Assembly: GCA_018662225.1 (NCBI GenBank)
Contig: JABJGO010000069.1
Location: forward strand, 1-64,000
Source of the DNA: Rhodospirillales bacterium
GTDB lineage: Bacteria > Pseudomonadota > Alphaproteobacteria > Rhodospirillales > Casp-alpha2
Direction: 5' to 3'
DNA: 64,000 nucleotides
The notes beneath the pieces were generated by a model, which saw only the letters and a list, made by a program, of their open reading frames with translations, was not told where the DNA came from and did not search any database. Within the stretch, counting starts at the first letter, position 1. The number at the start of each line of letters is the position of its first letter. Position numbers and translations under genes: made by a program. This document shows positions 1 to 64,000 of this stretch, piece by piece.

Positions 1-151
1 AGGGTTACCTTTCGTTTGTGTTTCGATGGTTGGTTTTGCACCACCATCAAAACCGGTAACCCTCACCCGTTCAAGGGTGCGGTGTCAGATCAAGTCGGAA
101 CTAATACAATTTAGTATAGTCCGGTCTCCCGCACCATCCGCTTTCGCTTTG
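1..151. repeat. Nested inverted repeats downstream of the kinase gene
   Basis: No gene is visible here. A 9-bp inverted repeat (AGGGTTACC at 1-9, GGTAACCCT at 55-63) encloses a second one (GATGGT at 25-30, ACCATC at 43-48). A third hairpin follows directly (CACCC 64-68, GGGTG 75-79). The nesting suggests a folded RNA or a terminator-like structure, but there is no convincing T-run. The gene on the left lies outside the window, so the orientation is unknown. Confidence 0.35.
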
Positions 152-1168
152 TTACAGCGCATCCGTCAGAGAGTCTGGCAGGGGACCAAGCGGGTCAGGC
201 AGGTGCGCATCAAACCAGTCTTTGACCGGGGCCAGCGCCGGGTCGTTCAACTGGCGGACCAGCAGTCGCATGACGCGGGGGATGTGTTTGAGGTACGACG
301 GGTTGCCATCGCGCAGCAAGATACGGGCGAACCGTCCGGCCACTTTGGTGTGGCGCTGGGCACCGAGCACCGCATACCAGGCGTCGAAATCTGTGTTTGA
401 AAGATGGGGCATCTGGTCTTGGTAGCGGGCGCGCATGGTGACGGCCATGTGGTCCGAAATATCGCGCCGGGCGTCTTCCAGCAGCGACACCAGATCATAG
501 GCCGCATGGCCCAGCACCGCATCCTGGAAATCCAGAATACCACAGGCGGTCACACCATCCCGGTTGCCTAAGCGCATGAGGTTGTCCACATGGAAGTCCC
601 TGAGAACCAGCGTTTGTGGTGCGTCAGGCAGGTTGCCGATCACTGTTTCCCACGCGGTCACGAACTGTGCGCGGGCGTTATCCTCAATAGGGGCGCCAAA
701 GCGGGCCGGGTAGTACCAGTCGGTAAATTCCACCACTTCCCGCATCAACAGTTCCAAGTCATAGGCCGGGATTTGAACGTTGGCCGCGTCCGGGTGTTTG
801 TGCAGGGTTGCTAACGTATCCACGGCGAGCGCGTACAAGGGTTGTTCGTCCACACCGTTGGCGATAAGCCGGTTGAACGTATCGTTGCCGAAGTCCTCGA
901 TCACCGCAAAGCCGCCCCTCTCGTCCAGCGCCTCTATGCGCGGCGCGGAAAGGCCTAAGCCGATCAAGTGCTTATCAATTTTGGCGTAAGGGCGGATGTC
1001 TTCTTTATCCGGCGGCGAGTCCATCAAAAGCGCGCGACGGTCGCCGTCTGTTAATCGGAAATACCGACGAAATGACGCATCGGCGGGCAATGCCTCAACG
1101 TCAGCCGCGCCCCAACCGTGGTCTATCAGGAACTGTTCGCGGAGCGGTGTGCGGTCGTCGGTGCTCAT
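152..1168 (-). CDS. amgK: AmgK-like N-acetylmuramate/N-acetylglucosamine kinase (aminoglycoside phosphotransferase fold)
   Basis: A cytoplasmic sugar kinase of the APH fold, 338 aa. Visible motifs are a Brenner-type catalytic loop (LRDFHVDNL, with the catalytic Asp and the metal-binding Asn) and a following metal-binding GILDFQDA, as in AmgK. AmgK phosphorylates the anomeric position of MurNAc/GlcNAc in the peptidoglycan-recycling shunt that bypasses fosfomycin-sensitive MurA. The usual neighbours murU and tsaE are not in the window; they would lie left of position 1 or elsewhere. The start ATG at 1168 gives a full-length N-terminus (DASFRRYFRL). The family is clear; the exact substrate is inferred from similarity to AmgK. 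Confidence 0.85.
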   Translation of the reverse strand: MSTDDRTPLREQFLIDHGWGAADVEALPADASFRRYFRLTDGDRRALLMDSPPDKEDIRPYAKIDKHLIGLGLSAPRIEALDERGGFAVIEDFGNDTFNRLIANGVDEQPLYALAVDTLATLHKHPDAANVQIPAYDLELLMREVVEFTDWYYPARFGAPIEDNARAQFVTAWETVIGNLPDAPQTLVLRDFHVDNLMRLGNRDGVTACGILDFQDAVLGHAAYDLVSLLEDARRDISDHMAVTMRARYQDQMPHLSNTDFDAWYAVLGAQRHTKVAGRFARILLRDGNPSYLKHIPRVMRLLVRQLNDPALAPVKDWFDAHLPDPLGPLPDSLTDAL

Positions 1169-1212
1169 GGTGTCTCCAAAGAATACGCGTTCTGAGAACT
1201 GAGTTGCTGATA

Positions 1213-2037
1213 CTAGCTACCGTCATCAAAGAAAGCGAGGGTACGGGTTTCCATGCTCTCGCGGGGTGGTGAGCCCGCTGGTGCGCGCGGGTTGACGAAC
1301 GCCGTATGAATGGAACGTCGGGCGCGGCCATCGGTTGCTGAATCATATGTTTTGATCAGCATGGCTTCATCGGCCGTCATGGCTGAATACCAATACCACT
1401 GATGGTCCGGGTTGTGGGTGACCAATTGTAATTCACCAATTCTGTCTTTGGCCCGGCGCTCACCGGCGATCAGATCGCGCTCACGAAAACTGGTGGCCGC
1501 GCACAGGGCCATGGGCGTGGTCAGAACCGGCCCGGCAATAGATCGCCAGACGTTAATGATGGCGAAGCGGTGTTGTAAACGATCTTCGGCTTCACCGCTG
1601 GGCAGAATATCACGCAGGCGCTGCCGGGCTGAGGCGTCGGTGTAGTCGTTGTGAATGACGGTGGAGGGCTCTCGCGTATTCCGCTCGCCGCGAATGGACT
1701 GGGCATCGGACCGGCGCGTGTTATCAAACACCACAACGTGGCTGGCACCGGATACCTGTTTTACCAGATCAGCGGCCTCTTGCTCATACACATCACGAAC
1801 CTGCGCATCATCGTAAAAATCCGTCACGGCGGAGTCGTGGTCGAGCAGGGCAAAACCTTCCCGGTCCAGTGTGGGGGCCGGGTTGATATCCCTCGCGTCA
1901 TGGATGGTGACGGGATGGGGTTTGAATTTGGCGGATATATCCAGTTGTGCGCCCGCGCCCGCTTCGGAAGCGACGTATATGGGTTTTTCCCTGGTGGGGA
2001 TCAGGTAACCCAGCTCGGTCTTAATGGGTTTGGTCAT
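1213..2037 (-). CDS. CmcJ/NvfI-family Fe(II)/2-oxoglutarate-type oxygenase
   Basis: About 274 aa. The start is placed at ATG 2037, immediately after the stop of the upstream phosphatase gene (2042); the longer open frame runs through that gene and is not credible. The protein carries the family pattern HNDYTDA, then INVWRSI, and a distal H-x-F with NPRAP, typical of CmcJ/AsaB/NvfI-like hydroxylases. Those enzymes hydroxylate or methoxylate small molecules. WYWYSAMTADEAMLIKTYDS is the conserved segment just before the C-terminal RSIHTAF. The substrate cannot be predicted. It is probably cotranscribed with the histidine phosphatase upstream. Confidence 0.8.
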   Translation of the reverse strand: MTKPIKTELGYLIPTREKPIYVASEAGAGAQLDISAKFKPHPVTIHDARDINPAPTLDREGFALLDHDSAVTDFYDDAQVRDVYEQEAADLVKQVSGASHVVVFDNTRRSDAQSIRGERNTREPSTVIHNDYTDASARQRLRDILPSGEAEDRLQHRFAIINVWRSIAGPVLTTPMALCAATSFRERDLIAGERRAKDRIGELQLVTHNPDHQWYWYSAMTADEAMLIKTYDSATDGRARRSIHTAFVNPRAPAGSPPRESMETRTLAFFDDGS

Positions 2038-2041
2038 GGTC

Positions 2042-2605
2042 CTATTCCGGCCCAATAAATACGTTGCCCGGCGTATAAGAGAATATCTCGCAGTTGGCGT
2101 AGCTGTTGCCACTAAGCTCGCGCAGGAAGTAGCCGTGTGCGACCACTGCAATAGGGCGCGCATCCACCTCTTGCAGGGTCTGATCGAAAGCCCGTACCCG
2201 GTCATGATAAACATCTTCAGGCTCGATCGGGATATCGTGTTCATTGACGGGGCCTTTATGCCACCAGTGATCGTCCAGGTGGCCGAAATCAAGCATGGGG
2301 AACTCCCGCGCCAGATGTTCCGGGTGGCGCCCTACATCACAACTACACGTCAGCCATTCTCGCGGCGTGGCATCAACAGTGATCGGGGCATCTTCGCCGA
2401 ATATATGCATGGCGGTTTGAATGGCGCGGGTTAGGGGCGAGACGATGATCTGCTGAACCCCGATGCTACCCATTTCCCGGCCGGCCTGATTGGCCTGTGC
2501 CTTGCCAAGATCGGTCAGTGGTGCATCGAAGATTAATGGATCCACCGCGTGGGGGCTGCCCACATTGAATTCAGATTGGCCGTGACGAATGAGATAAACT
2601 GACAT
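2042..2605 (-). CDS. Histidine phosphatase superfamily protein
   Basis: 187 aa with the N-terminal RHG signature LIRHGQSEFNV holding the phosphorylated His, a second conserved Arg/Glu region (SPLTRAIQTA) and the distal VAHGYFLREL holding the second catalytic His. This is the phosphoglycerate mutase-like fold; most bacterial members are small-molecule phosphatases. It is the first gene of a two-gene minus-strand unit with the CmcJ-like oxygenase, 4 nt apart. The substrate is unknown. Confidence 0.85.
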   Translation of the reverse strand: MSVYLIRHGQSEFNVGSPHAVDPLIFDAPLTDLGKAQANQAGREMGSIGVQQIIVSPLTRAIQTAMHIFGEDAPITVDATPREWLTCSCDVGRHPEHLAREFPMLDFGHLDDHWWHKGPVNEHDIPIEPEDVYHDRVRAFDQTLQEVDARPIAVVAHGYFLRELSGNSYANCEIFSYTPGNVFIGPE

Positions 2606-2691
2606 GGTTATATGATTCTCCCTTATGCGTAGTAGTCCACCAGCGCGACCATTTTACAATCATATTTTTGGCAAATGCCTGTGGCAAATTC

Positions 2692-2720
2692 TTGATTTTT
2701 TGAACGTTTTGGTGTACAGT
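2692..2720 (+). promoter_or_regulatory. Sigma-70-type promoter for candidate structured RNA
   Basis: TTGATT at 2692-2697, a 17-nt spacer, then TACAGT at 2715-2720. It is the best -35/-10 pair in the gene-free stretch 2606-3034 and points right. The predicted start is near 2727, about 300 nt before the enoyl-CoA hydratase ATG. Confidence 0.45.
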
Positions 2721-2726
2721 CTATTT

Positions 2727-2957
2727 GTCTACTTCTTCAAGTGTCCCCACTTGGAAATGACCATTAGGGAGGATAGGAATTTCTATGAAGCCGCCTCACC
2801 AACCACGGTCCCGTTGAACAAAAACCGGGACCTTCAAAATCGAATATTCTGTTATACCTGAACGCTTAAGCGTTCATTATAGAGCGCCGGCTCATCGTTG
2901 GCGCGTGGCTTCAATGCCAATATGGCAACCCCGCCCGAACCATCGTGGCGGGGTTTG
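2727..2957 (+). ncRNA. Candidate structured non-coding RNA or long 5' leader
   Basis: The 429-base gap 2606-3034 has no credible long gene but five successive stem-loops: GGTCCCG/CGGGACC (2807-2832), the 16-bp palindrome GAACGCTTAAGCGTTC (2860-2875), GCGCC/GGCGC (2884-2904), TGCCA/TGGCA (2915-2927) and AACCCCGCC/GGCGGGGTT (2927-2955). A Shine-Dalgarno-like GGGAGGATAGG at 2767-2777 precedes a 10-codon open frame at 2784, ending at the first stem, which looks like a leader peptide. It does not match 6S, SRP, RNase P or tmRNA as I know them. Confidence 0.4.
2927..2955 (+). terminator. Terminator-like hairpin
   Basis: Perfect 9-bp GC-rich stem AACCCCGCC / GGCGGGGTT with an 11-nt loop. The T-run after it is weak, so it may be only partly effective as an intrinsic terminator between the candidate RNA and the enoyl-CoA hydratase gene. 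Confidence 0.45.
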
Positions 2958-3034
2958 CTCATGCGAATATGCGTGTTCTAATGGCTGATGACTATTGCGG
3001 TGCATAACGTTAAATACCTTGAAAGACAGTCAGC

Positions 3035-3832
3035 ATGCTTGAATCAGTTTTCGATCATATCGAGATAGAACAATTTCCCGGTCATGTGATGGTGGTTCGC
3101 CTTAACCGTCCGGATCAGGCCAATTCACTCAACACCCGTATGGCCGAAGAACTGCGTGACGTCTGGGCACATCTGGATACCGAGCCTTCGGATGTGCGCT
3201 GTATTATCCTGACCGGAGCGGGCGAGCGGGCGTTCTGTGCCGGGGCTGATCTCAAGGAACGCAACGGCATGTCGGAAGGTGACTGGGAACACCAGCACCG
3301 CATTTTCGAAGCCATGTCCTATGGTATTATGAACAGTCCCATCCCCACCATTGCGGCCATAAACGGTGCGGCTATGGGCGGCGGGTTAGAGCTGTTGCTG
3401 GCCTGTGATTTTGCCTGCGCCGTGCCCGGATCGAAACTGGGTTTCCCGGAAAGTCGGTTGGGTTTCATGCCCGGTGTGGGCGGGACTCAATTATTGCCCC
3501 GTGTGGTGGGCTTGCCGCGGGCGCGGGAAATTCTGATCACCGGTGATACCTTTTCAAGCGATCAGGCACTGGATTGGGGCATCGTCAATCATCTGTTTGA
3601 TCCGGCTGAACTTATGCCCAAGGTGGTGGAACTGGCCACAAGTATCGCTGCCAACGCACCGCTATCGGTGGCGGCGATCCGAAAAGCAACGCGCGGCGGT
3701 ATGGATATGAACATTGGTGACGCGCTTGAACTTGAGCTGCAGTACTACTACGCCCTGGTGAATACCGATGATCGCCGCGAAGGCATCCTGGCATTCAACG
3801 AAAAACGCAACCCGGTGTTCACCGGAAGCTAA
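3035..3832 (+). CDS. Enoyl-CoA hydratase/isomerase family protein
   Basis: 265 aa, the usual length for crotonases. The oxyanion-hole segments are AFCAGADLKE and NGAAMGGGLE. Both catalytic glutamates of hydratases are present, one in GGGLELLLACD and one in GFPESRLGFMPGVGGTQ. The product should be a true cytoplasmic hydratase rather than a dehalogenase or isomerase. Its sequence is closest in feel to the AUH/methylglutaconyl-CoA hydratase branch (fatty-acid or leucine catabolism), but that assignment is inference. It is a single gene on the plus strand behind the structured gap. Confidence 0.88.
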   Translation: MLESVFDHIEIEQFPGHVMVVRLNRPDQANSLNTRMAEELRDVWAHLDTEPSDVRCIILTGAGERAFCAGADLKERNGMSEGDWEHQHRIFEAMSYGIMNSPIPTIAAINGAAMGGGLELLLACDFACAVPGSKLGFPESRLGFMPGVGGTQLLPRVVGLPRAREILITGDTFSSDQALDWGIVNHLFDPAELMPKVVELATSIAANAPLSVAAIRKATRGGMDMNIGDALELELQYYYALVNTDDRREGILAFNEKRNPVFTGS

Positions 3833-3914
3833 CACGCGCCTGTAATCCGGCTTGTGATATGGCCCGCCGCACATAATACTTGTGCTGACCCACAATCATC
3901 ACGCCGAGAATAAC

Positions 3915-5072
3915 ATGACTGACGACTACATTCGCCGCAACGCCCCCGAAACATTGGCCGCACAGGCCCTTGGCCTGGAAGACGCCGAAACCGGTGCCGT
4001 GGTGCCGCCCATTCACGTGGCGACAACCTTTGCCCGTGGCGAGGATTACGAAAAAACACAAGGCCGGTCCTATATTCGTGATCACGGCCCATCGCAACAG
4101 CACGCCGAACAGGTCATTGCCGCCCTTGAAGGCGGTGCTGAGGCCCTGACATTTGCCTCCGGTATTGCGGCCTGTACCGCGCCGTTCCATGCCTTGAAAT
4201 CAGGCGATGGCGTGGCTGTATCGCGCACCATTTATCATGGCGTTCTCACCTGGTTGGAGGTGTTTGGCGTCGAGCGTGGTCTGCATATAGATTATTTCGA
4301 TACGGGTGATCTGGAACAGCTGGGCGATATTCTGCGCCACGGTCGTACCAAACTTGTCTGGCTGGAAACCCCGGCTAATCCCACCTGGGTCATAACCGAC
4401 ATTGCCCGTGCGGCAGAAATGGCCCATGAGGCGGGCGCGGTGGTGGCTGTTGATTCGACCGCAGCTACGCCTGTGTTAACCCGCCCCATTGAGCTAGGTG
4501 CCGATATCGTCTGTCATTCGGCAACCAAGTTTTTGAACGGGCATTCTGATGTGATTGCCGGTGTGCTGGTGACCGCTGATGCTACGACCGAGCTATGGGA
4601 CCGTATCCGCCAGCACCGGATCTATGCCGGACCTGTGTTAGGGTCGTTCGAGGCGTACCTGCTGACCCGTGGTATGCGGACGCTGTTTCTGCGGGTACCC
4701 AAACAATGCGAGAATGCCCTGATCGTGGCGCGTTATCTGGATACACATCCAAATGTGGAAGCCGTGCATTATCCGGGGTTACAGAATTTCCCAGGTCATG
4801 AAATCGCCATGCGTCAGATGCAGGGCGGGTTTGGCGGCATGTTGTCGTTTCAGGTGCCGGGTGGTCGGGCGGAAGCGATCAAGGTTGCCAGCCACGCCCG
4901 ATTGTTCAAACGCGCCACGTCACTGGGTGGGGTTGAGAGCCTGTTGGAACATCGCAAGTCGAGCGAGAGCGATGTAACGGATACACCTGAAAACCTGATC
5001 AGGGTTTCCACCGGCATCGAAAACCCTGATGACCTTATGGCTGACTTGGAACAAATGCTTTCGGTGCTGTAA
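3915..5072 (+). CDS. Cys/Met-metabolism PLP-dependent enzyme (cystathionine gamma-synthase / homoserine-ester sulfhydrylase family)
   Basis: 385 aa from ATG 3915; an upstream in-frame start at 3882 has no added conservation. PLP phosphate contacts lie in SYIRDHGPSQQHAE, the ring-stacking Tyr in RTIYHG, and the Schiff-base Lys in HSATKFLNGHSD. The length fits MetB/MetC/MetZ rather than the longer MetY. Family members attach sulfur to an activated homoserine or cleave cystathionine. Because MetA in this window looks like an acetyltransferase, O-acetylhomoserine is a plausible substrate. The canonical SGNPT is replaced by HGPSQ, so the reaction is uncertain. Confidence 0.82.
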   Translation: MTDDYIRRNAPETLAAQALGLEDAETGAVVPPIHVATTFARGEDYEKTQGRSYIRDHGPSQQHAEQVIAALEGGAEALTFASGIAACTAPFHALKSGDGVAVSRTIYHGVLTWLEVFGVERGLHIDYFDTGDLEQLGDILRHGRTKLVWLETPANPTWVITDIARAAEMAHEAGAVVAVDSTAATPVLTRPIELGADIVCHSATKFLNGHSDVIAGVLVTADATTELWDRIRQHRIYAGPVLGSFEAYLLTRGMRTLFLRVPKQCENALIVARYLDTHPNVEAVHYPGLQNFPGHEIAMRQMQGGFGGMLSFQVPGGRAEAIKVASHARLFKRATSLGGVESLLEHRKSSESDVTDTPENLIRVSTGIENPDDLMADLEQMLSVL

Positions 5073-5108
5073 CGTAACGTGCACCCAACGGGGAAATGAG
5101 TAAAAAAT

Positions 5109-5504
5109 ATGGCGAATGACGGAACGAACGGAGATGTAGCCAGTGACAAAGTGCTGGCGCGGAAAGCAGTCGTGCAGGGAGAATGGGTCTTCGAGGAAGG
5201 TAACAAGGCGGACGCCGCTTATCTTGTTGTTGAGGGTAGAATTGAAATATTTCGTGGCGAGGGCAATAATCAGATAAGCATCGCCATGCTGGGCCGAGGG
5301 GAAATATTTGGCGAACTGTCATTGATTGATGGCAAGCCACGTACGGCATCGGCCCGCGCCACATGCGAAACTCAGTTGATGATCATCAAGCCGGAAGATC
5401 TGGAATCTCGCCTGGATCAGTTAGAGAAAACCGACAAGGTATTGCGCCGTTTGATCAAGATCTTCGTTGAAAGATTAAGGGGCCAACATAGCCACTCGGT
5501 CTAA
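5109..5504 (+). CDS. Small stand-alone cyclic nucleotide-binding domain protein
   Basis: 131 aa, essentially one CNB beta-roll: EGNKADAAYLVVEGRIEIF, then GRGEIFGELSLIDGKPRTASARA, which is the phosphate-binding cassette (FGE-L-xx-G-RTAS). There is no HTH, kinase or channel domain, so it must work through a partner. It is 36 nt after the PLP-enzyme gene and 42 nt before the SH3-like gene, likely one operon. Whether it binds cAMP, cGMP or nothing is not visible. Confidence 0.8.
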   Translation: MANDGTNGDVASDKVLARKAVVQGEWVFEEGNKADAAYLVVEGRIEIFRGEGNNQISIAMLGRGEIFGELSLIDGKPRTASARATCETQLMIIKPEDLESRLDQLEKTDKVLRRLIKIFVERLRGQHSHSV

Positions 5505-5546
5505 CGCCAGAAACGATACCAAATATGATACCAGAGGGCATTTTCA

Positions 5547-6473
5547 ATGGCACAGGCCACGAACAAAGCTGAGCGTATCGCGTGGTTGATACGGTATGTG
5601 ATGTTCCCGGCTGCGCTTGCCATCGTTCTGGCGGCTGTTGTGGGCGGGGTATTTGTATATCGCGATACGAAAATGCAGGAATTCCTCAGTGGCGCGCAAT
5701 CCGTTTCTGATCCAGCGAAAACATCCGAAGCCTCACCCGCTACCCCGTCGCTGCCAATGCCTCGCGCGGTTCAGGTGAATTCCTATGCGCCGGGCCGGGA
5801 ATACCCACTGGCTGAATGGCAGGTGGTGGACGACGCTGGCGGCTTTGTCGATGCTGTATTCGTCAATGGTGAATTGATGGGGATGGATGAGATCATTCGG
5901 GTCGGGTCCGGTGATGTTATTCACATGACCGGTTGGGCTGGGCATCGGTTGCTCGGCATGCGGTTTCCTGAAGTTCTGTTCTCTGTGTGCGGTAAAATCG
6001 TTGGGGGTGTGACCGTATCTGGCGTGCGGCCCGATGTTGCAGACTCCGTTCATCCCAACCTCATGCATTCAGGTTGGGAGGCGGACCTGTTTGCGTCGGA
6101 CTTGCCACGGTGTGAAGAACCCGCCATCAGTGTATGGGGCAGGCCGCCTGTAGGGTGGACGTTACGTCCTGTTATTGGCACCTGGCGGTTTATATTTCAG
6201 GCCTCGTCTGAAATCGCACCGGTCACTATTATTCATGAAGAATCAATCATCCGCCCGGAAGATGTCAAAAAAACAGAAACCCAACGGCTTAGTATTCATC
6301 ATGGTAATACGCCTCTGCACCAATGTGCCAATACCAAGTGTGATGTGGTCATTAATCTCGCCCAAGGACCATTGAGCGCTGTTATTGTCGAGGAAATGGA
6401 TGGTTGGGTGTTACTGCAGTCGGCCAAAGGTTCCGGGTGGGTAATGTCATCAGCATTCCGGGTTTTACCCTGA
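5547..6473 (+). CDS. Membrane-anchored protein with C-terminal SH3-like domain, function unknown
   Basis: 308 aa. One N-terminal membrane helix (about residues 17-38) is followed by a Ser/Pro-rich linker, a middle domain I do not recognise (about 70-220), and a C-terminal bacterial SH3-like module ending in GWVLLQSAKGSGWVMSSAFRVLP. The topology should place the soluble part in the periplasm, where SH3b modules often contact cell-wall material. It is the last gene of the presumed three-gene plus-strand unit. Confidence 0.65.
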   Translation: MAQATNKAERIAWLIRYVMFPAALAIVLAAVVGGVFVYRDTKMQEFLSGAQSVSDPAKTSEASPATPSLPMPRAVQVNSYAPGREYPLAEWQVVDDAGGFVDAVFVNGELMGMDEIIRVGSGDVIHMTGWAGHRLLGMRFPEVLFSVCGKIVGGVTVSGVRPDVADSVHPNLMHSGWEADLFASDLPRCEEPAISVWGRPPVGWTLRPVIGTWRFIFQASSEIAPVTIIHEESIIRPEDVKKTETQRLSIHHGNTPLHQCANTKCDVVINLAQGPLSAVIVEEMDGWVLLQSAKGSGWVMSSAFRVLP

Positions 6474-6722
6474 TGGCGGACGATTTCTGAGGCGTACAGC
6501 AGGATACGGCAATCTTGGGTACTTGTTCTGAATACCTACCCCTTTAGGATTGTTGTTGCGGGCGCCTTTGCTGGCATATATTGAGTGGGCTTATTGTAAT
6601 TCTATGGGGCTTCCTATGACCTGGTGTGATGAACTTTGCGCGCGTGTTGATTATACGCCCTAGAACTCTCCTGAAAATACAGGGCCTATTATCAACAATT
6701 TGCGTACGAAGGAGATTCTCAA

Positions 6723-8096
6723 ATGGAACGAACACATAACTGGACAACGGAACAATGGGTAAAGGCTGATCAAGCCCACCACATGCACCCGTTCACGGAT
6801 TACGCCGATCATGCCGTGAATGGCAGCCGTATTATTACCGAGGCCGATGGTGTCTTTTTGACCGATTCAGACGGTAACAAGATTCTCGATGGTATGGCCG
6901 GGCTGTGGTGCACGAACGTGGGTTATGGCCGCAAAGAACTGGCCGATGTAGCCCACAAGCAGATGATGCAACTGCCATTCTACAATACGTTCTTCAACAC
7001 ATCCACCATGCCCCCCATCGAATTGGCAGGCGTGTTGGCTGAGATTACCCCCGAAGGCTTGAATCACGCTTTTTATGCTTCGTCCGGGTCGGAAGCCAAT
7101 GACACCATCGTGCGGATGGTGCGTCATTATTGGAATATCAAAGGCAAGCCAAACAAGAAGACCTTCATCAGCCGTGAATACGCCTATCACGGTACCACCA
7201 TGGCCGCCGCCAGCCTGGGCGGCATGTCGGGTATGCATAGGCAGGCCGATTTACCGTTGCCGGGTTTTGAGCATGTGATGCCACCCTATTGGTACGTGTT
7301 TGGCGGCGATATGAGCCCTGAAGAGTTCGGTCTGGCCGCCGCCAAGGCCGTTGAAGACAAGATCGTTGAACTGGGCGCTGACAATGTGGCGGCCTTTATT
7401 GGCGAGCCAATTCAGGGTGCCGGTGCTGTGATTATTCCGCCTGAAACATACTGGCCGGAAATTCAGCGTATCTGTGAAAAATACGACATTCTGCTGATTG
7501 CTGATGAAGTGATTTGTGGATTTGGTCGTACCGGTAACTGGTTTGGATCCGACCATTTCAACATCAAGCCAGACCTGATGCCGATCGCCAAGGGGCTTAC
7601 ATCCGGGTACTTGCCGCTGTCGGCCGTTATGACCACCGATGATGTGAAAGAAACCCTTGGTCGCGGTGGTGATTTTGAGCACGGTTTCACTTATTCCGGG
7701 CACCCGGTGGCATGTGCTGTGGCGCTGGCCAATATTGAGATCATCAAGCGCGAGAATCTGGTGGAAAAAGTTCATAGCGATACCGGGCCCTATCTGGGTG
7801 AGCGCCTTGCCGAACTGGAAGACCACCCCCTTGTGGGCGAGGTCCGCCACCTTGGCCTGATTGCATCCATTGAGCTGGCCAAAAACAAAGAAACGCGTGA
7901 GCTGTTTGATCCCAGCCTTAGCGTCGGCCCCACATGCAAAAACCACTGTTCCGATAACGGGTTGGTCATGCGAGCGACCCGTGATGTCATGGTCATGTCA
8001 CCGCCGCTGATTATTTCACGTGACGAAATTGACATGCTGGTGGACCGGGCGCGTAAGGCGCTTGATGCAACGGCGGTTGATTTTGGTGTGATGTAG
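6723..8096 (+). CDS. Class III aminotransferase (omega-amino acid/putrescine:pyruvate type)
   Basis: 457 aa. It has the class III core LLIADEVICGFGRTG (Asp contacting the PLP ring N), PIAKGLTSGYLPLSAV with the Schiff-base Lys, and GFTYSGHPVACAVALANIE. The N-terminal HPFTDYADH and GLWCTNVGYGR are typical of the beta-alanine/putrescine/taurine:pyruvate aminotransferase branch. The substrate is therefore a terminal amine rather than an alpha-amino acid. It is a single gene with a good Shine-Dalgarno (AAGGAG, 6709-6714) and a strong terminator after it. The preceding 249-base gap shows no clear operator. Confidence 0.87.
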   Translation: MERTHNWTTEQWVKADQAHHMHPFTDYADHAVNGSRIITEADGVFLTDSDGNKILDGMAGLWCTNVGYGRKELADVAHKQMMQLPFYNTFFNTSTMPPIELAGVLAEITPEGLNHAFYASSGSEANDTIVRMVRHYWNIKGKPNKKTFISREYAYHGTTMAAASLGGMSGMHRQADLPLPGFEHVMPPYWYVFGGDMSPEEFGLAAAKAVEDKIVELGADNVAAFIGEPIQGAGAVIIPPETYWPEIQRICEKYDILLIADEVICGFGRTGNWFGSDHFNIKPDLMPIAKGLTSGYLPLSAVMTTDDVKETLGRGGDFEHGFTYSGHPVACAVALANIEIIKRENLVEKVHSDTGPYLGERLAELEDHPLVGEVRHLGLIASIELAKNKETRELFDPSLSVGPTCKNHCSDNGLVMRATRDVMVMSPPLIISRDEIDMLVDRARKALDATAVDFGVM

Positions 8097-8110
8097 GTAG
8101 GATCGATTTG

Positions 8111-8148
8111 AAGACAGCCGCCTGCTTTATCAAGCGGGCGGCTGTCTT
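8111..8148. terminator. Bidirectional intrinsic terminator
   Basis: Perfect 12-bp inverted repeat AAGACAGCCGCC / GGCGGCTGTCTT between the convergent aminotransferase and fnr genes, with A residues on one flank and TTT on the other. It can serve both strands. Confidence 0.8.
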
Positions 8149-8150
8149 TA

Positions 8151-8888
8151 TCAGGTCGAATCTTCGGCTAGCCCCATAAGGTCATCAAGATTGTGCAGTT
8201 CCACGATGCCGCCCTTGTTGAGGGATAGAACGTTTTCCTTTTTCAATTTAGAAAACGTGCGACTGACCGTTTCTGTGGTTAATCCCAGATAATCGCCGAT
8301 CGATTCCCTACTCATGGGGACCGATACAAGGGTCGGGCTGTCACCGCGTTTGTCTGCTCGTTTGGAGAGTGACAACAGGAACGTGCACAAACGTTCCTTG
8401 GCGGTTTTTCGGCCCAGCAAAAGAAGCTGATCCTGCGCCTGAACAAGCTCGTTGGTGGCCATATTTAACATTCGGTTTTCGAGTTTTGGAATCTCTCGAA
8501 ACATTTGTTCAAGGTCGCTACGCTTAAACCGGCATATTTTGACGGGTTGGGTGGTTTCGGCAGAATAGGCATAGGTGTCGTTCATGGCGATGCCCAGAAA
8601 ATCACCTGCGAAAAGAAACCCTGTTACCTGTTCACGACCATCGGGTAGCAATTTGTACAACTTAACCAAGCCTTCTGTGACATTGAACAGGTGTTTCGCC
8701 TCATCACCTTCGTTGAAAATGGTTTCCTTGGCACTCAAATCCAGATGGGTGGCCATTTCGTCTAGTCGGCTGAGCTCATGTTCGGACAGGACGCTGCAAA
8801 ATACCCAGTCACGTACCGTACATGCGGCGCAGGGGGACGGGCCAGAACCTGACTGCCGCTTTAGCGGGTCTTTAAGCGGAAAATCCAT
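8151..8888 (-). CDS. fnr: FNR-type oxygen-sensing transcription regulator
   Basis: Start chosen at ATG 8888 (245 aa). It places cysteines at 20, 23 and 31 (C-x2-C-x7-C) plus Cys119, the set that ligates the oxygen-labile [4Fe-4S] cluster in FNR/FnrN; starts up to 8942 are also open. A CNB-like beta-roll is followed by a winged helix with E206-TV-S209-R210, the contact triad reading TTGAT-N4-ATCAA half-sites. It should activate or repress genes when oxygen is low. An FNR box lies upstream (8995-9008), suggesting autoregulation. Confidence 0.88.
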   Translation of the reverse strand: MDFPLKDPLKRQSGSGPSPCAACTVRDWVFCSVLSEHELSRLDEMATHLDLSAKETIFNEGDEAKHLFNVTEGLVKLYKLLPDGREQVTGFLFAGDFLGIAMNDTYAYSAETTQPVKICRFKRSDLEQMFREIPKLENRMLNMATNELVQAQDQLLLLGRKTAKERLCTFLLSLSKRADKRGDSPTLVSVPMSRESIGDYLGLTTETVSRTFSKLKKENVLSLNKGGIVELHNLDDLMGLAEDST

Positions 8889-8920
8889 TTGTTTTGACGG
8901 CCCATTGTCATAAAAACTAC

Positions 8921-8936
8921 ATGCCATTATAGGCAT
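8921..8936 (-). promoter_or_regulatory. Inverted repeat with embedded -10 element upstream of fnr
   Basis: ATGCC-ATTATA-GGCAT is a perfect inverted repeat; on the minus strand the centre reads TATAAT (8931 to 8926). If this is the fnr -10 box, transcription starts near 8919, which supports the ATG at 8888 as the start codon. Confidence 0.4.
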
Positions 8937-8994
8937 GATCACTTGGCAAAGAAAAGAAACCCGTTACGGATTTGGGCAAAAATCTGTTCCAAAA

Positions 8995-9008
8995 TTGACC
9001 TGAATCAT
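8995..9008. promoter_or_regulatory. FNR box
   Basis: TTGAC-CTGA-ATCAT matches the FNR consensus TTGAT-N4-ATCAA at 8 of 10 positions, with the TTGA and TCA cores intact. It lies between the divergent fnr and the small gene at 9066, so either or both may be controlled. Confidence 0.6.
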
Positions 9009-9065
9009 GGAGCGTGAATAGGGAAGCCTCCACATTCGTCGTGAAAACATTCTGAGGATCGGTTT

Positions 9066-9413
9066 TTGCTCTACACCACGCAAGCGTTACACGATGACGA
9101 AGTGCTCACGGCGCTGCCCCTGATGCAGATGTGTCACCCCCATTTGACGCTGGATAGTTGGCAGGAAAAAGCAAAAGAATTAAAAGCCAATGGCGGTGGC
9201 GTCGTCGCCGTTAAATACGAGAATGGGTGCATTTATGGGATTTTGGTATTTGAAATGCGGTGCCTTCCGTGTGGCGACAAAATTATTTCGGCCACCGATA
9301 TCATATCTTTGAAGTTAACTGGTCAGGAAAATTGCCGTTCCAGATTATTGGACTGGATTGACGAATTTGCCCAGAAAACAGCGTGTAAACGCGTGGAAAT
9401 AAATCTTTCCTGA
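9066..9413 (+). CDS. Small GNAT-like/uncharacterised protein, oxygen-regulated candidate
   Basis: 115 aa from a TTG start at 9066; GAGGA at 9054-9058 sits 7 nt upstream and decides the start. The pattern of strands (GGVVAVKYENGCIYGILVFEM, then DIISLKLTGQENC, then CKRVEINLS) resembles a minimal GNAT acyltransferase fold without a clear acetyl-CoA loop. Five cysteines are present, including C-L-P-C. It is divergent from fnr across the FNR box, so it may be part of the FNR response. The function is not recognised. Confidence 0.55.
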   Translation: MLYTTQALHDDEVLTALPLMQMCHPHLTLDSWQEKAKELKANGGGVVAVKYENGCIYGILVFEMRCLPCGDKIISATDIISLKLTGQENCRSRLLDWIDEFAQKTACKRVEINLS

Positions 9414-9556
9414 CGTCGCATGCCAAAATAAACGGAAATAGAGTCTTTTTACCAAATTGTGGCTTTAGAGACAGGCCGTTATGTGGGAGATTGGTGTCAG
9501 GATACTTGCGTCTGCGTATAAGATATAACGTGTATGTATGGTGTGTTTCTTTAGTG

Positions 9557-9580
9557 CAGATGTTGATTACATCTGTTTTT
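9557..9580 (+). terminator. Intrinsic terminator between small gene and pomA
   Basis: CAGATGT / ACATCTG, a perfect 7-bp stem with a TGATT loop, followed at once by TTTTT. It ends transcription from the upstream gene, or attenuates pomA if the pomA promoter lies before it. Only 31 nt separate it from the pomA ATG. Confidence 0.65.
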
Positions 9581-9611
9581 GTCTGCGCGCATTACTAACC
9601 ATGGACCGGTC

Positions 9612-10376
9612 ATGGATATAGCTACAATAATTGGTATCGTCGCGGGCCTCGTGGTGATTGTTATCTCGATTATGCTGGATGGCGACCTTGGGTCGTTCCT
9701 CAATGCACCCGGTATGGCGATCGTGTTCGGCGGAACGGTGGCGGCAACGCTTGTGAAGTTTCCCATGAAGGACTTCATTCAGAGTTTGAAGATTGGCTTC
9801 AGTGTTGCAATCAAGAACAGCAAGAATGACCCCAATTACATCTACGACAAATCCCTCGAAATGGCCGGCTTGGTACGCACGGGTGGCCTGTTGGCACTGG
9901 AAAGCGTCCAGCTTGAGAACGAGCTTTTCCAACGCGGGATTGGCATGTGTACGGATGGTCACAATCTGGACGTTATTCGTGCCACCATTGACCGCGAAGT
10001 GATTGTCACGATTGAGACCCAGGAAATGGGTGAAAATTTCTGGCGCGGTATTGGTGATGCCGGCCCGGCATGGGGCATGATTGGCACACTGATCGGGTTG
10101 GTGCAGATGCTTGCCAACCTGGATGATCCGGCTGCTATTGGCCCGGCTATGGCTATCGCCATGTTGACCACATTTTACGGCGCTGTGATGGCTAACCTCG
10201 TGGCTATTCCATTGGCTGATAAACTCGCGATCAAAATAGATGCTGACAGGCGTGTGCACGATCTGATCGTAGAAAGCATTGTTCAAATTCAGCAAAACAC
10301 GAGCCCCACAGCGCTCGCAGAAATTCTGTCAGCCTTCTTGCCTAGTGGATCAAAACCCGCAAAAGACGAAGAGTAG
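9612..10376 (+). CDS. pomA: Flagellar motor stator protein PomA/MotA
   Basis: 254 aa from ATG 9612, which gives the standard PomA N-terminus (MDIATIIGIVAG). Four membrane helices are apparent: residues about 2-22, 30-50, and the pair around GPAWGMIGTLIGLVQM and AIAMLTTFYGAVMANL. The cytoplasmic loop between helices 2 and 3 carries the torque-generating charged residues. With PomB it forms the ion-driven stator in the inner membrane. No good Shine-Dalgarno is visible. No other flagellar genes lie in the window, so the stator pair is orphaned from the main flagellar regulon. Confidence 0.88.
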   Translation: MDIATIIGIVAGLVVIVISIMLDGDLGSFLNAPGMAIVFGGTVAATLVKFPMKDFIQSLKIGFSVAIKNSKNDPNYIYDKSLEMAGLVRTGGLLALESVQLENELFQRGIGMCTDGHNLDVIRATIDREVIVTIETQEMGENFWRGIGDAGPAWGMIGTLIGLVQMLANLDDPAAIGPAMAIAMLTTFYGAVMANLVAIPLADKLAIKIDADRRVHDLIVESIVQIQQNTSPTALAEILSAFLPSGSKPAKDEE

Positions 10377-10414
10377 TCATTCGATGAGCAATCTGCGCTC
10401 TACAGGAGAGTCCC

Positions 10415-11293
10415 ATGGCTAAGAAAGGTGGCGGTGGCTCACCGGCGTGGATGGCCACATTTGCAGATTTGATGTCGCTGTTGCTGACGCTCTTTGTGTT
10501 GCTACTTACATTTGCAGAAATGGATATTGTTAAATACAAGGCGATTGCAGGCTCTATGTCTAATGCGCTCGGAACCGCGCGCAAAGACAAGCTGGCTGGG
10601 GTTGTGGAGATTGATGGATCGCTGCGCCGTACTGCGGCGAAGAACGTGGATATATCCAAACGCGAAGAGGACTCGAGTCAGCAAGAAGAGGATGTTCAGT
10701 CTGTGTCAGTGGCCTTGCCGGTGCTTTCCGAGGAAGAACTGGCGGCGGCGCTTCAAAAAATAGGTGAGAAAGATGCTGACGAACTCAAGACCGTTCTCTC
10801 CGACGCGATTGAAGGGGAGATGCACAAATCCGGTGTTTCGGTCGAACGTGACGGCAGCAACGTTGTCATTCGCTTCCCCAGTTCCATCGCTTTTCCATCA
10901 GGCAGCAACAGCCTGAATATCGATTTCACGGACTTGATTGAAAAACTTGCGCCTATATTGAAAGAAACACCTGGCGACATTATTGTATCGGGACATACAG
11001 ACAATATTCCCCTACATGGTGGCGCATTCGAATCCAACTGGGATCTGTCCGCTGCTCGTGCCACATCTGTGATTCATAATTTGTTATTTGATCACGGGAT
11101 GGATCCTCAACGTATGACCGTTCAAGGGTTCGGTGATAGCCGACCCATCCAGTCAAATGAAACGGTTGAAGGGCGGGCAGCGAACAGGCGGGTTGAAATC
11201 ACCATCTTGTCCCCTGATGTCATGGCCGAACTGAATAAGGCCGCGGAGGAAGCTGGTGCTGAGGTTTCCAAAGGTTTCTATGACGATGAATAG
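10415..11293 (+). CDS. pomB: Flagellar motor stator protein PomB/MotB (OmpA-family C-terminus)
   Basis: 292 aa. The N-terminal membrane helix follows PAWMATFADLMSLLLTLFV, with Asp18 as the conserved ion-carrying residue. An acidic linker (about 60-125) leads to an OmpA/MotB peptidoglycan-binding domain (IVSGHTDNIP, then NWDLSAARA, then AANRRVEI). The protein anchors the stator to the cell wall. The sequence alone does not settle whether sodium or protons drive it. It is 38 nt after pomA with a Shine-Dalgarno (AGGAGAG). Confidence 0.9.
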   Translation: MAKKGGGGSPAWMATFADLMSLLLTLFVLLLTFAEMDIVKYKAIAGSMSNALGTARKDKLAGVVEIDGSLRRTAAKNVDISKREEDSSQQEEDVQSVSVALPVLSEEELAAALQKIGEKDADELKTVLSDAIEGEMHKSGVSVERDGSNVVIRFPSSIAFPSGSNSLNIDFTDLIEKLAPILKETPGDIIVSGHTDNIPLHGGAFESNWDLSAARATSVIHNLLFDHGMDPQRMTVQGFGDSRPIQSNETVEGRAANRRVEITILSPDVMAELNKAAEEAGAEVSKGFYDDE

Positions 11294-11313
11294 GACGTGA
11301 GGCCAAAATCACG

Positions 11314-12165
11314 ATGAGAATCATGATGCGCTCGTCCATTCGACGGTTCGTTATGGGATTATTGACCCTTGCTGGCATTTCCCCACAAGGGTTCTTTATT
11401 CCATACCGCTACGCGGCGGGTACCGCATCTACTGACGCAGGTGCTTTTTCGGCGATTTCTGTCCGAATGAAGAATGCCGCCAATAACTTCTCGGACCTGT
11501 TATCACGCATGGATACTTATGCCGAAGATTTGCTGTCAATCGGATCGAACCCACCACCTGCGCCTAGGTGGGCGCAGGACTGGTTCCCCGGTCTGGATGG
11601 CGCAGCAGCTTATTGTCTGATACGCCACTTAAAGCCATCGCGTGTGATCGAGGTGGGATCAGGCCATTCTACCCGGTTTATGGCACAGGCCATTCGGGAC
11701 GGTGGCCTGAAAACCGTTATAACAGCCATCGATCCCGCACCGCGAGCTGATCTGGAGGGTGTAGGTGTTGCCTGCATCCGTAATACGCTTCAAACGGTTG
11801 CGCTGGATACGTTTCAGCAACTTAAAGCAGGCGATATGCTGAGCATTGATTCCAGTCATATTCTCATGCCGGGAACGGATGTGGATATCCTGTTCAATCG
11901 TGTGATTCCCGATCTGCCCGCGGGTGTCGTCATCCATATCCACGACATGTTTTTACCGGATGGCTACCCAGCCAATTGGCGGTGGCGTGGCTATAACGAA
12001 CAACTGGCTGTGGCTACGATGTTGGATGGCAGCAACGCTGAGCTACTGTGGTCCAGTCATTACGTGAGAACCCGTATGATGGCTGCGGTACAAGGCTCCG
12101 TCGCAGCGCAAATTAAGGTGCCGTCGGGGGCTCAGGAATCATCCCTGTGGTTTCGAAAGAGCTAG
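11314..12165 (+). CDS. Class I SAM-dependent methyltransferase (Methyltransf_24-like)
   Basis: 283 aa. SAM-binding motif I is visible as RVIEVGSGHSTRFMAQA, followed by the acidic motif II TAIDPAP and a later IHIHDMFLPDGYP typical of the Methyltransf_24 group found in glycan and polyketide clusters. The N-terminus (about 1-30) is basic and hydrophobic. It is only 20 nt after pomB, so it could be cotranscribed with the motor genes and modify a surface or flagellar component; that is inference from position only. It ends convergently with the P460 gene, sharing the sequence CTAG for both stop codons. Confidence 0.75.
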   Translation: MRIMMRSSIRRFVMGLLTLAGISPQGFFIPYRYAAGTASTDAGAFSAISVRMKNAANNFSDLLSRMDTYAEDLLSIGSNPPPAPRWAQDWFPGLDGAAAYCLIRHLKPSRVIEVGSGHSTRFMAQAIRDGGLKTVITAIDPAPRADLEGVGVACIRNTLQTVALDTFQQLKAGDMLSIDSSHILMPGTDVDILFNRVIPDLPAGVVIHIHDMFLPDGYPANWRWRGYNEQLAVATMLDGSNAELLWSSHYVRTRMMAAVQGSVAAQIKVPSGAQESSLWFRKS

Positions 12166-12779
12166 TTCCGGTACCCGGGCGGCACGAAAAATAGAAAATC
12201 CCGTGATGACCGCACCTTGTGGCAGATATGGCAAAACTCCAAAGCATTCTGAGCATCATGCTGGCTATCACCGATGAGGCTGCCGTCCGATTCAATGGCT
12301 AAGTAACGCCAATCACCGGTACCCGGACTGGCTCCTTCGGCCAACTTTTCCATGACAAACAAACGACCCGGTAAAATGTCACCATCTTTGGTGACGGCAA
12401 AGCCGTCCTTGGCGAAAACTGCACCGGCTGGCATTTTGTACCCTTTTGCTAGCGCGTCATAACGGACAGCCAGATCGTTAGCGAAATTATTGATGTAGCG
12501 ATCGCCATGGGTCGACGATAGGTACGGCGCTCGATTGTAGCGTTTCCATGTGTTGTATTCTTTCACTACAGGCAGTTCTGATCTGGCGAATGTCTTTGCC
12601 AATTCCGATTGAATTTGGTGATAAATAGCTTCTGCGTTCGAATCGGTTAAGGCGGCAGGGTTGTCGATCTTCATGTGCCGGAAGTCGGGTACAAAGTTTT
12701 CATCCTGCACCTGAGCGCTGGCGGGGGATACCCAGAAGAGAGCAACGCTGAGTAATATCCAACTGGTATAATATTTCAT
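12162..12779 (-). CDS. Cytochrome P460-family periplasmic heme protein
   Basis: 205 aa from the ATG at 12779, which gives a clean signal peptide ending in SPASA-Q. A single c-type heme motif, FCHICHK (CxxCH), lies close to the C-terminus, as in P460 cytochromes, and TWKRYNRAPYLSSTHGDRYINN matches the family's N-terminal fold. Characterised P460s oxidise hydroxylamine or nitric oxide, and many family members are uncharacterised. The Lys that cross-links to the heme in true P460 cannot be assigned here. The 3' end overlaps the convergent methyltransferase gene by 4 bases. Confidence 0.75.
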   Translation of the reverse strand: MKYYTSWILLSVALFWVSPASAQVQDENFVPDFRHMKIDNPAALTDSNAEAIYHQIQSELAKTFARSELPVVKEYNTWKRYNRAPYLSSTHGDRYINNFANDLAVRYDALAKGYKMPAGAVFAKDGFAVTKDGDILPGRLFVMEKLAEGASPGTGDWRYLAIESDGSLIGDSQHDAQNALEFCHICHKVRSSRDFLFFVPPGYRN

Positions 12780-12864
12780 GCGCCAATGGTGCATGAAATA
12801 AAATTCAAATGATACGTCTGCTCACAACCAGTTGAGATGAAGTGAAGGCTGTCTTTGGGGCCTG

Positions 12865-14019
12865 TCAGGAGTACGGATCAGCGGCATCGCGCAGCCCGTC
12901 GCCCAGGAAGTTAAAGGCCAGCACCACGACAATAACCGGCAGCATGGGTAACATTAACCATGGGTAAAGTGCCACAGCATTGATGTTTTGTGCTTCCACC
13001 AGCAATACGCCCCAACTGGTAATCGGTGGGCGCAACCCCAGACCGAGGAAGCTAAGGGCTGTTTCACCCAAAATCATGGATGGAATTGACAACGTGGCGG
13101 ATGCTATCAGGTGGCTCATGAAATTGGGTAGAAGGTGGCGGCCGATAATACGTCTTGGCTTGGCACCCATGAGGGTGGCCGCCGTGCAATAGTCCTCTTC
13201 ACGCAGCGCCAGTAATTTTGATCGCACCGCCCTGGCCAGTCCAGGCCAGTCCAGCATGCCCAGAATGATCGTAATGCCCAGGTAGACCAGAATAGGGCTC
13301 CAGTTCACAGGTAATGCCGCCGACAGGGCCATCCACAGGGGGAGTTCCGGCATGGAGCGCAGAATCTCAATGACGCGTTGAACAGTTGCATCGACCCATC
13401 CGCCAAAATACCCAGCCGCACCGCCAATGGATATTCCCAGCAAGAAGCTTACTGTGATGCCGATCAGGCCCACGGTTAGTGACACTCGGCTGCCATAAAG
13501 AATGCGCGAGAACATATCGCGGCCCAGTCGGTCAGTGCCAAACAGGAACATGGTGCCGTCTTCGGCGGGGCATACCACGTGGAAGCTGCCTTCTATAACC
13601 CCCCAGAATGAATAGGAATCGCCCAAGCAGAAGAATCGCAAACGGTCGATCTTGTTCGTATTGATCGTGTATTCGCGTTTTAGATTTTCCATATTCAGGT
13701 GGTAATCCATGCCATATACAAAGGGGCCTTCGAATGAGCCTTCATGGAAAAAATGAACCTGTTGCGGGGGGGCGTAGATGAAGTCCGTATCCCGGCTGTG
13801 CAGATTGTACGGTGCGAGGAATTCAGCGATCAGGATGGATGCGTACATGAATATCAGGATAAAGCCTGAAATTACGGCCAGCTTGTGCCCCTGCAACCGC
13901 CACCAGATCATCTTCCACTGTGACGCCATGTAATAGCGTTCTTGTTCAGGGGTAAGGGCTTCGATGGTATGGGGATCAAAGGGCTCTTTATTGACGTAGT
14001 GTTCGATGTTCTTGCTCAT
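12865..14019 (-). CDS. Peptide-type ABC transporter permease, DppC/OppC/YejE family
   Basis: 384 aa. The first helix (about 49-70) is followed by a long extracytoplasmic insert (about 70-165), then five further helices. The permease EAA loop reads YCTAATLMGAKPRRIIGRHLLPN. The insert and large size match the YejE/microcin-C-type branch more than DppC. It is the last of four genes on the minus strand and its start overlaps the preceding permease stop by 4 bases, indicating translational coupling. Confidence 0.88.
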   Translation of the reverse strand: MSKNIEHYVNKEPFDPHTIEALTPEQERYYMASQWKMIWWRLQGHKLAVISGFILIFMYASILIAEFLAPYNLHSRDTDFIYAPPQQVHFFHEGSFEGPFVYGMDYHLNMENLKREYTINTNKIDRLRFFCLGDSYSFWGVIEGSFHVVCPAEDGTMFLFGTDRLGRDMFSRILYGSRVSLTVGLIGITVSFLLGISIGGAAGYFGGWVDATVQRVIEILRSMPELPLWMALSAALPVNWSPILVYLGITIILGMLDWPGLARAVRSKLLALREEDYCTAATLMGAKPRRIIGRHLLPNFMSHLIASATLSIPSMILGETALSFLGLGLRPPITSWGVLLVEAQNINAVALYPWLMLPMLPVIVVVLAFNFLGDGLRDAADPYS

Positions 14020-15014
14020 GCCCGGGTACTCCCCGTCAGCCGGATGCGCGGGTCAAGAACCGTCAATAAAACATCGGACACAAACATGCCAACAACGGTC
14101 AGCATGGCCAGGAAGATCAGGAATGATCCAGCCAGGTACATATCCTGGCTCTGCAACGCGCCAAGCAACATCGGCCCTGTTGTGGGCAGCGACATCACCG
14201 ATGATACAATGACCGAGCCGGAAACCACTTGGGGTAACAGGTTACCGATATCGGCAATAAATGGGTTCAAGGCCATACGAAGTGGATACTTAATCAGCAG
14301 TTTGCCGGGCGACAGGCCCTTGGCCCGGCCGGTAACAACGTACTGTTTGTGAAGTTCATCCAGCAAGTTCGCCCGCAACCGCCTGATCATACCCGCCGTG
14401 CCGGACGTGCCAATAACGACCACCGGCACCCAGAGATGTGCGGCGACGGACCATGCTTTGTCTATGGTCCAGGGTTGATCCAGATATTGTGGGTCCATCA
14501 ACCCGCCAATGGACGTGCCAAACCATACATTGGCAAAATACAATAACACCAACGCCAGCAGGAAGTTCGGTGTGGCAAGGCCAAGAAAGCCAATCAGCGT
14601 CAACCCATGGTCGCCCCAACTGTACTGATGGGTGGCTGAGTAAACGCCAATGGGAAAAGACACCATGTAGATAAAAATAATTGTGGCGAAGTTCAGGACC
14701 ATGGACAGGAACAAACGATCGCCCACGACCTCGTTGACCGGCAGGTTGTATTCAAAGGAATACCCCAGATCACCCTGTAGCAATCCGAATACCCAGGTGA
14801 AATATTGTTCTGGCATGGATTTATCGAGACCATACTGGCGCCGGAGAAATTCAATTTTTTCTTCATCCACCATCTCACCCTGGCTTTGCAGTTCTGCAAT
14901 ATAAGTGGAGAGGTAGTCACCAGGTGGTAACTGGATGATGATAAACACCAGTACGCTGATGGCTGCCAGCGTGAGCATCATGGAAAAAACACGTCGGATC
15001 AGGTATTCAAGCAT
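14016..15014 (-). CDS. Peptide-type ABC transporter permease, DppB/OppB/YejB family
   Basis: 332 aa, six predicted membrane helices. The N-terminal LEYLIRRVFSMMLTL is the hallmark of DppB-type permeases. The EAA loop reads YVVTGRAKGLSPGKLLIKYPLRMALNP. It pairs with the adjacent DppC-like protein to form the membrane channel and lies 14 nt after the substrate-binding protein gene. Confidence 0.9.
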   Translation of the reverse strand: MLEYLIRRVFSMMLTLAAISVLVFIIIQLPPGDYLSTYIAELQSQGEMVDEEKIEFLRRQYGLDKSMPEQYFTWVFGLLQGDLGYSFEYNLPVNEVVGDRLFLSMVLNFATIIFIYMVSFPIGVYSATHQYSWGDHGLTLIGFLGLATPNFLLALVLLYFANVWFGTSIGGLMDPQYLDQPWTIDKAWSVAAHLWVPVVVIGTSGTAGMIRRLRANLLDELHKQYVVTGRAKGLSPGKLLIKYPLRMALNPFIADIGNLLPQVVSGSVIVSSVMSLPTTGPMLLGALQSQDMYLAGSFLIFLAMLTVVGMFVSDVLLTVLDPRIRLTGSTRA

Positions 15015-15028
15015 GGGTCATACCTCTC

Positions 15029-16957
15029 CTAGTTTCCAGAATCAGCGGATTGCGGTTCATCGTCGAACCAAAAAGTATCGGGACGGTAGATACCGAAATG
15101 TGCGCCTGGATCCCAGTTGTAAATGCCTTCGGTCGGTACATTGTGCAGGCGATTATTGATCGCTACGGGCTGACGAACGCCGGACGCCAAGCCAATAGAA
15201 AACACATTGTCGGTGTATAAATCGAGCATTTCATTCCAGATATCACGGCGCGTGTCAGAATCCTCGGCGATCACCCAGGACTCGTTTAAACTCGCCAATC
15301 GTCGCGGCACGTCCATATCGATGGCCTCGCCCGCTTTTCCGTTAGTTTGATAGAACTGTCCCCACTTGGGCCATTGGAAGTGCTCCTGATTGGTGGGTGC
15401 CAACTCTTCTGGGCTAGTATCGGGGGTCGGGATACCGTTTTCCAGACCGAACCATACGGATATAAGTGTGGTGCCCGCAAAAATACGATTGCGCAGAACT
15501 TCACGTTGCAGGGGTTTGGTGTAAATCTTTATACCAGCCTTTAACCAACTGTCATGGACCAGTTCAAGCACGTCGGCCTGTTCTGTATCCTCGCCCGCTG
15601 TCTCCACAATAATCTCCATAGGTCGACCATCGGGTAGCAGGCGAACATTGCGGCTGTCACGTTCTGTGAGGCCCAGATCATCCAGAATACGATTGGCTTC
15701 GGTCAAATTGAAGTCGGACCAACGTTTGGCGAATTCAGCGTTATATAATGGACTTTGTGGCAGGGGCGAATTATTGCCCTCCCGGGCCAAACCAAAATAA
15801 ATGACCTGATTAATCTCGTGCCGGTCTGTTGCCATGGAAAGGGCTCGTCTGAATTCCACATTCCGGAACAGGGGCTGCCATTCCGGGTCGGTGGTGTTCA
15901 TATTTGGGAACAGCGCCATATGCGCACCCTTGGCTGTATGCCAAAGATTTACCGTGAAATCGTTGATCTTTTCACCCTGTTTCAAGAATGTGTAGTCACT
16001 GAACGATAGCGAGCGGGCCTGTAGATCAGATTCCCCGGACCCGGTTTTGGCAGAGATCAACTTGGCGCTGGCAATCGTGATGGCAACTTCATCGATGTAG
16101 GGTAATTGCCGTCCCTCGCTATCAATACGGTGATAATACGGATTGCGTTTGAAGATGAACCGTTCCGCCGGTGGTTTCGTGACCAGCACCCATGGCTGTA
16201 GCGTCGGTAGTGCCGGATTGTTGTTTCGATACTGGCGGCCGTTCTTGGTCATCAGAGAAACCCAGTTACGTTGGCCCTTGTCTTCGACCATACGGGCGAG
16301 TTCTTCCGGGTCCTGATAACTGGCGTGGAATTTCTTCATGTAGTGTGCAGGCCGGTACAGATAAAACGGACTGGCACGGGCAAGGGCAGGCAGGAAATAG
16401 GGGTTGGGACGATCCCACGTATACCGGACCGTAACATCATCAATGACGTCAAATTGTGGACCGCGGCCCCCAATGCGCAATATGGAAGGCAACCCCGACG
16501 GTGACACCTCTTCATTGTTGGCAATGTCATCCCAGTAGAACCGAAAATCTTCGGTGGTGAAGGGGCTGCCATCTGACCATTTATGGCCAGGGCGCAGGTG
16601 CAACGTGAATTCGCGACCTTCGCGTACTTCGATGTGGCGCAGGATATCGGGTTGGATGCTCAGATCCTGCGCATAACCGGCCAGGCGCGCGTATCCGTAA
16701 ACAACCAACAGCCGGATATCCTTGGCACGGCCCATGAGCAGTCGAAGCTGCCCACCATGCTGTCCCATAGCTTCCATGTCCGCCACATAAGGCTCAAACG
16801 GTAATCGATCTTCAAGTGGGGGCAGGGTGCCAGCGGCTACTTCGTCAGCAAGACTAGGTGTTTCCTTAATGGCGAAGTCCTGTGCCGAAGACGGTGCCAC
16901 ATTCATTGTTAGGGCCATCATCGTAAGGCACAGCAGGGGCGTTACCCATCTCATCAT
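15029..16957 (-). CDS. Extracellular solute-binding protein, family 5 (peptide/oligopeptide type)
   Basis: 642 aa with a signal peptide ending around PSSAQ (residue 25). SBP_5 features include FTLHLRPGHKWSDGSPFTTEDFRFYWDD and the later FRRALSMATDRHEINQVIYFG. It is longer than typical DppA (about 540 aa), again like YejA-type binding proteins. It captures the ligand in the periplasm; peptides, opines or other large solutes are possible. The start overlaps the stop of the ATPase gene by 4 bases. Confidence 0.88.
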   Translation of the reverse strand: MMRWVTPLLCLTMMALTMNVAPSSAQDFAIKETPSLADEVAAGTLPPLEDRLPFEPYVADMEAMGQHGGQLRLLMGRAKDIRLLVVYGYARLAGYAQDLSIQPDILRHIEVREGREFTLHLRPGHKWSDGSPFTTEDFRFYWDDIANNEEVSPSGLPSILRIGGRGPQFDVIDDVTVRYTWDRPNPYFLPALARASPFYLYRPAHYMKKFHASYQDPEELARMVEDKGQRNWVSLMTKNGRQYRNNNPALPTLQPWVLVTKPPAERFIFKRNPYYHRIDSEGRQLPYIDEVAITIASAKLISAKTGSGESDLQARSLSFSDYTFLKQGEKINDFTVNLWHTAKGAHMALFPNMNTTDPEWQPLFRNVEFRRALSMATDRHEINQVIYFGLAREGNNSPLPQSPLYNAEFAKRWSDFNLTEANRILDDLGLTERDSRNVRLLPDGRPMEIIVETAGEDTEQADVLELVHDSWLKAGIKIYTKPLQREVLRNRIFAGTTLISVWFGLENGIPTPDTSPEELAPTNQEHFQWPKWGQFYQTNGKAGEAIDMDVPRRLASLNESWVIAEDSDTRRDIWNEMLDLYTDNVFSIGLASGVRQPVAINNRLHNVPTEGIYNWDPGAHFGIYRPDTFWFDDEPQSADSGN

Positions 16958-18855
16958 GCGGGGCCTCCTGCCGAAGATGGCTTCTTGTGCGCCCTGATCA
17001 GATGACCCTTACCGCAATTGAGAAGCGGTGTGGTGGTGTCGTCGAGCGGTCCAAACGGTTCTGGCCAGTGCGCCGGTGATGAGGCTTGCTCTTCTTTCAG
17101 CGCGGCGAAATCCAGCGGATGATTTGGGTCAGGGTAAGGGACTGCCGCAACCAGAGCCCTTGTATACGGGTGCATGGGGTTGCGGAACAATTCTTCGCGG
17201 GGCGCCACTTCAACGATTTGTCCCGCGCACATAACAGCAATGCGATCGGCGATATAATCGACCACGGCCAGATTGTGGGAAATGAACAGATATGTCAGTC
17301 CCAGATCTTTTTGAAGGTCTTTGAGCAGGTTCAAAATTTGGGCCTGTACGGAAACATCCAGCGCTGATACCGGCTCATCACACAAAACTAGATCGGGTTT
17401 CAGGGCAAGCGACCGGGCAATGCCCACACGCTGACGCTGACCGCCGGAAAAGCTGTGCGGATAGCGGTTCAGCCACCGTGGGTCGAGGCCCACCAGGTTC
17501 ATAAGTTCCTGAACGAATTCACGTCGGTACGTGGCATCACCGATGCCATGGATGGCAAGCGGTTCACTTAACAGATCATGCACGGTCATGCGTGGATTGA
17601 GCGAACTGAACGGGTCCTGGAAAATATATTGGATTTTCTGCCGGATGGGGATCATCGCCTGATCGCCCAGATGCAACAAATCGGTATCTTCGCCGTTGTC
17701 TGAGAACACCACCTCGCCGTTATCGGGATTAATGCTGCGCATGATGATCTTGGAAAGCGTCGTCTTGCCGCACCCGGATTCACCAACCAGCCCCAGGCAT
17801 TCGCCACGCTTGATATCGAAAGACACATCATCGACGACCAGCGTTGGCTTGATAGCCGCCGAGGACGTAAACAGCCCCTTGTGGCTGCGGTTCTCAAAGC
17901 TTTTGGATATGTTCCGCACGGACAGGATTGGTGCCTTTCCATGTTTCGGTTTGGCCCCAACATATTCGCGCAACAGCGTTCCGGCTTCGTGCTTGATTTC
18001 ACGCAAGGGGACAAGGCGCTCGCCATCCTTCATATCGAAGTGTGGCACGGCTTTGAGAAGCGCCTTGAGATAGGGGTGCTTTGGCTTGGAAAAGATGTCC
18101 TTTGTGGAGCCACGTTCCATAATCTCGCCGTGATAGGCGACCACGACTTCGTCTGCCATGTTTGCGACGACACCCAAATCATGGGTGATCATCAACACGG
18201 CCATGCCCAAATCCTGCTGCATGTCTTTGATCAACTTCAGAATTTGTGCCTGAATGGTAACGTCAAGAGCCGTGCTTGGTTCATCTGCGATCAACAGCGC
18301 CGGACGGCACACCAGTGCCATAGAAATCATAGCCCGTTGGCGCAAGCCCCCGGAAAGCTCGAACGGATAGGTGTCAAAGGCACGCACCGGGTCAGGAAAC
18401 CCGACTTTCTCAAGCATGTCGATGGATAGCGCCTTGGCTTCAGCCACGTCCGCATCACGGTGTAGAAGCAGTGCTTCGCTGATCTGATCGCCGATGGTAT
18501 GAAGCGGAGACAGCGAGGTCATGGGCTCCTGAAAAATCATGGATATTCGATTGCCGCGAATTTGGCGGAATGCTTCTGACCTCGGGTCCAACTTTGCGAT
18601 ATCAATGGGCGCGCCCTCAGCACCGTGTGACTCGACGTCATTAAATAGAATTTCGCCGCTGTTAATAGATGCCGGGCGCGGTAACAGGCCTAGAATAGCC
18701 TGTGCCGTCACAGACTTCCCAGAACCGGACTCGCCCACGATCGCAACGGTAGAGCCTGCCGAAATCTGGAAAGATACGTCACTGACTGCCCGTACGAGGC
18801 CGGATGGTGTGTCAAATGAAACACCTAGATTTTGCACATCCAGCAGTACACTCAT
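16954..18855 (-). CDS. Tandem ABC ATPase of peptide-type importer (DppD-DppF fusion, YejF-like)
   Basis: 633 aa with two complete nucleotide-binding domains. The first has Walker A GESGSGKS, signature LSGGLRQRA and Walker B LLIADEPSTALD. The second has Walker A GESGCGKTT, signature FSGGQRQRVGIARSL and Walker B LVLCDEPVSALD. A domain-linking oligopeptide C-terminal region follows each. The protein energises the importer whose other genes follow. As the first gene of the four-gene operon, it sets an order of ATPase, binding protein, permease B, permease C. It starts 40 nt after the end of the deacetylase gene. Confidence 0.9.
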   Translation of the reverse strand: MSVLLDVQNLGVSFDTPSGLVRAVSDVSFQISAGSTVAIVGESGSGKSVTAQAILGLLPRPASINSGEILFNDVESHGAEGAPIDIAKLDPRSEAFRQIRGNRISMIFQEPMTSLSPLHTIGDQISEALLLHRDADVAEAKALSIDMLEKVGFPDPVRAFDTYPFELSGGLRQRAMISMALVCRPALLIADEPSTALDVTIQAQILKLIKDMQQDLGMAVLMITHDLGVVANMADEVVVAYHGEIMERGSTKDIFSKPKHPYLKALLKAVPHFDMKDGERLVPLREIKHEAGTLLREYVGAKPKHGKAPILSVRNISKSFENRSHKGLFTSSAAIKPTLVVDDVSFDIKRGECLGLVGESGCGKTTLSKIIMRSINPDNGEVVFSDNGEDTDLLHLGDQAMIPIRQKIQYIFQDPFSSLNPRMTVHDLLSEPLAIHGIGDATYRREFVQELMNLVGLDPRWLNRYPHSFSGGQRQRVGIARSLALKPDLVLCDEPVSALDVSVQAQILNLLKDLQKDLGLTYLFISHNLAVVDYIADRIAVMCAGQIVEVAPREELFRNPMHPYTRALVAAVPYPDPNHPLDFAALKEEQASSPAHWPEPFGPLDDTTTPLLNCGKGHLIRAHKKPSSAGGPA

Positions 18856-18895
18856 GCAGAGGCCTCTAACGAAAGTGAGGCGGTGACGTTCTCAA

Positions 18896-19708
18896 TCATA
18901 CTGCAAATACCTCTGCGCCATTGAGCCATCTCACAGCGCTGTGTTCATTCAAAGTACTAAACAAGGTATCCAAAAAATGCCAGCATTCATCGTCATGGAC
19001 AAGGTGATGACTAAGAACCCCTGTTGGTTCGCTACCGTCGCATTTTTGCGAACGTCGGGCAATTAGATGATTGCATATTTGCCCACAAACGTGATTTTCA
19101 CCTGCGAACCCGCGTGACCCGCGCCAGTCTACAATATCAGCATGGGTATTTACCTGAATCAGACCGGGAACGGTTTCACGCTGTTGTCGGGCGCCAAACG
19201 TTGACAAGCCGACAATACTGGAATCGACAAAATTCTGGTGGAAATCGGGGGAGACCCGATTCCATGGCGGCACAAATGCGGGAAAGAAGCCTGGAAATGC
19301 GGACAGGGTAGCTTGGCCCGCAGCTAATTCGTCGTTAATGACAGTTTTGTCCCGACCAGAACCAAATTCAGATTTCTTCACACCATCGGGTTCATGGTTT
19401 TGGTGCGCATAACCGTGCTGGACAATACACAGATGCTCAGGCGTATCGGGACCAGTGCACAAACCGGCTTCTGCTGCGTTCGGAATGACCGCGAGTGTTA
19501 GCGGCACACGGTGGTTGCTTGATAGTGTATAGAGTTGATGAAGTGCAGGCGTGTGCGCCACAGCATCATCATCACGCCACCACATCGTGGCGGTAGCCCC
19601 AAGATCAGACCACATGTCTAACTCGGTATTCAGGTCGTCCCAGGCGCTCACAGACACCTCGGTGCAATCGTTCTTCGCGCACGTTTCTATATTCGTGTAT
19701 GGGGCCAA
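18896..19708 (-). CDS. Polysaccharide deacetylase-family protein
   Basis: 270 aa. It has the metal-site aspartates in WWRDDDAVAHTP and the His pair in QHGYAHQNHEP. A later PAFVPPWNR segment supplies the conserved Arg of the NodB-like barrel. No signal peptide is visible, so it may be cytoplasmic and act on lipid-linked glycan precursors. It is the last gene of a seven-gene minus-strand cluster with four glycosyltransferases and starts 9 nt after the stop of the giant ABC protein. The substrate is unknown. Confidence 0.75.
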   Translation of the reverse strand: MAPYTNIETCAKNDCTEVSVSAWDDLNTELDMWSDLGATATMWWRDDDAVAHTPALHQLYTLSSNHRVPLTLAVIPNAAEAGLCTGPDTPEHLCIVQHGYAHQNHEPDGVKKSEFGSGRDKTVINDELAAGQATLSAFPGFFPAFVPPWNRVSPDFHQNFVDSSIVGLSTFGARQQRETVPGLIQVNTHADIVDWRGSRGFAGENHVCGQICNHLIARRSQKCDGSEPTGVLSHHLVHDDECWHFLDTLFSTLNEHSAVRWLNGAEVFAV

Positions 19709-19717
19709 CTGTACAAC

Positions 19718-22700
19718 CTACGCCTTTTCAGTCAACGAATGAAGGTTCTCTGTGTTTAATTCGAAGATTTTTAGATCGCAGATCTGTCTCAAGTCGATCG
19801 AATGACCATCCACCTGTAAAGGCTCGCCCAGCGATTCTGAGATGCGACCCAGTAACAACTCGGATGTCTCGTCTGTTTCCAGTCCACGGGCAATAATGCC
19901 GTACCTGAATCCTGATAGCTTACCAAAGGAATCCGCAGCGCGAACCGTTGGTTTGATACGGCTCGCAATTTCGCGAATGACGAGTTGCTGATTATCCAAA
20001 TTCGACTGCAAGGGCTCAAGGTCGGTTAAACGGTCGAAATCAATGCGGATGAACGAGGATACATGCTTCCGTCGCTCATCAATGTGGACCGTGGTTTTCA
20101 TGTTATCGATGAACAGATTTTGGTTCTGTAGCATGGATACCGGATCATACAGCTCGTAATGTGCGCTCATGGTCCGCATCATGGCTTCCAGTTTGGCTGC
20201 CAGAATATGTGACAGATTCGCCCCCACAGCCGGGTTATCCTGGATAAGCTTGAGGAACACACCCTTATCGATTTTTAGAACGGTTGCATGTTCATTAGCC
20301 CGAACGGTCGCGGTTCTTGGTGCTTCACACAACAAGGCAAGTTCACCGATGACGCTGCCGCGTCCGGTATCCGCAATCTTGATCTTACCTTGGGCGGTGT
20401 CGGCAACAATACTGAAAGTACCGTCGACGACAACATAGGCTACATCACCGCTTTCGCCCTGCTGGATGAGGATTTCTTGAGCTTCCAGAGTCTGACGCTT
20501 ACTGGTAAATGCCAGAAGTTTAAGGCTCGAGCGATCAAGTCCGGCGAAGAATGCCGCACGGGCAAGTAACTCGGCGTCGGTGCCAATTCCGTCATCTTCG
20601 CCCGAAGAGTCTGCTTCGTTGGATACGGGAACTCCCCCGCTTTCCTGTATGGATGTTTCCTTAACCTTCCCAGCCTCGGCCATGAATATGCGGTCGAACT
20701 GTGACGGGTCGGGTAATTCGCTGTCCACCCACACTAGGCCTCGGTCCTTCATGGCAGATTTCACGGCAGTGAAAACCGACGTCTTGGATCCACTGTCCAA
20801 AACGCCCGTTGCTTCGTTGACAATGAACATCTGCGGGTCTTTCACCAGGTTCCGCGCAATGGCCAATTTTTGGCGCTGGGGTGCGGACAATCGACGACCC
20901 GAAATACCCACTTCGAAGGTCAGGCCCGTTTCCAGAATGGGCAACCTGAGATCAAGCTCATCGAATACAGATGCTGCCAGAGATTGAATTTTCTCAGCAC
21001 TGTCTGCCCGATTAGAATCGACTTTACCGAACAACGCATTGTCCAGAATGCTACTGGCCGGGTTGTAGGTTTCCGCGTCGAAAAATGATATTTTATCGCT
21101 CATATTCTCTGGCAGGTCTTCGGAGAAGGCTTTCCGGGCGGCCAGTAATCGTGGCTCAACTTCTTCATCCAGAATGCCCAACCGGTGGCGGGCGCGGACC
21201 AACTTGAACGGCAATTGCAATAAGCGCTCACGCTGTTCTTCCGTCAGAGCGGAGAGGCCATCACTAACCGGTACCTTGAGCATAACTTGATAGTCAGGAA
21301 GATCATCGGCGCTAATAAAACTGAAACGCTCAAAGAATTCATGACCTGGTTCCAGATCATGGAAAAGTTCCACCATCAGGGCGGCTACTTTTCTGCCCAT
21401 TTCGATAAAGTCATCGTACAACCCGACCTTCTTCAGGGTCGCCAACACGATCTCGTTCTTGCTCAGAGATTCCACATCAAAGGTGTCATCGACAGGCGTT
21501 CCAAACAGGATGTTTTCGGCCACCGATGCGTTTTCGTTGTAGGCGTTCCAATCCCATGCTTCGACCAACCCGTTGTATTCCGGATCCTTCACGCGCGTCC
21601 GAATTATCTGGCGGGCTTTGAGGGCACCCTCAGCTAGCACGGTGTTCTGCGACGGGTCGATGGTGCTGCGTACACCAATGTCCATAATGTCACCCTCAAG
21701 GCCGACCGCTTGTAGGGCAGACATGGCACGTTGCAATAAACCGTCACCGTTCTTGTTGTTGATAACGCTCAAATCCAGCCAGTCTGAATCGTAAGGGTAG
21801 GGGCTGTTACCCGACTGTTCGGATTCCATTTGTGCGCGTTTGGCTTCGTCTGACGAATTCGGCTCGCTCTGCGGGTAATGTTTCAGGCCGTAAAACAGAT
21901 TATCCCGGATCGTTCCGGATCGAATGTAGGCCTCTTGATCCACATAGCCGATTTGGCGACCAGTAACATGTTCAGGTGTGGTGCTGAGATCACTACCACC
22001 AATGGTGAGGTTACCGGATGTAGGCGATATCTGGCGGGCAATAAGTTGTGCCACGGCGGATTTCGGTCCGCCAGCCCGACCCGTAATGCCTACATGTTCA
22101 CTGGTACTAAACGTGAAGTTGGCATTCTCCAGAATTTTGGTGCCTTCGTCCTCTTCCAGAACAAGGTTCGATGCCACGACGTTACCGTCCACGCGTGCAC
22201 CGCCTTCAAGGCTTGCCGCCATGACGGCTTCTGGGTACATGTTTGGTGCGTCGAAGCGGTCGATCAACTGGGTGTACTTGATCCGGCAATCTTCCATACG
22301 TTGATAGAAGTTCAGCAATTCTTTCCAGGGCGGTGACAAGTCTTTATATGCGGCCAGAATGGCAACCAGCGCACCAATGGATAAATCACCCGTGATGACC
22401 AGGTAGCCACCAATGGAATAGAAGAAAAACGGCGTTACCTGCGCGAGGAAGTTATTGACGAACTTGATAAAAAATTTCTTCCGGTATACCTGAAACCGGA
22501 TGTCGAAAATCTTGCCGAGCCTTGTCGAGAAATCAGACATTTCATACTGCGATGTGTCATGGGCATGAATTTCAGCCGATCCCGCAACCATTTCATTGAT
22601 GCGTTCAGATAATTTTCGGACGTTCTGGATACGCTCCTTGTTCAGCAGATTAACCTTGCGCTGAAGCTTCGGGATGACCCAGCCCTGAACCGGGTATAGG

Positions 22701-23224
22701 GCAATGGCAGCGATCCCAAGAATAGGATCTTGCACAAACATAAATATGAGGGCGGTGATCAGCATGCCGCCTTGAAAGGCTGGCAAAGACAGGGATTCCG
22801 CCATGAAACCACCCAAAGGTTCGGTTTCGGCGGTCACCATGGACACGATCTCGCCCTCGGAAATGTTACGGAAGTGGGGTAGCGGGAATCGCAACACCTG
22901 ATTGACCAGTTGATACCGGAACCGGCGAAGCATACGTTCACCAACCACGCCACGATAAACATTCAGGAAGTACTTGAAACCGCCATTGATCAGGACGAGG
23001 GCCAGAAATGCGAAGCTTAGGGACAGTAGATAATCAATCTGGCCCAGCTCGTAACCCAGAACGTCAGTCGGGAAAGCCGACCCACCGATGGCGTCGTTGA
23101 TGATAGTTTTGGGCAAATCCAGTGAATAATAATAGAACGGAAACGACAGCATAGTAACCAGTAAAAGCGTAACCTGCTGCTTCTTGCTGTAACGCAAGAT
23201 AAAACCAAAGACACCCTTCTCCAC
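19718..23224 (-). CDS. Very large ABC exporter-like protein with triplicated degenerate ATPase helical segments, cyclic-nucleotide domain and degenerate GGDEF-like end
   Basis: 1168 aa from a GTG start after AGGGGG. Residues 1-320 are an exporter-type membrane domain. Residues 380-850 form a broken-up ATPase: the Walker A equivalent reads GRAGGPKS (residues 382-389, Pro replacing the last Gly). Three Q-loop-like segments follow at 432-447, 561-576 and 719-734, and three signature-helix-like segments at 530-548, 660-678 and 779-797; Walker B is FIVNEAT with Asn for Asp. Residues 890-1000 are a CNB domain and 1056-1155 look like a degenerate GGDEF domain (SGFRY). ATP hydrolysis is doubtful. The cluster context suggests glycan export or its control. 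Confidence 0.8.
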   Translation of the reverse strand: MEKGVFGFILRYSKKQQVTLLLVTMLSFPFYYYSLDLPKTIINDAIGGSAFPTDVLGYELGQIDYLLSLSFAFLALVLINGGFKYFLNVYRGVVGERMLRRFRYQLVNQVLRFPLPHFRNISEGEIVSMVTAETEPLGGFMAESLSLPAFQGGMLITALIFMFVQDPILGIAAIALYPVQGWVIPKLQRKVNLLNKERIQNVRKLSERINEMVAGSAEIHAHDTSQYEMSDFSTRLGKIFDIRFQVYRKKFFIKFVNNFLAQVTPFFFYSIGGYLVITGDLSIGALVAILAAYKDLSPPWKELLNFYQRMEDCRIKYTQLIDRFDAPNMYPEAVMAASLEGGARVDGNVVASNLVLEEDEGTKILENANFTFSTSEHVGITGRAGGPKSAVAQLIARQISPTSGNLTIGGSDLSTTPEHVTGRQIGYVDQEAYIRSGTIRDNLFYGLKHYPQSEPNSSDEAKRAQMESEQSGNSPYPYDSDWLDLSVINNKNGDGLLQRAMSALQAVGLEGDIMDIGVRSTIDPSQNTVLAEGALKARQIIRTRVKDPEYNGLVEAWDWNAYNENASVAENILFGTPVDDTFDVESLSKNEIVLATLKKVGLYDDFIEMGRKVAALMVELFHDLEPGHEFFERFSFISADDLPDYQVMLKVPVSDGLSALTEEQRERLLQLPFKLVRARHRLGILDEEVEPRLLAARKAFSEDLPENMSDKISFFDAETYNPASSILDNALFGKVDSNRADSAEKIQSLAASVFDELDLRLPILETGLTFEVGISGRRLSAPQRQKLAIARNLVKDPQMFIVNEATGVLDSGSKTSVFTAVKSAMKDRGLVWVDSELPDPSQFDRIFMAEAGKVKETSIQESGGVPVSNEADSSGEDDGIGTDAELLARAAFFAGLDRSSLKLLAFTSKRQTLEAQEILIQQGESGDVAYVVVDGTFSIVADTAQGKIKIADTGRGSVIGELALLCEAPRTATVRANEHATVLKIDKGVFLKLIQDNPAVGANLSHILAAKLEAMMRTMSAHYELYDPVSMLQNQNLFIDNMKTTVHIDERRKHVSSFIRIDFDRLTDLEPLQSNLDNQQLVIREIASRIKPTVRAADSFGKLSGFRYGIIARGLETDETSELLLGRISESLGEPLQVDGHSIDLRQICDLKIFELNTENLHSLTEKA

Positions 23225-23350
23225 TACAATTCCCCCTAGCGTAACATTATCATTATTATTGGAAGCACCGTGAACGTGGATGCTCCGGTATGACGTTTTG
23301 TTGTTATTTTACTTCTACGGGTACTCTAACAACATTTTTCAGTTTGTGAA

Positions 23351-23386
23351 CTAATGTTCATTAGTAGTACCTAACGTTTATTAGTA
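23351..23386. promoter_or_regulatory. Pair of palindromic direct repeats upstream of the ABC gene
   Basis: CTAATGTTCATTAGTA (23351-23366) and CTAACGTTTATTAGTA (23371-23386) differ at two positions, lie 20 bp apart and each contains CTAA...TTAG. The spacing of two helical turns is typical of a repressor pair. The second copy overlaps the stop codon of the upstream glycosyltransferase gene. The target would be the promoter of the 19718-23224 gene. Confidence 0.4.
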
Positions 23387-24513
23387 ATTATTCCTGCGGT
23401 CCTGGTTGCTCCTTCAAGTGAAAAGGGTGAATATTTTGAGTGACTTCGAGAGATCGCCTGATTGATTCCCGCACTCAAAAGATCAAGAGACAGCGCGGTT
23501 TCGGCTATCATGGTCACATAACCGTGATTGTGGAGGATGGCGGCTCTGCGGCTTTGTTCATCCTCGTCACCGCTGCCAAACGGCACAACAATGGCGGCAC
23601 ATCCTGCCCGTATTATATCCATCATGGTGTTATAGCCACCTTGCGAAATGGACAGGGTGCAGTTCTTGAGCAATGCGCCATAATCAGAACGGTTGGGCTC
23701 AATCAAGATGCCCGGGTCATTCAGGTCTGCAATGGCGCTGACGATAGAACTCGGCAGGTTGGGTCCAATCAGGAACCGCCATGTGAGGTGCGATAGCGAG
23801 CTTTGGGCCTTGGCACGGGCCACACAAATCATCAAGTCAGCCCCGACAGCGCCACCGCCAGCGGCAACGATGACCTCATCGCGCCCGGTATCGACGCAAT
23901 CTTCGGTATTCGGGTTTTCCGGTGGTGCTACATACCCCGAGTAGTGAATTTTGCCGGCAAATGCGTAGGCCAGTGGAAAGGTGGTTTCGAATGGTACGAA
24001 TGCCGGATCGCCATGCACGATGACGGTATCGAAGTAAGCGTCGATATAATCCACGGTTTGCTGATGCTTCGCAGGCGTGTTTTTGGTCACCAAAATATCG
24101 CGCACAGAGCAGACAATGCGAGGCCTGGGTTTGCTCGCCAATGCCAGGTCCAGCAAAGGCAACAGCTCGAACCGAAATTGGCGGCGACCAAAAGGGAACT
24201 GTTCAATCAATAACACATCAGGGGCGAGGTCTGTATAGAGCGCCAACAACTGATCGCGCCGGTCATCCCGCCACGTATCGTCCACGGGCCGACCATTGTA
24301 ATCTACCAAACCTGAAAATGCCGCATCGGCGGCACGTGCTTGCGGTAATTCATGGCAGGTACAGCCATCAAACGTCATGCCGTCAACGGGTGTCCCGCCC
24401 AGAACGACGTGAACATCCAGACCAGCTTCGACCATGGCTTGCGCGATGAGTGTCGCCCGTTTTACGTGGCCGACGCCCAGAAGGTGTTGAACATAGAAAA
24501 GGACCCGTTCCAT
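23371..24513 (-). CDS. MurG-like glycosyltransferase (GT28-type)
   Basis: 380 aa, GT-B fold. The N-terminal MERVLFYVQHLLGVGHVKRA is the nucleotide-free domain start of this family, and the C-terminal SISQGGYNTMMDIIRAGCAAIVVPF is the GT28/MurG-type donor-sugar site. It resembles the product of 27497-28783 in both motifs, so the two are probably paralogues. It lies 3 nt after the histidine phosphatase stop. Acceptor and donor are unknown; a cytoplasmic role in polysaccharide assembly is inferred from the cluster. Confidence 0.82.
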   Translation of the reverse strand: MERVLFYVQHLLGVGHVKRATLIAQAMVEAGLDVHVVLGGTPVDGMTFDGCTCHELPQARAADAAFSGLVDYNGRPVDDTWRDDRRDQLLALYTDLAPDVLLIEQFPFGRRQFRFELLPLLDLALASKPRPRIVCSVRDILVTKNTPAKHQQTVDYIDAYFDTVIVHGDPAFVPFETTFPLAYAFAGKIHYSGYVAPPENPNTEDCVDTGRDEVIVAAGGGAVGADLMICVARAKAQSSLSHLTWRFLIGPNLPSSIVSAIADLNDPGILIEPNRSDYGALLKNCTLSISQGGYNTMMDIIRAGCAAIVVPFGSGDEDEQSRRAAILHNHGYVTMIAETALSLDLLSAGINQAISRSHSKYSPFSLEGATRTAGIITNKR

Positions 24514-24516
24514 TCC

Positions 24517-25104
24517 TTAGGTCTCAACCAGCGGAATATCCGGCTCCAGCAGGCTCACTTTACCATTTTCTGAAATCATAAATTGTCGGCAGGTATTCGG
24601 GTGCAGCTTGTTCGGGTCTTTTCCCAGCATGTCCCAACCCGTGGCCAGCGCCGTAACCGCCCGGATGAGCCCCTTGTGGGTGACGGCAGCCACGGGAAAA
24701 CGAATATTCTTCAAACTTTGCAACCAAGGTAAAACGCGCTCTTGCACCATGCGCGGGCTTTCGCCACCTGAAGGGCAAAAATCCAGGCCTAACAATTCCT
24801 GATACACCATGGATGAGCTGTGGTTTTTTCTGAGGTCATTCAGGGTCTCACCTTCCCAGGCACCCCAATCCATCTCAATCAGGCGATCTTCTATGATTGG
24901 ATTTACACCGAGAATCTTTGCGGTTTGCTGCGTGCGGGTCAACGGACTTGAATGCCAATGCGCGTGTCGGATTTCTTCCGGTAACTGCCAAGTGGCCGCA
25001 ATAGAGTGGCCGAAATCACTAAGCGGAATATCGGCGCGCCCTTGCATGCGTCCCTGTTCGTTCCAAGCTGTTGGCGCGTGCCGGATGAGACTGAGTACAG
25101 GCAT
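24517..25104 (-). CDS. Histidine phosphatase superfamily protein
   Basis: 195 aa. The start is set at ATG 25104, which overlaps the stop of the upstream glycosyltransferase by one base (TGATG); a longer frame to 25170 lies inside that gene. It has RHG-type LSLIRHAPTAWNEQGRMQG, SPLTRTQQTA and VTHKGLIRAV. Placed between glycosyltransferases, it may dephosphorylate a sugar phosphate or sugar-nucleotide intermediate, which is inference. It is distinct from the phosphatase at 2042-2605. Confidence 0.85.
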   Translation of the reverse strand: MPVLSLIRHAPTAWNEQGRMQGRADIPLSDFGHSIAATWQLPEEIRHAHWHSSPLTRTQQTAKILGVNPIIEDRLIEMDWGAWEGETLNDLRKNHSSSMVYQELLGLDFCPSGGESPRMVQERVLPWLQSLKNIRFPVAAVTHKGLIRAVTALATGWDMLGKDPNKLHPNTCRQFMISENGKVSLLEPDIPLVET

Positions 25105-26255
25105 CAGGTAACCTCCGCCAAAAGGTGGTTCAGTGACTGTGCAGCCCCATTGAGGCCATGGTGCTGCCATGTGTGTTGTTGCGCCCGATCTGACATGGTT
25201 TGCAGCTTACCCGTATCATCCAACAGGTCTGCGATGGCCTGTGCCATCTGGTCTGTGTTGCCGGGCTCTACCAATGTGCCGCATTCAGGCGCGTTGACCA
25301 CGCCACTGACGCCACCAACGTTACCAGCCACCACAGCCAGACCGGCGGCTTGTGCTTCTACAAAAGCCATACCGAATGCTTCATTGATAGCGGGCCATAC
25401 ATATAAATCGCAGGCCGCGTAGATGCCGGGCAGGGATTCGATATCCTGTGCGCCTATCCAATGTACGCGATCCGCAACAGGCGATAACGCATCTTTCACC
25501 TGATCACGGGCCGGGCCATCTCCAACCACGAGCAGATTCCAAGGGCGGTCCTGAATTTTTGCCAATGCCCCAACTTTCGCTAATGATTGGCCCAAGCATT
25601 CATAGGACTGTAGTTTATCACCGGGACGCATCATGGCCACACACATCAACCAGGGTACGGATGGATCAATATTATACTGTCCGGCTGTCATGGCTCGGTA
25701 CACGGTTCTTTCCCTCGCTGCCGAAGCGTAGGGTTGAGTATCAATGAACGGCGACAGTTGGGCAATACGTGCACCGGGACGTAGAAAGGGGGCCACGCAG
25801 CCATCATCGGTTGGGTTGAGGCTGATCACCATCGAAGCCATGCCGATTGCGCGTTCGCTCGCGCGCAAGCCTTGATCCCATGGACCGCCTGACTGTTTGG
25901 CCGCGTAGGAAGCTTCGGCAATGACATAGGGAATGTTCAGGGCTTCTGACACACGAGGACCAATCCAGTCCGGAGCCTTATGATACAGGTGGTAGCTAAA
26001 CCAAAGTTTGGGTGCCTCGATCTTGCCCGCCGCATATGCATCCAACAGCCCCATAGCCTGCCGGTCACCTTCTTGTTTGATGGCCGCTTGGCTTTCGGCG
26101 TCGCCGGTTCCGTCATAGGCCCGGTGCTGGCTGGCCAGATGGATTTGATGGCCGCCATGGTCCATGGCCTGCATCAATAACTGGGCCATGCGGCGATCCC
26201 CTGACGGCACGGAGTGCTCGGGTGATTTCATGGGGGCGTAGAAGGCGATCAACAT
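25104..26255 (-). CDS. Glycosyltransferase family 4 protein
   Basis: 383 aa, GT-B. The C-terminal donor-binding half shows LLVVGDGPARDQVK, then CDLYVWPAINEAFGMAFVEAQAAGLAVVAGNVGGV, including the E-x7-E of GT4. The N-terminal half (FYAPMKSPEHSVPSGDRRM) is the acceptor domain. It overlaps the next gene start by one base and the preceding gene by 7 bases, so the cluster is tightly coupled. Sugar specificity is not predictable. Confidence 0.85.
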   Translation of the reverse strand: MLIAFYAPMKSPEHSVPSGDRRMAQLLMQAMDHGGHQIHLASQHRAYDGTGDAESQAAIKQEGDRQAMGLLDAYAAGKIEAPKLWFSYHLYHKAPDWIGPRVSEALNIPYVIAEASYAAKQSGGPWDQGLRASERAIGMASMVISLNPTDDGCVAPFLRPGARIAQLSPFIDTQPYASAARERTVYRAMTAGQYNIDPSVPWLMCVAMMRPGDKLQSYECLGQSLAKVGALAKIQDRPWNLLVVGDGPARDQVKDALSPVADRVHWIGAQDIESLPGIYAACDLYVWPAINEAFGMAFVEAQAAGLAVVAGNVGGVSGVVNAPECGTLVEPGNTDQMAQAIADLLDDTGKLQTMSDRAQQHTWQHHGLNGAAQSLNHLLAEVT

Positions 26256-27487
26256 GTTAACCCAAACCGTCGCGCAAGGTCGTCAATGCCACCGTCCAAT
26301 GAAAATGACTGTCGAACGCGCTGTTCACCGGTTTGACCCAGGGTCTGGCGTTGGATCGGGGCTTTGATCAGGTCGGACAAGGCGTGGCTTAAGGCGTTTG
26401 CATCGTCCGGTGGCACCAGAATGCCGGTCTTCCCATGGATGATCAGTTCCGGGATCGCCGAGACACGGGTGGCAACACACGCCAACGCCTGGCTTTGTGC
26501 TTCCATCAGCACATTCGGCAGACCGTCGCGGTCGCCGTCGTCGGCAATGCGTGAATTGAGCACGAAGATATGGGCTTCACCGAACGCGCGGAAAACTTGA
26601 TCCTGTGGTAAGGCGCCGCGCCATTCTATGCGAGTGCCGATGCCCAGATCGTCGGCCAATGATTTGAGCTTAGCCGTAAGGGCGCCGCCACCGATGTGAA
26701 TGAGCCGCCAATGTAGACCGCCCGGCAGTTCGGCCAGTGCATGCAAAAGCCCGTCATATCCTTTTTTTTCAACGGCCCGGCCCACGGACAGGATGACCAC
26801 TGGGTCATCAGCGATCGTGCCGTTGGCTGTTTTGGTGGTTGTTTCGTTTTGTCGTGCGGGTGGAGGAAATCGGGTGAAGTCCAAACCATGATACACCCGT
26901 GATACCACGTCATCGGAAGGGGCCAGGTTTGATAAAAAGTCAGTATTGGCCTGCGTACATGTGACCAACCACCGGCAGTCGGAAAGCTTTTCGCGCAGTT
27001 CCCACTCGGGCGACGTGTAGATGTCTTTGGCGTGGGCTGAACAGCTCCAGGGTAATTCCAGCATCATGGCCGCATAGCGGGTTACCGATGCCGGGGTGTG
27101 CAAAAAATGGGCGTGGAGCTGTTTGACAGTATCTTGTAGTTCAGTTGCCAGAACACAGGCCTGGCCAAAACGGCGAATGCGGCTTCTGGAAAAATCCCTG
27201 GCTAAATCGCGTTTCCATATATTCCGCGCCTTGGTGTATCCGGGCAACGCGCGTGCTTTTAGATAAGCGCTCAATACACGTGCCGGTTCAGCGTGCAGAT
27301 ACTCGGGCAGGTAGCTAACCGGGGATATGATTTCGTCATGGATGGGGTGACGATGTGGGTCCGTTGGATGCCGTAGAGATATTATCTGAATAGTCAGACC
27401 ACGTTTTTCCAGGGCCCGAATTTCCTGGGCGATGAACGTTTCAGAAAGTCGAGGATATCCCTTTAAGACAAAGGCTACGGTGCTCAC
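26249..27487 (-). CDS. Glycosyltransferase family 4 protein
   Basis: 412 aa. N-terminal VAFVLKGYPRLSETFIAQEI is typical of GT4 enzymes of the exopolysaccharide type. The C-terminal half shows VILSVGRAVEKKGYDGLLHAL and GLPNVLMEAQSQALACVATRVSAIPE, the E-x7-E donor site. Its stop overlaps the next gene by 7 bases. The sequence suggests transfer of a hexose or related sugar to a lipid-linked or membrane acceptor. Confidence 0.87.
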   Translation of the reverse strand: MSTVAFVLKGYPRLSETFIAQEIRALEKRGLTIQIISLRHPTDPHRHPIHDEIISPVSYLPEYLHAEPARVLSAYLKARALPGYTKARNIWKRDLARDFSRSRIRRFGQACVLATELQDTVKQLHAHFLHTPASVTRYAAMMLELPWSCSAHAKDIYTSPEWELREKLSDCRWLVTCTQANTDFLSNLAPSDDVVSRVYHGLDFTRFPPPARQNETTTKTANGTIADDPVVILSVGRAVEKKGYDGLLHALAELPGGLHWRLIHIGGGALTAKLKSLADDLGIGTRIEWRGALPQDQVFRAFGEAHIFVLNSRIADDGDRDGLPNVLMEAQSQALACVATRVSAIPELIIHGKTGILVPPDDANALSHALSDLIKAPIQRQTLGQTGEQRVRQSFSLDGGIDDLARRFGLTC

Positions 27488-27496
27488 GAGTATTCT

Positions 27497-28783
27497 CTAA
27501 CCAATAACGCTGAGCTCAGCGACACCAGGTGCGGATACCTCGGTCGGTGACTCGCTGGCCCATCGATCTACCACCGCGTTGATGGTGGAAAGGCCGTCGA
27601 GCAGGCCCGGAATATGGATCGCTGATGGCGGCGCTTGATGTTCCAGACCTTCAATCGCATGGGCCATGTCCTCAGGACGCCGTTCATCATCGTCCAGAAG
27701 CATGGACGACAGGCCCAGCTCTTCGGCGCGTTTCGCCCGAATGAATTGCTCCAGCCGGGGTACGGTACGGGGCACGATGACACACGGCTTATCGAAGGAT
27801 AGAACTTCACAGAATGTGTTGTAGCCGCCCATGGCGACCACGCCAGAAGCATGCTCAAACAAGGCTTCCATATGCGAATCAAACGTAATGGCGTGCACGG
27901 CATCCAGCCGACTGACCCGTGACATGAAACCTGATTGTAATTTTGATTGCATAAAGGGGCCCAGAACAAGCAAGGCCTGAATGTCCAAGCGTTTGTAGTG
28001 CTCATATGCGCGCAGTACCCAGTCAATCAAGGTGGCGCCGTCGCCGCCACCGCCCGTCGTGACCAGAACATAGGGCTTATGTGGGTCAAATTTATCCGAA
28101 ACATAGGGCATGGCAACGGTGGAATCCCATGACCGTCTGAGGTACCCGGTATAGATGGCTTTGTTGCGAACCACATCAGGCAGATCTACACCAGCCAACG
28201 GATCGCACACGTCTTTCAGCCCGTATATCCATATTTGGTCGTAAAGATCACGCAGAGCGGGTAAGGCCTTTTTGCGTTCCCATTCTTCTGACAGGACACC
28301 CGGTTCATCAAGCACGTCACGCAAACCCAGAACGGTGGGGACACCTTTTTCTTTTAACATTTTAAGGGTGTCGGCGACTTCACCGCGCAATCCCAAAGGT
28401 TCCTTATCCACGATGAACAGGTCCGGATCGAACATTTCTGCCGTGTGTTTGATCAATCCGGCGCGCAGGGCGACGGTTTCTTCGATATCCATTTCCAGAC
28501 TCAGCGATGTGTATTCGCCGTGTCGCAATTTGATCACGCCCGGAATGCGAATGAAATCCACGCGAGTCCGGAAATCGAAACTACCAATGATGGGTGAGCC
28601 TGATAAAATCAATACGGATAAATCGGCCCGATGCCCCACAAGCGAATGCGCAATGGTCTGACATCGGCGCAGGTGTCCCAGGCCGAATGTGTCGTGGCTA
28701 TAGATAAGCAGCCGTTTACCGGGTCTCAATTGTTTCAAGAGCGAAGTGGTTCCCCATCGGCATGGCCATTCAGCCACGTTCAT
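27497..28783 (-). CDS. MurG-like glycosyltransferase (GT28-type), first gene of the glycan cluster
   Basis: 428 aa. LIYSHDTFGLGHLRRCQTIAH marks the N-terminal domain, and VLVTTGGGGDGATL with VAMGGYNTFCEVLSFDKPCVIVPR marks the GT28 donor site. A paralogue lies at 23371-24513. The upstream region to the divergent SLC13 permease gene is 169 nt and should hold the promoter for the whole minus-strand cluster. The initial 20 residues are not conserved in appearance, so the start could lie slightly inside. Confidence 0.82.
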   Translation of the reverse strand: MNVAEWPCRWGTTSLLKQLRPGKRLLIYSHDTFGLGHLRRCQTIAHSLVGHRADLSVLILSGSPIIGSFDFRTRVDFIRIPGVIKLRHGEYTSLSLEMDIEETVALRAGLIKHTAEMFDPDLFIVDKEPLGLRGEVADTLKMLKEKGVPTVLGLRDVLDEPGVLSEEWERKKALPALRDLYDQIWIYGLKDVCDPLAGVDLPDVVRNKAIYTGYLRRSWDSTVAMPYVSDKFDPHKPYVLVTTGGGGDGATLIDWVLRAYEHYKRLDIQALLVLGPFMQSKLQSGFMSRVSRLDAVHAITFDSHMEALFEHASGVVAMGGYNTFCEVLSFDKPCVIVPRTVPRLEQFIRAKRAEELGLSSMLLDDDERRPEDMAHAIEGLEHQAPPSAIHIPGLLDGLSTINAVVDRWASESPTEVSAPGVAELSVIG

Positions 28784-28952
28784 TTTTCACCACGTATCGT
28801 ATACGCCCAAACAAGCAATGGGAAGGAAAACCAACGCCTTAAGTGGTTTTATCGTTACAACATCGCCGCGAATTGTGCATTAAATGGTGCTTGGGTTTTG
28901 TGATCACTGTACGCTTGATCAATTGATAAATAACGGAGCATCCGCAAATAAA

Positions 28953-30821
28953 ATGGAAGCAGTCTTTTCCAGCCATGGTTCAGAGTTCCAGATGTGGGTG
29001 ACATTTATCCTCATCATCGGTGCTTTTGCCCTCTATGTGGTCGAGACCACTACCATGGAAATGGTGTCGGTGGGATTGATCTGTATCCTATTGGTTTTCT
29101 TTAATTTTTTCCCGGTCACGGATACTGTTGGCAACAATCTGGTTGATCCTGGGCGCATCCTGCACGGATTTTCCAATCCGGCACTGATAACGGTGTTGGC
29201 GTTGCTGGTCGTGGGGCAGGGGATGGTGCGTACCGGTGTGCTGGATCATGGCGCCCGCGTTATTTTGAACATTGCAAAAGGTAGACTTGGCGCTGTTCTG
29301 GCACTGATGTTTTCATTGATTATTGTTATCGTGACCAGTGCATTTTTGAATAATATTCCAGTGGTTGTGATCTTTATTCCCATCATGCAAGCCTTGGCGG
29401 CCCGTTTTGGGCAATCGCCCAGCAAATGGATGATACCGCTCAGTTACGCCGCTGTGTTTGGTGGCATGACGACGTTGATTGGCTCAGGTACCAATTTGCT
29501 GGTGAACAGTGCGTTGATCGAAATGGGGGAAACACCATTTGGTTTTTTTGATTTCACTGTATCTGGTCTGGTTCTGGCCGGTGCCGGATTGTTGTACATT
29601 ACGTTCATCGCCCCTCGTCTATTGCCCGATCGGGAGGCTGTCGCCAGCCAGACTGGCAGCCGGGAGGGTAAACATTTTTTGGCCCAGATCACGGTCGGTG
29701 AGTCTGCAAAAATTATGGGTGATCTAGCGGTCGGTGGTATTTTTCGAGGCCTGCCGAACATGACAGTTCGTATGATTCAGCGTGGCAAAGAAATATTATT
29801 GCCACCTTACGAAGATGTTCGGATTCGCCCTGACGATATTTTGGTTGTAGCCGCCGTTCGTAAACCCTTGCGCGAAGCGCTCGCAGCAGACCCTGCCCTG
29901 TTTCACCCTGATCTGGGTGATGGTTCGCGTGAAGACAATGCGGGGAATCAACCGTGGGAAGAAGGCGAGCAAGTCCTGGCAGAGGTGATGGTTGTGCCGG
30001 CATCGCGATTTGTGGGCCAGACGCTGGCGCAGATCGGATTTCGGTATAAAACCAATTGTATCGTTTTGGGCATCCAGCGCCGGTCACGCATGATCAGGGG
30101 TAAAATTACAGATATCAGGATTCAATCCGGCGACGTGTTGTTGATTCAGGGCCAGCCAATAGATGTATCGGGGTTACGAAACAATCGCGATGTTGTGCTG
30201 ATTGAGTGGTCGACGGAAGAACTACCATCACTGGATCATGCCAAGCGGGCGTTGATTATTTTCTCAGCCGTGGTGTTTTTTGCCGCCACCGGGATTCTAC
30301 CCATTGTGGTTAGTGCCCTGTGTGGTGCGGCGGCTATGGTCGTGATGGGTGTTCTCAATGTGGATCAGGCTTTTCGTGCTCTTGATTCGAAAATTGTGAC
30401 GACTATTGCGACAGCATTGGCCCTTGGCGTGGCATTACAAGAGACAGGCGGTGCGGCGTATCTGGCCCATTCACTTGTGGTGTTGGTGGAGGGCCAGTCG
30501 CCAACGGTTGTTTTATCGCTGTTTTTTATTTTGGTGGCGGTGCTGGCAAACATTATCAGTACCAAGGCCTGTGCGGTTTTGTTTACACCGATTGCTGTGG
30601 ACCTGGCGCGGGAAATCGGGGTGCCGCCTGAGTCATTCGCGCTGGCAATCGTGTTTGCGGCCAACTGCTCGTTTGCCTCGCCACTTGGGTATCAGACTAA
30701 CCTGTTGGTCATAGCGCCCGGTAATTACCGATTTGTTGATTTTTCACGTGCTGGTGTTCCACTTGTCGTCTTGATGTGGATTGTCTTTACCCTGTTCGTG
30801 CCCTGGTATTACGGCTTATAG
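28953..30821 (+). CDS. SLC13-family anion permease with internal RCK_C (TrkA-C) domains
   Basis: About 622 aa from ATG 28953; an open frame reaches 28884. The first membrane half includes TSAFLNNIPVVVIFIPIMQALA, with SGTNLLVNSA at the substrate site. Two cytoplasmic RCK_C-type domains occupy about residues 230-430 (QITVGESAKIMGDLAV and LAEVMVVPASRFVGQTLAQIG). The second membrane half ends with CSFASPLGYQTNLLVIAPGNYRF. Such proteins move sulfate, dicarboxylates or similar anions, often with sodium. It is a single gene with no specific substrate evidence nearby. Confidence 0.85.
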   Translation: MEAVFSSHGSEFQMWVTFILIIGAFALYVVETTTMEMVSVGLICILLVFFNFFPVTDTVGNNLVDPGRILHGFSNPALITVLALLVVGQGMVRTGVLDHGARVILNIAKGRLGAVLALMFSLIIVIVTSAFLNNIPVVVIFIPIMQALAARFGQSPSKWMIPLSYAAVFGGMTTLIGSGTNLLVNSALIEMGETPFGFFDFTVSGLVLAGAGLLYITFIAPRLLPDREAVASQTGSREGKHFLAQITVGESAKIMGDLAVGGIFRGLPNMTVRMIQRGKEILLPPYEDVRIRPDDILVVAAVRKPLREALAADPALFHPDLGDGSREDNAGNQPWEEGEQVLAEVMVVPASRFVGQTLAQIGFRYKTNCIVLGIQRRSRMIRGKITDIRIQSGDVLLIQGQPIDVSGLRNNRDVVLIEWSTEELPSLDHAKRALIIFSAVVFFAATGILPIVVSALCGAAAMVVMGVLNVDQAFRALDSKIVTTIATALALGVALQETGGAAYLAHSLVVLVEGQSPTVVLSLFFILVAVLANIISTKACAVLFTPIAVDLAREIGVPPESFALAIVFAANCSFASPLGYQTNLLVIAPGNYRFVDFSRAGVPLVVLMWIVFTLFVPWYYGL

Positions 30822-30847
30822 CCCGTTGCCAGACTTTGCGGTGGTCG

Positions 30848-31990
30848 CTAGGCCTTGCCATGGACGATACGAGTGATCTCGCTTGCGATCTCATCAATGG
30901 GCTGGACAGTAGAGCAAAGGCCATTGGTCGCTACCGCACCGGGCATCCCCCAGACAACACTGGTTTCCTGATCCTGCGCGATGACAGTACCGCCAGCTTC
31001 GGCCAGTTGTGTTGCCCCGGCAAGTGCATCGGTGCCCATGCCCGTGAGAACCGCGAGCAGGAGATTCGCTCCATATATTTTGATAAGGCTGCGGATCATA
31101 GGGTTCGCCGACGGCTTACAAAAGTTTTCTGGTGGGGTGTCTGTAATACGAATGCGGGTGTGGGGCGTACCTGCTTCCATCTCCATATGAAAGCCGCCGG
31201 GTGCCAAATATATGTGACCGGGCAAGGCCAATGCGCCTTCTACGCCCTCTTGGCATTCCCAATTTGTTTTGCTTGAGATGCTTTTCGCCAGAGATGTTGT
31301 GAATCCACTTGGCATGTGCTGTGTAATGAAAATAGGAATGCCTAAGTCCCGAGGCAAGGCCGCGATGACAGCCAATAGGGCTCTGGGGCCACCTGTGGAT
31401 GATGCGATGGCTAGTGCTGTGGGCTTGAGTAGGGAGCGTGGACGAAGCGTAATAGACGCCGTGTCATAAGCCAGTTTTGCCGAGCGGTCCGGAGACCGGG
31501 TAGCTTCGCGCTTGGGGGCGGGACCGACTTGCCGTCGGGCAATTGTCAGGGCATGGACAAGGGCGTTAAGCTTCCATCGAAACGCCTTCTTAGTCGCTGC
31601 GTCATCACCTGAAGCAGGCACGGTAAGAAAATCCGTGGCACCACGCGCCAATCCATCGGTATAGATACTTGCATTGTGACCAATGGATTTAGAAGACATC
31701 ATGACAATCATGGCATGGCGATCTATTTTCCGAATTCGGCTAACTGTCACAAGCCAGTCCTGGTTATCGGTGCCATCCACGTCCAGAATCACAACATCTG
31801 GTAATTCACGCCGAAACATTGTCACGCCATTGAGCTGAGATTTTACGTGCACAATTTGTATACGCGTATCGACGGCAACGGCGATTGTTACCTCTTTGTA
31901 CAAAGAGACTGATCCTGAAATGACAAGAACGTGCGCACCCTTGGGAGCGGGGGTATCCGGTTGATCGGTGGAGGGTGAGGTTAAGGTCAT
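30848..31990 (-). CDS. cheB: CheB-type protein-glutamate methylesterase with degenerate receiver
   Basis: 380 aa. The C-terminal catalytic domain has the full triad: Ser198 in ASSTGGP, His225 in TQHMPSGF and Asp321 in TGMGTDA. It removes methyl groups from chemoreceptors. The N-terminal receiver keeps Asp70 (VVILDVDG) but lacks the acidic pair that binds Mg2+; residues 25-26 are Ser-Gly in VLVISGSVS. Phosphorylation control is therefore doubtful. No cheR, cheA or receptor gene is nearby. It ends 26 bases from the convergent permease gene with no clear terminator. Confidence 0.88.
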   Translation of the reverse strand: MTLTSPSTDQPDTPAPKGAHVLVISGSVSLYKEVTIAVAVDTRIQIVHVKSQLNGVTMFRRELPDVVILDVDGTDNQDWLVTVSRIRKIDRHAMIVMMSSKSIGHNASIYTDGLARGATDFLTVPASGDDAATKKAFRWKLNALVHALTIARRQVGPAPKREATRSPDRSAKLAYDTASITLRPRSLLKPTALAIASSTGGPRALLAVIAALPRDLGIPIFITQHMPSGFTTSLAKSISSKTNWECQEGVEGALALPGHIYLAPGGFHMEMEAGTPHTRIRITDTPPENFCKPSANPMIRSLIKIYGANLLLAVLTGMGTDALAGATQLAEAGGTVIAQDQETSVVWGMPGAVATNGLCSTVQPIDEIASEITRIVHGKA

Positions 31991-32102
31991 GGCTAGACGT
32001 ATTCAAAAGGTCTTTCGCCTGACAATCAAAACATTTCTACCAGCACCTGTTATTCAGGGCATTCAAGCTGCCTGCTTGATATAAAGCTGCATTGTTGTAA
32101 AT

Positions 32103-32117
32103 TGTTGCAGTGCAACA
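32103..32117. promoter_or_regulatory. 15-bp palindrome upstream of serC
   Basis: TGTTGCA-G-TGCAACA is perfectly palindromic and lies 46 bases before the serC ATG. It is a strong candidate operator for the serC-serA operon. The TTGCA half-site is not one I can assign to a regulator with confidence. Confidence 0.45.
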
Positions 32118-32163
32118 TTTTGTGTATGCTCGAGAAAATCTGACAAGCGGGGTACGGACGTAA

Positions 32164-33318
32164 ATGGGCAAGCCGACAGTTAAGCCAACCAATCCGCAGT
32201 TTTCATCCGGCCCGTGCGCCAAGCGTCCGGGGTGGAATCTCGCTGCTTTGGGTCAATATGCGCCTGGCCGTTCTCATCGTTCAGCCCCCGCCAAGTCAAA
32301 ATTACGCGCGGTTCTTGAGCAATCTCGCGAGATTCTTCGACTGCCACCTGAGTGGCGCCTTGGTATTGTGCCTGCATCCGATACCGGGGCGGTGGAGTTG
32401 GCGTTGTGGTCATTGCTCGGCGCGCGTGGCGTTGATGTACTGGCTTGGGAGAATTTTGGTAAAGCTTGGTTGAGCGACATCAGCAGTCATCTGGGTTTGT
32501 CGGATGTGCGTGTGTTCGGTGCAGATTACGGCGCGTTACCAGATCTCGATCAGGTTGATTGTGATCGTGATGTGGTGTTTACGTGGAATGGTACCACGTC
32601 AGGTGTGCGTGTTCCCAACGCTGACTGGATTTCAGACGATCGCCAGGGGTTAACGATTTGTGATGCCACATCGGCCGCCTTTTCGGTGGACTTGCCTTGG
32701 GACAAACTGGATGTGGTCACATATTCCTGGCAGAAAGTTATGGGTGGTGAAGGCGCGCATGGCATGCTGGTTCTCAGTCCCCGTGCCGTGGAACGCTTGG
32801 AGAACTACACACCGCCATGGCCACTACCCAAGATTTTCCGGCTGACTAAAGGCGGGAAACTGTCGGAAGACGTCTTTAGCGGCGCGACCATCAACACACC
32901 CAGTATGCTGGCCGTTGAAGATGCGCTGGATGGGCTAAGCTGGGCTGTATCTGTGGGCGGGCTGGATGGCTTGATCAGGCGTTGCAATGTAAACGCCGGT
33001 GTTTTGGATGATTGGGTGAAGCGAACCCCATGGGTCGATTATTTGGCGAGCGACCCTCACACGCGATCAAATACGTCTGTCTGTTTGTCCATCGTTGATA
33101 GCGGGTTTTCGGGCATGGGCGTGGACCGCCAACGAGCAGCGATCAAAAATATGGTTAGCATTCTAGAATCAGAAGATGCCGCGTATGACGTGGGCGCGTA
33201 TAGTGCGGCACCGCCGGGCTTGCGGATATGGACCGGTGCAACCGTCGAGCCTGCCGATCTCGAGGCCTTGTTTCCATGGCTGGATTGGGCATTTGAAACT
33301 GTACTGGATCATTCATAA
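32164..33318 (+). CDS. serC: Phosphoserine aminotransferase
   Basis: 384 aa. N-terminal [15 protein letters not shown] is the standard start of the alphaproteobacterial-type SerC. The PLP Lys lies in [16 protein letters not shown]. It converts 3-phosphohydroxypyruvate plus glutamate to phosphoserine in serine synthesis, and also acts on the pyridoxine-pathway intermediate in some bacteria. It precedes serA by 17 nt, forming the usual two-gene operon, and has a palindromic operator candidate upstream. Confidence 0.93.
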
Positions 33319-33335
33319 ATTTAGGAGAGGCTCCG

Positions 33336-34910
33336 ATGCCAAGAGTCCTGATTTCAGACAAAATGAGTGCCCTGGCCGCTGAGTGTTTCGAGCGGCGCGG
33401 GGTCGACGTAGATGTGAAAACCGACCTCTCGCCACAGGAACTGGTGGATTGTATCGGTGATTACGATGGCCTGGCTATTCGGTCCTCAACAACGGTGACG
33501 CCGGATGTTTTAGCGGCAGCGGGAAACCTTAAAGTCGTAGGTCGTGCTGGTATCGGCGTGGACAATGTGGACGTTGCTGCGGCCACAGCGCATGGTGTGG
33601 TCGTGATGAACACACCCTTTGGGAACGCGATTACCACCGCCGAGCACGCTATTTCCATGATGCTGGCACTGGCCCGACAGATTCCCCAGGCCAATCAATC
33701 CACCCATGCCGGGAAGTGGGAAAAATCCCGATTTATGGGTGTGGAACTCATGAATAAGGTGCTTGGTGTTATCGGCTGCGGCAATATCGGTGCGATTGTG
33801 GCGGATCGCGCACAAGGGTTGAAGATGCGGGTGCTGGCTTACGATCCTTATCTAGCCCCGGAACGGGCGCGCGAATTGGGTGTGGAAAAATGTGATTTGG
33901 AGCGTCTGCTGTCATCTGCTGATTTTATCAGCCTGCACACACCCATGACGGATGCCACACGCGGTATCATTGATGCCGCAGCTCTGACCAAAACTAAACC
34001 GGGCGTGCGTATTATCAACTGTGCCCGTGGTGGCCTGGTGGTTGAAACGGATATCAAGGCAGCCCTTGAGTCCGGCCACGTGGCCGGTGCGGCCTTTGAT
34101 GTGTTTACGGAGGAACCGGCAACCGACAACCCGCTGTTCGGTATGGATAATGTAATCGCGACCCCGCATTTGGGTGCATCCACCAGCGAGGCACAGGAAA
34201 ATGTGGCTGTACAGGTCGCTGAGCAGATGGCTGACTTCCTGCTGGACGGGGCGGTATCGAACTCCTTGAATATGCCAGCCGTATCGGCCGAAGAGGCACC
34301 ACGGCTGACACCCTATATGGCGTTGCTCGAACAGATGGGGGCCTTTGCCGGCCAAGCGTCGCGTTCGGCAATGACGAAAATAGATATTTGTTATGAAGGC
34401 GATGCCGCTGAGCTGAACTATAAACCGCTCACGGCGATAGCGCTTAAAGGGTTGCTCAGCCCGCAAATGGAAGGCGTGAACATGGTGAATGCGCCGGTTA
34501 TTGCGCAAAACCGGGGCATCAGTATCCGTGAAGGTACATCCGACAATGCGGGTGAGTATCACACCCGTGTGGTGCTGACGGTCACAACCGAAAACCAGAC
34601 CCGGGCCATCGCCGGAACATTGTTCAACAACGAGCCACGCATTGTGACGGTTAAGGGTATCCACATTGACGCCAGGCTAGGTACCAACATGCTCTACATT
34701 ACCAACCATGATAAACCAGGCCTTATTGGGGATTTGGGAACCACACTGGGTGATGCGGGGATCAACATCGCTACATTTAATCTGGGGCGTGCAGAAGAAG
34801 GCGGCGATGCCATCGCTTTAATCGAAATCGACGAGCCACCATCGCGCGAGATCATTCAGGCGATTCTGGATCTTGAGCACGTGGTTCAGGTGGTGCCGCT
34901 GCAATTTTAG
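33336..34910 (+). CDS. serA: D-3-phosphoglycerate dehydrogenase
   Basis: 524 aa, the long SerA type. The Rossmann motif GVIGCGNIGAIVADRA binds NAD. Catalytic residues lie in NCARGGLVVE (Arg) and TPHLGASTSEAQ (His). An intervening ASB domain (about 320-450) and a C-terminal ACT domain (NMLYITNHDKPGLIGDLG) can carry serine feedback control. It catalyses the first step of serine synthesis from 3-phosphoglycerate. A Shine-Dalgarno (AGGAGAGG) precedes the ATG. Confidence 0.95.
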   Translation: MPRVLISDKMSALAAECFERRGVDVDVKTDLSPQELVDCIGDYDGLAIRSSTTVTPDVLAAAGNLKVVGRAGIGVDNVDVAAATAHGVVVMNTPFGNAITTAEHAISMMLALARQIPQANQSTHAGKWEKSRFMGVELMNKVLGVIGCGNIGAIVADRAQGLKMRVLAYDPYLAPERARELGVEKCDLERLLSSADFISLHTPMTDATRGIIDAAALTKTKPGVRIINCARGGLVVETDIKAALESGHVAGAAFDVFTEEPATDNPLFGMDNVIATPHLGASTSEAQENVAVQVAEQMADFLLDGAVSNSLNMPAVSAEEAPRLTPYMALLEQMGAFAGQASRSAMTKIDICYEGDAAELNYKPLTAIALKGLLSPQMEGVNMVNAPVIAQNRGISIREGTSDNAGEYHTRVVLTVTTENQTRAIAGTLFNNEPRIVTVKGIHIDARLGTNMLYITNHDKPGLIGDLGTTLGDAGINIATFNLGRAEEGGDAIALIEIDEPPSREIIQAILDLEHVVQVVPLQF

Positions 34911-34948
34911 AAATTCAGGGGCACAAAAACCCAGTCACGTTTTTTGGA

Positions 34949-35869
34949 TCAGTCCGCACCGATCAGCTCAATGTTGTAGGGGGTATTTTGGTAAATATAG
35001 TTCAACCAGTTCCCGAACAGTAAATGGGCGTTGGCCCGCCAGGTATTCACGGGTTGAGCGTCCGGATTATCATCAGGGTAATAATGAAGCGGCATTTGGA
35101 TTGCATCACCCTTTTCCAAGTCGCGCTTATATTCATCACCGAGGGTATGTGAATCGTATTCAAGGTGATTGAACATATGAACATGGCGCAATTTGGTGTC
35201 GTGGATCAGGCATAAACCCGCCTCGTCAGACTCGGCGATCACTTCCAGATGGGGATAAGCGTCTAAATCTTCGCGATGATTTTCCGTATAGCGTGAAACC
35301 GGTATGGGCATTTCGTCATTCATGCCACGGGTCAGCAACGAGGTGTGATCCTTCACCCGGTGATTGAATACACCGAAGCGTTTTTCCGGCAGCATGTATT
35401 TTGGTATGCCGTAAAAATGTTGCAGGGCAGCCTGCGCACCCCAGCAGAGCGTGAACAGGCTGTGCACGTTTATCAGCGACCAGTCGAAAATCTGTTGTAG
35501 CTCTACCCAATAGTCCACGTCTTCAAACGGCATTTTTTCAATGGGTGCCCCTGTGACGATCAGGCCGTCATATTTCTGGTCGCGAATATCGTCGAACGGC
35601 TTATAGAAATCGATCATATGCTCGCGCGATGTGTTCTTTGGCACATAGTCCGTTGGGGCTATCAGTGTCATTTCAATCTGAAGTGGCGAGCTTGCCAAAA
35701 CTCGGGCGATCTGGGTTTCTGTTTTGATTTTCTGTGGCATCAGATTGAGCAAGGCAATTCGCAAGGGGCGGATATCCTGTCGGATGGCCTCCTTGTTTCT
35801 GATCAAGTGCACACCTTCCGCTTCAAGGATCGGGCGTGCCGGCAGATCGTATGGAATTTTTATCGGCAT
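34949..35869 (-). CDS. metA: Homoserine O-acetyltransferase, MetA type
   Basis: 306 aa. It shows the MetA N-terminus (MPIKIPYDLPARPIL), the nucleophile Cys142 in TLCWGAQAALQHFYG and the distal catalytic His/Glu region. Residue 111 is Glu in TGAPIEKMPFE. In the MetA family, Glu at 111 is associated with acetyl-CoA use and Gly with succinyl-CoA use, so the product is probably O-acetylhomoserine. This starts methionine synthesis; the PLP enzyme at 3915-5072 is a candidate for the next step. It converges with serA across 38 bases. Confidence 0.92.
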   Translation of the reverse strand: MPIKIPYDLPARPILEAEGVHLIRNKEAIRQDIRPLRIALLNLMPQKIKTETQIARVLASSPLQIEMTLIAPTDYVPKNTSREHMIDFYKPFDDIRDQKYDGLIVTGAPIEKMPFEDVDYWVELQQIFDWSLINVHSLFTLCWGAQAALQHFYGIPKYMLPEKRFGVFNHRVKDHTSLLTRGMNDEMPIPVSRYTENHREDLDAYPHLEVIAESDEAGLCLIHDTKLRHVHMFNHLEYDSHTLGDEYKRDLEKGDAIQMPLHYYPDDNPDAQPVNTWRANAHLLFGNWLNYIYQNTPYNIELIGAD

Positions 35870-35898
35870 TTTTTAGACCTGGTGGCTCATGTCTGTAG

Positions 35899-36861
35899 TC
35901 AAACGTGGTGTCGAACGTCGCGTCGCTTCTCGCATGCGTGTAAATACTTGGCAAGGTTCGTCCGTGCCGTGTCCGATTTGGCCGCTGCTGCTGTCGCAAC
36001 GTCATAGAGGCTCCTGAGAAGATCGTTTGCACCGGGAACCGAACCGCCATTATCCGCCACGGCAAACAATTCCCGCGCCGCGATAGTATAGCCATAAAGC
36101 TCGGCAATTTTCTCGTACCTTGGTTTGCGAAAGGCAACCAGCTCCGGAAATAATGGCATGGCGAAATCGACGGGGTCGACGCCATGCCCATTCTCCGGTT
36201 GTGTCGCTAGTTTCGGTGCAATGAAATCCGGGTGATAAAACAATGGCTTGGGTTGTTCTCTGGCGCGCCGCAGGAGGGCGTTTTCGTACTCTGTATCTGG
36301 TTTGATATATAGAATGAGTGTCTCTGCCCGTAACGCTTCGATAACAGGGTCGTCGGCGTTGTTGGGGTCCACAATCTCACACAGGCTGCCACTGGCGTCA
36401 TTGATGAAGTTGTCGCATTGATAAATTCGCCATGCTTTTTCAATGAACCGACTGGCATCCTTCATGGATTCCACTTCCGCCCAACGATAAAGCTCCTGCC
36501 GTTCCAGGAAGTCTGTTTTATTGAGTCCGCCCAATGTTTCATCACCATAGAGGCCAAGAAATGTGGATACGGGATCCAGATTATCCACGGAGATATTATG
36601 GCTGATATAGATCGAGTCCGATCGCAACAGGTTCGCCACGAATGCGTCGCCCATGGTCATTATCCTGAACTTGATGTTGTCCAGAATATGTTCGGCCAGG
36701 TAGCGCGTACCGATCCGGTAATCGGCGGAATAGTGAAACCAATTGTCATTGCTTCGCAAGTTTTTGGACAGCATGGTTTTGCCCACACCGGACATGCCCA
36801 GCAATGAAATGGCGTGGGGCAGGGTCGCAAATTCATCAAAAGAGATATCAGTCGTACTCAT
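35899..36861 (-). CDS. P-loop ATPase of unknown function
   Basis: 320 aa. The Walker A sequence LLGMSGVGKTMLSKNL lies near the N-terminus (about residues 20-30). The rest shows no family I recognise: possible Walker B-like LILYIKP and several conserved acidic stretches. It resembles small kinases or nucleoside-phosphate-loop proteins that act on low-molecular-weight substrates or on a bound partner. It is 2 nt after the cupin gene, so the pair is probably translated together. The C-terminal tail is basic. Confidence 0.65.
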   Translation of the reverse strand: MSTTDISFDEFATLPHAISLLGMSGVGKTMLSKNLRSNDNWFHYSADYRIGTRYLAEHILDNIKFRIMTMGDAFVANLLRSDSIYISHNISVDNLDPVSTFLGLYGDETLGGLNKTDFLERQELYRWAEVESMKDASRFIEKAWRIYQCDNFINDASGSLCEIVDPNNADDPVIEALRAETLILYIKPDTEYENALLRRAREQPKPLFYHPDFIAPKLATQPENGHGVDPVDFAMPLFPELVAFRKPRYEKIAELYGYTIAARELFAVADNGGSVPGANDLLRSLYDVATAAAAKSDTARTNLAKYLHACEKRRDVRHHV

Positions 36862-36863
36862 GG

Positions 36864-37148
36864 TTATTTGAACTCAACCTCGACAAATGAAAATTCAAAA
36901 TCGTTGGCGTTACGCACATCATGTTCCACACCGGCTTCACGCCAATAGGATACACCGGCTTCCAGCGCCGCGAATTTTTCTTCACCACCGGGCCCCGTTA
37001 AACCGAGCGTCCCGGTGGTGATAGGAACAATAACATAGTCGTATTCGTGTGTGTGGTACGTTGTGGTTGCTCCCGGTGCAAACCGCCATTTAGTGACGCG
37101 GGTGCGCTCGTTGTCGGTTTGAACCGTTGGTACAGCATGGTTGCTCAT
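36864..37148 (-). CDS. Small cupin-domain protein
   Basis: 94 aa, a single beta-barrel. Metal-site residues appear in YHTHEYDYVIVPITTG (H-x-H-x3/4-E) and GVEHDVRN (distal His). Single-domain cupins may be dioxygenases, isomerases or ligand sensors, and nothing here decides which. It is the first gene of a two-gene unit with the P-loop ATPase. The 95-base gap upstream to the PhyH gene shows no clear operator. Confidence 0.75.
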   Translation of the reverse strand: MSNHAVPTVQTDNERTRVTKWRFAPGATTTYHTHEYDYVIVPITTGTLGLTGPGGEEKFAALEAGVSYWREAGVEHDVRNANDFEFSFVEVEFK

Positions 37149-37243
37149 TTTGCTTATCCTTTTCCAGTATGTACAGCTGTCGCAATAGAGAACGATCTAC
37201 GGGCTCTGGGGTCAAGGTTCCCTATACCCTGGTCTCAGCCTTG

Positions 37244-38083
37244 TTAAGAATGTGGCACTATAGGGCTTCTGTATCCCTGCTCGGTCCAGGTAATGGGGAA
37301 AAAGGCTTCATCCATTTCCAGCGAATTCGATTTTTTGTAACGGCTGTAAATATAGCTCTGGTTGGTTGGATGAAACTGTGATTGCGATGTAACGCAATGG
37401 GCGATTATGGCCCGCCGCTGCTGCGACCGCTGGTTGGGGCCTGAGCCATGCCATGTTCGCCCATGGTGAAAGGCACATCCTCCGGCTGGAACTTCAACGG
37501 AAACGAGGTCAATTTCGGCCCCGGCTTGTTTGGCGGCTTCGCGCAAGGTTGCTTGATAGTCATCTGGTGCATGAAAATACTCGGGTTGCATGTCTGACAG
37601 GCCCCATTTGTGGGATCCTCGGGCGTATTCAACGGTTCCGCCCGCCGCCGAAGTATCATCCAATGCTATCCAGCAGGTAACATAACCGGGTGGATCCACC
37701 CACAGGATGTAGCTGTCATCCTGGTGATACCCCAATGATTTGGTTCCCGCTGGTTTCCACAAGACATTGTCCTGGGCAATGCGTGCGCCGGGCCAACCAC
37801 CCAGCTTGGCACAGGCTTCACCCACCGTTGCGCTCAGGATGGTTTTGGCGACCGTGCGGTCGCATTTCCATCCATTGCAGATTTGACGGGTCAAAGTCGG
37901 ATCATCTCGACCTTCTTTCCAGTTCCATTCGTCTGGATACAGGCCCGTATCAAATTCACCGCGGAACATCGGATCAAACCGTGACTGCAATTTTTCGATA
38001 ACCTGGGAATCGATAAACGATGGGAGAATCAGAAATCCATCTCGTTCAAAGTCGGATATTTGCTCTGGTGTCATTGAATACAA
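37244..38083 (-). CDS. Phytanoyl-CoA dioxygenase (PhyH) family protein
   Basis: 279 aa. The Fe(II) facial triad is visible as H-x-D in GYHQDDSYILW and the distal His in FHHGRTWHGSGPN, followed by the 2-oxoglutarate-binding Arg (QRRA). PhyH-family enzymes hydroxylate small molecules, including ectoine, phosphonates (PhnY*-type) and many secondary metabolites. The context (cupin, AOR operon) does not identify the substrate. A second start three codons later (38074) is equally possible. Confidence 0.82.
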   Translation of the reverse strand: MYSMTPEQISDFERDGFLILPSFIDSQVIEKLQSRFDPMFRGEFDTGLYPDEWNWKEGRDDPTLTRQICNGWKCDRTVAKTILSATVGEACAKLGGWPGARIAQDNVLWKPAGTKSLGYHQDDSYILWVDPPGYVTCWIALDDTSAAGGTVEYARGSHKWGLSDMQPEYFHAPDDYQATLREAAKQAGAEIDLVSVEVPAGGCAFHHGRTWHGSGPNQRSQQRRAIIAHCVTSQSQFHPTNQSYIYSRYKKSNSLEMDEAFFPITWTEQGYRSPIVPHS

Positions 38084-38124
38084 TCCGTGGTTTTGACGGC
38101 GGTACAGTAAAACTATCCCCTAAG

Positions 38125-38140
38125 GAATAGCGCACTATTC
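38125..38140. promoter_or_regulatory. Inverted repeat between phyH-like gene and the AOR operon
   Basis: GAATAG-CGCA-CTATTC, a perfect 6-bp inverted repeat with a 4-base spacer, 42 bases upstream of the phyH-like start. It is an operator candidate for that gene or for the divergent aldehyde oxidoreductase operon. Confidence 0.35.
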
Positions 38141-38263
38141 GTTATTGAGGCGATAATGCCAACTTGTCCAATAAAACATTTGTAAAGGGTGTCCAAACCA
38201 GTGTCTAATCGGTGTAGGCTCAGTTGAATGAGCAAAGATAAAATAGACAGGGCACTTGGGAGG

Positions 38264-38280
38264 CACAGCGCCATGCTGTG
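38264..38280 (+). promoter_or_regulatory. Leader hairpin upstream of aorA
   Basis: CACAGC-GCCAT-GCTGTG, a perfect stem, 77 bases upstream of the first AOR gene. It could be an operator or part of a structured 5' leader. It does not match the molybdenum/tungsten-cofactor riboswitch as I know it. Confidence 0.3.
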
Positions 38281-38356
38281 ATCTGTGTTGGGTTGGTAAG
38301 AAACAGTCCGCAGGTATTTCTTTCCCGTTTCGCTCGATCAATCGGGAGGCTGAAAT

Positions 38357-38836
38357 ATGCAAAAATCTTTACACATTAACCCGGAACTATGCACTGGCTG
38401 CGTTCAGTGCGAACTGGCCTGTTCCTATGACAATGAGGGGGTGTTTAACCCATCGAAGTCTCGGATCAAAGTCTTCAAGTTCCACGATGAAGGTCGTTTC
38501 GTACCTTACACCTGCACCCAGTGCTCTGATGCCTGGTGTCAGCAGGCCTGCCCGGTTGACGCGATCACGCTTGATGCCGCCACTGGTGCCAAGGTTGTCA
38601 ATGACGCCACCTGTGTAGGCTGCAAGGTTTGTACCATTGCTTGCCCGTTCGGCACGGTTAACTACAACGCCGATACCGGTAAGGTCATTAAGTGTGACCT
38701 GTGTGGTGGTGATCCTGAATGTGCGAAGGCTTGCCCGACGGACGCTATCACATTCATCGATGCAAATTGGACCGGTCTTGGAAAAATGCGCGATTGGGCA
38801 ATGAAAACAGACGCTGGCGCACAAGCTGGCGCTTAA
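38357..38836 (+). CDS. aorA: Ferredoxin-like electron-transfer subunit of aldehyde oxidoreductase (AorA-like)
   Basis: 159 aa, all polyferredoxin. Four [4Fe-4S] binding sets are visible: CTGCVQCELAC, CTQCSDAWCQQACP, CVGCKVCTIACP and CDLCGGDPECAKACP. In Aromatoleum-type AOR the homologous subunit passes electrons from the tungsten subunit to the FAD subunit. It has a Shine-Dalgarno (GGGAGG) 7 nt before the ATG and lies 24 nt before the catalytic subunit gene. It is cytoplasmic and has no signal peptide. Confidence 0.85.
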   Translation: MQKSLHINPELCTGCVQCELACSYDNEGVFNPSKSRIKVFKFHDEGRFVPYTCTQCSDAWCQQACPVDAITLDAATGAKVVNDATCVGCKVCTIACPFGTVNYNADTGKVIKCDLCGGDPECAKACPTDAITFIDANWTGLGKMRDWAMKTDAGAQAGA

Positions 38837-38860
38837 GTCGTAAAGACAGGGAGATTTACC

Positions 38861-40708
38861 ATGGCTTGGACAGAAAAAATTCTGCGTGTGGACCTGACAA
38901 AAGGAACCTGCACCGACGAAGCTCTGAATATGGAATGGGCCGACCAGTATCTCGGCCAACGCGGGCTTGCCACGAAATATATTGTGGAAGAAACAGACCC
39001 CAAAGTTGATCCACTATCACCTGATAACATGATGATTTTTGCCACGGGACCGTTGACCGGTACCTGTACTTCAACGGCTGGTCGCTATAGCGTCATCACC
39101 AAGGGTGCCCTGACGGGCGCCATTGCGTGTTCGAACTCTGGTGGGTTTTTCGGCAATGAATTGAAAAATGCCGGCTACGACATGGTCATTTTTCAGGGTG
39201 CATCGAAAAAACCTGTTTATCTGATGATTGAAAATGGCGATTGCCAGCTTTTGGATGCCGCCGCGCACTGGGGCACCTCGTGCTGGGATACAGAAGAAAG
39301 CATCAAGGCTAATCATGGTGATCCCATGATCCGTGTGGCTTCCATCGGTGTTTCCGGTGAAGTCGGTGTTAAGTTTGCCTGTGTGGTCAATGATATCGAC
39401 CGTGCTGCTGGTCGTTCTGGCGTGGGCACGGTTATGGGCTCCAAAAATCTCAAAGCTGTGGCGGTTCGCGGCACTCTGGGTGTTGCTGTTAAAGATGGTG
39501 ACCGTCTATGGGAAGCTGCCGCGGCTGGTAAGAAGGTTCTGGCTGACAACGCCGTAACCGGACAAGGTTTACCAGCATTCGGTACGCAAGTCCTGATGAA
39601 CGTGATCAATGAAACGGGTGCCTTACCAACCCGTAATCACACCGGTTCCCAGTTCGAAGACGCCCATGCTATTTCAGCCGAAGCCATGGCTGAACCTCGG
39701 GCCAGTGACGGAAAACCGAACCTGATCACCAATGCAGCCTGTTTTGGCTGCACGATTGCCTGCCAGCGGGTGTCTTCTGTAGATCGTACACATTTCTCGG
39801 TCAAAGACCGGCCCGAGTACCAGAAAGCATCTGGCGGGCTTGAGTACGAGGCCGCTTGGGCATTGGGGGCTGCAACAGGCGTTAATGATCTGGATGCATT
39901 GACGTTTGCCAACTTCATCTGCAATGAGCAGGGCTTCGATCCTATCTCATTCGGTGCCACCCTTGGTGCCGCGATGGAAATGTTCGAAAAGGGCATTATC
40001 GGGACCAATGAAACAGGTGGTGTTGAGTTGAAGTTCGGTAACGCCGAAGCACTATGCGCCATGGCTGAATTGACAGGCAAAGGTGAAGGTTTCGGCGCTG
40101 AGTTGGGTTTGGGCTCCAAACTTCTGTGTGAAAAATACGGCCACCCGGAACTTTCCATGTCCGTTAAAGGTCAGGAATTCCCGGCCTACGATTCACGCGG
40201 TATTCAGGGCATGGGTTTGACCTACGCCACGTCTAACCGTGGTGCCTGCCATCTGCGTAGCTATACGGTTGCTTCTGAAGTTCTCGGCATTCCGGTTAAA
40301 ACGGATCCGCTGGAAACCGAAGGCAAGGCTGGATTGGTTATGGCATTCCAGGATGCAACAGCAGCGTTCGATTCCGCTGGCGTTTGCATCTTCACCACGT
40401 TCGCATGGTCTGCTGAAGATTTGGCACCCCAGGTGGATGCGGCTTGCCGCGGTGAGTGGAGCGCCGAACGTCTTGTGGAAACAGGCGAGCGCATCTGGAA
40501 TATGGAACGTCAGTACAACAATGCCGCTGGTTTCACCTCAGCCGATGACAATTTGCCCGCACGTTTGACCACAGAGGCAGCGACCTCTGGTCCGGCTGAA
40601 GGCAAGATCAACGGTTTGGCAAAGATGTTGCCAGAATACTATGAAGCACGTGGCTGGACTCCTGATGGGGTTCCCACGAATGAAACGGCCCAACGCTTGG
40701 GCTTGTAA
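38861..40708 (+). CDS. aorB: Tungsten-type aldehyde:ferredoxin oxidoreductase catalytic subunit (AorB-like)
   Basis: 615 aa, full length for AOR. The cluster ligands are Cys294, Cys297 and Cys301 (CFGCTIAC) plus Cys509 (SAGVCIFTTF). GRSGVGTVMGSKNLKA is the pterin-binding segment, with further pterin contacts around GGLEYEAAW (residues 325-333) and DSRGIQGMG. It oxidises aldehydes to acids, and in the Aromatoleum enzyme also reduces acids, using a bis-tungstopterin. The five-gene plus-strand operon supplies electron transfer and a MoaD-like partner. Metal identity (W rather than Mo) is inferred from the family. Confidence 0.92.
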   Translation: MAWTEKILRVDLTKGTCTDEALNMEWADQYLGQRGLATKYIVEETDPKVDPLSPDNMMIFATGPLTGTCTSTAGRYSVITKGALTGAIACSNSGGFFGNELKNAGYDMVIFQGASKKPVYLMIENGDCQLLDAAAHWGTSCWDTEESIKANHGDPMIRVASIGVSGEVGVKFACVVNDIDRAAGRSGVGTVMGSKNLKAVAVRGTLGVAVKDGDRLWEAAAAGKKVLADNAVTGQGLPAFGTQVLMNVINETGALPTRNHTGSQFEDAHAISAEAMAEPRASDGKPNLITNAACFGCTIACQRVSSVDRTHFSVKDRPEYQKASGGLEYEAAWALGAATGVNDLDALTFANFICNEQGFDPISFGATLGAAMEMFEKGIIGTNETGGVELKFGNAEALCAMAELTGKGEGFGAELGLGSKLLCEKYGHPELSMSVKGQEFPAYDSRGIQGMGLTYATSNRGACHLRSYTVASEVLGIPVKTDPLETEGKAGLVMAFQDATAAFDSAGVCIFTTFAWSAEDLAPQVDAACRGEWSAERLVETGERIWNMERQYNNAAGFTSADDNLPARLTTEAATSGPAEGKINGLAKMLPEYYEARGWTPDGVPTNETAQRLGL

Positions 40709-40792
40709 TTTGATGAACACCGGGGTGTGCCATATGGTTCGCCCCGGTATTCATTGTTAAGTGTTACGGTACGCGTGAGTACAGGAGAAGAC

Positions 40793-42031
40793 ATGAATTA
40801 CGTCATCATTGGCGCTGGCCCTGCCGGGGTTGTAGCTGCAGAAACTCTTCGCAAGAATGACCCTGAGGGTGATATCACCATGATCAGTGGTGAAGGGGCA
40901 TCACCTTATTCACGTATGGCTATTCCATATTTCCTTACTGGCAAGATTGAGGAATCAGGAACCCATTTGCGCAAAGCCAAAGATCACTATGATTCCAATA
41001 GCATCAAAGTGATTGCTGAAAATGTAAGCAAGGTGGATACCAAAAAATCAACGGTAACACTGAGCAACGGTGATTCTGTATCCTACGATAAACTGCTTAT
41101 CGCATCGGGTGCCACACCTGTTAAACCGCCTGTTCCGGGTCTTGACCGCGTTGGTGTTCACCATTGCTGGACACTGGAAGATGCCCACAACATTGTGAAG
41201 CACGCCGTCAAAGGCTCTGACGTGGTTCTCATGGGAGCCGGGTTCATTGGCTGCATTATTCTGGAATCCCTGCTGGCGCGCGGCGTTAACCTGACCGTGG
41301 TCGAAGCCGAGGATCGCATGGTTCCCCGCATGATGAACCAGATCGGCGGCACCATGATCAAAGACTGGTGTATTGCCAAGGGGGCTAATGTTCTGACCTC
41401 CACGCGCGCCACATCCGTGGATGAAGCGGATGGGAAACTGGCTGTCACGGTGGATAGCGGCGACGTTATCCCGGCTGACCTGGTTGTTGTGGCTACAGGC
41501 GTTAAATCAAATACAGATTTCCTTGATGGAACAGACATCAAAATGGAAGACGGTATTTTGATCGACGACCATTTCCGCACCAACGTAGATAACGTTTATG
41601 CGGCAGGCGATTGCGCCAAGGGTCGTGAATTCAATTCCGACGGTTGGGCCGTCCACGCCATTCAACCCACAGCCACCGAACATGGCCGAATTGCAGCGGT
41701 CAACATGACCGGCGGTGACTGCGGCCAGTACCGGGGTAGCCTCAGCATGAACGTGCTGGATACGGCCGGGCTGGTCACGGCTTCTTTCGGACAGTGGGAA
41801 GGTGTCGGCGGCGACGGTGTAGAAACTGTTGATAAAGATAATTTCCGCTATATGCGCCTGGAGTTTGATAAGGACGACATGCTTGTGGGCGCCTTGTCCC
41901 TGGGCCGTACTGATCAGGTCGGCTGTATTCGTGGCCTCATTCAGGCACGCAAGCCTATGGGTAAGTGGAAAGCACGCCTGCTGGAAGATCCCAACCGCAT
42001 TGCTGAGGCTTATGTAGGCCTTAGTCAATAA
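40793..42031 (+). CDS. aorC: FAD/NAD(P)-binding subunit of aldehyde oxidoreductase (AorC-like)
   Basis: 412 aa from ATG 40793, which directly follows the Shine-Dalgarno ACAGGAGAAG and gives the dinucleotide motif MNYVIIGAGPAGVVAAE; a longer frame starts at 40727. A second GxGxxG (VVLMGAGFIGCIILE) binds NAD(P), and VYAAGDCAKG binds the FAD ribityl. The architecture is that of NirB/rubredoxin-reductase-like flavoproteins. It should link the AOR iron-sulfur chain to NAD. The long gap after aorB (84 nt) suggests separate translation but the same transcript. Confidence 0.85.
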   Translation: MNYVIIGAGPAGVVAAETLRKNDPEGDITMISGEGASPYSRMAIPYFLTGKIEESGTHLRKAKDHYDSNSIKVIAENVSKVDTKKSTVTLSNGDSVSYDKLLIASGATPVKPPVPGLDRVGVHHCWTLEDAHNIVKHAVKGSDVVLMGAGFIGCIILESLLARGVNLTVVEAEDRMVPRMMNQIGGTMIKDWCIAKGANVLTSTRATSVDEADGKLAVTVDSGDVIPADLVVVATGVKSNTDFLDGTDIKMEDGILIDDHFRTNVDNVYAAGDCAKGREFNSDGWAVHAIQPTATEHGRIAAVNMTGGDCGQYRGSLSMNVLDTAGLVTASFGQWEGVGGDGVETVDKDNFRYMRLEFDKDDMLVGALSLGRTDQVGCIRGLIQARKPMGKWKARLLEDPNRIAEAYVGLSQ

Positions 42032-42047
42032 CGCCAATAACGACCGA

Positions 42048-42299
42048 ATGCTCATCCGCATAAAATTGTACGCCATGTTGTCTGAGTACCTGCCTGCGGG
42101 TGCCAAGAAGAACGAGGCCGATATGACTGTGCCTGAGGATGAGAATGTACAAGCCGTGCTTCAACAGCTCCATATGCCGTCAGAAATGTGTCATCTCGTA
42201 CTTGTGAACGGATCGTACATAGCGCCAAGCGAGCGAGTAGGGCATAAGTTAGTGGAAGGCGATCACCTGGCCGTTTGGCCTCCGGTCGCTGGTGGTTAA
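42048..42299 (+). CDS. MoaD/ThiS-family small sulfur-carrier protein (AorD-like)
   Basis: 83 aa ending in Gly-Gly, the thiocarboxylate site (WPPVAGG). The beta-grasp pattern is MLIRIKLYAMLSEYLPAG, then VLVNGSYIAP, then GDHLAVWPPVAGG. Dedicated MoaD-like proteins in AOR operons are thought to serve tungstopterin assembly. It lies 16 nt after the FAD-subunit stop and 20 nt before the next small gene, so it is cotranscribed. Confidence 0.82.
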   Translation: MLIRIKLYAMLSEYLPAGAKKNEADMTVPEDENVQAVLQQLHMPSEMCHLVLVNGSYIAPSERVGHKLVEGDHLAVWPPVAGG

Positions 42300-42319
42300 A
42301 CTAACGACCGAGGCACGTC

Positions 42320-42610
42320 ATGGCAGATCGTATTCTCAAGCAGCAAATGGGCTCATCCCATTCTGAATTCTTCCGATTACTGCCTTTGGCATTGGCATCG
42401 GACGATTACGCCGTCAACGGCAATCAGGTCGTGTTTGAGGATGGTGGTAAGCGGGTGGAGATCGATCTCGGCCCCGAAGGCACACGCCAGATCGCTTTGC
42501 TGGCTATTCCCAGCACCCCCGTTGAAATCCGCATGTCCGGTTTCGACGATCAGGCCTACGAAGATTTCATGACTGTATTTGAGCGCGCATTTCAGCGCGG
42601 CGGCGGCTAA
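42320..42610 (+). CDS. Uncharacterised small protein, last gene of the AOR operon
   Basis: 96 aa, soluble, no cysteine and no membrane segment. It contains HSEFFRLLPLALASDDY, then GKRVEIDLGPEGTRQIALLAIPSTPVEIRMSGF, and ends in FERAFQRGGG. I do not recognise the family. Its position at the end of the aorABC-moaD operon and its size suggest an accessory or assembly factor for the aldehyde oxidoreductase. Confidence 0.6.
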   Translation: MADRILKQQMGSSHSEFFRLLPLALASDDYAVNGNQVVFEDGGKRVEIDLGPEGTRQIALLAIPSTPVEIRMSGFDDQAYEDFMTVFERAFQRGGG

Positions 42611-42722
42611 GTGTTGTTTGACTCATAACGTGAGAATGCATTTTTGAGGTCTGCTTTATGGTATAGATCGGGCATAGCGCCGTAGTCTCGTTAGTTCCTG
42701 CTAATGACCCGAAGCGGACATG

Positions 42723-43148
42723 CTACTCGTCAAAAAATGCCCTGATTTCCTCCATATCGCTCGACAATTTAGCAGAGACGCCTTCACCAAACTTGGCCAG
42801 AGTATTTGTCTCCCAATCTGCAAGCCAACTTACATCCTGACCAGTCTCTGGCAACGGAGGAATAAGCACAAACTTTCTCAGAGGCGAGTTGGTAATTTCG
42901 TTACGGAAATCATCGCTGTTGACCCAATCTTGATCCTCGGGCGTCAAACCTTGCCGTGAGGTAGAAATGTCTGCAAGCCAGTGCGGCACCTCATGCTTAC
43001 GCACGTATTCCAATGCAGCATGAACAGCATCTTTTACAGCTGTGTCTTCATCATATTCACTGTGCCATTTAATCATTACAGCTTTGAGATCAGGCCAATA
43101 CGATACCTCTACAAAGTTTTGGATTGAATAAACCGGAAGTTCAGACAT
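42723..43148 (-). CDS. Conserved hypothetical protein, possible STAS/SpoIIAA-like fold
   Basis: 141 aa, acidic. The order of segments (VSYWPDLKAVMIKWHSEYDEDTAV, then HWLADISTSRQGLTPED, then FVLIPPLPE) resembles the STAS/SEC14-like proteins common in bacteria, but the match is by eye only. The Trp- and Glu-rich C-terminus is unlike neighbours. It is a single gene between the AOR operon and the flavoenzyme gene. The 289 bases upstream (43149-43437) show no feature I can name. Confidence 0.5.
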   Translation of the reverse strand: MSELPVYSIQNFVEVSYWPDLKAVMIKWHSEYDEDTAVKDAVHAALEYVRKHEVPHWLADISTSRQGLTPEDQDWVNSDDFRNEITNSPLRKFVLIPPLPETGQDVSWLADWETNTLAKFGEGVSAKLSSDMEEIRAFFDE

Positions 43149-43437
43149 TTGTGTGCTCCCAATAGTGAGGATGATCAGGCGAGTATATCCTGAATCGTAT
43201 AATTTTCTAAATTTCTCCCTCTGGCAGATAGCGGAAGTGATTGGTCAGGTGTTAGACCATAACGTTGCTTGTGCGTTCAAGCAGGTATGTGAGATTTTCC
43301 CGGTCATCTACGTGCGGTGATATGCCCTTACTCATCCGGCCTGCATGAAACTCTGGATGGGGATTTATGAAAATGCTTCCCGATCCAATCGCCTTCAGCA
43401 AAGCAAGTTGAAGCAATGGCCTTTCAAATAGCAGGTG

Positions 43438-45387
43438 TCAAATACTAGCGCCTATTTTCAATCCGTCCAGAACCGCAGATTCTGCGTTTCTGGGGGCCAG
43501 GCAGTCGCCGATGACATGGACTGTTTCTTTCCTGCCTTGAAGTTGCTGTACGAGTTCCGTGTTGGAAACATGCCCCTGGGCAAGAACAATTGTATCCACG
43601 TCATCGATGACGAGGTGTTCTGAATTTACAGTGCGTTCCAGATAAGCCGTGTTGGCATCGGCGCCAAACAACCGGACATAGGGTATTATTTCAACACCCA
43701 GGCCAAGCAGCACAGAATTCCAGCTGTCTTTGATGTAGAGGGGGATGACTTCGCCTGCGCAGCCGCCTGTTGTTGCAAGGCGGACCCTGCAGCCCTCGCG
43801 TGCCAGCTTTTCGGCTATCCCAAGGGCGATCCAGTCGGATGTCCAGTCCGCGACAAGAACAGAGGCGCCAATCTTGTTGGTCCCATCGAGGACTTGCCAA
43901 GCGTCAACAATGTTGGCTTCTTCAGCGCCTTCGATGGTCGGCCAGTATGGTGTTGCGCCACAGGCCAGAATGATCTCGTCGGGGGCGTAGCTGTCGATCA
44001 CGTCCAGGTCTGCGGCTTGGTTGCATAGGACATGAACGCCCGCACGCTCCATTTCATGAGACAGGTTTGTGATAATTCCGGAGAATTCTTCGCGCCCGGG
44101 CAACAGGTGTGCTTTATTTGCCTGGCCACCCAAACGATCTTCGCGCTCCATCAATGTGACCTGATGGCCGCGGCTTGCCGCAACGGAGGCCGCTTTCATA
44201 CCTGCCGGACCACCACCAACAACCAGAACTTTTTTCGGCGCTGTGGTAGGTTCCATATTTCCGTATTGTAATTCACGCCCCGCTACCGGGTGCTGAATAC
44301 ACGAAATGGGAACACCTTCTTTAACATGACCGATACAGGCTTGGTTACAGCCAATACAGGCGCGTATGTCATCGATCTTGGAGTGCATGGCTTTGTTGGG
44401 CATGTCCGGATCGCAGATCATCGCGCGGGTCATGCCGCACAGATCAGCTTCGCCGGAATGGATCATACTTTCAGCAATTTGTGGCTGGTTAATCCGCCCC
44501 GTGACAATCACCGGGTTAGAGAAAACTTCCTTAGCTTGTGCTCCCAGTGAACTGGTGTAACCGTGTTTGTACTCCATAGAGGGTACAATATGGGTCGCGC
44601 CTTGGTTTGTTGCAGACGATCCGGCCACAATGCTGAGATAGTCAAGATCATCGCTAAAGGCGGCAATGGCAGCCAGAGCTTCTTGTTCTGTCATGCCGCC
44701 AGAACTTTTTTCATCAATGGACATTCGCATACCAATGGCCAAACCCGTGCCAACCTTCGATCGAATGGATGCAATAACGTCTTTGAGGAAACGGAGCCTG
44801 TTGTCTTCTGATCCGCCGTATTGATCAGTGCGGGCATTGAGGGATTGGCTTAGGAACTGGGCAGGTAGATATCCATGGCTCGCAACAATTTCAACGCCAT
44901 CAGCGCCGGCCTTGGCCATCCGGTGGGCGGCCTCACCATAGCCACTGATGATCTCTTCGATCATGTGGGCTGACATTTCACAGGGAACCGTGCGAAAACG
45001 CTCGCTGGGGGTCGCCGATGGTGCGTACGCAAGGGCAGGTGCTCCATCCATGCTGGCAGAGACTTCCCGGCCCGGGTGAAATAACTGCCCAAAGACTTTG
45101 GCGCCGTGGGCGTGGCATGCTTCGACGACACTGCGGTAACCCGAAATAAAATCATCGTTCGTGGCGATCAACAAATACGGCGTGTAATATGCTGTGTGAT
45201 GAACCGCCGCTACCTGTGTGATAATTAGTCCACATCCACCTGCCGCCCGGGCAGTGTGATAGGCGATGAGTTTATCATTCACCAGTCCGCTCGTAGACAA
45301 AATAGTGTCATGACCGGTCGAGACGATACGGTTCTTTATCTCGCAAGACCCCAGCTTGATTGGTGAAAACAAATTTGGAAAGGTCAT
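43438..45387 (-). CDS. Old-Yellow-Enzyme/trimethylamine-dehydrogenase-type flavin and iron-sulfur oxidoreductase
   Basis: About 649 aa from ATG 45387, 15 bases after GAGGAG. The N-terminal FMN barrel begins FPNLFSPIKLGSCEIKNRIV; the middle contains the [4Fe-4S] set CIGCNQACIGH...C. The C-terminal half has FAD (VLVVGGGPAGMKAASVAA) and NAD folds. The architecture is shared by 2,4-dienoyl-CoA reductase, trimethylamine dehydrogenase and N-methylproline demethylases. Substrate residues were not resolved by eye. It is probably a single gene, with an AT-rich promoter region (about 45460-45480) upstream. Confidence 0.85.
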   Translation of the reverse strand: MTFPNLFSPIKLGSCEIKNRIVSTGHDTILSTSGLVNDKLIAYHTARAAGGCGLIITQVAAVHHTAYYTPYLLIATNDDFISGYRSVVEACHAHGAKVFGQLFHPGREVSASMDGAPALAYAPSATPSERFRTVPCEMSAHMIEEIISGYGEAAHRMAKAGADGVEIVASHGYLPAQFLSQSLNARTDQYGGSEDNRLRFLKDVIASIRSKVGTGLAIGMRMSIDEKSSGGMTEQEALAAIAAFSDDLDYLSIVAGSSATNQGATHIVPSMEYKHGYTSSLGAQAKEVFSNPVIVTGRINQPQIAESMIHSGEADLCGMTRAMICDPDMPNKAMHSKIDDIRACIGCNQACIGHVKEGVPISCIQHPVAGRELQYGNMEPTTAPKKVLVVGGGPAGMKAASVAASRGHQVTLMEREDRLGGQANKAHLLPGREEFSGIITNLSHEMERAGVHVLCNQAADLDVIDSYAPDEIILACGATPYWPTIEGAEEANIVDAWQVLDGTNKIGASVLVADWTSDWIALGIAEKLAREGCRVRLATTGGCAGEVIPLYIKDSWNSVLLGLGVEIIPYVRLFGADANTAYLERTVNSEHLVIDDVDTIVLAQGHVSNTELVQQLQGRKETVHVIGDCLAPRNAESAVLDGLKIGASI

Positions 45388-45757
45388 CTCGGCATATCTC
45401 CTCGGCTTGTGGACTTTCATCATCGTCTACTTTTGCCCGGGTGTTCCAGTCCCATTACCTTATTTCAGTAATATAATATAGAAGACGTCACCAACATAAC
45501 TTGTCGAGGCCCTATATCGGCCCTTCGCAACACGATATTATTCAAGCTGGTTTTCCCCTTTTAGCGATGGCGTATGAGTATCTCAAAGGGCAAAAAACTA
45601 AATTCCGAATGGTTGCTTATGGTTACAAGCAGAAGCGATCAACACCCGACAAGGTTGTCCGGTCTTGGCGGATAAAGAGAAGCCATCGCGAAATTTTCTC
45701 GGTATGGGTCAACGGTTTTTGCTTTATGAGTCAAACCACATTAACACCACCGACCGG
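45388..45757. other. Gene-free gap between the flavoenzyme and der
   Basis: 370 bases without a gene I can support. The left part holds the leader and AT-rich promoter region of the flavoenzyme gene; the right part is downstream of der. The open frames here are short, lack ribosome sites and look random. I see no clear hairpin terminator, repeat or RNA gene. Confidence 0.6.
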
Positions 45758-47161
45758 TTACTTGTTGGCGTAAGGATTATCGCCTTTGCGCAGGAAGATG
45801 CGGATTGGCGTCCCGTCCAGTCCAAAATCATCACGCAGGCCATTTTCCAGATACCGACTGTAAGACCCGGGCAATTTGTCGGCCCGGCTCGAGAAGATGG
45901 CAAACGTTGGCGGGCGTGTCTTGGCCTGGGTCATATAGCGCAGGCGAATGCGTTTACCGTTCACGGCGGGTGGCGGGTGACCTTCGGTCATGTAGCCGAG
46001 CCACCGGTTCAATTCACCCGTTGAAATTCGCACATTCCATGTATCGTATATGCCGAACACGGCGGGCATGAGCTTGTTGATGCCCTTGCCGGTTAGGGCA
46101 GAGAACGTTACCACAGGGATGCCGCGAACCTGGGGCAGGGATGTTTTAAGGCGATCTTCCACTCGCTTCAGTGCCATGGCCCGGTCATCAACTGAATCCC
46201 ATTTGTTCAGGGCAAGGACCAGGGCGCGGCCCTCGTTGATGACTTGCGAGGCAATGGTCAGGTCTTGTTTCTCCAAACCCTCGTTTGCATCCAGCACCAA
46301 GACCACAATTTGTGCATAGCGAATGGCACGGATGGAATCACTGGCCGACATGGATTCCAGTTTCTCGGAAATACGGGCTTTTTTGCGTAAACCCGCCGTA
46401 TCAACCAATTTGACCTCACGGCCTTCCCAAATCCAGTTGGTCGCAATGGAGTCTCGGGTAATACCGGCCTCGGGTCCGGTCAGCATGCGATCTTCTTTCA
46501 GCAAGCGATTGACCAGTGTGGATTTACCCACGTTGGGGCGACCAACGATAGCCAACTGTATGGGACCGGCATGGTCTTCAAGGCCCCCCTCTTCAAGATC
46601 ACAGTCTTCCATCTCGATCAGCTCGTCCGGATTGCTGGGCTCATCACCGATTTCAGGTTCATCTTCGTGGATATTCTCAAACGGTAGCAGAGCCTCATAA
46701 AGCTCTGCCAGGCCTTCACCGTGTTCGGCTGAAATGCCAATAGGATCGCCTAACCCAAGGCCGTAGGATTCGTACAGCCCGGCTTTTGCGGCATTGCCTT
46801 CACACTTGTTCGCGACCAGTAGAACCGACACAGTATGGCGTCTCAGCACATCGGCGAAGTACTCATCAAGTGGTGTGATGCCCGCACGGGCATCGATCAG
46901 AAACAGGACCACATCCGCATCATCAAGCGCTTGGGAGGATTGCTCCCACATGCGGCTTTCCAGGCCTTCTTTGGCCATTTCCAGGCCGGCTGTGTCGACA
47001 ATCGTAAAGTTTAGATCACCGATACTGCCTTGACCTTCACGGCGGTCGCGGGTGACACCCGGGGTGTCATCGACGATCGCCAGCTTTTTACCCGCGAGGC
47101 GATTGAACAGGGTCGACTTGCCCACATTGGGGCGGCCTACAATGGCCAGGTTAAATGACAT
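45758..47161 (-). CDS. der: Ribosome-assembly GTPase Der (EngA)
   Basis: 467 aa, two tandem G domains plus a KH-like C-terminus. Both P-loops read GRPNVGKST (near residues 8 and 210), and NKWD and VANKCE are the G4 motifs. It binds the 50S subunit during late assembly and is essential in most bacteria. It is the third gene of the yfgM-bamB-der minus-strand unit; the 31 nt between bamB and der may contain part of the der leader. Confidence 0.95.
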
Positions 47162-47192
47162 GGTACGTGTGCCTTACCGGTGATCCGGATTA

Positions 47193-48506
47193 TCAATGAT
47201 ACGCGACGACAGATGCGTTATCAGCAAGGAAGTAAATAGTGCCATCGGCCAAAATGGGTGGCACGGAAATATCGTCGGGCAATTCAATGCGGCCGAGCAG
47301 GCTGCCGCTGTAGGGTGAAATAGCCCAGGCCTCACCGTGAGACCCGGTCACGATCAACCGATCGCTGGCTAAAATAGGGCCGCTCCAGACGATGGGATTT
47401 TCACGATCATCCGGGTCTTCAAATCGGGGCAGACCGCGAACCCAGTAAATACGACCGTCTTTGCGGGATAGGACGGCGATTTCTGCATCGTTGGTCAGAA
47501 TGTAAATGTATTCACCGGCAACCCACGGCGTGCCCATACCACCCAATTCCCGGTCCCATATACGTTGACCGGTAGCCAGATCGATGGAGGCCATGACGCC
47601 GCCGTGACTTACGGCGATAACACGGCCCCGATCAATGACGGGATTGCCGCGAATATGGGAAAGCGTGGAAACGGCGTCGGTACGGCGGATGGCTGTCAGA
47701 CTGTCGGACCACAGTACGTTGCCTGATTCCAGATCAAGTGCCACAAGCTCGCCAGACGAATATGGTGCGATAACAACACTGCCTTCAACCGCCGGGCTAC
47801 CACCGCCAAGTATGTTTGCCGACTCGCCAATACCAGCGTGGGTCCACAAAGTTTCGCCAGTGTCGGCATTAAGCGCTACCAGGCGATTATCGATGGTAAT
47901 CGCAAATACTCGACCACTTCGCACAGTAGGTGCTGAGCGCATAGGGCCTCGCACGTATTCGCGCCAAATTTCTTCACCCGTGGTGGCATTCAGGGCGATA
48001 ACGTCGCCAAAACCGGTGGTCACAAAAACGCGACCCTTGTAATAGGCCAGACCGCCAGAAATATGGCCATCATCTTCCTCAATTTCCGGAGCTAACCCCT
48101 TGGACCACAGCTTGTCGCCATTGTCGGCTTGCAATGCTGTCACGCCGGAATCTGCATCCAGCGCAAATACCATGCCGCCGGCAACAATAGGGGTACTGAC
48201 AATACGGTTTTCATCCGATGCACCAGTGCCCACATCAGCTCGCCAGCGCTCGCCAATGGTGTCGGCCGTTTGCATGTGATGCATGGCGTGATTGGCATAG
48301 CCACCGGATTGCGGCCAGTCCTTATTCGGTGATGGGGCTGGTAACAGAATTTGTGCACCAGCCAGTTCAGGATCGGCATTGATAGTACGCTGGTGCAGCA
48401 AGACCGCCACGCGTTCGCCGGGAAGAAAAATTTCATCTTCCGTGATGAACAATTCACAGGCACTGACCGTCAGAACGGTAAGGATCAGAAGAAACTGGCG
48501 GGTCAT
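47193..48506 (-). CDS. bamB: Outer-membrane assembly lipoprotein BamB (PQQ-like beta-propeller)
   Basis: 437 aa from ATG 48506, where a lipoprotein signal ends in the lipobox TVSAC; an open frame to 48641 extends into the upstream gene and is not credible. Multiple propeller blades are recognisable (GMVFALDADSGVTALQA, GDVIALNATTGEEIWR, VALNADTGETLW). It is part of the BAM complex that inserts outer-membrane proteins. Its linkage to der and the YfgM-like gene is the common bacterial order. Confidence 0.92.
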   Translation of the reverse strand: MTRQFLLILTVLTVSACELFITEDEIFLPGERVAVLLHQRTINADPELAGAQILLPAPSPNKDWPQSGGYANHAMHHMQTADTIGERWRADVGTGASDENRIVSTPIVAGGMVFALDADSGVTALQADNGDKLWSKGLAPEIEEDDGHISGGLAYYKGRVFVTTGFGDVIALNATTGEEIWREYVRGPMRSAPTVRSGRVFAITIDNRLVALNADTGETLWTHAGIGESANILGGGSPAVEGSVVIAPYSSGELVALDLESGNVLWSDSLTAIRRTDAVSTLSHIRGNPVIDRGRVIAVSHGGVMASIDLATGQRIWDRELGGMGTPWVAGEYIYILTNDAEIAVLSRKDGRIYWVRGLPRFEDPDDRENPIVWSGPILASDRLIVTGSHGEAWAISPYSGSLLGRIELPDDISVPPILADGTIYFLADNASVVAYH

Positions 48507-48534
48507 TCGGCTACTCCAACTCAAACTTCTGATA

Positions 48535-49227
48535 TCACGATTGGCCCCGAGGGTGACCCAGGGCAGCGAGTAGTTCCTTCGCACGCTGCTGGGTACCTGC
48601 GGGTGCCGTGGTATCTGACGACAGGGCCGCCAAAATCTCAATAGCCTTGTCCATATTGCCAGCCGAAATCAGTGCCAGCGCGCTCAGCTCCCGTGCCGTG
48701 TGACGCCATGGGTTCGCGGCGTCGGTGATGGGGGCCAGGTTGGCCACCAACTCATCGGCATTCGCGGTATCCATAGAATTCATGGTGGCCAGAACAACGG
48801 CTAAGTCCCGGTATTCAGCCGGCACATCCATATCACCAGCAATGGCGGTATAGGCCTGGACTGATGCGGCTTGGTCGTTTTGCTTGGATAATAGTGCGGC
48901 AAATCGGAACTTCGCCAGGGTCTGATACCCGGTTGTGCCATTTTCAGCCAGAGCGATGAGCTGTGTTTGAGCGGCTTCCATATCACCGGCGCTGGCGGCT
49001 GAAATGGCTGCTGAGAATTGCTGTCCACTGGCGATACGCTGAGACAGATCGTAAGACTGCCAGCCCTTGTAACCGGCGACGGATACCACCAGCAAGATTG
49101 CAGCGGCGATCACGTGTTTGCCGTACCGCTTCCAAAGCTTTTCGTAATGTTCCTGGCGTATCTCTTCGTCAATCTCGCGAAGTAAGCCTGTGTCTGAATC
49201 TTCTGCCAATTTAGTGTCCGCCATCAA
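48535..49227 (-). CDS. YfgM-like tetratricopeptide inner-membrane protein
   Basis: 230 aa. A short cytoplasmic N-terminus precedes one membrane helix (about 38-57, IAAAILLVVSVAGYKGWQ). The periplasmic part is TPR-like and made of Ala-rich helices. YfgM proteins associate with the SecYEG translocon and periplasmic chaperones. It is the first gene of the unit with bamB and der. The tandem ATGATG start leaves a one-codon ambiguity (49227 or 49224). Confidence 0.88.
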   Translation of the reverse strand: MMADTKLAEDSDTGLLREIDEEIRQEHYEKLWKRYGKHVIAAAILLVVSVAGYKGWQSYDLSQRIASGQQFSAAISAASAGDMEAAQTQLIALAENGTTGYQTLAKFRFAALLSKQNDQAASVQAYTAIAGDMDVPAEYRDLAVVLATMNSMDTANADELVANLAPITDAANPWRHTARELSALALISAGNMDKAIEILAALSSDTTAPAGTQQRAKELLAALGHPRGQS

Positions 49228-49321
49228 TAGGGAAAATCTTGCGGTAAAATAGTGAGTCCACTACCAGAACGCAAACACCGAAACGCCGGAATTGCCGGAA
49301 ATCAGGCATTTAGAGGATGTT

Positions 49322-49873
49322 TTAGTCCCGCCACTTGATGGAACATCCGATGCTGGCGGTTTGTTCTGCCGGTCCGCGCCCGGTTTCGGCAATCTGAATC
49401 ATCGCTTCACGCAACTCTCGGGTTGATGAGGGGGCCGAGAAATCAGAGCCAGACGAATCGAACCTGCCTCGGTACTGCAATTGCATATCCCGGTTAAAGC
49501 CAAAGAAATCAGGGGTGCAAATAGCGTCATAGGCCTGTGCCGTGGCTTGCGGCTCGTCATAGAGATAGGGGAATCCGAACCCGTTTTTCGACGCAAACAG
49601 TTGCATGTTCTCAAAGGAATCCGCCGGATAGGTGGTGGCATCATTGGCGCTGATGGCGGCGACGCCGATCCCGGCAGACTGGATTTCGGCGCAATCGGCA
49701 ACGAGCTTTCCAATGATGGCCTTCACATAGGGGCAGTGATTGCACAAAAAAATTACGAGTGTACCCTTCTCTCCCTGTATATCTTGCAGAGAATAGAATT
49801 TTCCATCAACGCTAAGTAATTGAAAATCAACGGCTTTCCAGCCAAATTCACAGACTGTTGTCGTCATTGCCAT
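49322..49873 (-). CDS. Thioredoxin-like/AhpC-TSA family redoxin (reconstituted 5' end)
   Basis: 183 aa. It carries CNHCPYVKA (Cys44, Cys47), the redox pair of this thioredoxin-like family, and FGFNRDMQLQYRGRFD further on. The first 46 codons are AT-rich with unlike codon choice, while the rest matches the host. The shift falls exactly at the CAC codon for His46 (49736-49738), the same point where the fragment at 50663-50821 breaks off. I infer that an insert supplied a new 5' end (see the mobile element entry). GAGG precedes the ATG. Confidence 0.88.
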   Translation of the reverse strand: MAMTTTVCEFGWKAVDFQLLSVDGKFYSLQDIQGEKGTLVIFLCNHCPYVKAIIGKLVADCAEIQSAGIGVAAISANDATTYPADSFENMQLFASKNGFGFPYLYDEPQATAQAYDAICTPDFFGFNRDMQLQYRGRFDSSGSDFSAPSSTRELREAMIQIAETGRGPAEQTASIGCSIKWRD

Positions 49874-49930
49874 TTTTGACCTCGATTGATTTTGCGATTA
49901 TCTAATCCATTGAAATATAACAAAACTCAA

Positions 49931-49954
49931 AAATTAAGATAGTATACAAATGTG
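49931..49954 (-). repeat. Internal copy of the 24-bp direct repeat
   Basis: Plus-strand AAATTAAGATAGTATACAAA followed by TGTG. It is 22/24 identical to 50660-50683, differing at its tenth and twenty-first positions, and in the same orientation. The core GTATAC is a palindrome. It separates module A (membrane protein gene) from module B (new redoxin 5' end). Confidence 0.8.
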
Positions 49955-50003
49955 GAGTGGTGGATAACAAAGATCCTATACAGTTTTACGCAGAGGTCCT
50001 TTT

Positions 50004-50618
50004 TTAACGCTTTTCTAAAACAGGTCCACACACTCGCTCAATCTCTGCCACTGCATCAATGATTCTTTGGCGGAATGCATCTAGATTGTCTCCGTCTGAG
50101 TGGTCCCAAATAACCTCTTGATGTCGTTGCCTAAGGTTAACGGGATAATCGTGCTCACCAGCATGATTGATCAACATGCTGACAGCACTTGATATCTGAT
50201 TCCGAACAACAGTAAATGTTTGTAGTGCTTCTTGAGCTTCCTCACCAAAGTATGCGCGAAACATAACTTTTGTTTTGCGAAGACGGGCAAATAATTCGTC
50301 GCCTTCAGATAAACGTGAAACACGCGAATAATATGAGTCATTGCGACGTTGAATATTTTCTTCCTCATTTTCGCGGTTTGGGCGATCTTCTCCTTCTCCA
50401 CCCCAAGAAGCGGGATGACGAGACCACTCAATAAGGCCCTCCAGTTCATATGCTAAAACTAGAGCCTCTTCAGCTAATTCGATTTTCTTTTTGCCCAATA
50501 AGTGGGTTCGCCAAGAAGTCAGGCCTTTAAAAGCTGGATAGGCAACCGCAACCACAGCAATGGCTTGAATGATAGAAGTGATTTCAACAATCGTTATGGT
50601 GCAAAGCCAATTCCACAT
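50004..50618 (-). CDS. Orphan single-span membrane protein inside the insert, function unknown
   Basis: 204 aa. One N-terminal membrane helix (about 9-33, IVEITSIIQAIAVVAVAYPAF) is followed by a charged, helical cytoplasmic part with KKKIELAEEALVLAYELEGL and RVSRLSEGDELFARLRKTK. It has an excellent Shine-Dalgarno (AAGGAG) and AT-rich codon use unlike its neighbours, consistent with transfer. It looks like a widespread accessory family without assigned function. It is the only gene of module A; a role in defence or maintenance is speculation. Confidence 0.7.
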   Translation of the reverse strand: MWNWLCTITIVEITSIIQAIAVVAVAYPAFKGLTSWRTHLLGKKKIELAEEALVLAYELEGLIEWSRHPASWGGEGEDRPNRENEEENIQRRNDSYYSRVSRLSEGDELFARLRKTKVMFRAYFGEEAQEALQTFTVVRNQISSAVSMLINHAGEHDYPVNLRQRHQEVIWDHSDGDNLDAFRQRIIDAVAEIERVCGPVLEKR

Positions 50619-50636
50619 CGTGAAAACTCCTTAAAT

Positions 50637-50683
50637 TACTGAAAATACTGAAAACTGTTAAATTAAGAAAGTATACAAACGTG
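50637..50683 (-). repeat. Outer copy of the 24-bp direct repeat, with adjacent 9-bp tandem repeat
   Basis: AAATTAAGAAAGTATACAAA then CGTG at 50660-50683 forms the right boundary of the insert; its last three bases are the CAC codon of the split redoxin. Just inside, TACTGAAAA occurs twice in tandem (50637-50654) in the leader of the membrane protein gene. Confidence 0.8.
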
Positions 50684-50821
50684 CTTACACATGAACATTA
50701 TCAGCGTGCCATTGTCGCCAGTCACATCGGCCAGACTGTACGATTTCCCATCCACGCCGGGCAGAGTGAAATCAGGCGCTTTCCAGCCAAAATCACATAC
50801 TGGTGTATCGAGAGCGGGCAT
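50663..50821 (-). pseudogene. Severed 5' fragment of the redoxin gene
   Basis: Reading left from ATG 50821, the first 47 codons give a clear redoxin N-terminus (MPALDTPVCDFGWKAPDF, then VDGKSYSLADV, ending MFMCKH). It aligns without gaps to the intact protein at 49322-49873 (FGWKA-DF, VDGK-YSL-D, C-H). After the His codon the frame runs five codons into the insert repeat and stops at 50663. Codon use is host-like. It lacks the second active-site Cys partner region and most of the fold, so it is not functional. Confidence 0.85.
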
Positions 50822-50934
50822 GTTCGGGACTCCTTGTTCGCGTGCAATGGCCGTAATTTAACCTGTTTTTAACCACGATGCTATTATGGTGCATCTGTAG
50901 TGGTCCACCGCGTTTTAGAAAAGCCCAAATCCAG

Positions 50935-51285
50935 ATGAAAATACGCCGCAAGATCAAAAAAACGAGAGCCGTGGTGCTGATGGTTGGCACCATGTCATTG
51001 GCCGGGTGCACCGGCGAGTTGATTGCCATTGAAGGGGTCTCTGCGGCGATCTTTGACAAGACAGCCAGTGACCATGTGGTATCCTTGTTCAGTGGCAAGG
51101 ACTGCTCATTCCTTCGCGTGGAGCAGGACAAGTCCTACTGCGTGGAAGACGCCAAAGTTGTGAAGCAGTCCCATCTGTATTGTTATCCAACCCTGGGTGC
51201 GACCACCTGTTATACGGAACCGGACCCCCAGCGTGCACCAAGTGAGCGTATCGGTTATATTGACGAGTCTGATCCTTATCAATAA
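50935..51285 (+). CDS. Small putative lipoprotein, function unknown
   Basis: 116 aa from ATG 50935. The basic start and hydrophobic stretch end at the lipobox MSLAGC, so the mature protein should be lipidated and periplasmic. The mature part has cysteines (SGKDCSFLRVEQDKSYC, YCYPTLGATTCY) that may pair. I do not recognise the family beyond similarity in style to conserved alphaproteobacterial lipoproteins. It is transcribed away from the redoxin remnant. Confidence 0.7.
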   Translation: MKIRRKIKKTRAVVLMVGTMSLAGCTGELIAIEGVSAAIFDKTASDHVVSLFSGKDCSFLRVEQDKSYCVEDAKVVKQSHLYCYPTLGATTCYTEPDPQRAPSERIGYIDESDPYQ

Positions 51286-51391
51286 CCCCGATAAACGGTA
51301 ACCTATTGCACCCGATATGGCTGGAGGCTAAAAGGCCCCAGTATCCGAAATCGTATCCAAAATCATTTCCACCGAATTTGGACATCAATCC

Positions 51392-52111
51392 ATGCGACTG
51401 GTATTTGCACTTCTTTTCTTAGGGCTTTTGGCTTCGGCCTGGGCGGCCAATATCTTTCTCGGCGGCTTGGCGGAAGAAGAAGATGCGCGCATTCGCCGTG
51501 AGCATGCTGAAAAAGTAGCGGTGCTGGCACCACCGGCTGAAGGCGGTAGCGCCAATGCGCAGTACAAGCTGGGTGTTCTCTATTTAACCGCCCACGAACT
51601 TGTCAGAGACCCAGGCTTAGCCTTCGAGTGGTTTAGCCGTTCCGCGTCCAGTGGCCATGCTGAGGCCCAGTACAATCTGGCCCGCCTGTATGAGTTAGGC
51701 GAAGGTGTGCAGCAGGATTATGGCTTAGCGGCCCGGTGGTATGGCCGCAGTGCCGAACATGCTAACCATGCCGAGGCGCAGTATGCATTGGGTCAGCTGA
51801 ATTTCCGCGGGTTAGCACCCGGCCACAGCCGCCCTAAAGCCCTTAAATGGTTCAGGCGCGCGGCTGAGGGCGGCCAACCAGTTGCCCAATTTTTGGTCGG
51901 GCGTATGTTTGAATCCGGATGGGGCGTTCGCAAAGACGCCATCAAGGCGTATATGTGGTACAGCCTTGCCGAACGGGGCCGGGATCGCGTGCTGTCGGAA
52001 AACAGTGAGTATGATCCCACCAAAGCCCGAGAGCACCTGGCTATGGCTATGAACCAGAGTCAGCGTGATTCAGCCGTAAAACAGGCAAAAATCTGGCTTG
52101 CCGCACATTAA
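51392..52111 (+). CDS. Sel1-like repeat protein
   Basis: 239 aa with an N-terminal signal or anchor (LVFALLFLGLLASAWAANIF). Four or five Sel1 repeats follow, with the pattern A-E-x-QY-x-LG/LA-x-LY (GSANAQYKLGVLY, GHAEAQYNLARLYELGEGV, NHAEAQYALGQL, GQPVAQFLVGRMFESGWGV). Such solenoids mediate protein contacts, often in the periplasm or at signalling complexes. The partner is unknown. It is separated from the lipoprotein gene by 106 nt. Confidence 0.82.
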   Translation: MRLVFALLFLGLLASAWAANIFLGGLAEEEDARIRREHAEKVAVLAPPAEGGSANAQYKLGVLYLTAHELVRDPGLAFEWFSRSASSGHAEAQYNLARLYELGEGVQQDYGLAARWYGRSAEHANHAEAQYALGQLNFRGLAPGHSRPKALKWFRRAAEGGQPVAQFLVGRMFESGWGVRKDAIKAYMWYSLAERGRDRVLSENSEYDPTKAREHLAMAMNQSQRDSAVKQAKIWLAAH

Positions 52112-52215
52112 AGCGGCGTTTTCAATTGACGCTTGGCTGCACGGGTATTAGACAAAACCATAAGCTGTAACCTCGTTGCAGCATTTCAATTTTCGACCCG
52201 AACAGGAGTGCCAAC

Positions 52216-52974
52216 GTGGCCAGTCTTAAAGCCGTTACCTTTGACTTGTGGGAAACATTGATCGCCGATGATTCTGATGAACCTCGGCGTAAGGAAATGG
52301 GGCTGCGTACCAAGTATGACGAGCGCCGCCATATTTTGTGGGAAGCCCTGAACGCGGTTGAGCCGATCTCACAGGAATCAGCCTATCAGGCTTATAGCGT
52401 GGCTGACGCCGCGTTTATCAATCTGTGGCAGGGACATTCCGTTACGTGGTGGCTGGAAGAACGCGTCGATGTGATTCTCAAAGGTCTTGATCGCACGTTG
52501 CCGGCTGATGCCAAGCAAGGCGTCATCGATGCCCTTGGCGCACTGGAGGTTGACGTGCCGCCTGACGCGATTGAGGGCGCGCGCGATTGCCTTGCCGATC
52601 TGGCCGGTCGCTACAAGCTGTGCATCGCATCCGATACCATCGTCACGCCAGGTACTGGTCTACGTCAGCTTCTCGACGGTCATGGCTTGAAAGAGTTCTT
52701 TTCCGGCTTCGCGTTTTCTGATGAAGCAGGCCATTCCAAACCGCACCGGGACATGTTTGATTCCGCGTCGTCCCAACTGGGCATTCCGCTGAACGAAATG
52801 GTGCATATTGGTGACCGTGATCATAACGACGTAAAGGGCCCACAAGCCCTTGGCATGAAGGCAGTTTTGTTTACGGCGACGCGAGCCCATGACAAGGATA
52901 TCACCTCAGCCGACGCAATCTGCGAGCGCCATGTGGACTTGCCGGGTATCATTGATCAACTGGCAGCAAGCTAA
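52216..52974 (+). CDS. HAD-superfamily hydrolase
   Basis: 252 aa from GTG 52216, with CAGGAG 7 nt upstream. Motif I is VTFDLWETL; the usual second Asp is replaced by Trp, a variant common in one HAD branch and affecting the acid-base step. Motif II is CIASDT and motif IV is IGDRDHNDVKGPQALGM. The cap domain lies between residues about 20 and 120. It precedes the two amidotransferase genes by 14 nt, so a joint pathway is likely. The substrate is unknown. Confidence 0.82.
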   Translation: MASLKAVTFDLWETLIADDSDEPRRKEMGLRTKYDERRHILWEALNAVEPISQESAYQAYSVADAAFINLWQGHSVTWWLEERVDVILKGLDRTLPADAKQGVIDALGALEVDVPPDAIEGARDCLADLAGRYKLCIASDTIVTPGTGLRQLLDGHGLKEFFSGFAFSDEAGHSKPHRDMFDSASSQLGIPLNEMVHIGDRDHNDVKGPQALGMKAVLFTATRAHDKDITSADAICERHVDLPGIIDQLAAS

Positions 52975-52988
52975 AACCGGAGGGCACC

Positions 52989-53852
52989 ATGGCATTGAAT
53001 CCAAGATTTCTGGTTATTGACGGATACACCAAGTCCGCTCGTGATGAGCTTGAGGCGGGCGGTGCTACGTCTGCGGGTGTGCAGTATCAGAACATGCTGA
53101 TCCATCACGCGCCGGGCGCAAGCGTGGATATAATCTATCCCTGTGACGTGGGCGACGATTTACCTTCCGGCACGGATCTCGCAAGTTATGACGGCATTGC
53201 GTGGACCGGATGCAGCTTGTGTGTGTTCGAAGATAAACCCGAGGTCCGGGCTCAGATCGAATTGGCCCGCGCGGCGTTTCGGGTACAGGTGCCAGGTTTT
53301 GGCAGCTGCTGGGCGGCTCAAATTGCCGTTGTTGCCGCTGGCGGCCTTGTTCAGGCCAACCCCAATGGCCGGGAAATGGGCTTTGCGCGGAAAATTCAGC
53401 TGACACCGGAAGGTCTCGGCCATCCTATGTATGCCGGTAAGCCCGGTGTGTTTGATGCCTATATCAGCCACGTTGACGAAATCACTCATTTGCCCGCAGG
53501 CGCCATCAGCCTCAGCGGTAACGCGTTCACGGCAATTCAGTCCGTGTCGGTTATACACGAGGGCGGCGTGTTCTGGGGGCTACAATATCACCCCGAATAT
53601 GACCTGCGCGAGATGGCGCGTCTGACCTGGTGCCGGATTGAAAAGCTTATGGAGCTGGGTTTCTTCAATTCCCGTGAGGCCGGGGAAGAGCACGTTCGTC
53701 TGTTGGAAACCTTGCATCAGGACCCATCACGGACCGACGTCGCGTGGTTGCTTGGGGTTGATGATGACATCCTGAACCGTGATGTGCGTCAGCTGGAAGT
53801 GAAGAACTGGATCGACCAGCTCGTCATCCCCACCATGATGAAGCGTCGTTAG
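52989..53852 (+). CDS. Class I glutamine amidotransferase-like protein, copy 1
   Basis: 287 aa. The nucleophile is Cys107 in GFGSCWAAQ and the His/Glu pair is H201-P-E203 in LQYHPEYD. The stand-alone domain has a C-terminal extension (about 215-287) beyond the usual fold. It would hydrolyse glutamine, or act on a gamma-glutamyl compound as PuuD-type enzymes do. It has a Shine-Dalgarno (GGAGGG) and lies 14 nt after the HAD gene. The adjacent gene is a same-length homologue, indicating an old tandem duplication. Confidence 0.85.
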   Translation: MALNPRFLVIDGYTKSARDELEAGGATSAGVQYQNMLIHHAPGASVDIIYPCDVGDDLPSGTDLASYDGIAWTGCSLCVFEDKPEVRAQIELARAAFRVQVPGFGSCWAAQIAVVAAGGLVQANPNGREMGFARKIQLTPEGLGHPMYAGKPGVFDAYISHVDEITHLPAGAISLSGNAFTAIQSVSVIHEGGVFWGLQYHPEYDLREMARLTWCRIEKLMELGFFNSREAGEEHVRLLETLHQDPSRTDVAWLLGVDDDILNRDVRQLEVKNWIDQLVIPTMMKRR

Positions 53853-53860
53853 GACCTGAT

Positions 53861-54724
53861 TTGTCGAACAATCCTCATATCCTGCTTCTGGAAGCAAACC
53901 CGGCGGTCAATTGCGATAGGGCTGTATCCTTCGGCGCGGTTGCGGCAGGTGAACGTTATGCCATCTCGCTGCGCAGCGCATGCCCCGAAATCCAGATCAC
54001 CAAGGCGTATGGGGCTGATTTGGACAAGGTCTTACCCAGCGGTGTGGAACTGGCGGCTTATGATGGTGTGGTTATTGGTGGGTCAGGTTTACATGCTTAT
54101 CACTCAGATGAGAACGTAACCCGCCAGATTGAATTTGCACGATCTGCGTTTGAAGCGGGTGTTCCCATTTTGGGTAGTTGCTGGGGGTTGCAAATTTCTG
54201 TTCTGGCCGCCGGTGGTGTTGTGCGGCCCTCACCTTTCGGTCGTGAAGTTGGCATTGGCCGAAAAATCACCCTTACACCTGAAGGCTCAGGCCATCCGTT
54301 ATTTGCGGGTAAGTCATCGGTATTTGATTCGCCCTGCATCCACCTGGATGAAGTCACGCATGTGCCCTCAGGCGGTACCGTGCTGGCCACGAACCGGCAT
54401 ACCCGGATACAGGCATTGTCATTCCAGCACTGTGGTACTGATTTCTGGGGGGTTCAGTATCACCCGGAATTCAATCTGTTTCACTTGAGCCGCCTGAACA
54501 CTATGTACGGCGAGATGATGGTAGAAGGCGGTTATCATCAGGATCTGGACGCCGTCACCAGGCATTCGGGCGAAATGGAGACCCTGGCCGCAGACCATAC
54601 CCGATCTGATCTGGCCTGGAAGCTGGGCCTGGATCAGGACGTTCTCAGCGACGAAATCCGTACGCTGGAAATTCGGAACTGGATTGAGTTAAAAGTCATG
54701 GCGCGTAAAGCGGCCAGAGCGTAA
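53861..54724 (+). CDS. Class I glutamine amidotransferase-like protein, copy 2
   Basis: 287 aa from a TTG start 8 nt after copy 1. Cys107 (GSCWGLQ) and the YHPEFN pair are retained, so both copies look catalytically competent. The two proteins share FGREVG/NGREMG, LTPEG-GHP, HLDEVTH/HVDEITH and the C-terminal ELK/VKNWI-like end, but differ widely elsewhere, so the duplication is not recent. They may form a heteromer or have split substrates. Confidence 0.84.
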   Translation: MSNNPHILLLEANPAVNCDRAVSFGAVAAGERYAISLRSACPEIQITKAYGADLDKVLPSGVELAAYDGVVIGGSGLHAYHSDENVTRQIEFARSAFEAGVPILGSCWGLQISVLAAGGVVRPSPFGREVGIGRKITLTPEGSGHPLFAGKSSVFDSPCIHLDEVTHVPSGGTVLATNRHTRIQALSFQHCGTDFWGVQYHPEFNLFHLSRLNTMYGEMMVEGGYHQDLDAVTRHSGEMETLAADHTRSDLAWKLGLDQDVLSDEIRTLEIRNWIELKVMARKAARA

Positions 54725-54756
54725 TCAGAGCGAAATCAGAGGTTAGCTCGCACGGA

Positions 54757-55899
54757 TTACTGATCCGTAACGCAGCGAACAGTCCATTTATTCATTTCAT
54801 GAACAGTGAATTCCTTAGGGCCATATGGGCCGGGTACGCTGGCCGGTGATCGCAGTCCCTGTTGCTGAACCGGACCGATGGCGTTGTCTTCTTCAATGCC
54901 GGTGATCCAGCGGTGGAAGTATTTTTGCGACTCAGCCTCGAAACTGTCCAGTGCCACGGTACCGGATGGGAAACAGAATGCCACCCGCACCTGGGTCTGT
55001 TCGGGTGAGACGGGGTGAAAGGTCACACACCACATGGAATCCTGGGAGCACGCGAACTGGGTGTTTGGATACAGCATGGTGAAGTAGGTACCATCATCGG
55101 TCGGTGAATTGAGCGTGGCGATGTGTGGAAGAACCGAAGTTTCACCCGGCAATATAGATAACGACGTTTCACTGGCAATAAACAGGGCACACCACCGGCC
55201 CAAAGTTTCAACCGGTACTGAGTGCTGCTGGCCCAAAGAATTCGAGTGCACGACGCCTGTGTGATATTCTTCAAGAGCATTCTCGGCGAGAACTTTCCAG
55301 TTACACGCGATGTCATAGGTTTCGCGCCGTACAACCCGCATGGCGCCAAAATCATGGCCTTCGAAACGTGATGTAAAATCACCCAGATAGTCCGTCAGTG
55401 CGGGTAGCTCGCCATTTGAGGTGACCCACATAAAGCCACCATATTGTTCCACCCGGAATGGAATTAGCCCCCAGTCTTCTTTGCAAAATTCAGGCATTTC
55501 TTCCATGGCCGGTGCGCCCCGTAAATTACCTGAATGCTCGTACGTCCAGGCGTGATAGGGGCAAACAATCGTTGCGCAATGGCCTTGGCCGTTTTCAAGT
55601 AATCGCGCACCACGGTGTCGGCATGTGTTGGCAAACGACCGGATTTCTCCGTCTTTGCCGCGAATGACGATCACCGGTCCAATAACCAAATCCACGGCGA
55701 TATATTGTCCGGGTTCCGCAATCTCGCTTTCGTGACCGATGAAATGCCAGTTGGAATGGAAACACCGTTCCATTTCACGCTGAAAGAACGAAGCGTCGGT
55801 ATAACACCAGGCGGGTAGGGTTCGCGCAGAACCGAAATCTGCCAGCGTTTCTGCGTAATGCGCGGGGTCGAATAAATCGTCCATTTCTGAAGCGCTCAT
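54757..55899 (-). CDS. Rieske-type ring-hydroxylating/N-demethylating oxygenase, alpha subunit
   Basis: About 380 aa from ATG 55899; frames reach GTG 55974, but the conserved part begins about 25 residues before ARTLPAW. Rieske ligands are C93-x-H95 (CRHRG) and C113-x2-H116 (CPYHAW). The mononuclear iron pair lies in EEYHTGVVHSN. Relatives include glycine-betaine, stachydrine and carnitine oxygenases as well as aromatic dioxygenases. No reductase is nearby. Divergent from the sigma-54-driven amidinohydrolase gene, it points to N-methylated substrates, which is inference. Confidence 0.85.
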   Translation of the reverse strand: MSASEMDDLFDPAHYAETLADFGSARTLPAWCYTDASFFQREMERCFHSNWHFIGHESEIAEPGQYIAVDLVIGPVIVIRGKDGEIRSFANTCRHRGARLLENGQGHCATIVCPYHAWTYEHSGNLRGAPAMEEMPEFCKEDWGLIPFRVEQYGGFMWVTSNGELPALTDYLGDFTSRFEGHDFGAMRVVRRETYDIACNWKVLAENALEEYHTGVVHSNSLGQQHSVPVETLGRWCALFIASETSLSILPGETSVLPHIATLNSPTDDGTYFTMLYPNTQFACSQDSMWCVTFHPVSPEQTQVRVAFCFPSGTVALDSFEAESQKYFHRWITGIEEDNAIGPVQQQGLRSPASVPGPYGPKEFTVHEMNKWTVRCVTDQ

Positions 55900-56109
55900 G
55901 AGGTTAGCTTTCTCGCTGTATGTCACCATGTGTTCGTATAAGTGACGGTATTTCGGCATCGGGCATCTGTCCACTCCTCATGGAGAAATCAGGTAAGAAT
56001 TGACTGGTAAAGCGACCATCGCAGCGCGATTAATTTGAGGGCCGACATTATCAATACGAGAACATTCTCGAAGTGGGGCGTCAGAACGGGAAATCTTGTC
56101 ATCTTAATG

Positions 56110-56125
56110 TAAGGTGAACACCTTA
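56110..56125. promoter_or_regulatory. Inverted repeat upstream of the sigma-54 promoter
   Basis: TAAGGTG-AA-CACCTTA, a perfect palindrome centred 38 bases before the -24 element. It is an operator candidate; activators of sigma-54 usually bind farther upstream, so it may serve a repressor or IHF-independent activator. Confidence 0.4.
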
Positions 56126-56154
56126 AGTCATTGAAATAAAAGGATTGTCATTTC

Positions 56155-56171
56155 TGGCACGTTCGTTGCAT
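56155..56171 (+). promoter_or_regulatory. Sigma-54 (RpoN) promoter
   Basis: TGGCAC-GTTCG-TTGCAT matches the consensus TGGCAC-N5-TTGCW at every position, with GG and GC exactly 12 bases apart. It points to the amidinohydrolase gene. The predicted start near 56182 gives a leader of about 185 bases, which includes a small hairpin CCGAT-ACGTTA-ATCGG (56207-56222). Confidence 0.8.
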
Positions 56172-56365
56172 TATATATTGTACAAACAGTTTTCTGTTTA
56201 CGGGTGCCGATACGTTAATCGGTGCGGGTTCGAGGCAGTAAGTAGAAGTCTCGGGTAATAAGCAGGTGGTTTTGACTCTCCCCCGCGCTTGCCTGCCAGG
56301 ACCTGTTTCTCTCCCTCCCCTAAAAACTGGTGTTTGTCGTTGATACGGGTTGCTATAACCAATCA

Positions 56366-57238
56366 ATGACAAACACACATTTTAATGAATACGGTGAAAT
56401 CCGTTCGGTTGTCCTCCGCCACGCGCGGGATGCCTTTGGCTCGTCGGCCAGAATCGATTTACAGTGGCAGGACCTGAATTACCTTTCCAAACCTGATGCC
56501 AATACCGCTGTGCAGGAATATGAGACCTTTTCTTCGCTGGTGTCTTCGTCCGGGGCCCAGGTTCATTACCTGCCCGCTGATGATGCTTTGACGCTGGATG
56601 GCATCTACGTGCGCGATGCGGCCTTCCCGGTACCGGGTGGCATGGTTATGTGCAATATGGGTAAGCCTGCCCGTTCGGGCGAGCCATCGGCAATGGCGGC
56701 ACAACTGGACGAACTCGGCATCCCGGTCAAGGGGTTCATTGAAGGTGAGGGACGGCTTGAAGGCGGTGACGTATTCTGGCTGGATGATGAAACCGTTGTG
56801 GTGGGGGAAGGCTATAGAACCAACGCAGAAGGTATCCGACAATTGGGTGCATTTCTGGGGCCCGATATCGAGCTTAAGGTCGTGCCGTTACCCCACTGGG
56901 TAGGCCCGTCCGATGTGTTTCATTTGATGTCCATGATCAGCACCATTGATAAGGACCTGGCCGTGGTCTATTCGCGTACCATGCCGGTGCCGTTCCGGAA
57001 CTGGTTGCTGGACCGCGGATTGGAATTGATTGAAGTGCCCGATGAAGAATTCGATTCCATGGGCTGTAATGTGTTGGCCATTCGGCCGCGCGAAGTCGTG
57101 GTGGTTCCGGGCAACCCGGTAACGAAGGAACGCCTGATTGCCGCTGGTGTCACCGTGCACGAATATGCCGGTGATCATATCAGCCTGAAAGGCTTGGGCG
57201 GCCCAACGTGTCTGAGCCGCCCATTAGTTCGGGCCTAA
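56366..57238 (+). CDS. Amidinohydrolase/DDAH-like protein of the arginine-deiminase superfamily
   Basis: 290 aa from ATG 56366. Motifs: YVRDAAFPVPGGMVM (substrate Asp), EGRLEGGDVFWLDD (the GG-D segment), SDVFHLMS (catalytic His) and the C-terminal nucleophile Cys in GGPTCLSRPL. DDAH-type enzymes hydrolyse methylated arginines; relatives act on other guanidino compounds. Transcription from a perfect sigma-54 promoter suggests nitrogen-limited or substrate-induced expression. It ends convergently with the alcohol dehydrogenase gene, the stop codons overlapping. Confidence 0.82.
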   Translation: MTNTHFNEYGEIRSVVLRHARDAFGSSARIDLQWQDLNYLSKPDANTAVQEYETFSSLVSSSGAQVHYLPADDALTLDGIYVRDAAFPVPGGMVMCNMGKPARSGEPSAMAAQLDELGIPVKGFIEGEGRLEGGDVFWLDDETVVVGEGYRTNAEGIRQLGAFLGPDIELKVVPLPHWVGPSDVFHLMSMISTIDKDLAVVYSRTMPVPFRNWLLDRGLELIEVPDEEFDSMGCNVLAIRPREVVVVPGNPVTKERLIAAGVTVHEYAGDHISLKGLGGPTCLSRPLVRA

Positions 57239-58404
57239 AGATCCAGGCTGCCTTCCATCGAAGCGGCCAAAATTTTGTACATCTCGGCTTTGCCCGCCTT
57301 GACCGGATTGCCACCTGTTGATGGATCGGCTTCGGCCTTTTCGGCAACCTCGTCCATGCGGTCTTCGGTGACACCCAGCTCTGCGGCTGTATGGGGTACG
57401 TTGAACTCAGCCCGCAAATCCATGACCCAATCCAGCATGCCGTCGAATGATGCGTCGGCCAAGCCGATGAAGCTGGCCACGCGGCCCATCTTTTCGTCAA
57501 TAGCCGGGCGGTTGAACATCATCACATAGGGCATGAAGACGGCATTGGTGAGGCCGTGGTGGGTATCGAAAATAGCCCCCACGGGGTGGGATAGAGAGTG
57601 AACCGCCCCTAAACCTTTCTGAAATGCCGTGGCACCCATGGCGGCCGCGGCCATCATATGGCTGCGCGCTTCCAGGTCTGATCCGTCTTTGACGGCTTTC
57701 GGTAACCAGTCATGGATAAGGCGCAATCCTTCGACGGCAACGCCTTCTGCCATGGGGTGGTAACCGGGTGCGCTGTAGGCTTCCAGACAATGCGCCAACG
57801 CGTCCATACCGGTGGCTGCCGTGATATGCGCAGGTAATCCGGCGACCAGTGCCGGATCACAGATCACAATGCTGGGCACCATGGTGGGGTGGAAGATAAT
57901 CAGTTTATTGTGGGTTTCTTCGTTGGTGATTACGGAGGCTCGGCCCACTTCGGAACCGGTGCCGGATGTCGTCGGTACCGCAATGATGGGCGGTACGGCA
58001 TCCGCATTGACCCGGGTCCAGTTGTCGCCCACATCTTCGAAATCCCAAATGGGCAGGGTTTGACCAACCATCAGGGCTACTGCCTTACCGGCATCAAGGC
58101 CCGATCCACCACCAAAAGCGATAACGCCGTCATGGCCGCCCGCTTTGTAGGCTTCGACACCGGCGCTGATATTCTGGCCGATGGGGTTAGGCTTAATGTC
58201 GCTGAATACATCTGTGGGTATACCGGCGGCTTCGTTTGCGGCAACGGCCTCTTTCACCATGGGCAAGCCTGCTAAACCGGGGTCGGTGACCAGCAGCGGG
58301 CGTTTCATGCCTAGTTCGCGGCAGCTATCGGCCAGTTCTGAAATACGGCCAATGCCAAAACGCATGGCGGTGGGATAATGCCAGTTTCCAACGAGATCAG
58401 TCAT
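57235..58404 (-). CDS. Iron-containing alcohol dehydrogenase
   Basis: 389 aa, group III ADH. The NAD site reads AFGGGSGLDAGKAVAL, and metal ligands lie in AATGMDALAHCLEAYSAPG, GAVHSLSHPVGA and TAIFDTHHGLTNAV-like IFDTHHGLTNA. It interconverts an alcohol and an aldehyde. It lies 14 nt after the aldehyde dehydrogenase gene, so the pair should oxidise one alcohol to its acid. The substrate could be a hydroxy compound from the neighbouring catabolic genes, but nothing in the sequence names it. Confidence 0.9.
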   Translation of the reverse strand: MTDLVGNWHYPTAMRFGIGRISELADSCRELGMKRPLLVTDPGLAGLPMVKEAVAANEAAGIPTDVFSDIKPNPIGQNISAGVEAYKAGGHDGVIAFGGGSGLDAGKAVALMVGQTLPIWDFEDVGDNWTRVNADAVPPIIAVPTTSGTGSEVGRASVITNEETHNKLIIFHPTMVPSIVICDPALVAGLPAHITAATGMDALAHCLEAYSAPGYHPMAEGVAVEGLRLIHDWLPKAVKDGSDLEARSHMMAAAAMGATAFQKGLGAVHSLSHPVGAIFDTHHGLTNAVFMPYVMMFNRPAIDEKMGRVASFIGLADASFDGMLDWVMDLRAEFNVPHTAAELGVTEDRMDEVAEKAEADPSTGGNPVKAGKAEMYKILAASMEGSLDL

Positions 58405-58418
58405 TTCGGGTTCGTTCC

Positions 58419-59810
58419 TTAAAGAGTTGTACGGAGGTGGAAAGATTTAGGTCGGGTCAAATGCTCATAACCCAACGTTGATAAGGTGCAACCGCGCCCG
58501 GAATCTTTGACACCGGTCCAGGCCAACGCCGGGTCCAGATAATCACACCGGTTCATAAACCATGTGCCGGTTTCAATGCGGTCACCAATAGAAATAGCGG
58601 CCTCTACATCGGAGCTCCAGATCGCAGCGGTAAGGCCAAATTCACTGTCGTTCATCAATTGAATGGCTTCTTCGTCCGAAGATACCTTCATGATGCCCAC
58701 CACAGGGCCAAAGCTTTCTTCGCTCATCACCCGCATGGAATGGTTCACATCCACCAACACCTGTGGCGCCAGATAAGGCGAGCCCACTGCATCGGCGGCG
58801 AATGTGGATGCATCCACCAGTGCCTTGGCGCCTTGGCTAACGGCCTCGTCGATTTGTCCGCGAACAAACTGGGCAGCAGATGTTTTAACCAAGGGCCCCA
58901 GATTGGTTTCCGCTTCAAGCGGGTTACCCAGGTTAAACTGGCTTACCAGATCAGCAACGCCGCTGACAAAACCATCATACAGGCTGTCGTGGACATAAAT
59001 GCGTTCAATGCCACAGCACGACTGGCCGGAGTTGAAGAACCCGCCATCTACCAGGTTTTCAATCGCGTGGGCCAGATCAGCATCATGGCGCACGTAAGCG
59101 GGATCTTTGCCGCCTAATTCAAGCCCCACACCGATAAACCGGCCAGCGGCGGCACGTTCCACCATGTTGCCACCGGATACGGAACCAGTGAAGCCGACGA
59201 AATCCACTTCGGGGGCCTGAATGACACGCTCGGTATCGGCGTGGGTCAGATGCAGGTATTGGAATACGCCTTCGGGCATGCCTGCTTTCTGAAACATCTC
59301 AGCGTAGCGTTCCGCACACAATGGCGTCTGGGCAGAATGCTTCAGGATAACGGCATTACCAGCCATGAGGGCAGGAATGATAGCATTTACAGAAGTAAGA
59401 TATGGGAAATTCCATGGTGCGACAATGAAAGCAACACCCAGCGGCACACGGCGAATAAAGCGGGTGAAACCTTCTTTTTCAGGCACGCTGATATCGCCTA
59501 GTGCGGATTCTGCTACGCTGATCATATGGCGGGCGCGTTCTTCTAGGCCGCCAATCTCGCCGGGCGCAGAGCTGATGGGGCGTCCCATCATCCAGCTGAG
59601 TTCTTCAGCAACGCCTTCTTTTGATTCGATAAATCCGTCAATCGCACGACTGCAAATGGCGGCGCGATCAGCAACAGACGTTTGCTGCCACGCAATTTGC
59701 GCCTTTTTGGCGTCTTCCAGTGCTTTCGATATTTGCGCCTCGGTGGCGTAGTTGCGTTCAACATAAACGCTGCCATCAACGGGGCTGATTGTTTTAAGGG
59801 TATCGCTCAT
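58419..59810 (-). CDS. NAD(P)-dependent aldehyde dehydrogenase
   Basis: 463 aa from ATG 59810, after CCAGGAGCC; the frame to 59921 has no conserved residues. The catalytic Glu lies in LELGGKDPAYV and the nucleophilic Cys in NSGQSCCGIERIYV. PWNFPYLTSVNAIIPALMAGN is the coenzyme-site segment. It differs clearly from the phosphonoacetaldehyde dehydrogenase next to it. It is the first gene of a two-gene unit with the iron alcohol dehydrogenase, behind a terminator that closes the phosphonate operon. Confidence 0.9.
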   Translation of the reverse strand: MSDTLKTISPVDGSVYVERNYATEAQISKALEDAKKAQIAWQQTSVADRAAICSRAIDGFIESKEGVAEELSWMMGRPISSAPGEIGGLEERARHMISVAESALGDISVPEKEGFTRFIRRVPLGVAFIVAPWNFPYLTSVNAIIPALMAGNAVILKHSAQTPLCAERYAEMFQKAGMPEGVFQYLHLTHADTERVIQAPEVDFVGFTGSVSGGNMVERAAAGRFIGVGLELGGKDPAYVRHDADLAHAIENLVDGGFFNSGQSCCGIERIYVHDSLYDGFVSGVADLVSQFNLGNPLEAETNLGPLVKTSAAQFVRGQIDEAVSQGAKALVDASTFAADAVGSPYLAPQVLVDVNHSMRVMSEESFGPVVGIMKVSSDEEAIQLMNDSEFGLTAAIWSSDVEAAISIGDRIETGTWFMNRCDYLDPALAWTGVKDSGRGCTLSTLGYEHLTRPKSFHLRTTL

Positions 59811-59924
59811 GGTGGCTCCTGGGGTTTCGTTAAATGTCACGGTTTTGTTGGTTTGTTGGACGTGAGAACTGTCTGCGCCCGCATATTTAAATCTGTTATA
59901 GCGTACCAAACTATGAGGCAAAAG

Positions 59925-59956
59925 AAAGCCCGCGATCAGTCAAGATCACGGGCTTT
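59925..59956 (-). terminator. Intrinsic terminator of the phosphonate operon
   Basis: AAAGCCCG...CGGGCTTT with an inner GATC/GATC pairing and one mismatch. On the minus strand the stem is followed by CTTTT. It lies 46 bases after the phnY stop and stops readthrough into the aldehyde dehydrogenase gene. T-rich sequence on the other flank would allow action in both directions. Confidence 0.75.
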
Positions 59957-59981
59957 TTGTGTTTTTGACGGGAACGATGTT

Positions 59982-60010
59982 ATCCCCATGTCATCCCCAT
60001 GTCATCCCCA
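59982..60010. repeat. 11-bp tandem repeat at the phnY stop codon
   Basis: ATCCCCATGTC occurs twice (59982-59992, 59993-60003) with a third partial unit at 60004-60010. The repeat spans the phnY stop codon (60002-60004), so slippage would change the C-terminus. Confidence 0.8.
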
Positions 60011-61444
60011 GGGAAGAGAGAACGTTTTCACGTTGGTATAGCTCTTCATGGCTTCCACGACGCCTTCCTTGTAGCCCAGGCCAGAATCCTTGATGCCGCC
60101 AAACGGTGACATTTCGATACGATAGCCGGGGACTTCCCATACATTCACGGTGCCGGTTTGAAGTTGGGCGATACATTTCTGGATGTATTCCCAGTTCTGG
60201 GTGCAGATGCCCGATGACAAGCCAAAGGCAGTGGAATTAGCCACTTCGATGGCATCATCGATATCTTTGACGCGGATGATGGGGATGGGCGGGCCGAAGG
60301 TTTCTTCCAGTACCAATTCACAATCAGCGGGGACGTGATCGAGAACGGTGGGTGAGTAAACCGCCCCCTGACGATCGTTGCCGTAAAGCAGCTTGGCGCC
60401 CTTTTCGATGGCGTCATTGACGCGGGCTTCGAACATCTTGGCGGCCCCTTCGTGGACAACCGTGCCCACATCGGTTTCGGGGTCCATAGGATCACCATAT
60501 TTGATCAACTTGGCACGTTTGGTGACCAGTTCGGCAAACTCATCGGCCACACTTTCGACGCACAGGATGCGTTTAACAGCGGTGCAGCGTTGGCCTGAGT
60601 TCTTGGTGGCACCCAGTACGGCCATATCGGCGGCTTTAACCAGATCAGCATCTTCCATGATGATCAGCGGGGCGTTTCCGCCCAGCTCCAACACCGTACG
60701 ACGGTAACCGGCATTCTCAGCAATCATCTTGCCGACCGGAACACCACCGGTGAACGTCACCAGATCGGCATGTTTGTTGGTGATCATTTCCATACCCAAA
60801 TCTTCGGGCAGGCCGGTCACAACCGAAAACATTTCTGGTGGCAGGCCAGCGTCATACAGAATATCAGCTAGCAATAACGCTGTCAGCGGGGTGAGCTCGG
60901 TTGGTTTCAGCACCATGCAGTTGTTGGTGGCGATTGACGGTGCCACTTTGTGTGATGGCATGTTCAACGGGTGGTTAAACGGTGTGATCGCCGAAATCGC
61001 ATTCAGCGGATCACGCGTGGTGAAAATCCGGCGCTGTTTGCCGTGCGGTGTAATGTCGCAGGAGAACGCTTCGCCATCATCGAGGATAGCCAACTGACCG
61101 GCCAACGTGAACACGTCATAGGCGCGGCCTACTTCGTAGATGGAATCCTTTTTACAAATGCCGCATTCAGCGGTGATCAGATCGGAAATCTCTTCTTTAC
61201 GGGATTCGAGAAGCTCGCCCACGGTGAACAGAATTTTCTGACGATCATATCGGGTCAGGGTTGGCTTATAGTTCGCCGCGATCTCGAATGCTTCGCGAAC
61301 CTGTTCCTGCGTGGCACGCGGGGCTGTGCCCACCACGTCGCCGTTATAAGGATTGATGACCTCGAATACGCGGTCTGAATCTACTTTCTTGCCCGCGATG
61401 CGCATGGGCTCGTGCCGGGGGGATGACTGTTGGGTGGCGCTCAT
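60002..61444 (-). CDS. phnY: Phosphonoacetaldehyde dehydrogenase
   Basis: 480 aa aldehyde dehydrogenase. Catalytic Glu lies in [11 protein letters not shown] and Cys in [27 protein letters not shown] and RYDRQKILF are typical of PhnY and glyceraldehyde-3-phosphate-type relatives. It oxidises phosphonoacetaldehyde to phosphonoacetate, the middle step between PhnW and PhnA. Its ATG overlaps the phnA stop by 4 bases. The C-terminus runs into an 11-bp tandem repeat. Confidence 0.92.
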
Positions 61445-62712
61445 GAAGCGATCCTTTCATTGGTACCGGCCAGATCGTTCATGGCCATATAGAAGATGTC
61501 GAAATTCCGAAGTCGCAAATCGGCGGTGGATTTGGTAACAGGTCTGCTGAACAATAGCGGAACGGTTTGTTCAGAGATGCCGCCGTGAGATCTCAAAGGC
61601 TCTTTAAGACCGGTCAAGTCATGGCGGGCAGGGGCGGTGCCGAGGGCCGTGTCTTTCACCGACACAATGACAAGATCACCGACCTTGTCGTTAGGCAACT
61701 CAAATTTGGCGCAGGCATCGGCATTGCTGAGACAGGTTTCCACATTGGGCAGAGCCATAACTTGCGCACAGATTTCTTCCACGTTGCTACCATCAGGCAG
61801 GTATACCGTGGCATAGCCACCCAGCGCACCATGATGAACAACATAAGGGTCCGTGATCGGCAGGATAACCCGCGCGGCCCCTTCGCCCATCCAGTCATCG
61901 AAGACCTCTTGCAGGTAAATGACTTTGGGTTGTTTGTCGCCCGTGTTGTGCTTGGCACTCATGCCGTGATCGGCGGTGATGGCAAGTGTCGCTCCCATGT
62001 CCACCAACTGTGCCCAGTAACCATCCATCATGGCGTAGAAGCTGTTGGCCCCTTCTGATCCGGGGGCGTGCTTGTGCTGCACGTAGTCGGTGGTGGACAG
62101 GTACATGAGATCAGGACGGCGAGTGTTTAGCAACTTAACGCCGGCGGCGAAAATGAACTCGGACAAATCAGCGCTATAGACAGAAGGCACCGGCTTGCCA
62201 ACCAGCTCAACTACACCGTCGATGCCGTTTGATTCCATAGTGGCCTGATCGGCGATTTCAGATGAAAAACAGATCGCCCGACCGCTGGCGAAATCCAGGC
62301 CGTGGCCCAACAAATTGCGCAGCTTGTCCTTGGCTGTCACCACGGCGACGGTGGCGCCTGCGTCGTGGAAGGCTTTAAAGATCGTATCGGCCGTCAGGTA
62401 CTTCGGGTTATTCATCATCACTTCTTCACCCGTATCCGGATCGAGGATGAAGTTGCCGCAGATACCATGCACGGAAGGCGGAGCACCAGTCACGATGGAC
62501 AGGTTGTTAGGATTGGTGAAGGACGGCACTACGCAATCGGCCCGAAGGTCAGCGCCACCCGCCAGCATTTTGGCGGTGAAGGGCATCACGCCTGCTTTGA
62601 TGGCTTCTTCGATATAGGCAGGTTCTGATCCGTCTACACAAACCACGACAACCGGTGCCGTTGGCCATGGGTAATCACGTCCGTTGAGGGAAATCGAGTT
62701 TGGATGAGTCAT
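61441..62712 (-). CDS. phnA: Phosphonoacetate hydrolase
   Basis: 423 aa of the alkaline phosphatase superfamily. Zinc ligands are in [10 protein letters not shown] (Asp27), [13 protein letters not shown] (active-site Thr), [10 protein letters not shown] (Asp, His), [11 protein letters not shown] (Asp, His) and LRSHGG (His). It cleaves the C-P bond of phosphonoacetate to acetate and phosphate. It lies 41 nt after phnW and is translationally coupled to phnY. Cytoplasmic; no signal peptide. Confidence 0.94.
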
Positions 62713-62753
62713 AAAATGCTCTCAATTCATTCAGTAAGATTGCGTACGATTGG

Positions 62754-63884
62754 TTAAGCGGCTGCTGGAATACCAGTGGTTACGCCCATGTCACCCAGAA
62801 TTCGTTTAATGACCTCAAGAACACCATTCATATGGGTCTCATCCAGGTTACCGATACAACCGATCCGGAAACTGGGGGCAACGGTCAGCTTGCCGGGGTA
62901 GATCACATAGCCTTCATCTTTCAACTGGTCATAAAACGAGTCGAAGTCAAAGGCCGGATCCGCGGGCATTTTGAAGGTCACGATAATCGGAGCCTGTAGT
63001 TCATCGGGCAGTAGTGTCTCAAACCCGAGGGCGCGCATGCCGGTGGTTAAAATTGTCCGGTTGTTGCTATAGCGTTTGTTGCGTGCTGCCAATCCGCCAG
63101 CCGCCAGGTATTGGGCAATGGCCGAATCAAAGGCGGCAATGACATGGGTCGGTGGTGTGAAGCGCCACTGTTTGTTGGCCTCCATGGTAACCCACTGATT
63201 GTGCAGATCCAGGGTCAGGGCGTGGGCATTGCCTTCGCAACCCTCCAGGACACTCTGACGGATGATGGCGAAGCCCATGCCGGGAATGCCTTCCAGACAT
63301 TTATTGGAAGAGGCCAGGATAGCGTCAAAGTAAACGTCTTTGGCGCTGACGGGGATGGCACCAAAGGCGCTCATGGAATCGATGATCAGGCTGCGGCCAT
63401 GGCTTTTCGTGATTTTTGCCACGTCAGCAATAGGGTTCAGGATACCCGATGTGGTTTCACAATGAATGACACATACATGTGTGATGTCTGCATCATTTTC
63501 CAGCGACGCGGTCAATGCGTCCAGATTAACCGGGGTATCTTCGGGTGTTTCATTGATGACGTAGGCACGATTAGCGTAATCGAGAATTTTGGTCATCCGT
63601 ACGCCATACGCACCGTTGATCAGGATCAGTGCTTTGCCGTCGCGCGGGATGAGCGTGCCAAGTGCCGCTTCCACAGCAAACGTGCCGCTGCCTTGCAGGG
63701 GTACACAGACGTGGGTGCCTTCGGCGTCTGCAATCTTGACCAGATTGTCGCGAACCCGCGCATTCATTTCAATAAAGGACGCATCCCGTGAGCCCCAGTC
63801 ATGCAGCATGGCTTCTTTGGTTTCCATGGTGGTGGTCAGTGGGCCGGGCGTGAGCAACCAGGGGTCTTGAGTTTGAGCAGTCAT
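62754..63884 (-). CDS. phnW: 2-Aminoethylphosphonate:pyruvate aminotransferase
   Basis: 376 aa, class V fold. The N-terminal LLTPGPLTTTMETKEAMLHDWGSRD is diagnostic for PhnW, LIIDSMSAFGAIPV holds the Asp binding the PLP ring, and ASSNKCLEGIPGMGF holds the Schiff-base Lys. It converts 2-aminoethylphosphonate and pyruvate to phosphonoacetaldehyde and alanine. It is the first gene of phnW-phnA-phnY. No regulator or transporter of the operon is inside the window; they may lie beyond 64000. Confidence 0.95.
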   Translation of the reverse strand: MTAQTQDPWLLTPGPLTTTMETKEAMLHDWGSRDASFIEMNARVRDNLVKIADAEGTHVCVPLQGSGTFAVEAALGTLIPRDGKALILINGAYGVRMTKILDYANRAYVINETPEDTPVNLDALTASLENDADITHVCVIHCETTSGILNPIADVAKITKSHGRSLIIDSMSAFGAIPVSAKDVYFDAILASSNKCLEGIPGMGFAIIRQSVLEGCEGNAHALTLDLHNQWVTMEANKQWRFTPPTHVIAAFDSAIAQYLAAGGLAARNKRYSNNRTILTTGMRALGFETLLPDELQAPIIVTFKMPADPAFDFDSFYDQLKDEGYVIYPGKLTVAPSFRIGCIGNLDETHMNGVLEVIKRILGDMGVTTGIPAAA

Positions 63885-63960
63885 CGGACGTGTTCTCCAG
63901 TTGGACTATCGTAAAATTGAATGTTGCCGCACTATCGGGCATAATCGGGCAAAAAGCCAC

Positions 63961-63966
63961 ATTATA
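63961..63966 (-). promoter_or_regulatory. -10 element upstream of phnW
   Basis: On the minus strand this reads TATAAT, 77 bases before the phnW ATG. No good -35 box lies 16-18 bases farther, so an activator may be needed. Confidence 0.35.
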
Positions 63967-64000
63967 ATTCCAGAATCTGTGTTTTTTTGAGTCGGCTAGA

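Follow-up and report, generated by a model that had tools for sequence, protein, structure and literature searches.

What does an ABC protein do when its ATPase domain carries the same docking segment three times and the residues that would burn ATP are degenerate? The question is raised by a gene in the genome of a Rhodospirillales bacterium, in a stretch of 64,000 nucleotides that is called the window here. The original prediction described one exporter membrane domain, an ATPase domain with three degenerate Q-loop/signature repeats, a cyclic-nucleotide-binding (cNMP) domain and a degenerate GGDEF-like end. This observation is partly confirmed and holds in its main points. The gene is a single open frame of the position and length described, with a GTG start (Table 1). 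Pfam analysis of the 1168-residue protein yields the one ABC_membrane domain (64-291), ABC_tran in two separated stretches, cNMP_binding at 911-997 and a weak GGDEF match at 1025-1165. The ATPase core is interrupted by about 290 extra residues. Literature searches did not find a description of the protein itself, and it is referred to as the pseudo-ABC protein in this text.

The family described here is a variant of the type-IV ABC exporter superfamily, which is its closest kind. It shares the fold of the transmembrane domain (TMD), the core fold of the nucleotide-binding domain (NBD), the x-loop and the signature-helix region with MsbA, Sav1866, TM287/288, PCAT1 and the ComA NBD (Z 26-28). 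Unlike these exporters, the pseudo-ABC protein is without the catalytic residues, has the docking segment three times and carries appended cNMP and GGDEF domains.

Table 1. Positions in the window of the pseudo-ABC gene, its parts and the other genes of the run
Feature	Residues	Window position	Strand	Remarks
Pseudo-ABC gene, whole	1168 aa	19718..23224	(-)	GTG start; exporter TMD, interrupted NBD, cNMP, degenerate GGDEF
ABC_membrane exporter-type TMD	1-325	22250..23224	(-)	PF00664 E=3.4e-24; AF2 helices
Degenerate Walker A	382-389	22058..22081	(-)	GRAGGPKS; family form GxxGSGK(D/S/E)
Unit R1	420-545	21590..21967	(-)	Q-loop strand, SGTIRDNLFYG, ~35-aa insertion, invariant Arg538; E=1.5e-7 to exporter Q-loop region
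Unit R2	546-705	21110..21589	(-)	NASVAENILFG and conserved HEFFERFSFI / LPFKLVRARHRL insert; invariant Asn571, His680, Arg697
Unit R3	706-795	20840..21109	(-)	SSILDNALFG, VGISGRRLSAPQRQ signature (LSxxQ); invariant Asn729, Gly733, Gly776, Arg791; E=2.7e-31 to ordinary exporters
Walker B, Asp to Asn	799-804	20813..20830	(-)	MFIVNE; Asn in 63/91
cNMP-binding domain	911-997	20234..20494	(-)	PF00027 E=3e-19; canonical phosphate-binding cassette GELALLCEAPRTA
Degenerate GGDEF-like domain	1025-1165	19730..20152	(-)	GGDEF motif lost, KLSGFRYG in its place
GT28-type glycosyltransferase, first gene of run		27497..28783	(-)	Orthologue of S. meliloti gene assigned to smb21265
GT4 glycosyltransferase		26249..27487	(-)	Profile match; conserved neighbour
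GT4 glycosyltransferase		25104..26255	(-)	Orthologue of S. meliloti gene assigned to smb21252
Histidine phosphatase family protein		24517..25170	(-)	PF00300 E=3.4e-35; in 45/80 loci
GT28-type (MurG-like) glycosyltransferase		23371..24513	(-)	PF04101; conserved neighbour
DUF2334 / polysaccharide-deacetylase-like protein		18896..19708	(-)	E=1.1e-5, just below cut-off; 37% to S. meliloti polysaccharide deacetylase
OppD-OppF fused ATPase		16954..18855	(-)	Canonical Walker A in both halves
Family 5 solute-binding protein		15029..16957	(-)	Pfam
OppB-type permease		14016..15014	(-)	Pfam
OppC-type permease, last gene of run		12865..14019	(-)	Pfam

Repeats within the ATPase domain

The Q-loop-like motifs AYIRSGTIRDNLFYG, AYNENASVAENILFG and TYNPASSILDNALFG start exactly at residues 432, 561 and 719, as originally placed. 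In an alignment of 91 relatives, the asparagine of the motif is kept in 86 (N442), 91 (N571) and 91 (N729) members (95, 100 and 100%). The units were compared by profile-profile alignment, with each pair set against 60 column-shuffled decoys. Units R2 and R3 matched with E=1.7e-14 (z 21.6), R1 and R3 with E=1e-5 (z 8.0) and R1 and R2 with E=9e-5 (z 8.2), and other segments of the protein gave decoy-level scores only. By these profiles, the three Q-loop-like units are homologous internal repeats. In alignments with ordinary exporters, the match covers the N-lobe and the Q-loop of R1, breaks off for about 300 residues and resumes with the signature of R3 and Walker B. Given this split and the homology of the units, the domain is therefore read as one NBD with extra Q-loop/docking copies between Q-loop and signature.

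An AlphaFold2 monomer model was built with 91 family members (pLDDT 87, pTM 0.70). Its residues 343-867 superpose on 231 of the 239 residues of the ComA NBD (rmsd 2.0 A, Z 27.7), which predicts a core with the fold of a single ordinary NBD, not two. The original prediction had named two ordinary NBDs as the outcome that would speak against it, and this arrangement was not seen in the model. The NBD also matches the ordinary exporter profile (hhalign E=3.3e-41), and the model matches TM287 with Z 27 over 439 residues.

Folded alone, the middle unit R2 gave a model with pLDDT 91 and pTM 0.85, for which the nine best VIA-align rows were all ABC proteins (ranks 1-7 exporters, rank 8 CFTR NBD1, rank 9 ABCF1). 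As the Z of 5.0-5.5 in the best five rows is below the usual trust level, the predicted match of this unit to ABC helical subdomains is supportive but not decisive. In MsbA, the aligned part was chain residues 425-498, which span the Q-loop through to the signature helix. A plain Foldseek search with unit R2 alone gave nothing significant, and a PDB sequence search with it did not find an ABC relative. The ComA superposition, the exporter alignment, the repeat profiles and the structure matches of unit R2 back the earlier description of one NBD core with a tripled helical segment, unlike the standard ABC layout.

The helices fared differently. Signature-like helices had been proposed at 530, 660 and 779. 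For the helix at 779 there is a match to exporter signatures (E=3.5e-17), whereas helices 524-550 and 683-709 match neither this signature nor ordinary exporters (z 1.3 and 1.1), and the stretch 655-697 reached only E=0.14. Signature-like helices in units R1 and R2 are thus not supported, and neither is the idea of three full Q-loop plus signature repeats; a signature is backed by sequence in unit R3 only. A C-terminal helix is common to R1 and R2 only (E=1.7e-7). Judging from the aligned range in the VIA-align comparison, residues 689-703 are a likelier structural counterpart of the signature helix in R2 than position 660.

The insert of unit R2 (residues 621-705, window 21110-21364) holds the most striking family-specific motif, which reads LPPGHEFFERFSFI...LPFKLIxARHRL in the family and includes the invariant His680. 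A known counterpart of this motif was not found; the insert is a candidate partner-binding site.

Catalytic site, selection and family

A genome scan detected 529 relatives in Rhodospirillales, Azospirillum, Thalassospira, Inquilinus, Rhizobiales-type and gammaproteobacterial genomes, and Rhizobium and Sinorhizobium plasmids carry them as well. When genomes were drawn evenly from the phylum, 32 of 398 had one. The 91 aligned relatives were scored at seven catalytic positions (Walker A, Q-loop, LSGGQ, Walker B D-E, H-loop). The full exporter set is absent from all of them, the maximum is four of seven motifs, and a Walker A Lys-Ser/Thr occurs together with a Walker B Asp-Glu and the H-loop His in 0/91. 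The Walker A lysine is present in 67/91 (arginine in 18/91), and the Ser/Thr that should follow it is missing in most. Both substitutions named in the original prediction are there: Pro387 in place of the Walker A glycine is unusual even within the family (3/91, with Gly in 83/91), and the asparagine in Walker B is found family-wide. Asn-Glu is the commonest Walker B pair (n=41), Glu804 is kept in 57/91 relatives, and the change from Asp to Asn and the missing H-loop His are the family norm. As an internal control, OppDF of the same operon keeps a canonical Walker A in both halves. Because catalytic residues are missing across the family, the NBD is catalytically degenerate and probably non-hydrolysing. 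Due to the frequent retention of the Walker A lysine and Glu804, it may still bind nucleotide or hydrolyse it slowly.

Degenerate catalytic motifs are also what one would expect of a decaying transporter gene whose motifs have eroded for lack of function, but purifying selection is strong in every domain of this gene. Against the nearest orthologue, pN is 0.15 and pS 0.80 for the whole gene, 0.17 and 0.82 for the NBD, and 0.07 and 0.75 for the TMD. With more than 500 relatives and with the non-catalytic residues N571, N729, G733, G776 and R791 invariant across the 91, decay is scarcely credible and was rejected. The residues of VGxxG and DNxLxG, which in ordinary exporters are associated with the docking segment and with the coupling of TMD and NBD, are nearly invariant.

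A further explanation is an ATP-driven exporter or flippase of lipid-linked glycans (MsbA/PglK-like) with drifted residues, in which hydrolysis is perhaps slow or carried out by a heterodimer of paralogues, and cyclic nucleotide only tunes the activity. The predicted TMD and NBD folds are intact and the Walker A lysine and Glu804 often kept, as this explanation would have it, but a full catalytic site is found in 0/91 members and the Walker B and H-loop losses are the rule. Some genomes have two copies (e.g. G044:C37 and G038:C13), as a heterodimer would need; the genome of the window has one full copy only, and so no same-family partner. A Wzx- or Wzm-type flippase was not seen among the conserved neighbours, which leaves room for such a function, but the equivalog profiles of MsbA (176.8 bits, cut-off 602) and PglK (76.4 bits, cut-off 1000) score far under their cut-offs. 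We consider an ATP-driven exporter unlikely.

Cyclic-nucleotide and GGDEF-like domains

The cNMP domain is clear from its Pfam score, and the canonical cassette with its Glu and Arg is present in 78 of the 96 cNMP regions found in the loci. The typical relative has about 880 residues, and its cNMP domain is a separate gene. Among 62 unfused loci, a separate cNMP ORF lies directly downstream in 48 (median gap 4 nt) and is absent in four. On a 90-member tree, two changes account for the distribution of the unfused label, which is consistent with a cNMP fusion that arose in about one event. The addition of GGDEF is limited to the cNMP-fused clade, with some further changes. The size of the family, the usually separate cNMP gene and the conserved polysaccharide operon described below had not been foreseen.

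For the GGDEF-like end, the profile comparison that had been suggested gave 22.0 bits for the window protein (E=1.5e-4), just below the Pfam cut-off of 23.8. Two orthologues, L003 and L024, pass it with 34.1 and 46.3 bits (3e-8 and 5e-12). Homology to GGDEF domains is thus established via the orthologues, and the catalytic motif is absent.

In NHLM-type exporters an ABC exporter is likewise joined to a cyclic-nucleotide-binding domain, but their NBDs are ordinary and catalytic and they export peptides. The likeness was compared by profile score only, and the window protein scores 95 bits on TIGR03797, below the cut-off of 709.

Class III cyclase ORFs are found in 18 of 80 loci, compared to 4.7 expected from a background rate that was taken from one genome, the window's own. 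A class III cyclase gene also adjoins the S. meliloti and R. leguminosarum clusters, and the adenylate cyclase gene cyaA is depleted under phazolicin (PMC10128002). Together with the retained cassette, these observations fit a cAMP/cGMP input to the system. The reading of a cyclic-nucleotide-linked, probably non-hydrolysing protein is supported by motif scoring, by cassette conservation and by the downstream cNMP ORFs, all of them sequence-based. In one locus, a class III cyclase domain is joined to a DUF427 domain beside the cNMP gene of the cluster (L049:13122-14762).

The polysaccharide operon and the proposed function

Eleven same-strand genes run from 28783 down to 12865 in the order GT28, GT4, GT4, histidine phosphatase, GT28, pseudo-ABC, DUF2334, OppDF, solute-binding protein, OppB and OppC. 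Among 47 loci of at least 20 kb, each glycosyltransferase is found in 37-38, the phosphatase in 33, DUF2334 in 31 and OppDF in 34. Between 23000 and 29200, a promoter scan found no more matches than chance would give. An Opp-type transporter with a fused OppD-OppF (window 15029-16957 and 16954-18855) is conserved alongside the polysaccharide genes.

Orthologues of 10 of the 11 operon genes and of the cNMP gene are found in the PPP cluster of S. meliloti (smb21252-smb21271), with 37-65% identity. This pSymB cluster differs in that its cNMP gene is separate and annotated as Crp/Fnr, GGDEF is missing, and an orthologue of the phosphatase was not found. The gene order on pSymB was anchored on smb21247-21249 (PMC5498481) and on smb21252, smb21265 and smb21271 (PMC10128002), and by this order the cluster is the published PPP locus. 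The pseudo-ABC and cNMP genes are placed inside smb21252-smb21271 by gene order only, since the text of the paper does not carry the full list of nine genes. PPP is an uncharacterised, protective surface polysaccharide that is reported to require nine genes of the interval smb21252-smb21271; insertions in them lower fitness under phazolicin in Tn-seq, and smb21252 and smb21265 mutants were tested directly (PMC10128002). Seven of the nine genes rise under Myxococcus predation (PMC10315480). The paper on the Clr regulon covers the neighbouring nodP2-smb21248 cluster, not the PPP cluster (PMC5498481).

We think it fairly probable that this catalytically degenerate type-IV exporter ABC protein is a cyclic-nucleotide-controlled membrane component of a PPP-like system for polysaccharide assembly or export. 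The TMD would form an exporter-like dimer, and the NBD core, having lost its catalytic residues family-wide, would no longer run the ATP hydrolysis cycle. The triple coupling-helix-docking segment, the repetition of which is shown, could give the NBD a larger surface towards the TMD or towards partners. Binding of cAMP or cGMP to the cNMP domain (fused here, a separate partner in most relatives) would shift the NBD-TMD arrangement, and this shift would switch either the flipping or export of lipid-linked glycans or the activity of the co-encoded glycosyltransferases. The C-terminal GGDEF relic would be an addition specific to this lineage and would probably serve in sensing or dimerisation. 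With its lost ATP-burning residues, its tripled docking part and a cNMP sensor in a polysaccharide operon, the protein thus has the appearance of a membrane gate or regulator under signal control, not of an ordinary pump.

A gate has to be weighed against a pure scaffold or signalling regulator that moves no substrate and relays the signal of the cNMP domain either to the Opp transporter or to the glycosyltransferases encoded with it. SUR1/SUR2 and other non-transporting ABC proteins work in a similar way, as regulators with the architecture of an ABC exporter. SUR differs in that its two NBDs are ordinary and its partner is a potassium channel, and it is without a cNMP domain and without the triplicated segment. 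SUR2 entries are the top rows of the structure comparison, but with an rmsd of 15. Such a role would agree with the loss of catalysis, the repeated docking unit and the constant co-location with glycosyltransferases and an Opp-type transporter that has canonical Walker A motifs. However, the TMD is the best conserved region in the family alignment (71% mean column identity), which is beyond the need of a bare anchor, and contact with Opp lacks direct support. We regard a pure regulator as quite improbable. The original prediction had suggested a regulator rather than a pump; a flippase or a component of export that is gated would be no less likely, since conservation is among the highest in the exporter-type TMD and in the motifs for contact between TMD and NBD.

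It is a more tentative proposal, and one to which we would not yet commit ourselves, that the relatives form a widespread ABC exporter subfamily without ATP hydrolysis, with a tripled docking subdomain and under cAMP/cGMP control, which acts as a ligand-gated flippase, channel or regulator that licenses the export of protective polysaccharide. If true, bacteria would have their own equivalent of the ABC proteins that became gated regulators, and it could be studied in rhizobia and azospirilla, which are open to genetics and offer a scorable phenotype (phazolicin sensitivity). For an uncharacterised surface polysaccharide that shields symbionts from an antimicrobial peptide, it would name both a second-messenger input and a candidate component of export or control, and it would offer a natural test of the role of the helical subdomain when freed from catalysis.

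In G044:C37 and G038:C13, two full paralogues lie on one contig in opposite orientation, and such pairs are possible heterodimers. There are also homologues of 404-441 residues that consist of the TMD without an NBD, such as L123 (G000:C54:5908-6834) and L104:11773-13077, in the window's own genome and in roseobacters. Apparently, this TMD can exist without any ATPase domain. The copy in Phaeobacter has copper oxidase/plastocyanin genes on one side and cytochrome c genes on the other, and that in the window's own genome adjoins copper-oxidase-like frames and a two-component pair.

Follow-up and report, generated by a model that had tools for sequence, protein, structure and literature searches.

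A redoxin gene split at its active-site codons by two probable small integrase-less cassettes in a Rhodospirillales bacterium

In a Rhodospirillales bacterium (Casp-alpha2; GCA_018662225.1), a redoxin gene on the minus strand carried a 945-bp interruption, placed after the CKH codons and before those of CPY. The reading we favour, with somewhat better than even confidence, is that two integrase-less (CIME-like) cassettes entered in tandem at a specific redoxin site, between the C-x-H and C-P-Y codons, and replaced the N-terminus of the target. A second genome (G168, from a different family within the order) had an insert at the same base, sharing the left end and carrying a related passenger, and relatives carried uninterrupted genes; therefore site-specific integration, not the decay of a paralogue, is indicated, and the inserts are probably small mobile cassettes. 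The type rests on two examples, G168 and the window, which is the whole stretch analysed (64,000 nt, positions 1-64,000 of contig JABJGO010000069.1).

The native N-terminal fragment (50681-50821, minus strand, as are all features below) has 47 codons, the last four being ATG TGT AAG CAC, and the native 3' part (49322-49735) opens with TGC CCC TAT (CPYVKA...). When these flanks were rejoined without the insert, an in-frame CKHCPYVKA was obtained. The insert is composed of module A (729 bp, 49952-50680) and module B (216 bp, 49736-49951), both opening with R-TTTGTATACT-W-TCTTAATTT immediately 3' of a CAC (GTTTGTATACTTTCTTAATTT in A, ATTTGTATACTATCTTAATTT in B). The original prediction of a redoxin split at its active-site codons by two modules sharing a left end, with flanks that rejoin in frame, was thus borne out. 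The left ends of A (50657-50680, GTTTGTATACTTTCTTAATTTAAC) and B (49928-49951, ATTTGTATACTATCTTAATTTTTG) are direct repeats of each other; the repeat covers 33 bp at the two module starts, 729 bp apart and 85% identical, and the other direct-repeat family is formed by the two redoxin 5' ends, 945 bp apart. No other copy of the left-end 20-mer was found in the window genome with up to three mismatches allowed.

Behind its left end, module A carries a cargo ORF of 204 aa (50004-50618) and a 52-bp tail (49952-50003) ending in TCCAC. This tail might be a decayed redoxin 5' end of an older unit, but its alignment score with the redoxin start was equalled by 30 of 500 shuffles, so the resemblance is suggestive and not significant. 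In module B, the left end is followed by a short AT-rich leader and then by a substitute for the redoxin 5' coding end (49736-49873): a new ATG with 46 codons (GC 0.38), ending in TGC AAT CAC and continuing in frame into the 3' part of the native gene. TATACT in the module B left end also resembles a -10 hexamer, and TTGTTA lies 18 nt ahead of it. Reading of the native fragment through into the insert gave VCILS and then a stop. In the truncated fragments of the window (50681-50663) and of the joint at locus L164, read-through gave [VI]CIL with a stop within a few codons, which yields CxHxC instead of CxHC.

The GC content was 0.42 in module A, 0.34 in module B and 0.403 in the whole insert, against 0.53 in the window, and none of 1262 sampled 945-bp stretches of the window was as low as the insert. 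The predicted change from AT-rich to host-like composition at 49736 was found as well: GC3 was 0.33 in the substitute 5' part and 0.64 in the 3' part, and 0.57 in the native fragment. DNA identity to the sister genome (G001, a genus-mate) was 73% for the fragment, 69% for the 3' part and 59% for the substitute 5' end. Of 37 DNA comparisons with other redoxin loci, 32 placed the fragment nearer than the substitute end. Fragment and 3' part thus both have a native appearance, and the substitute 5' end is judged foreign because its DNA identity to the sister is 59% versus 73% for the fragment.

The sister had one uninterrupted redoxin between the same flanking genes as in the window. A redoxin match was present in 28 of the 48 family genomes searched, and the gene was uninterrupted in all 23 family loci besides the window in which the motif was readable (the sister and L125-L146), one of them with S in place of the first C of the motif; three further loci, incomplete or degraded at the motif, are outside the 23. 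In a class sample of 385 genomes, no further redoxin split of the window or G168 type was seen. A redoxin pseudogene in G603:C84 (L246, about 5300-6953) was broken farther downstream than the CNHC codons, by an AT-rich orphan ORF of 213 aa. In addition, contigs of two other genomes of the order stop in this region: two of G160 (C43 and C192; end of L161, start of L162) end at the redoxin CNHC codons, and G118:C357 (end of L163) ends about 10 bases from them.

In G168, the redoxin fragment ends in ATG TGC AAC CAC and is directly followed by ATTTGTATACTATAATTT. Its left joint, ...TGCAACCAC/ATTTGTATACTATAA, has the same codon and the same left end as the window, and the first 11 bases of the module A left end recur there except for G instead of A at base 1. 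The left joint was constant across three copies. The G168 insert, 1356 bp long, spans two contigs that would be adjacent by the identical 60-bp overlap of their ends, and it carries, in this order, an ORF for a 188-aa membrane protein, one for a homologue of the 204-aa cargo, and a replacement for the redoxin 5' end. At the right joint, ...TGCAACCAC/TGCCCCTAT, TGC AAC CAC is joined to TGC CCC TAT. The original prediction had suggested looking for the 204-aa family at redoxin genes elsewhere; the G168 homologue was identical to the window protein at 159 of 204 residues (78%; DNA 76%) and was its nearest homologue in the order. The substitute redoxin starts 15 bp after the cargo stop, therefore co-transcription of the two is probable in G168.

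Uninterrupted redoxins were found in five genus-mates of G168 and in two further relatives. The G168 fragment was closer than the substitute end to all five genus-mates by DNA, and in the wider set it was the closer one in 24 of 37 comparisons by DNA and 11 of 37 by amino acids; the composition of the substitute end was host-like, the same as that of the 3' part. The upstream fragment of G168 thus looks native, less clearly than that of the window. When 317 genomes of the order were scanned for TGYAANCAYRTTTGTATAC with up to two mismatches, many matches carried one or two, and exact matches occurred in two genomes only, the window genome and G168, both at the split redoxin. One base and one element end are therefore common to both insertions, which would be independent events, because uninterrupted relatives exist in each lineage.

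The 204-aa protein had no Pfam match above the curated cut-off, none in NCBIfam or PADLOC, no useful PDB match and no match among the phages or viral contigs searched. A single-sequence structure model was all helical at low confidence (mean pLDDT 52); this model and the sequence point to one N-terminal membrane segment followed by helices, and the passenger of module A is probably membrane-anchored. The plasmid search gave one weak match (29%), a distant homologue on Roseivivax plasmid NZ_CP090155.1 (L245, 4189-6273), with a tyrosine recombinase gene about 600 bp away. A homologue of about 50% identity in G273:C11 (L312, 5204-5821) sits between the terminator of a ribonucleotide-reductase-like gene and a gene of isochorismatase type, and the sequence ahead of it, GCATTTGTAGACTTCG, bears a weak resemblance to the left end; another of about 40% in G530:C73 (L237, 247-903) lies between the start of an antiporter-like gene and the end of a radical-SAM-like gene. 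The family is therefore read as a passenger not tied to redoxin, because these two homologues sit in other places.

The same data could be produced, though this is unlikely, if the cassette arose once and was spread by ordinary homologous recombination with no dedicated recombinase, donor DNA with a split redoxin crossing over in the active-site codons and in the upstream flank. Few codons of the gene are as conserved as those for CNHCPYVK, which would favour crossovers there; no recombinase is linked to the insert, and within the order the cargo has its closest homologue in the second redoxin insert. However, the left joint falls at the identical base in both genomes with only about 9 bp shared there, and the fragment upstream is clearly native-looking in the window, less clearly so in G168.

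As had been predicted, no recombinase was present: the insert encodes the 204-aa protein and the start of the redoxin and nothing else, and integration and transfer genes are absent. The window genome and G168 each encode several tyrosine recombinases, and besides the Xer type they have in common a pair of integrases of 420 and 418 aa (41% identical); no serine recombinase matching PF00239 was found in G168. It would fit these findings, and also the contigs of G160 and G118 that end at or near the redoxin codons as a mixed population would give, that the units are still active, depend for movement on a resident tyrosine recombinase acting in trans, and form a distinct sub-kilobase class of non-autonomous elements that stacks in catalytic codons. 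This is considered distinctly improbable. Integrases of such size are common, a similar one occurs in G171, and the recombinase contigs read showed no link of the shared pair to redoxin or to the left end, so the shared integrase is unsupported as the mover. The contig ends could reflect mixed filled and empty sites, but they can have other causes.

No integrase-bearing relative was found in viral contigs or among the recombinase contigs read. A scan of genome contigs with TTTGTATACTNTCTTAA gave at least 118 loci, and those fetched among the matches listed were unrelated to this redoxin family or the cargo. All 11 pattern matches in viral contigs were without redoxin context, and the redoxin-like proteins of viral contigs were distant and complete.

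Tandem redoxin paralogues, separated by an inserted orphan gene and with truncation of the upstream one, would account for two redoxin N-termini in a row, but are very improbable and were ruled out by the single-copy loci of the sister and the family; the shift in composition and identity at the CAC also speaks against them, as does G168, where joint, left end and cargo recur. An origin as integron gene cassettes, with an integron integrase as the inserting enzyme, can practically be dismissed, since despite the short units, single orientation and repeated boundary sequences there is no attC-like foldable end (fold z-scores of 0.8 to 1.5, no better than shuffles) and the joints are without a GTTRRRY core.

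For the tandem integrase-less cassettes favoured here, the fixed left end (R-TTTGTATACT...) would join the host CAC with the passenger region behind it, and the right end would encode the substitute start and the first 46 or so redoxin codons, joining the native TGC-CCC. Integration would cut off the native N-terminus yet keep a complete chimeric redoxin, and would regenerate the target, so that the next cassette could enter there. The joint of an excised circle would be TGCAATCAC/GTTTGTATAC for the window and TGCAACCAC/ATTTGTATAC for G168. The joins would have been made by a site-specific recombinase, and the units may descend from larger elements after loss of the integrase, as in CIMEs. Against this reading, the outer joints share only a short sequence (TGYAANCAC, partly dictated by coding), and the internal joint only CAC. 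The host-like composition of the G168 substitute end, the 11 of 37 amino-acid comparisons for its fragment and the two-contig span of its insert also weigh against it, as do the missing recombinase and the non-significant redoxin likeness of the module A tail.

The original prediction had proposed serial site-specific integration with one module repairing the target and another carrying cargo. The insertion, the foreign 5' end and the second example agree with it, but the assignment of repair to one module and of cargo to the other was not upheld: left end, cargo and substitute 5' end form one unit in G168, therefore the window is best read as two stacked units. The upstream unit A would have integrated first and since lost its redoxin end, and the downstream unit B is best read as one without cargo.

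It had also been stated that no element of this design was described, which is too strong, since related designs are on record in ICE SXT at prfC, dusA elements and the accretion of CIMEs (PMC8409611, PMC5704250). The dusA-specific elements (e.g. IMEVchUSA3) and SXT at prfC replace the N-terminus of the target gene and supply a promoter along with the new one (PMC8409611). The redoxin units likewise lie within a conserved gene, towards its 5' end, and give it a new in-frame start and N-terminus; in the window and in G168 alike, the right end encodes a substitute 5' end that keeps the target gene in frame. Those elements, however, carry their own integrase, excision factor and mobilisation functions and insert near the start (PMC8409611), whereas the redoxin units are of 216-1356 bp, have no recombinase and are joined about 46 codons in, at active-site codons.

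Tandem accretion of integrase-less CIMEs with ICEs or IMEs has been described (PMC5704250). The redoxin units resemble CIMEs in being integrase-less and in tandem stacking in a regenerated site, and their joints may correspond to attachment sites; they differ in being very small, and any descent from an ICE or IME or mobilisation in cis would be putative. In Dehalococcoides, several ssrA islands stand in tandem at one conserved gene, many with an integration module and some apparently without (PMC3146451). Stacking at one gene is common to both systems, as is, for some of the islands, the apparent lack of an integration module; the islands differ in being targeted to the 3' end of an RNA gene, with a direct repeat of 20 bp, and 16 have a serine recombinase (PMC3146451). 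The novelty of the redoxin inserts is thus that of a very small form of a known integrative-element type.

A wider generalization would be that recombinase-less sub-kilobase cassettes of one or two genes move in trans into catalytic codons, stack there, and are retained because without the substitute front the host gene would be unreadable; this is put forward as a tentative and rather doubtful extension. The proposed integration site lies inside a coding active-site motif, and annotation would call the result a gene fragment beside an ordinary redoxin. If the reading is right, it shows how small an integrative element can get, being left with a left end, a passenger and a replacement gene front, and that so reduced an element still occurs, precisely integrated, in different families. 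It would also show how passenger genes can become bound to a conserved redox gene.
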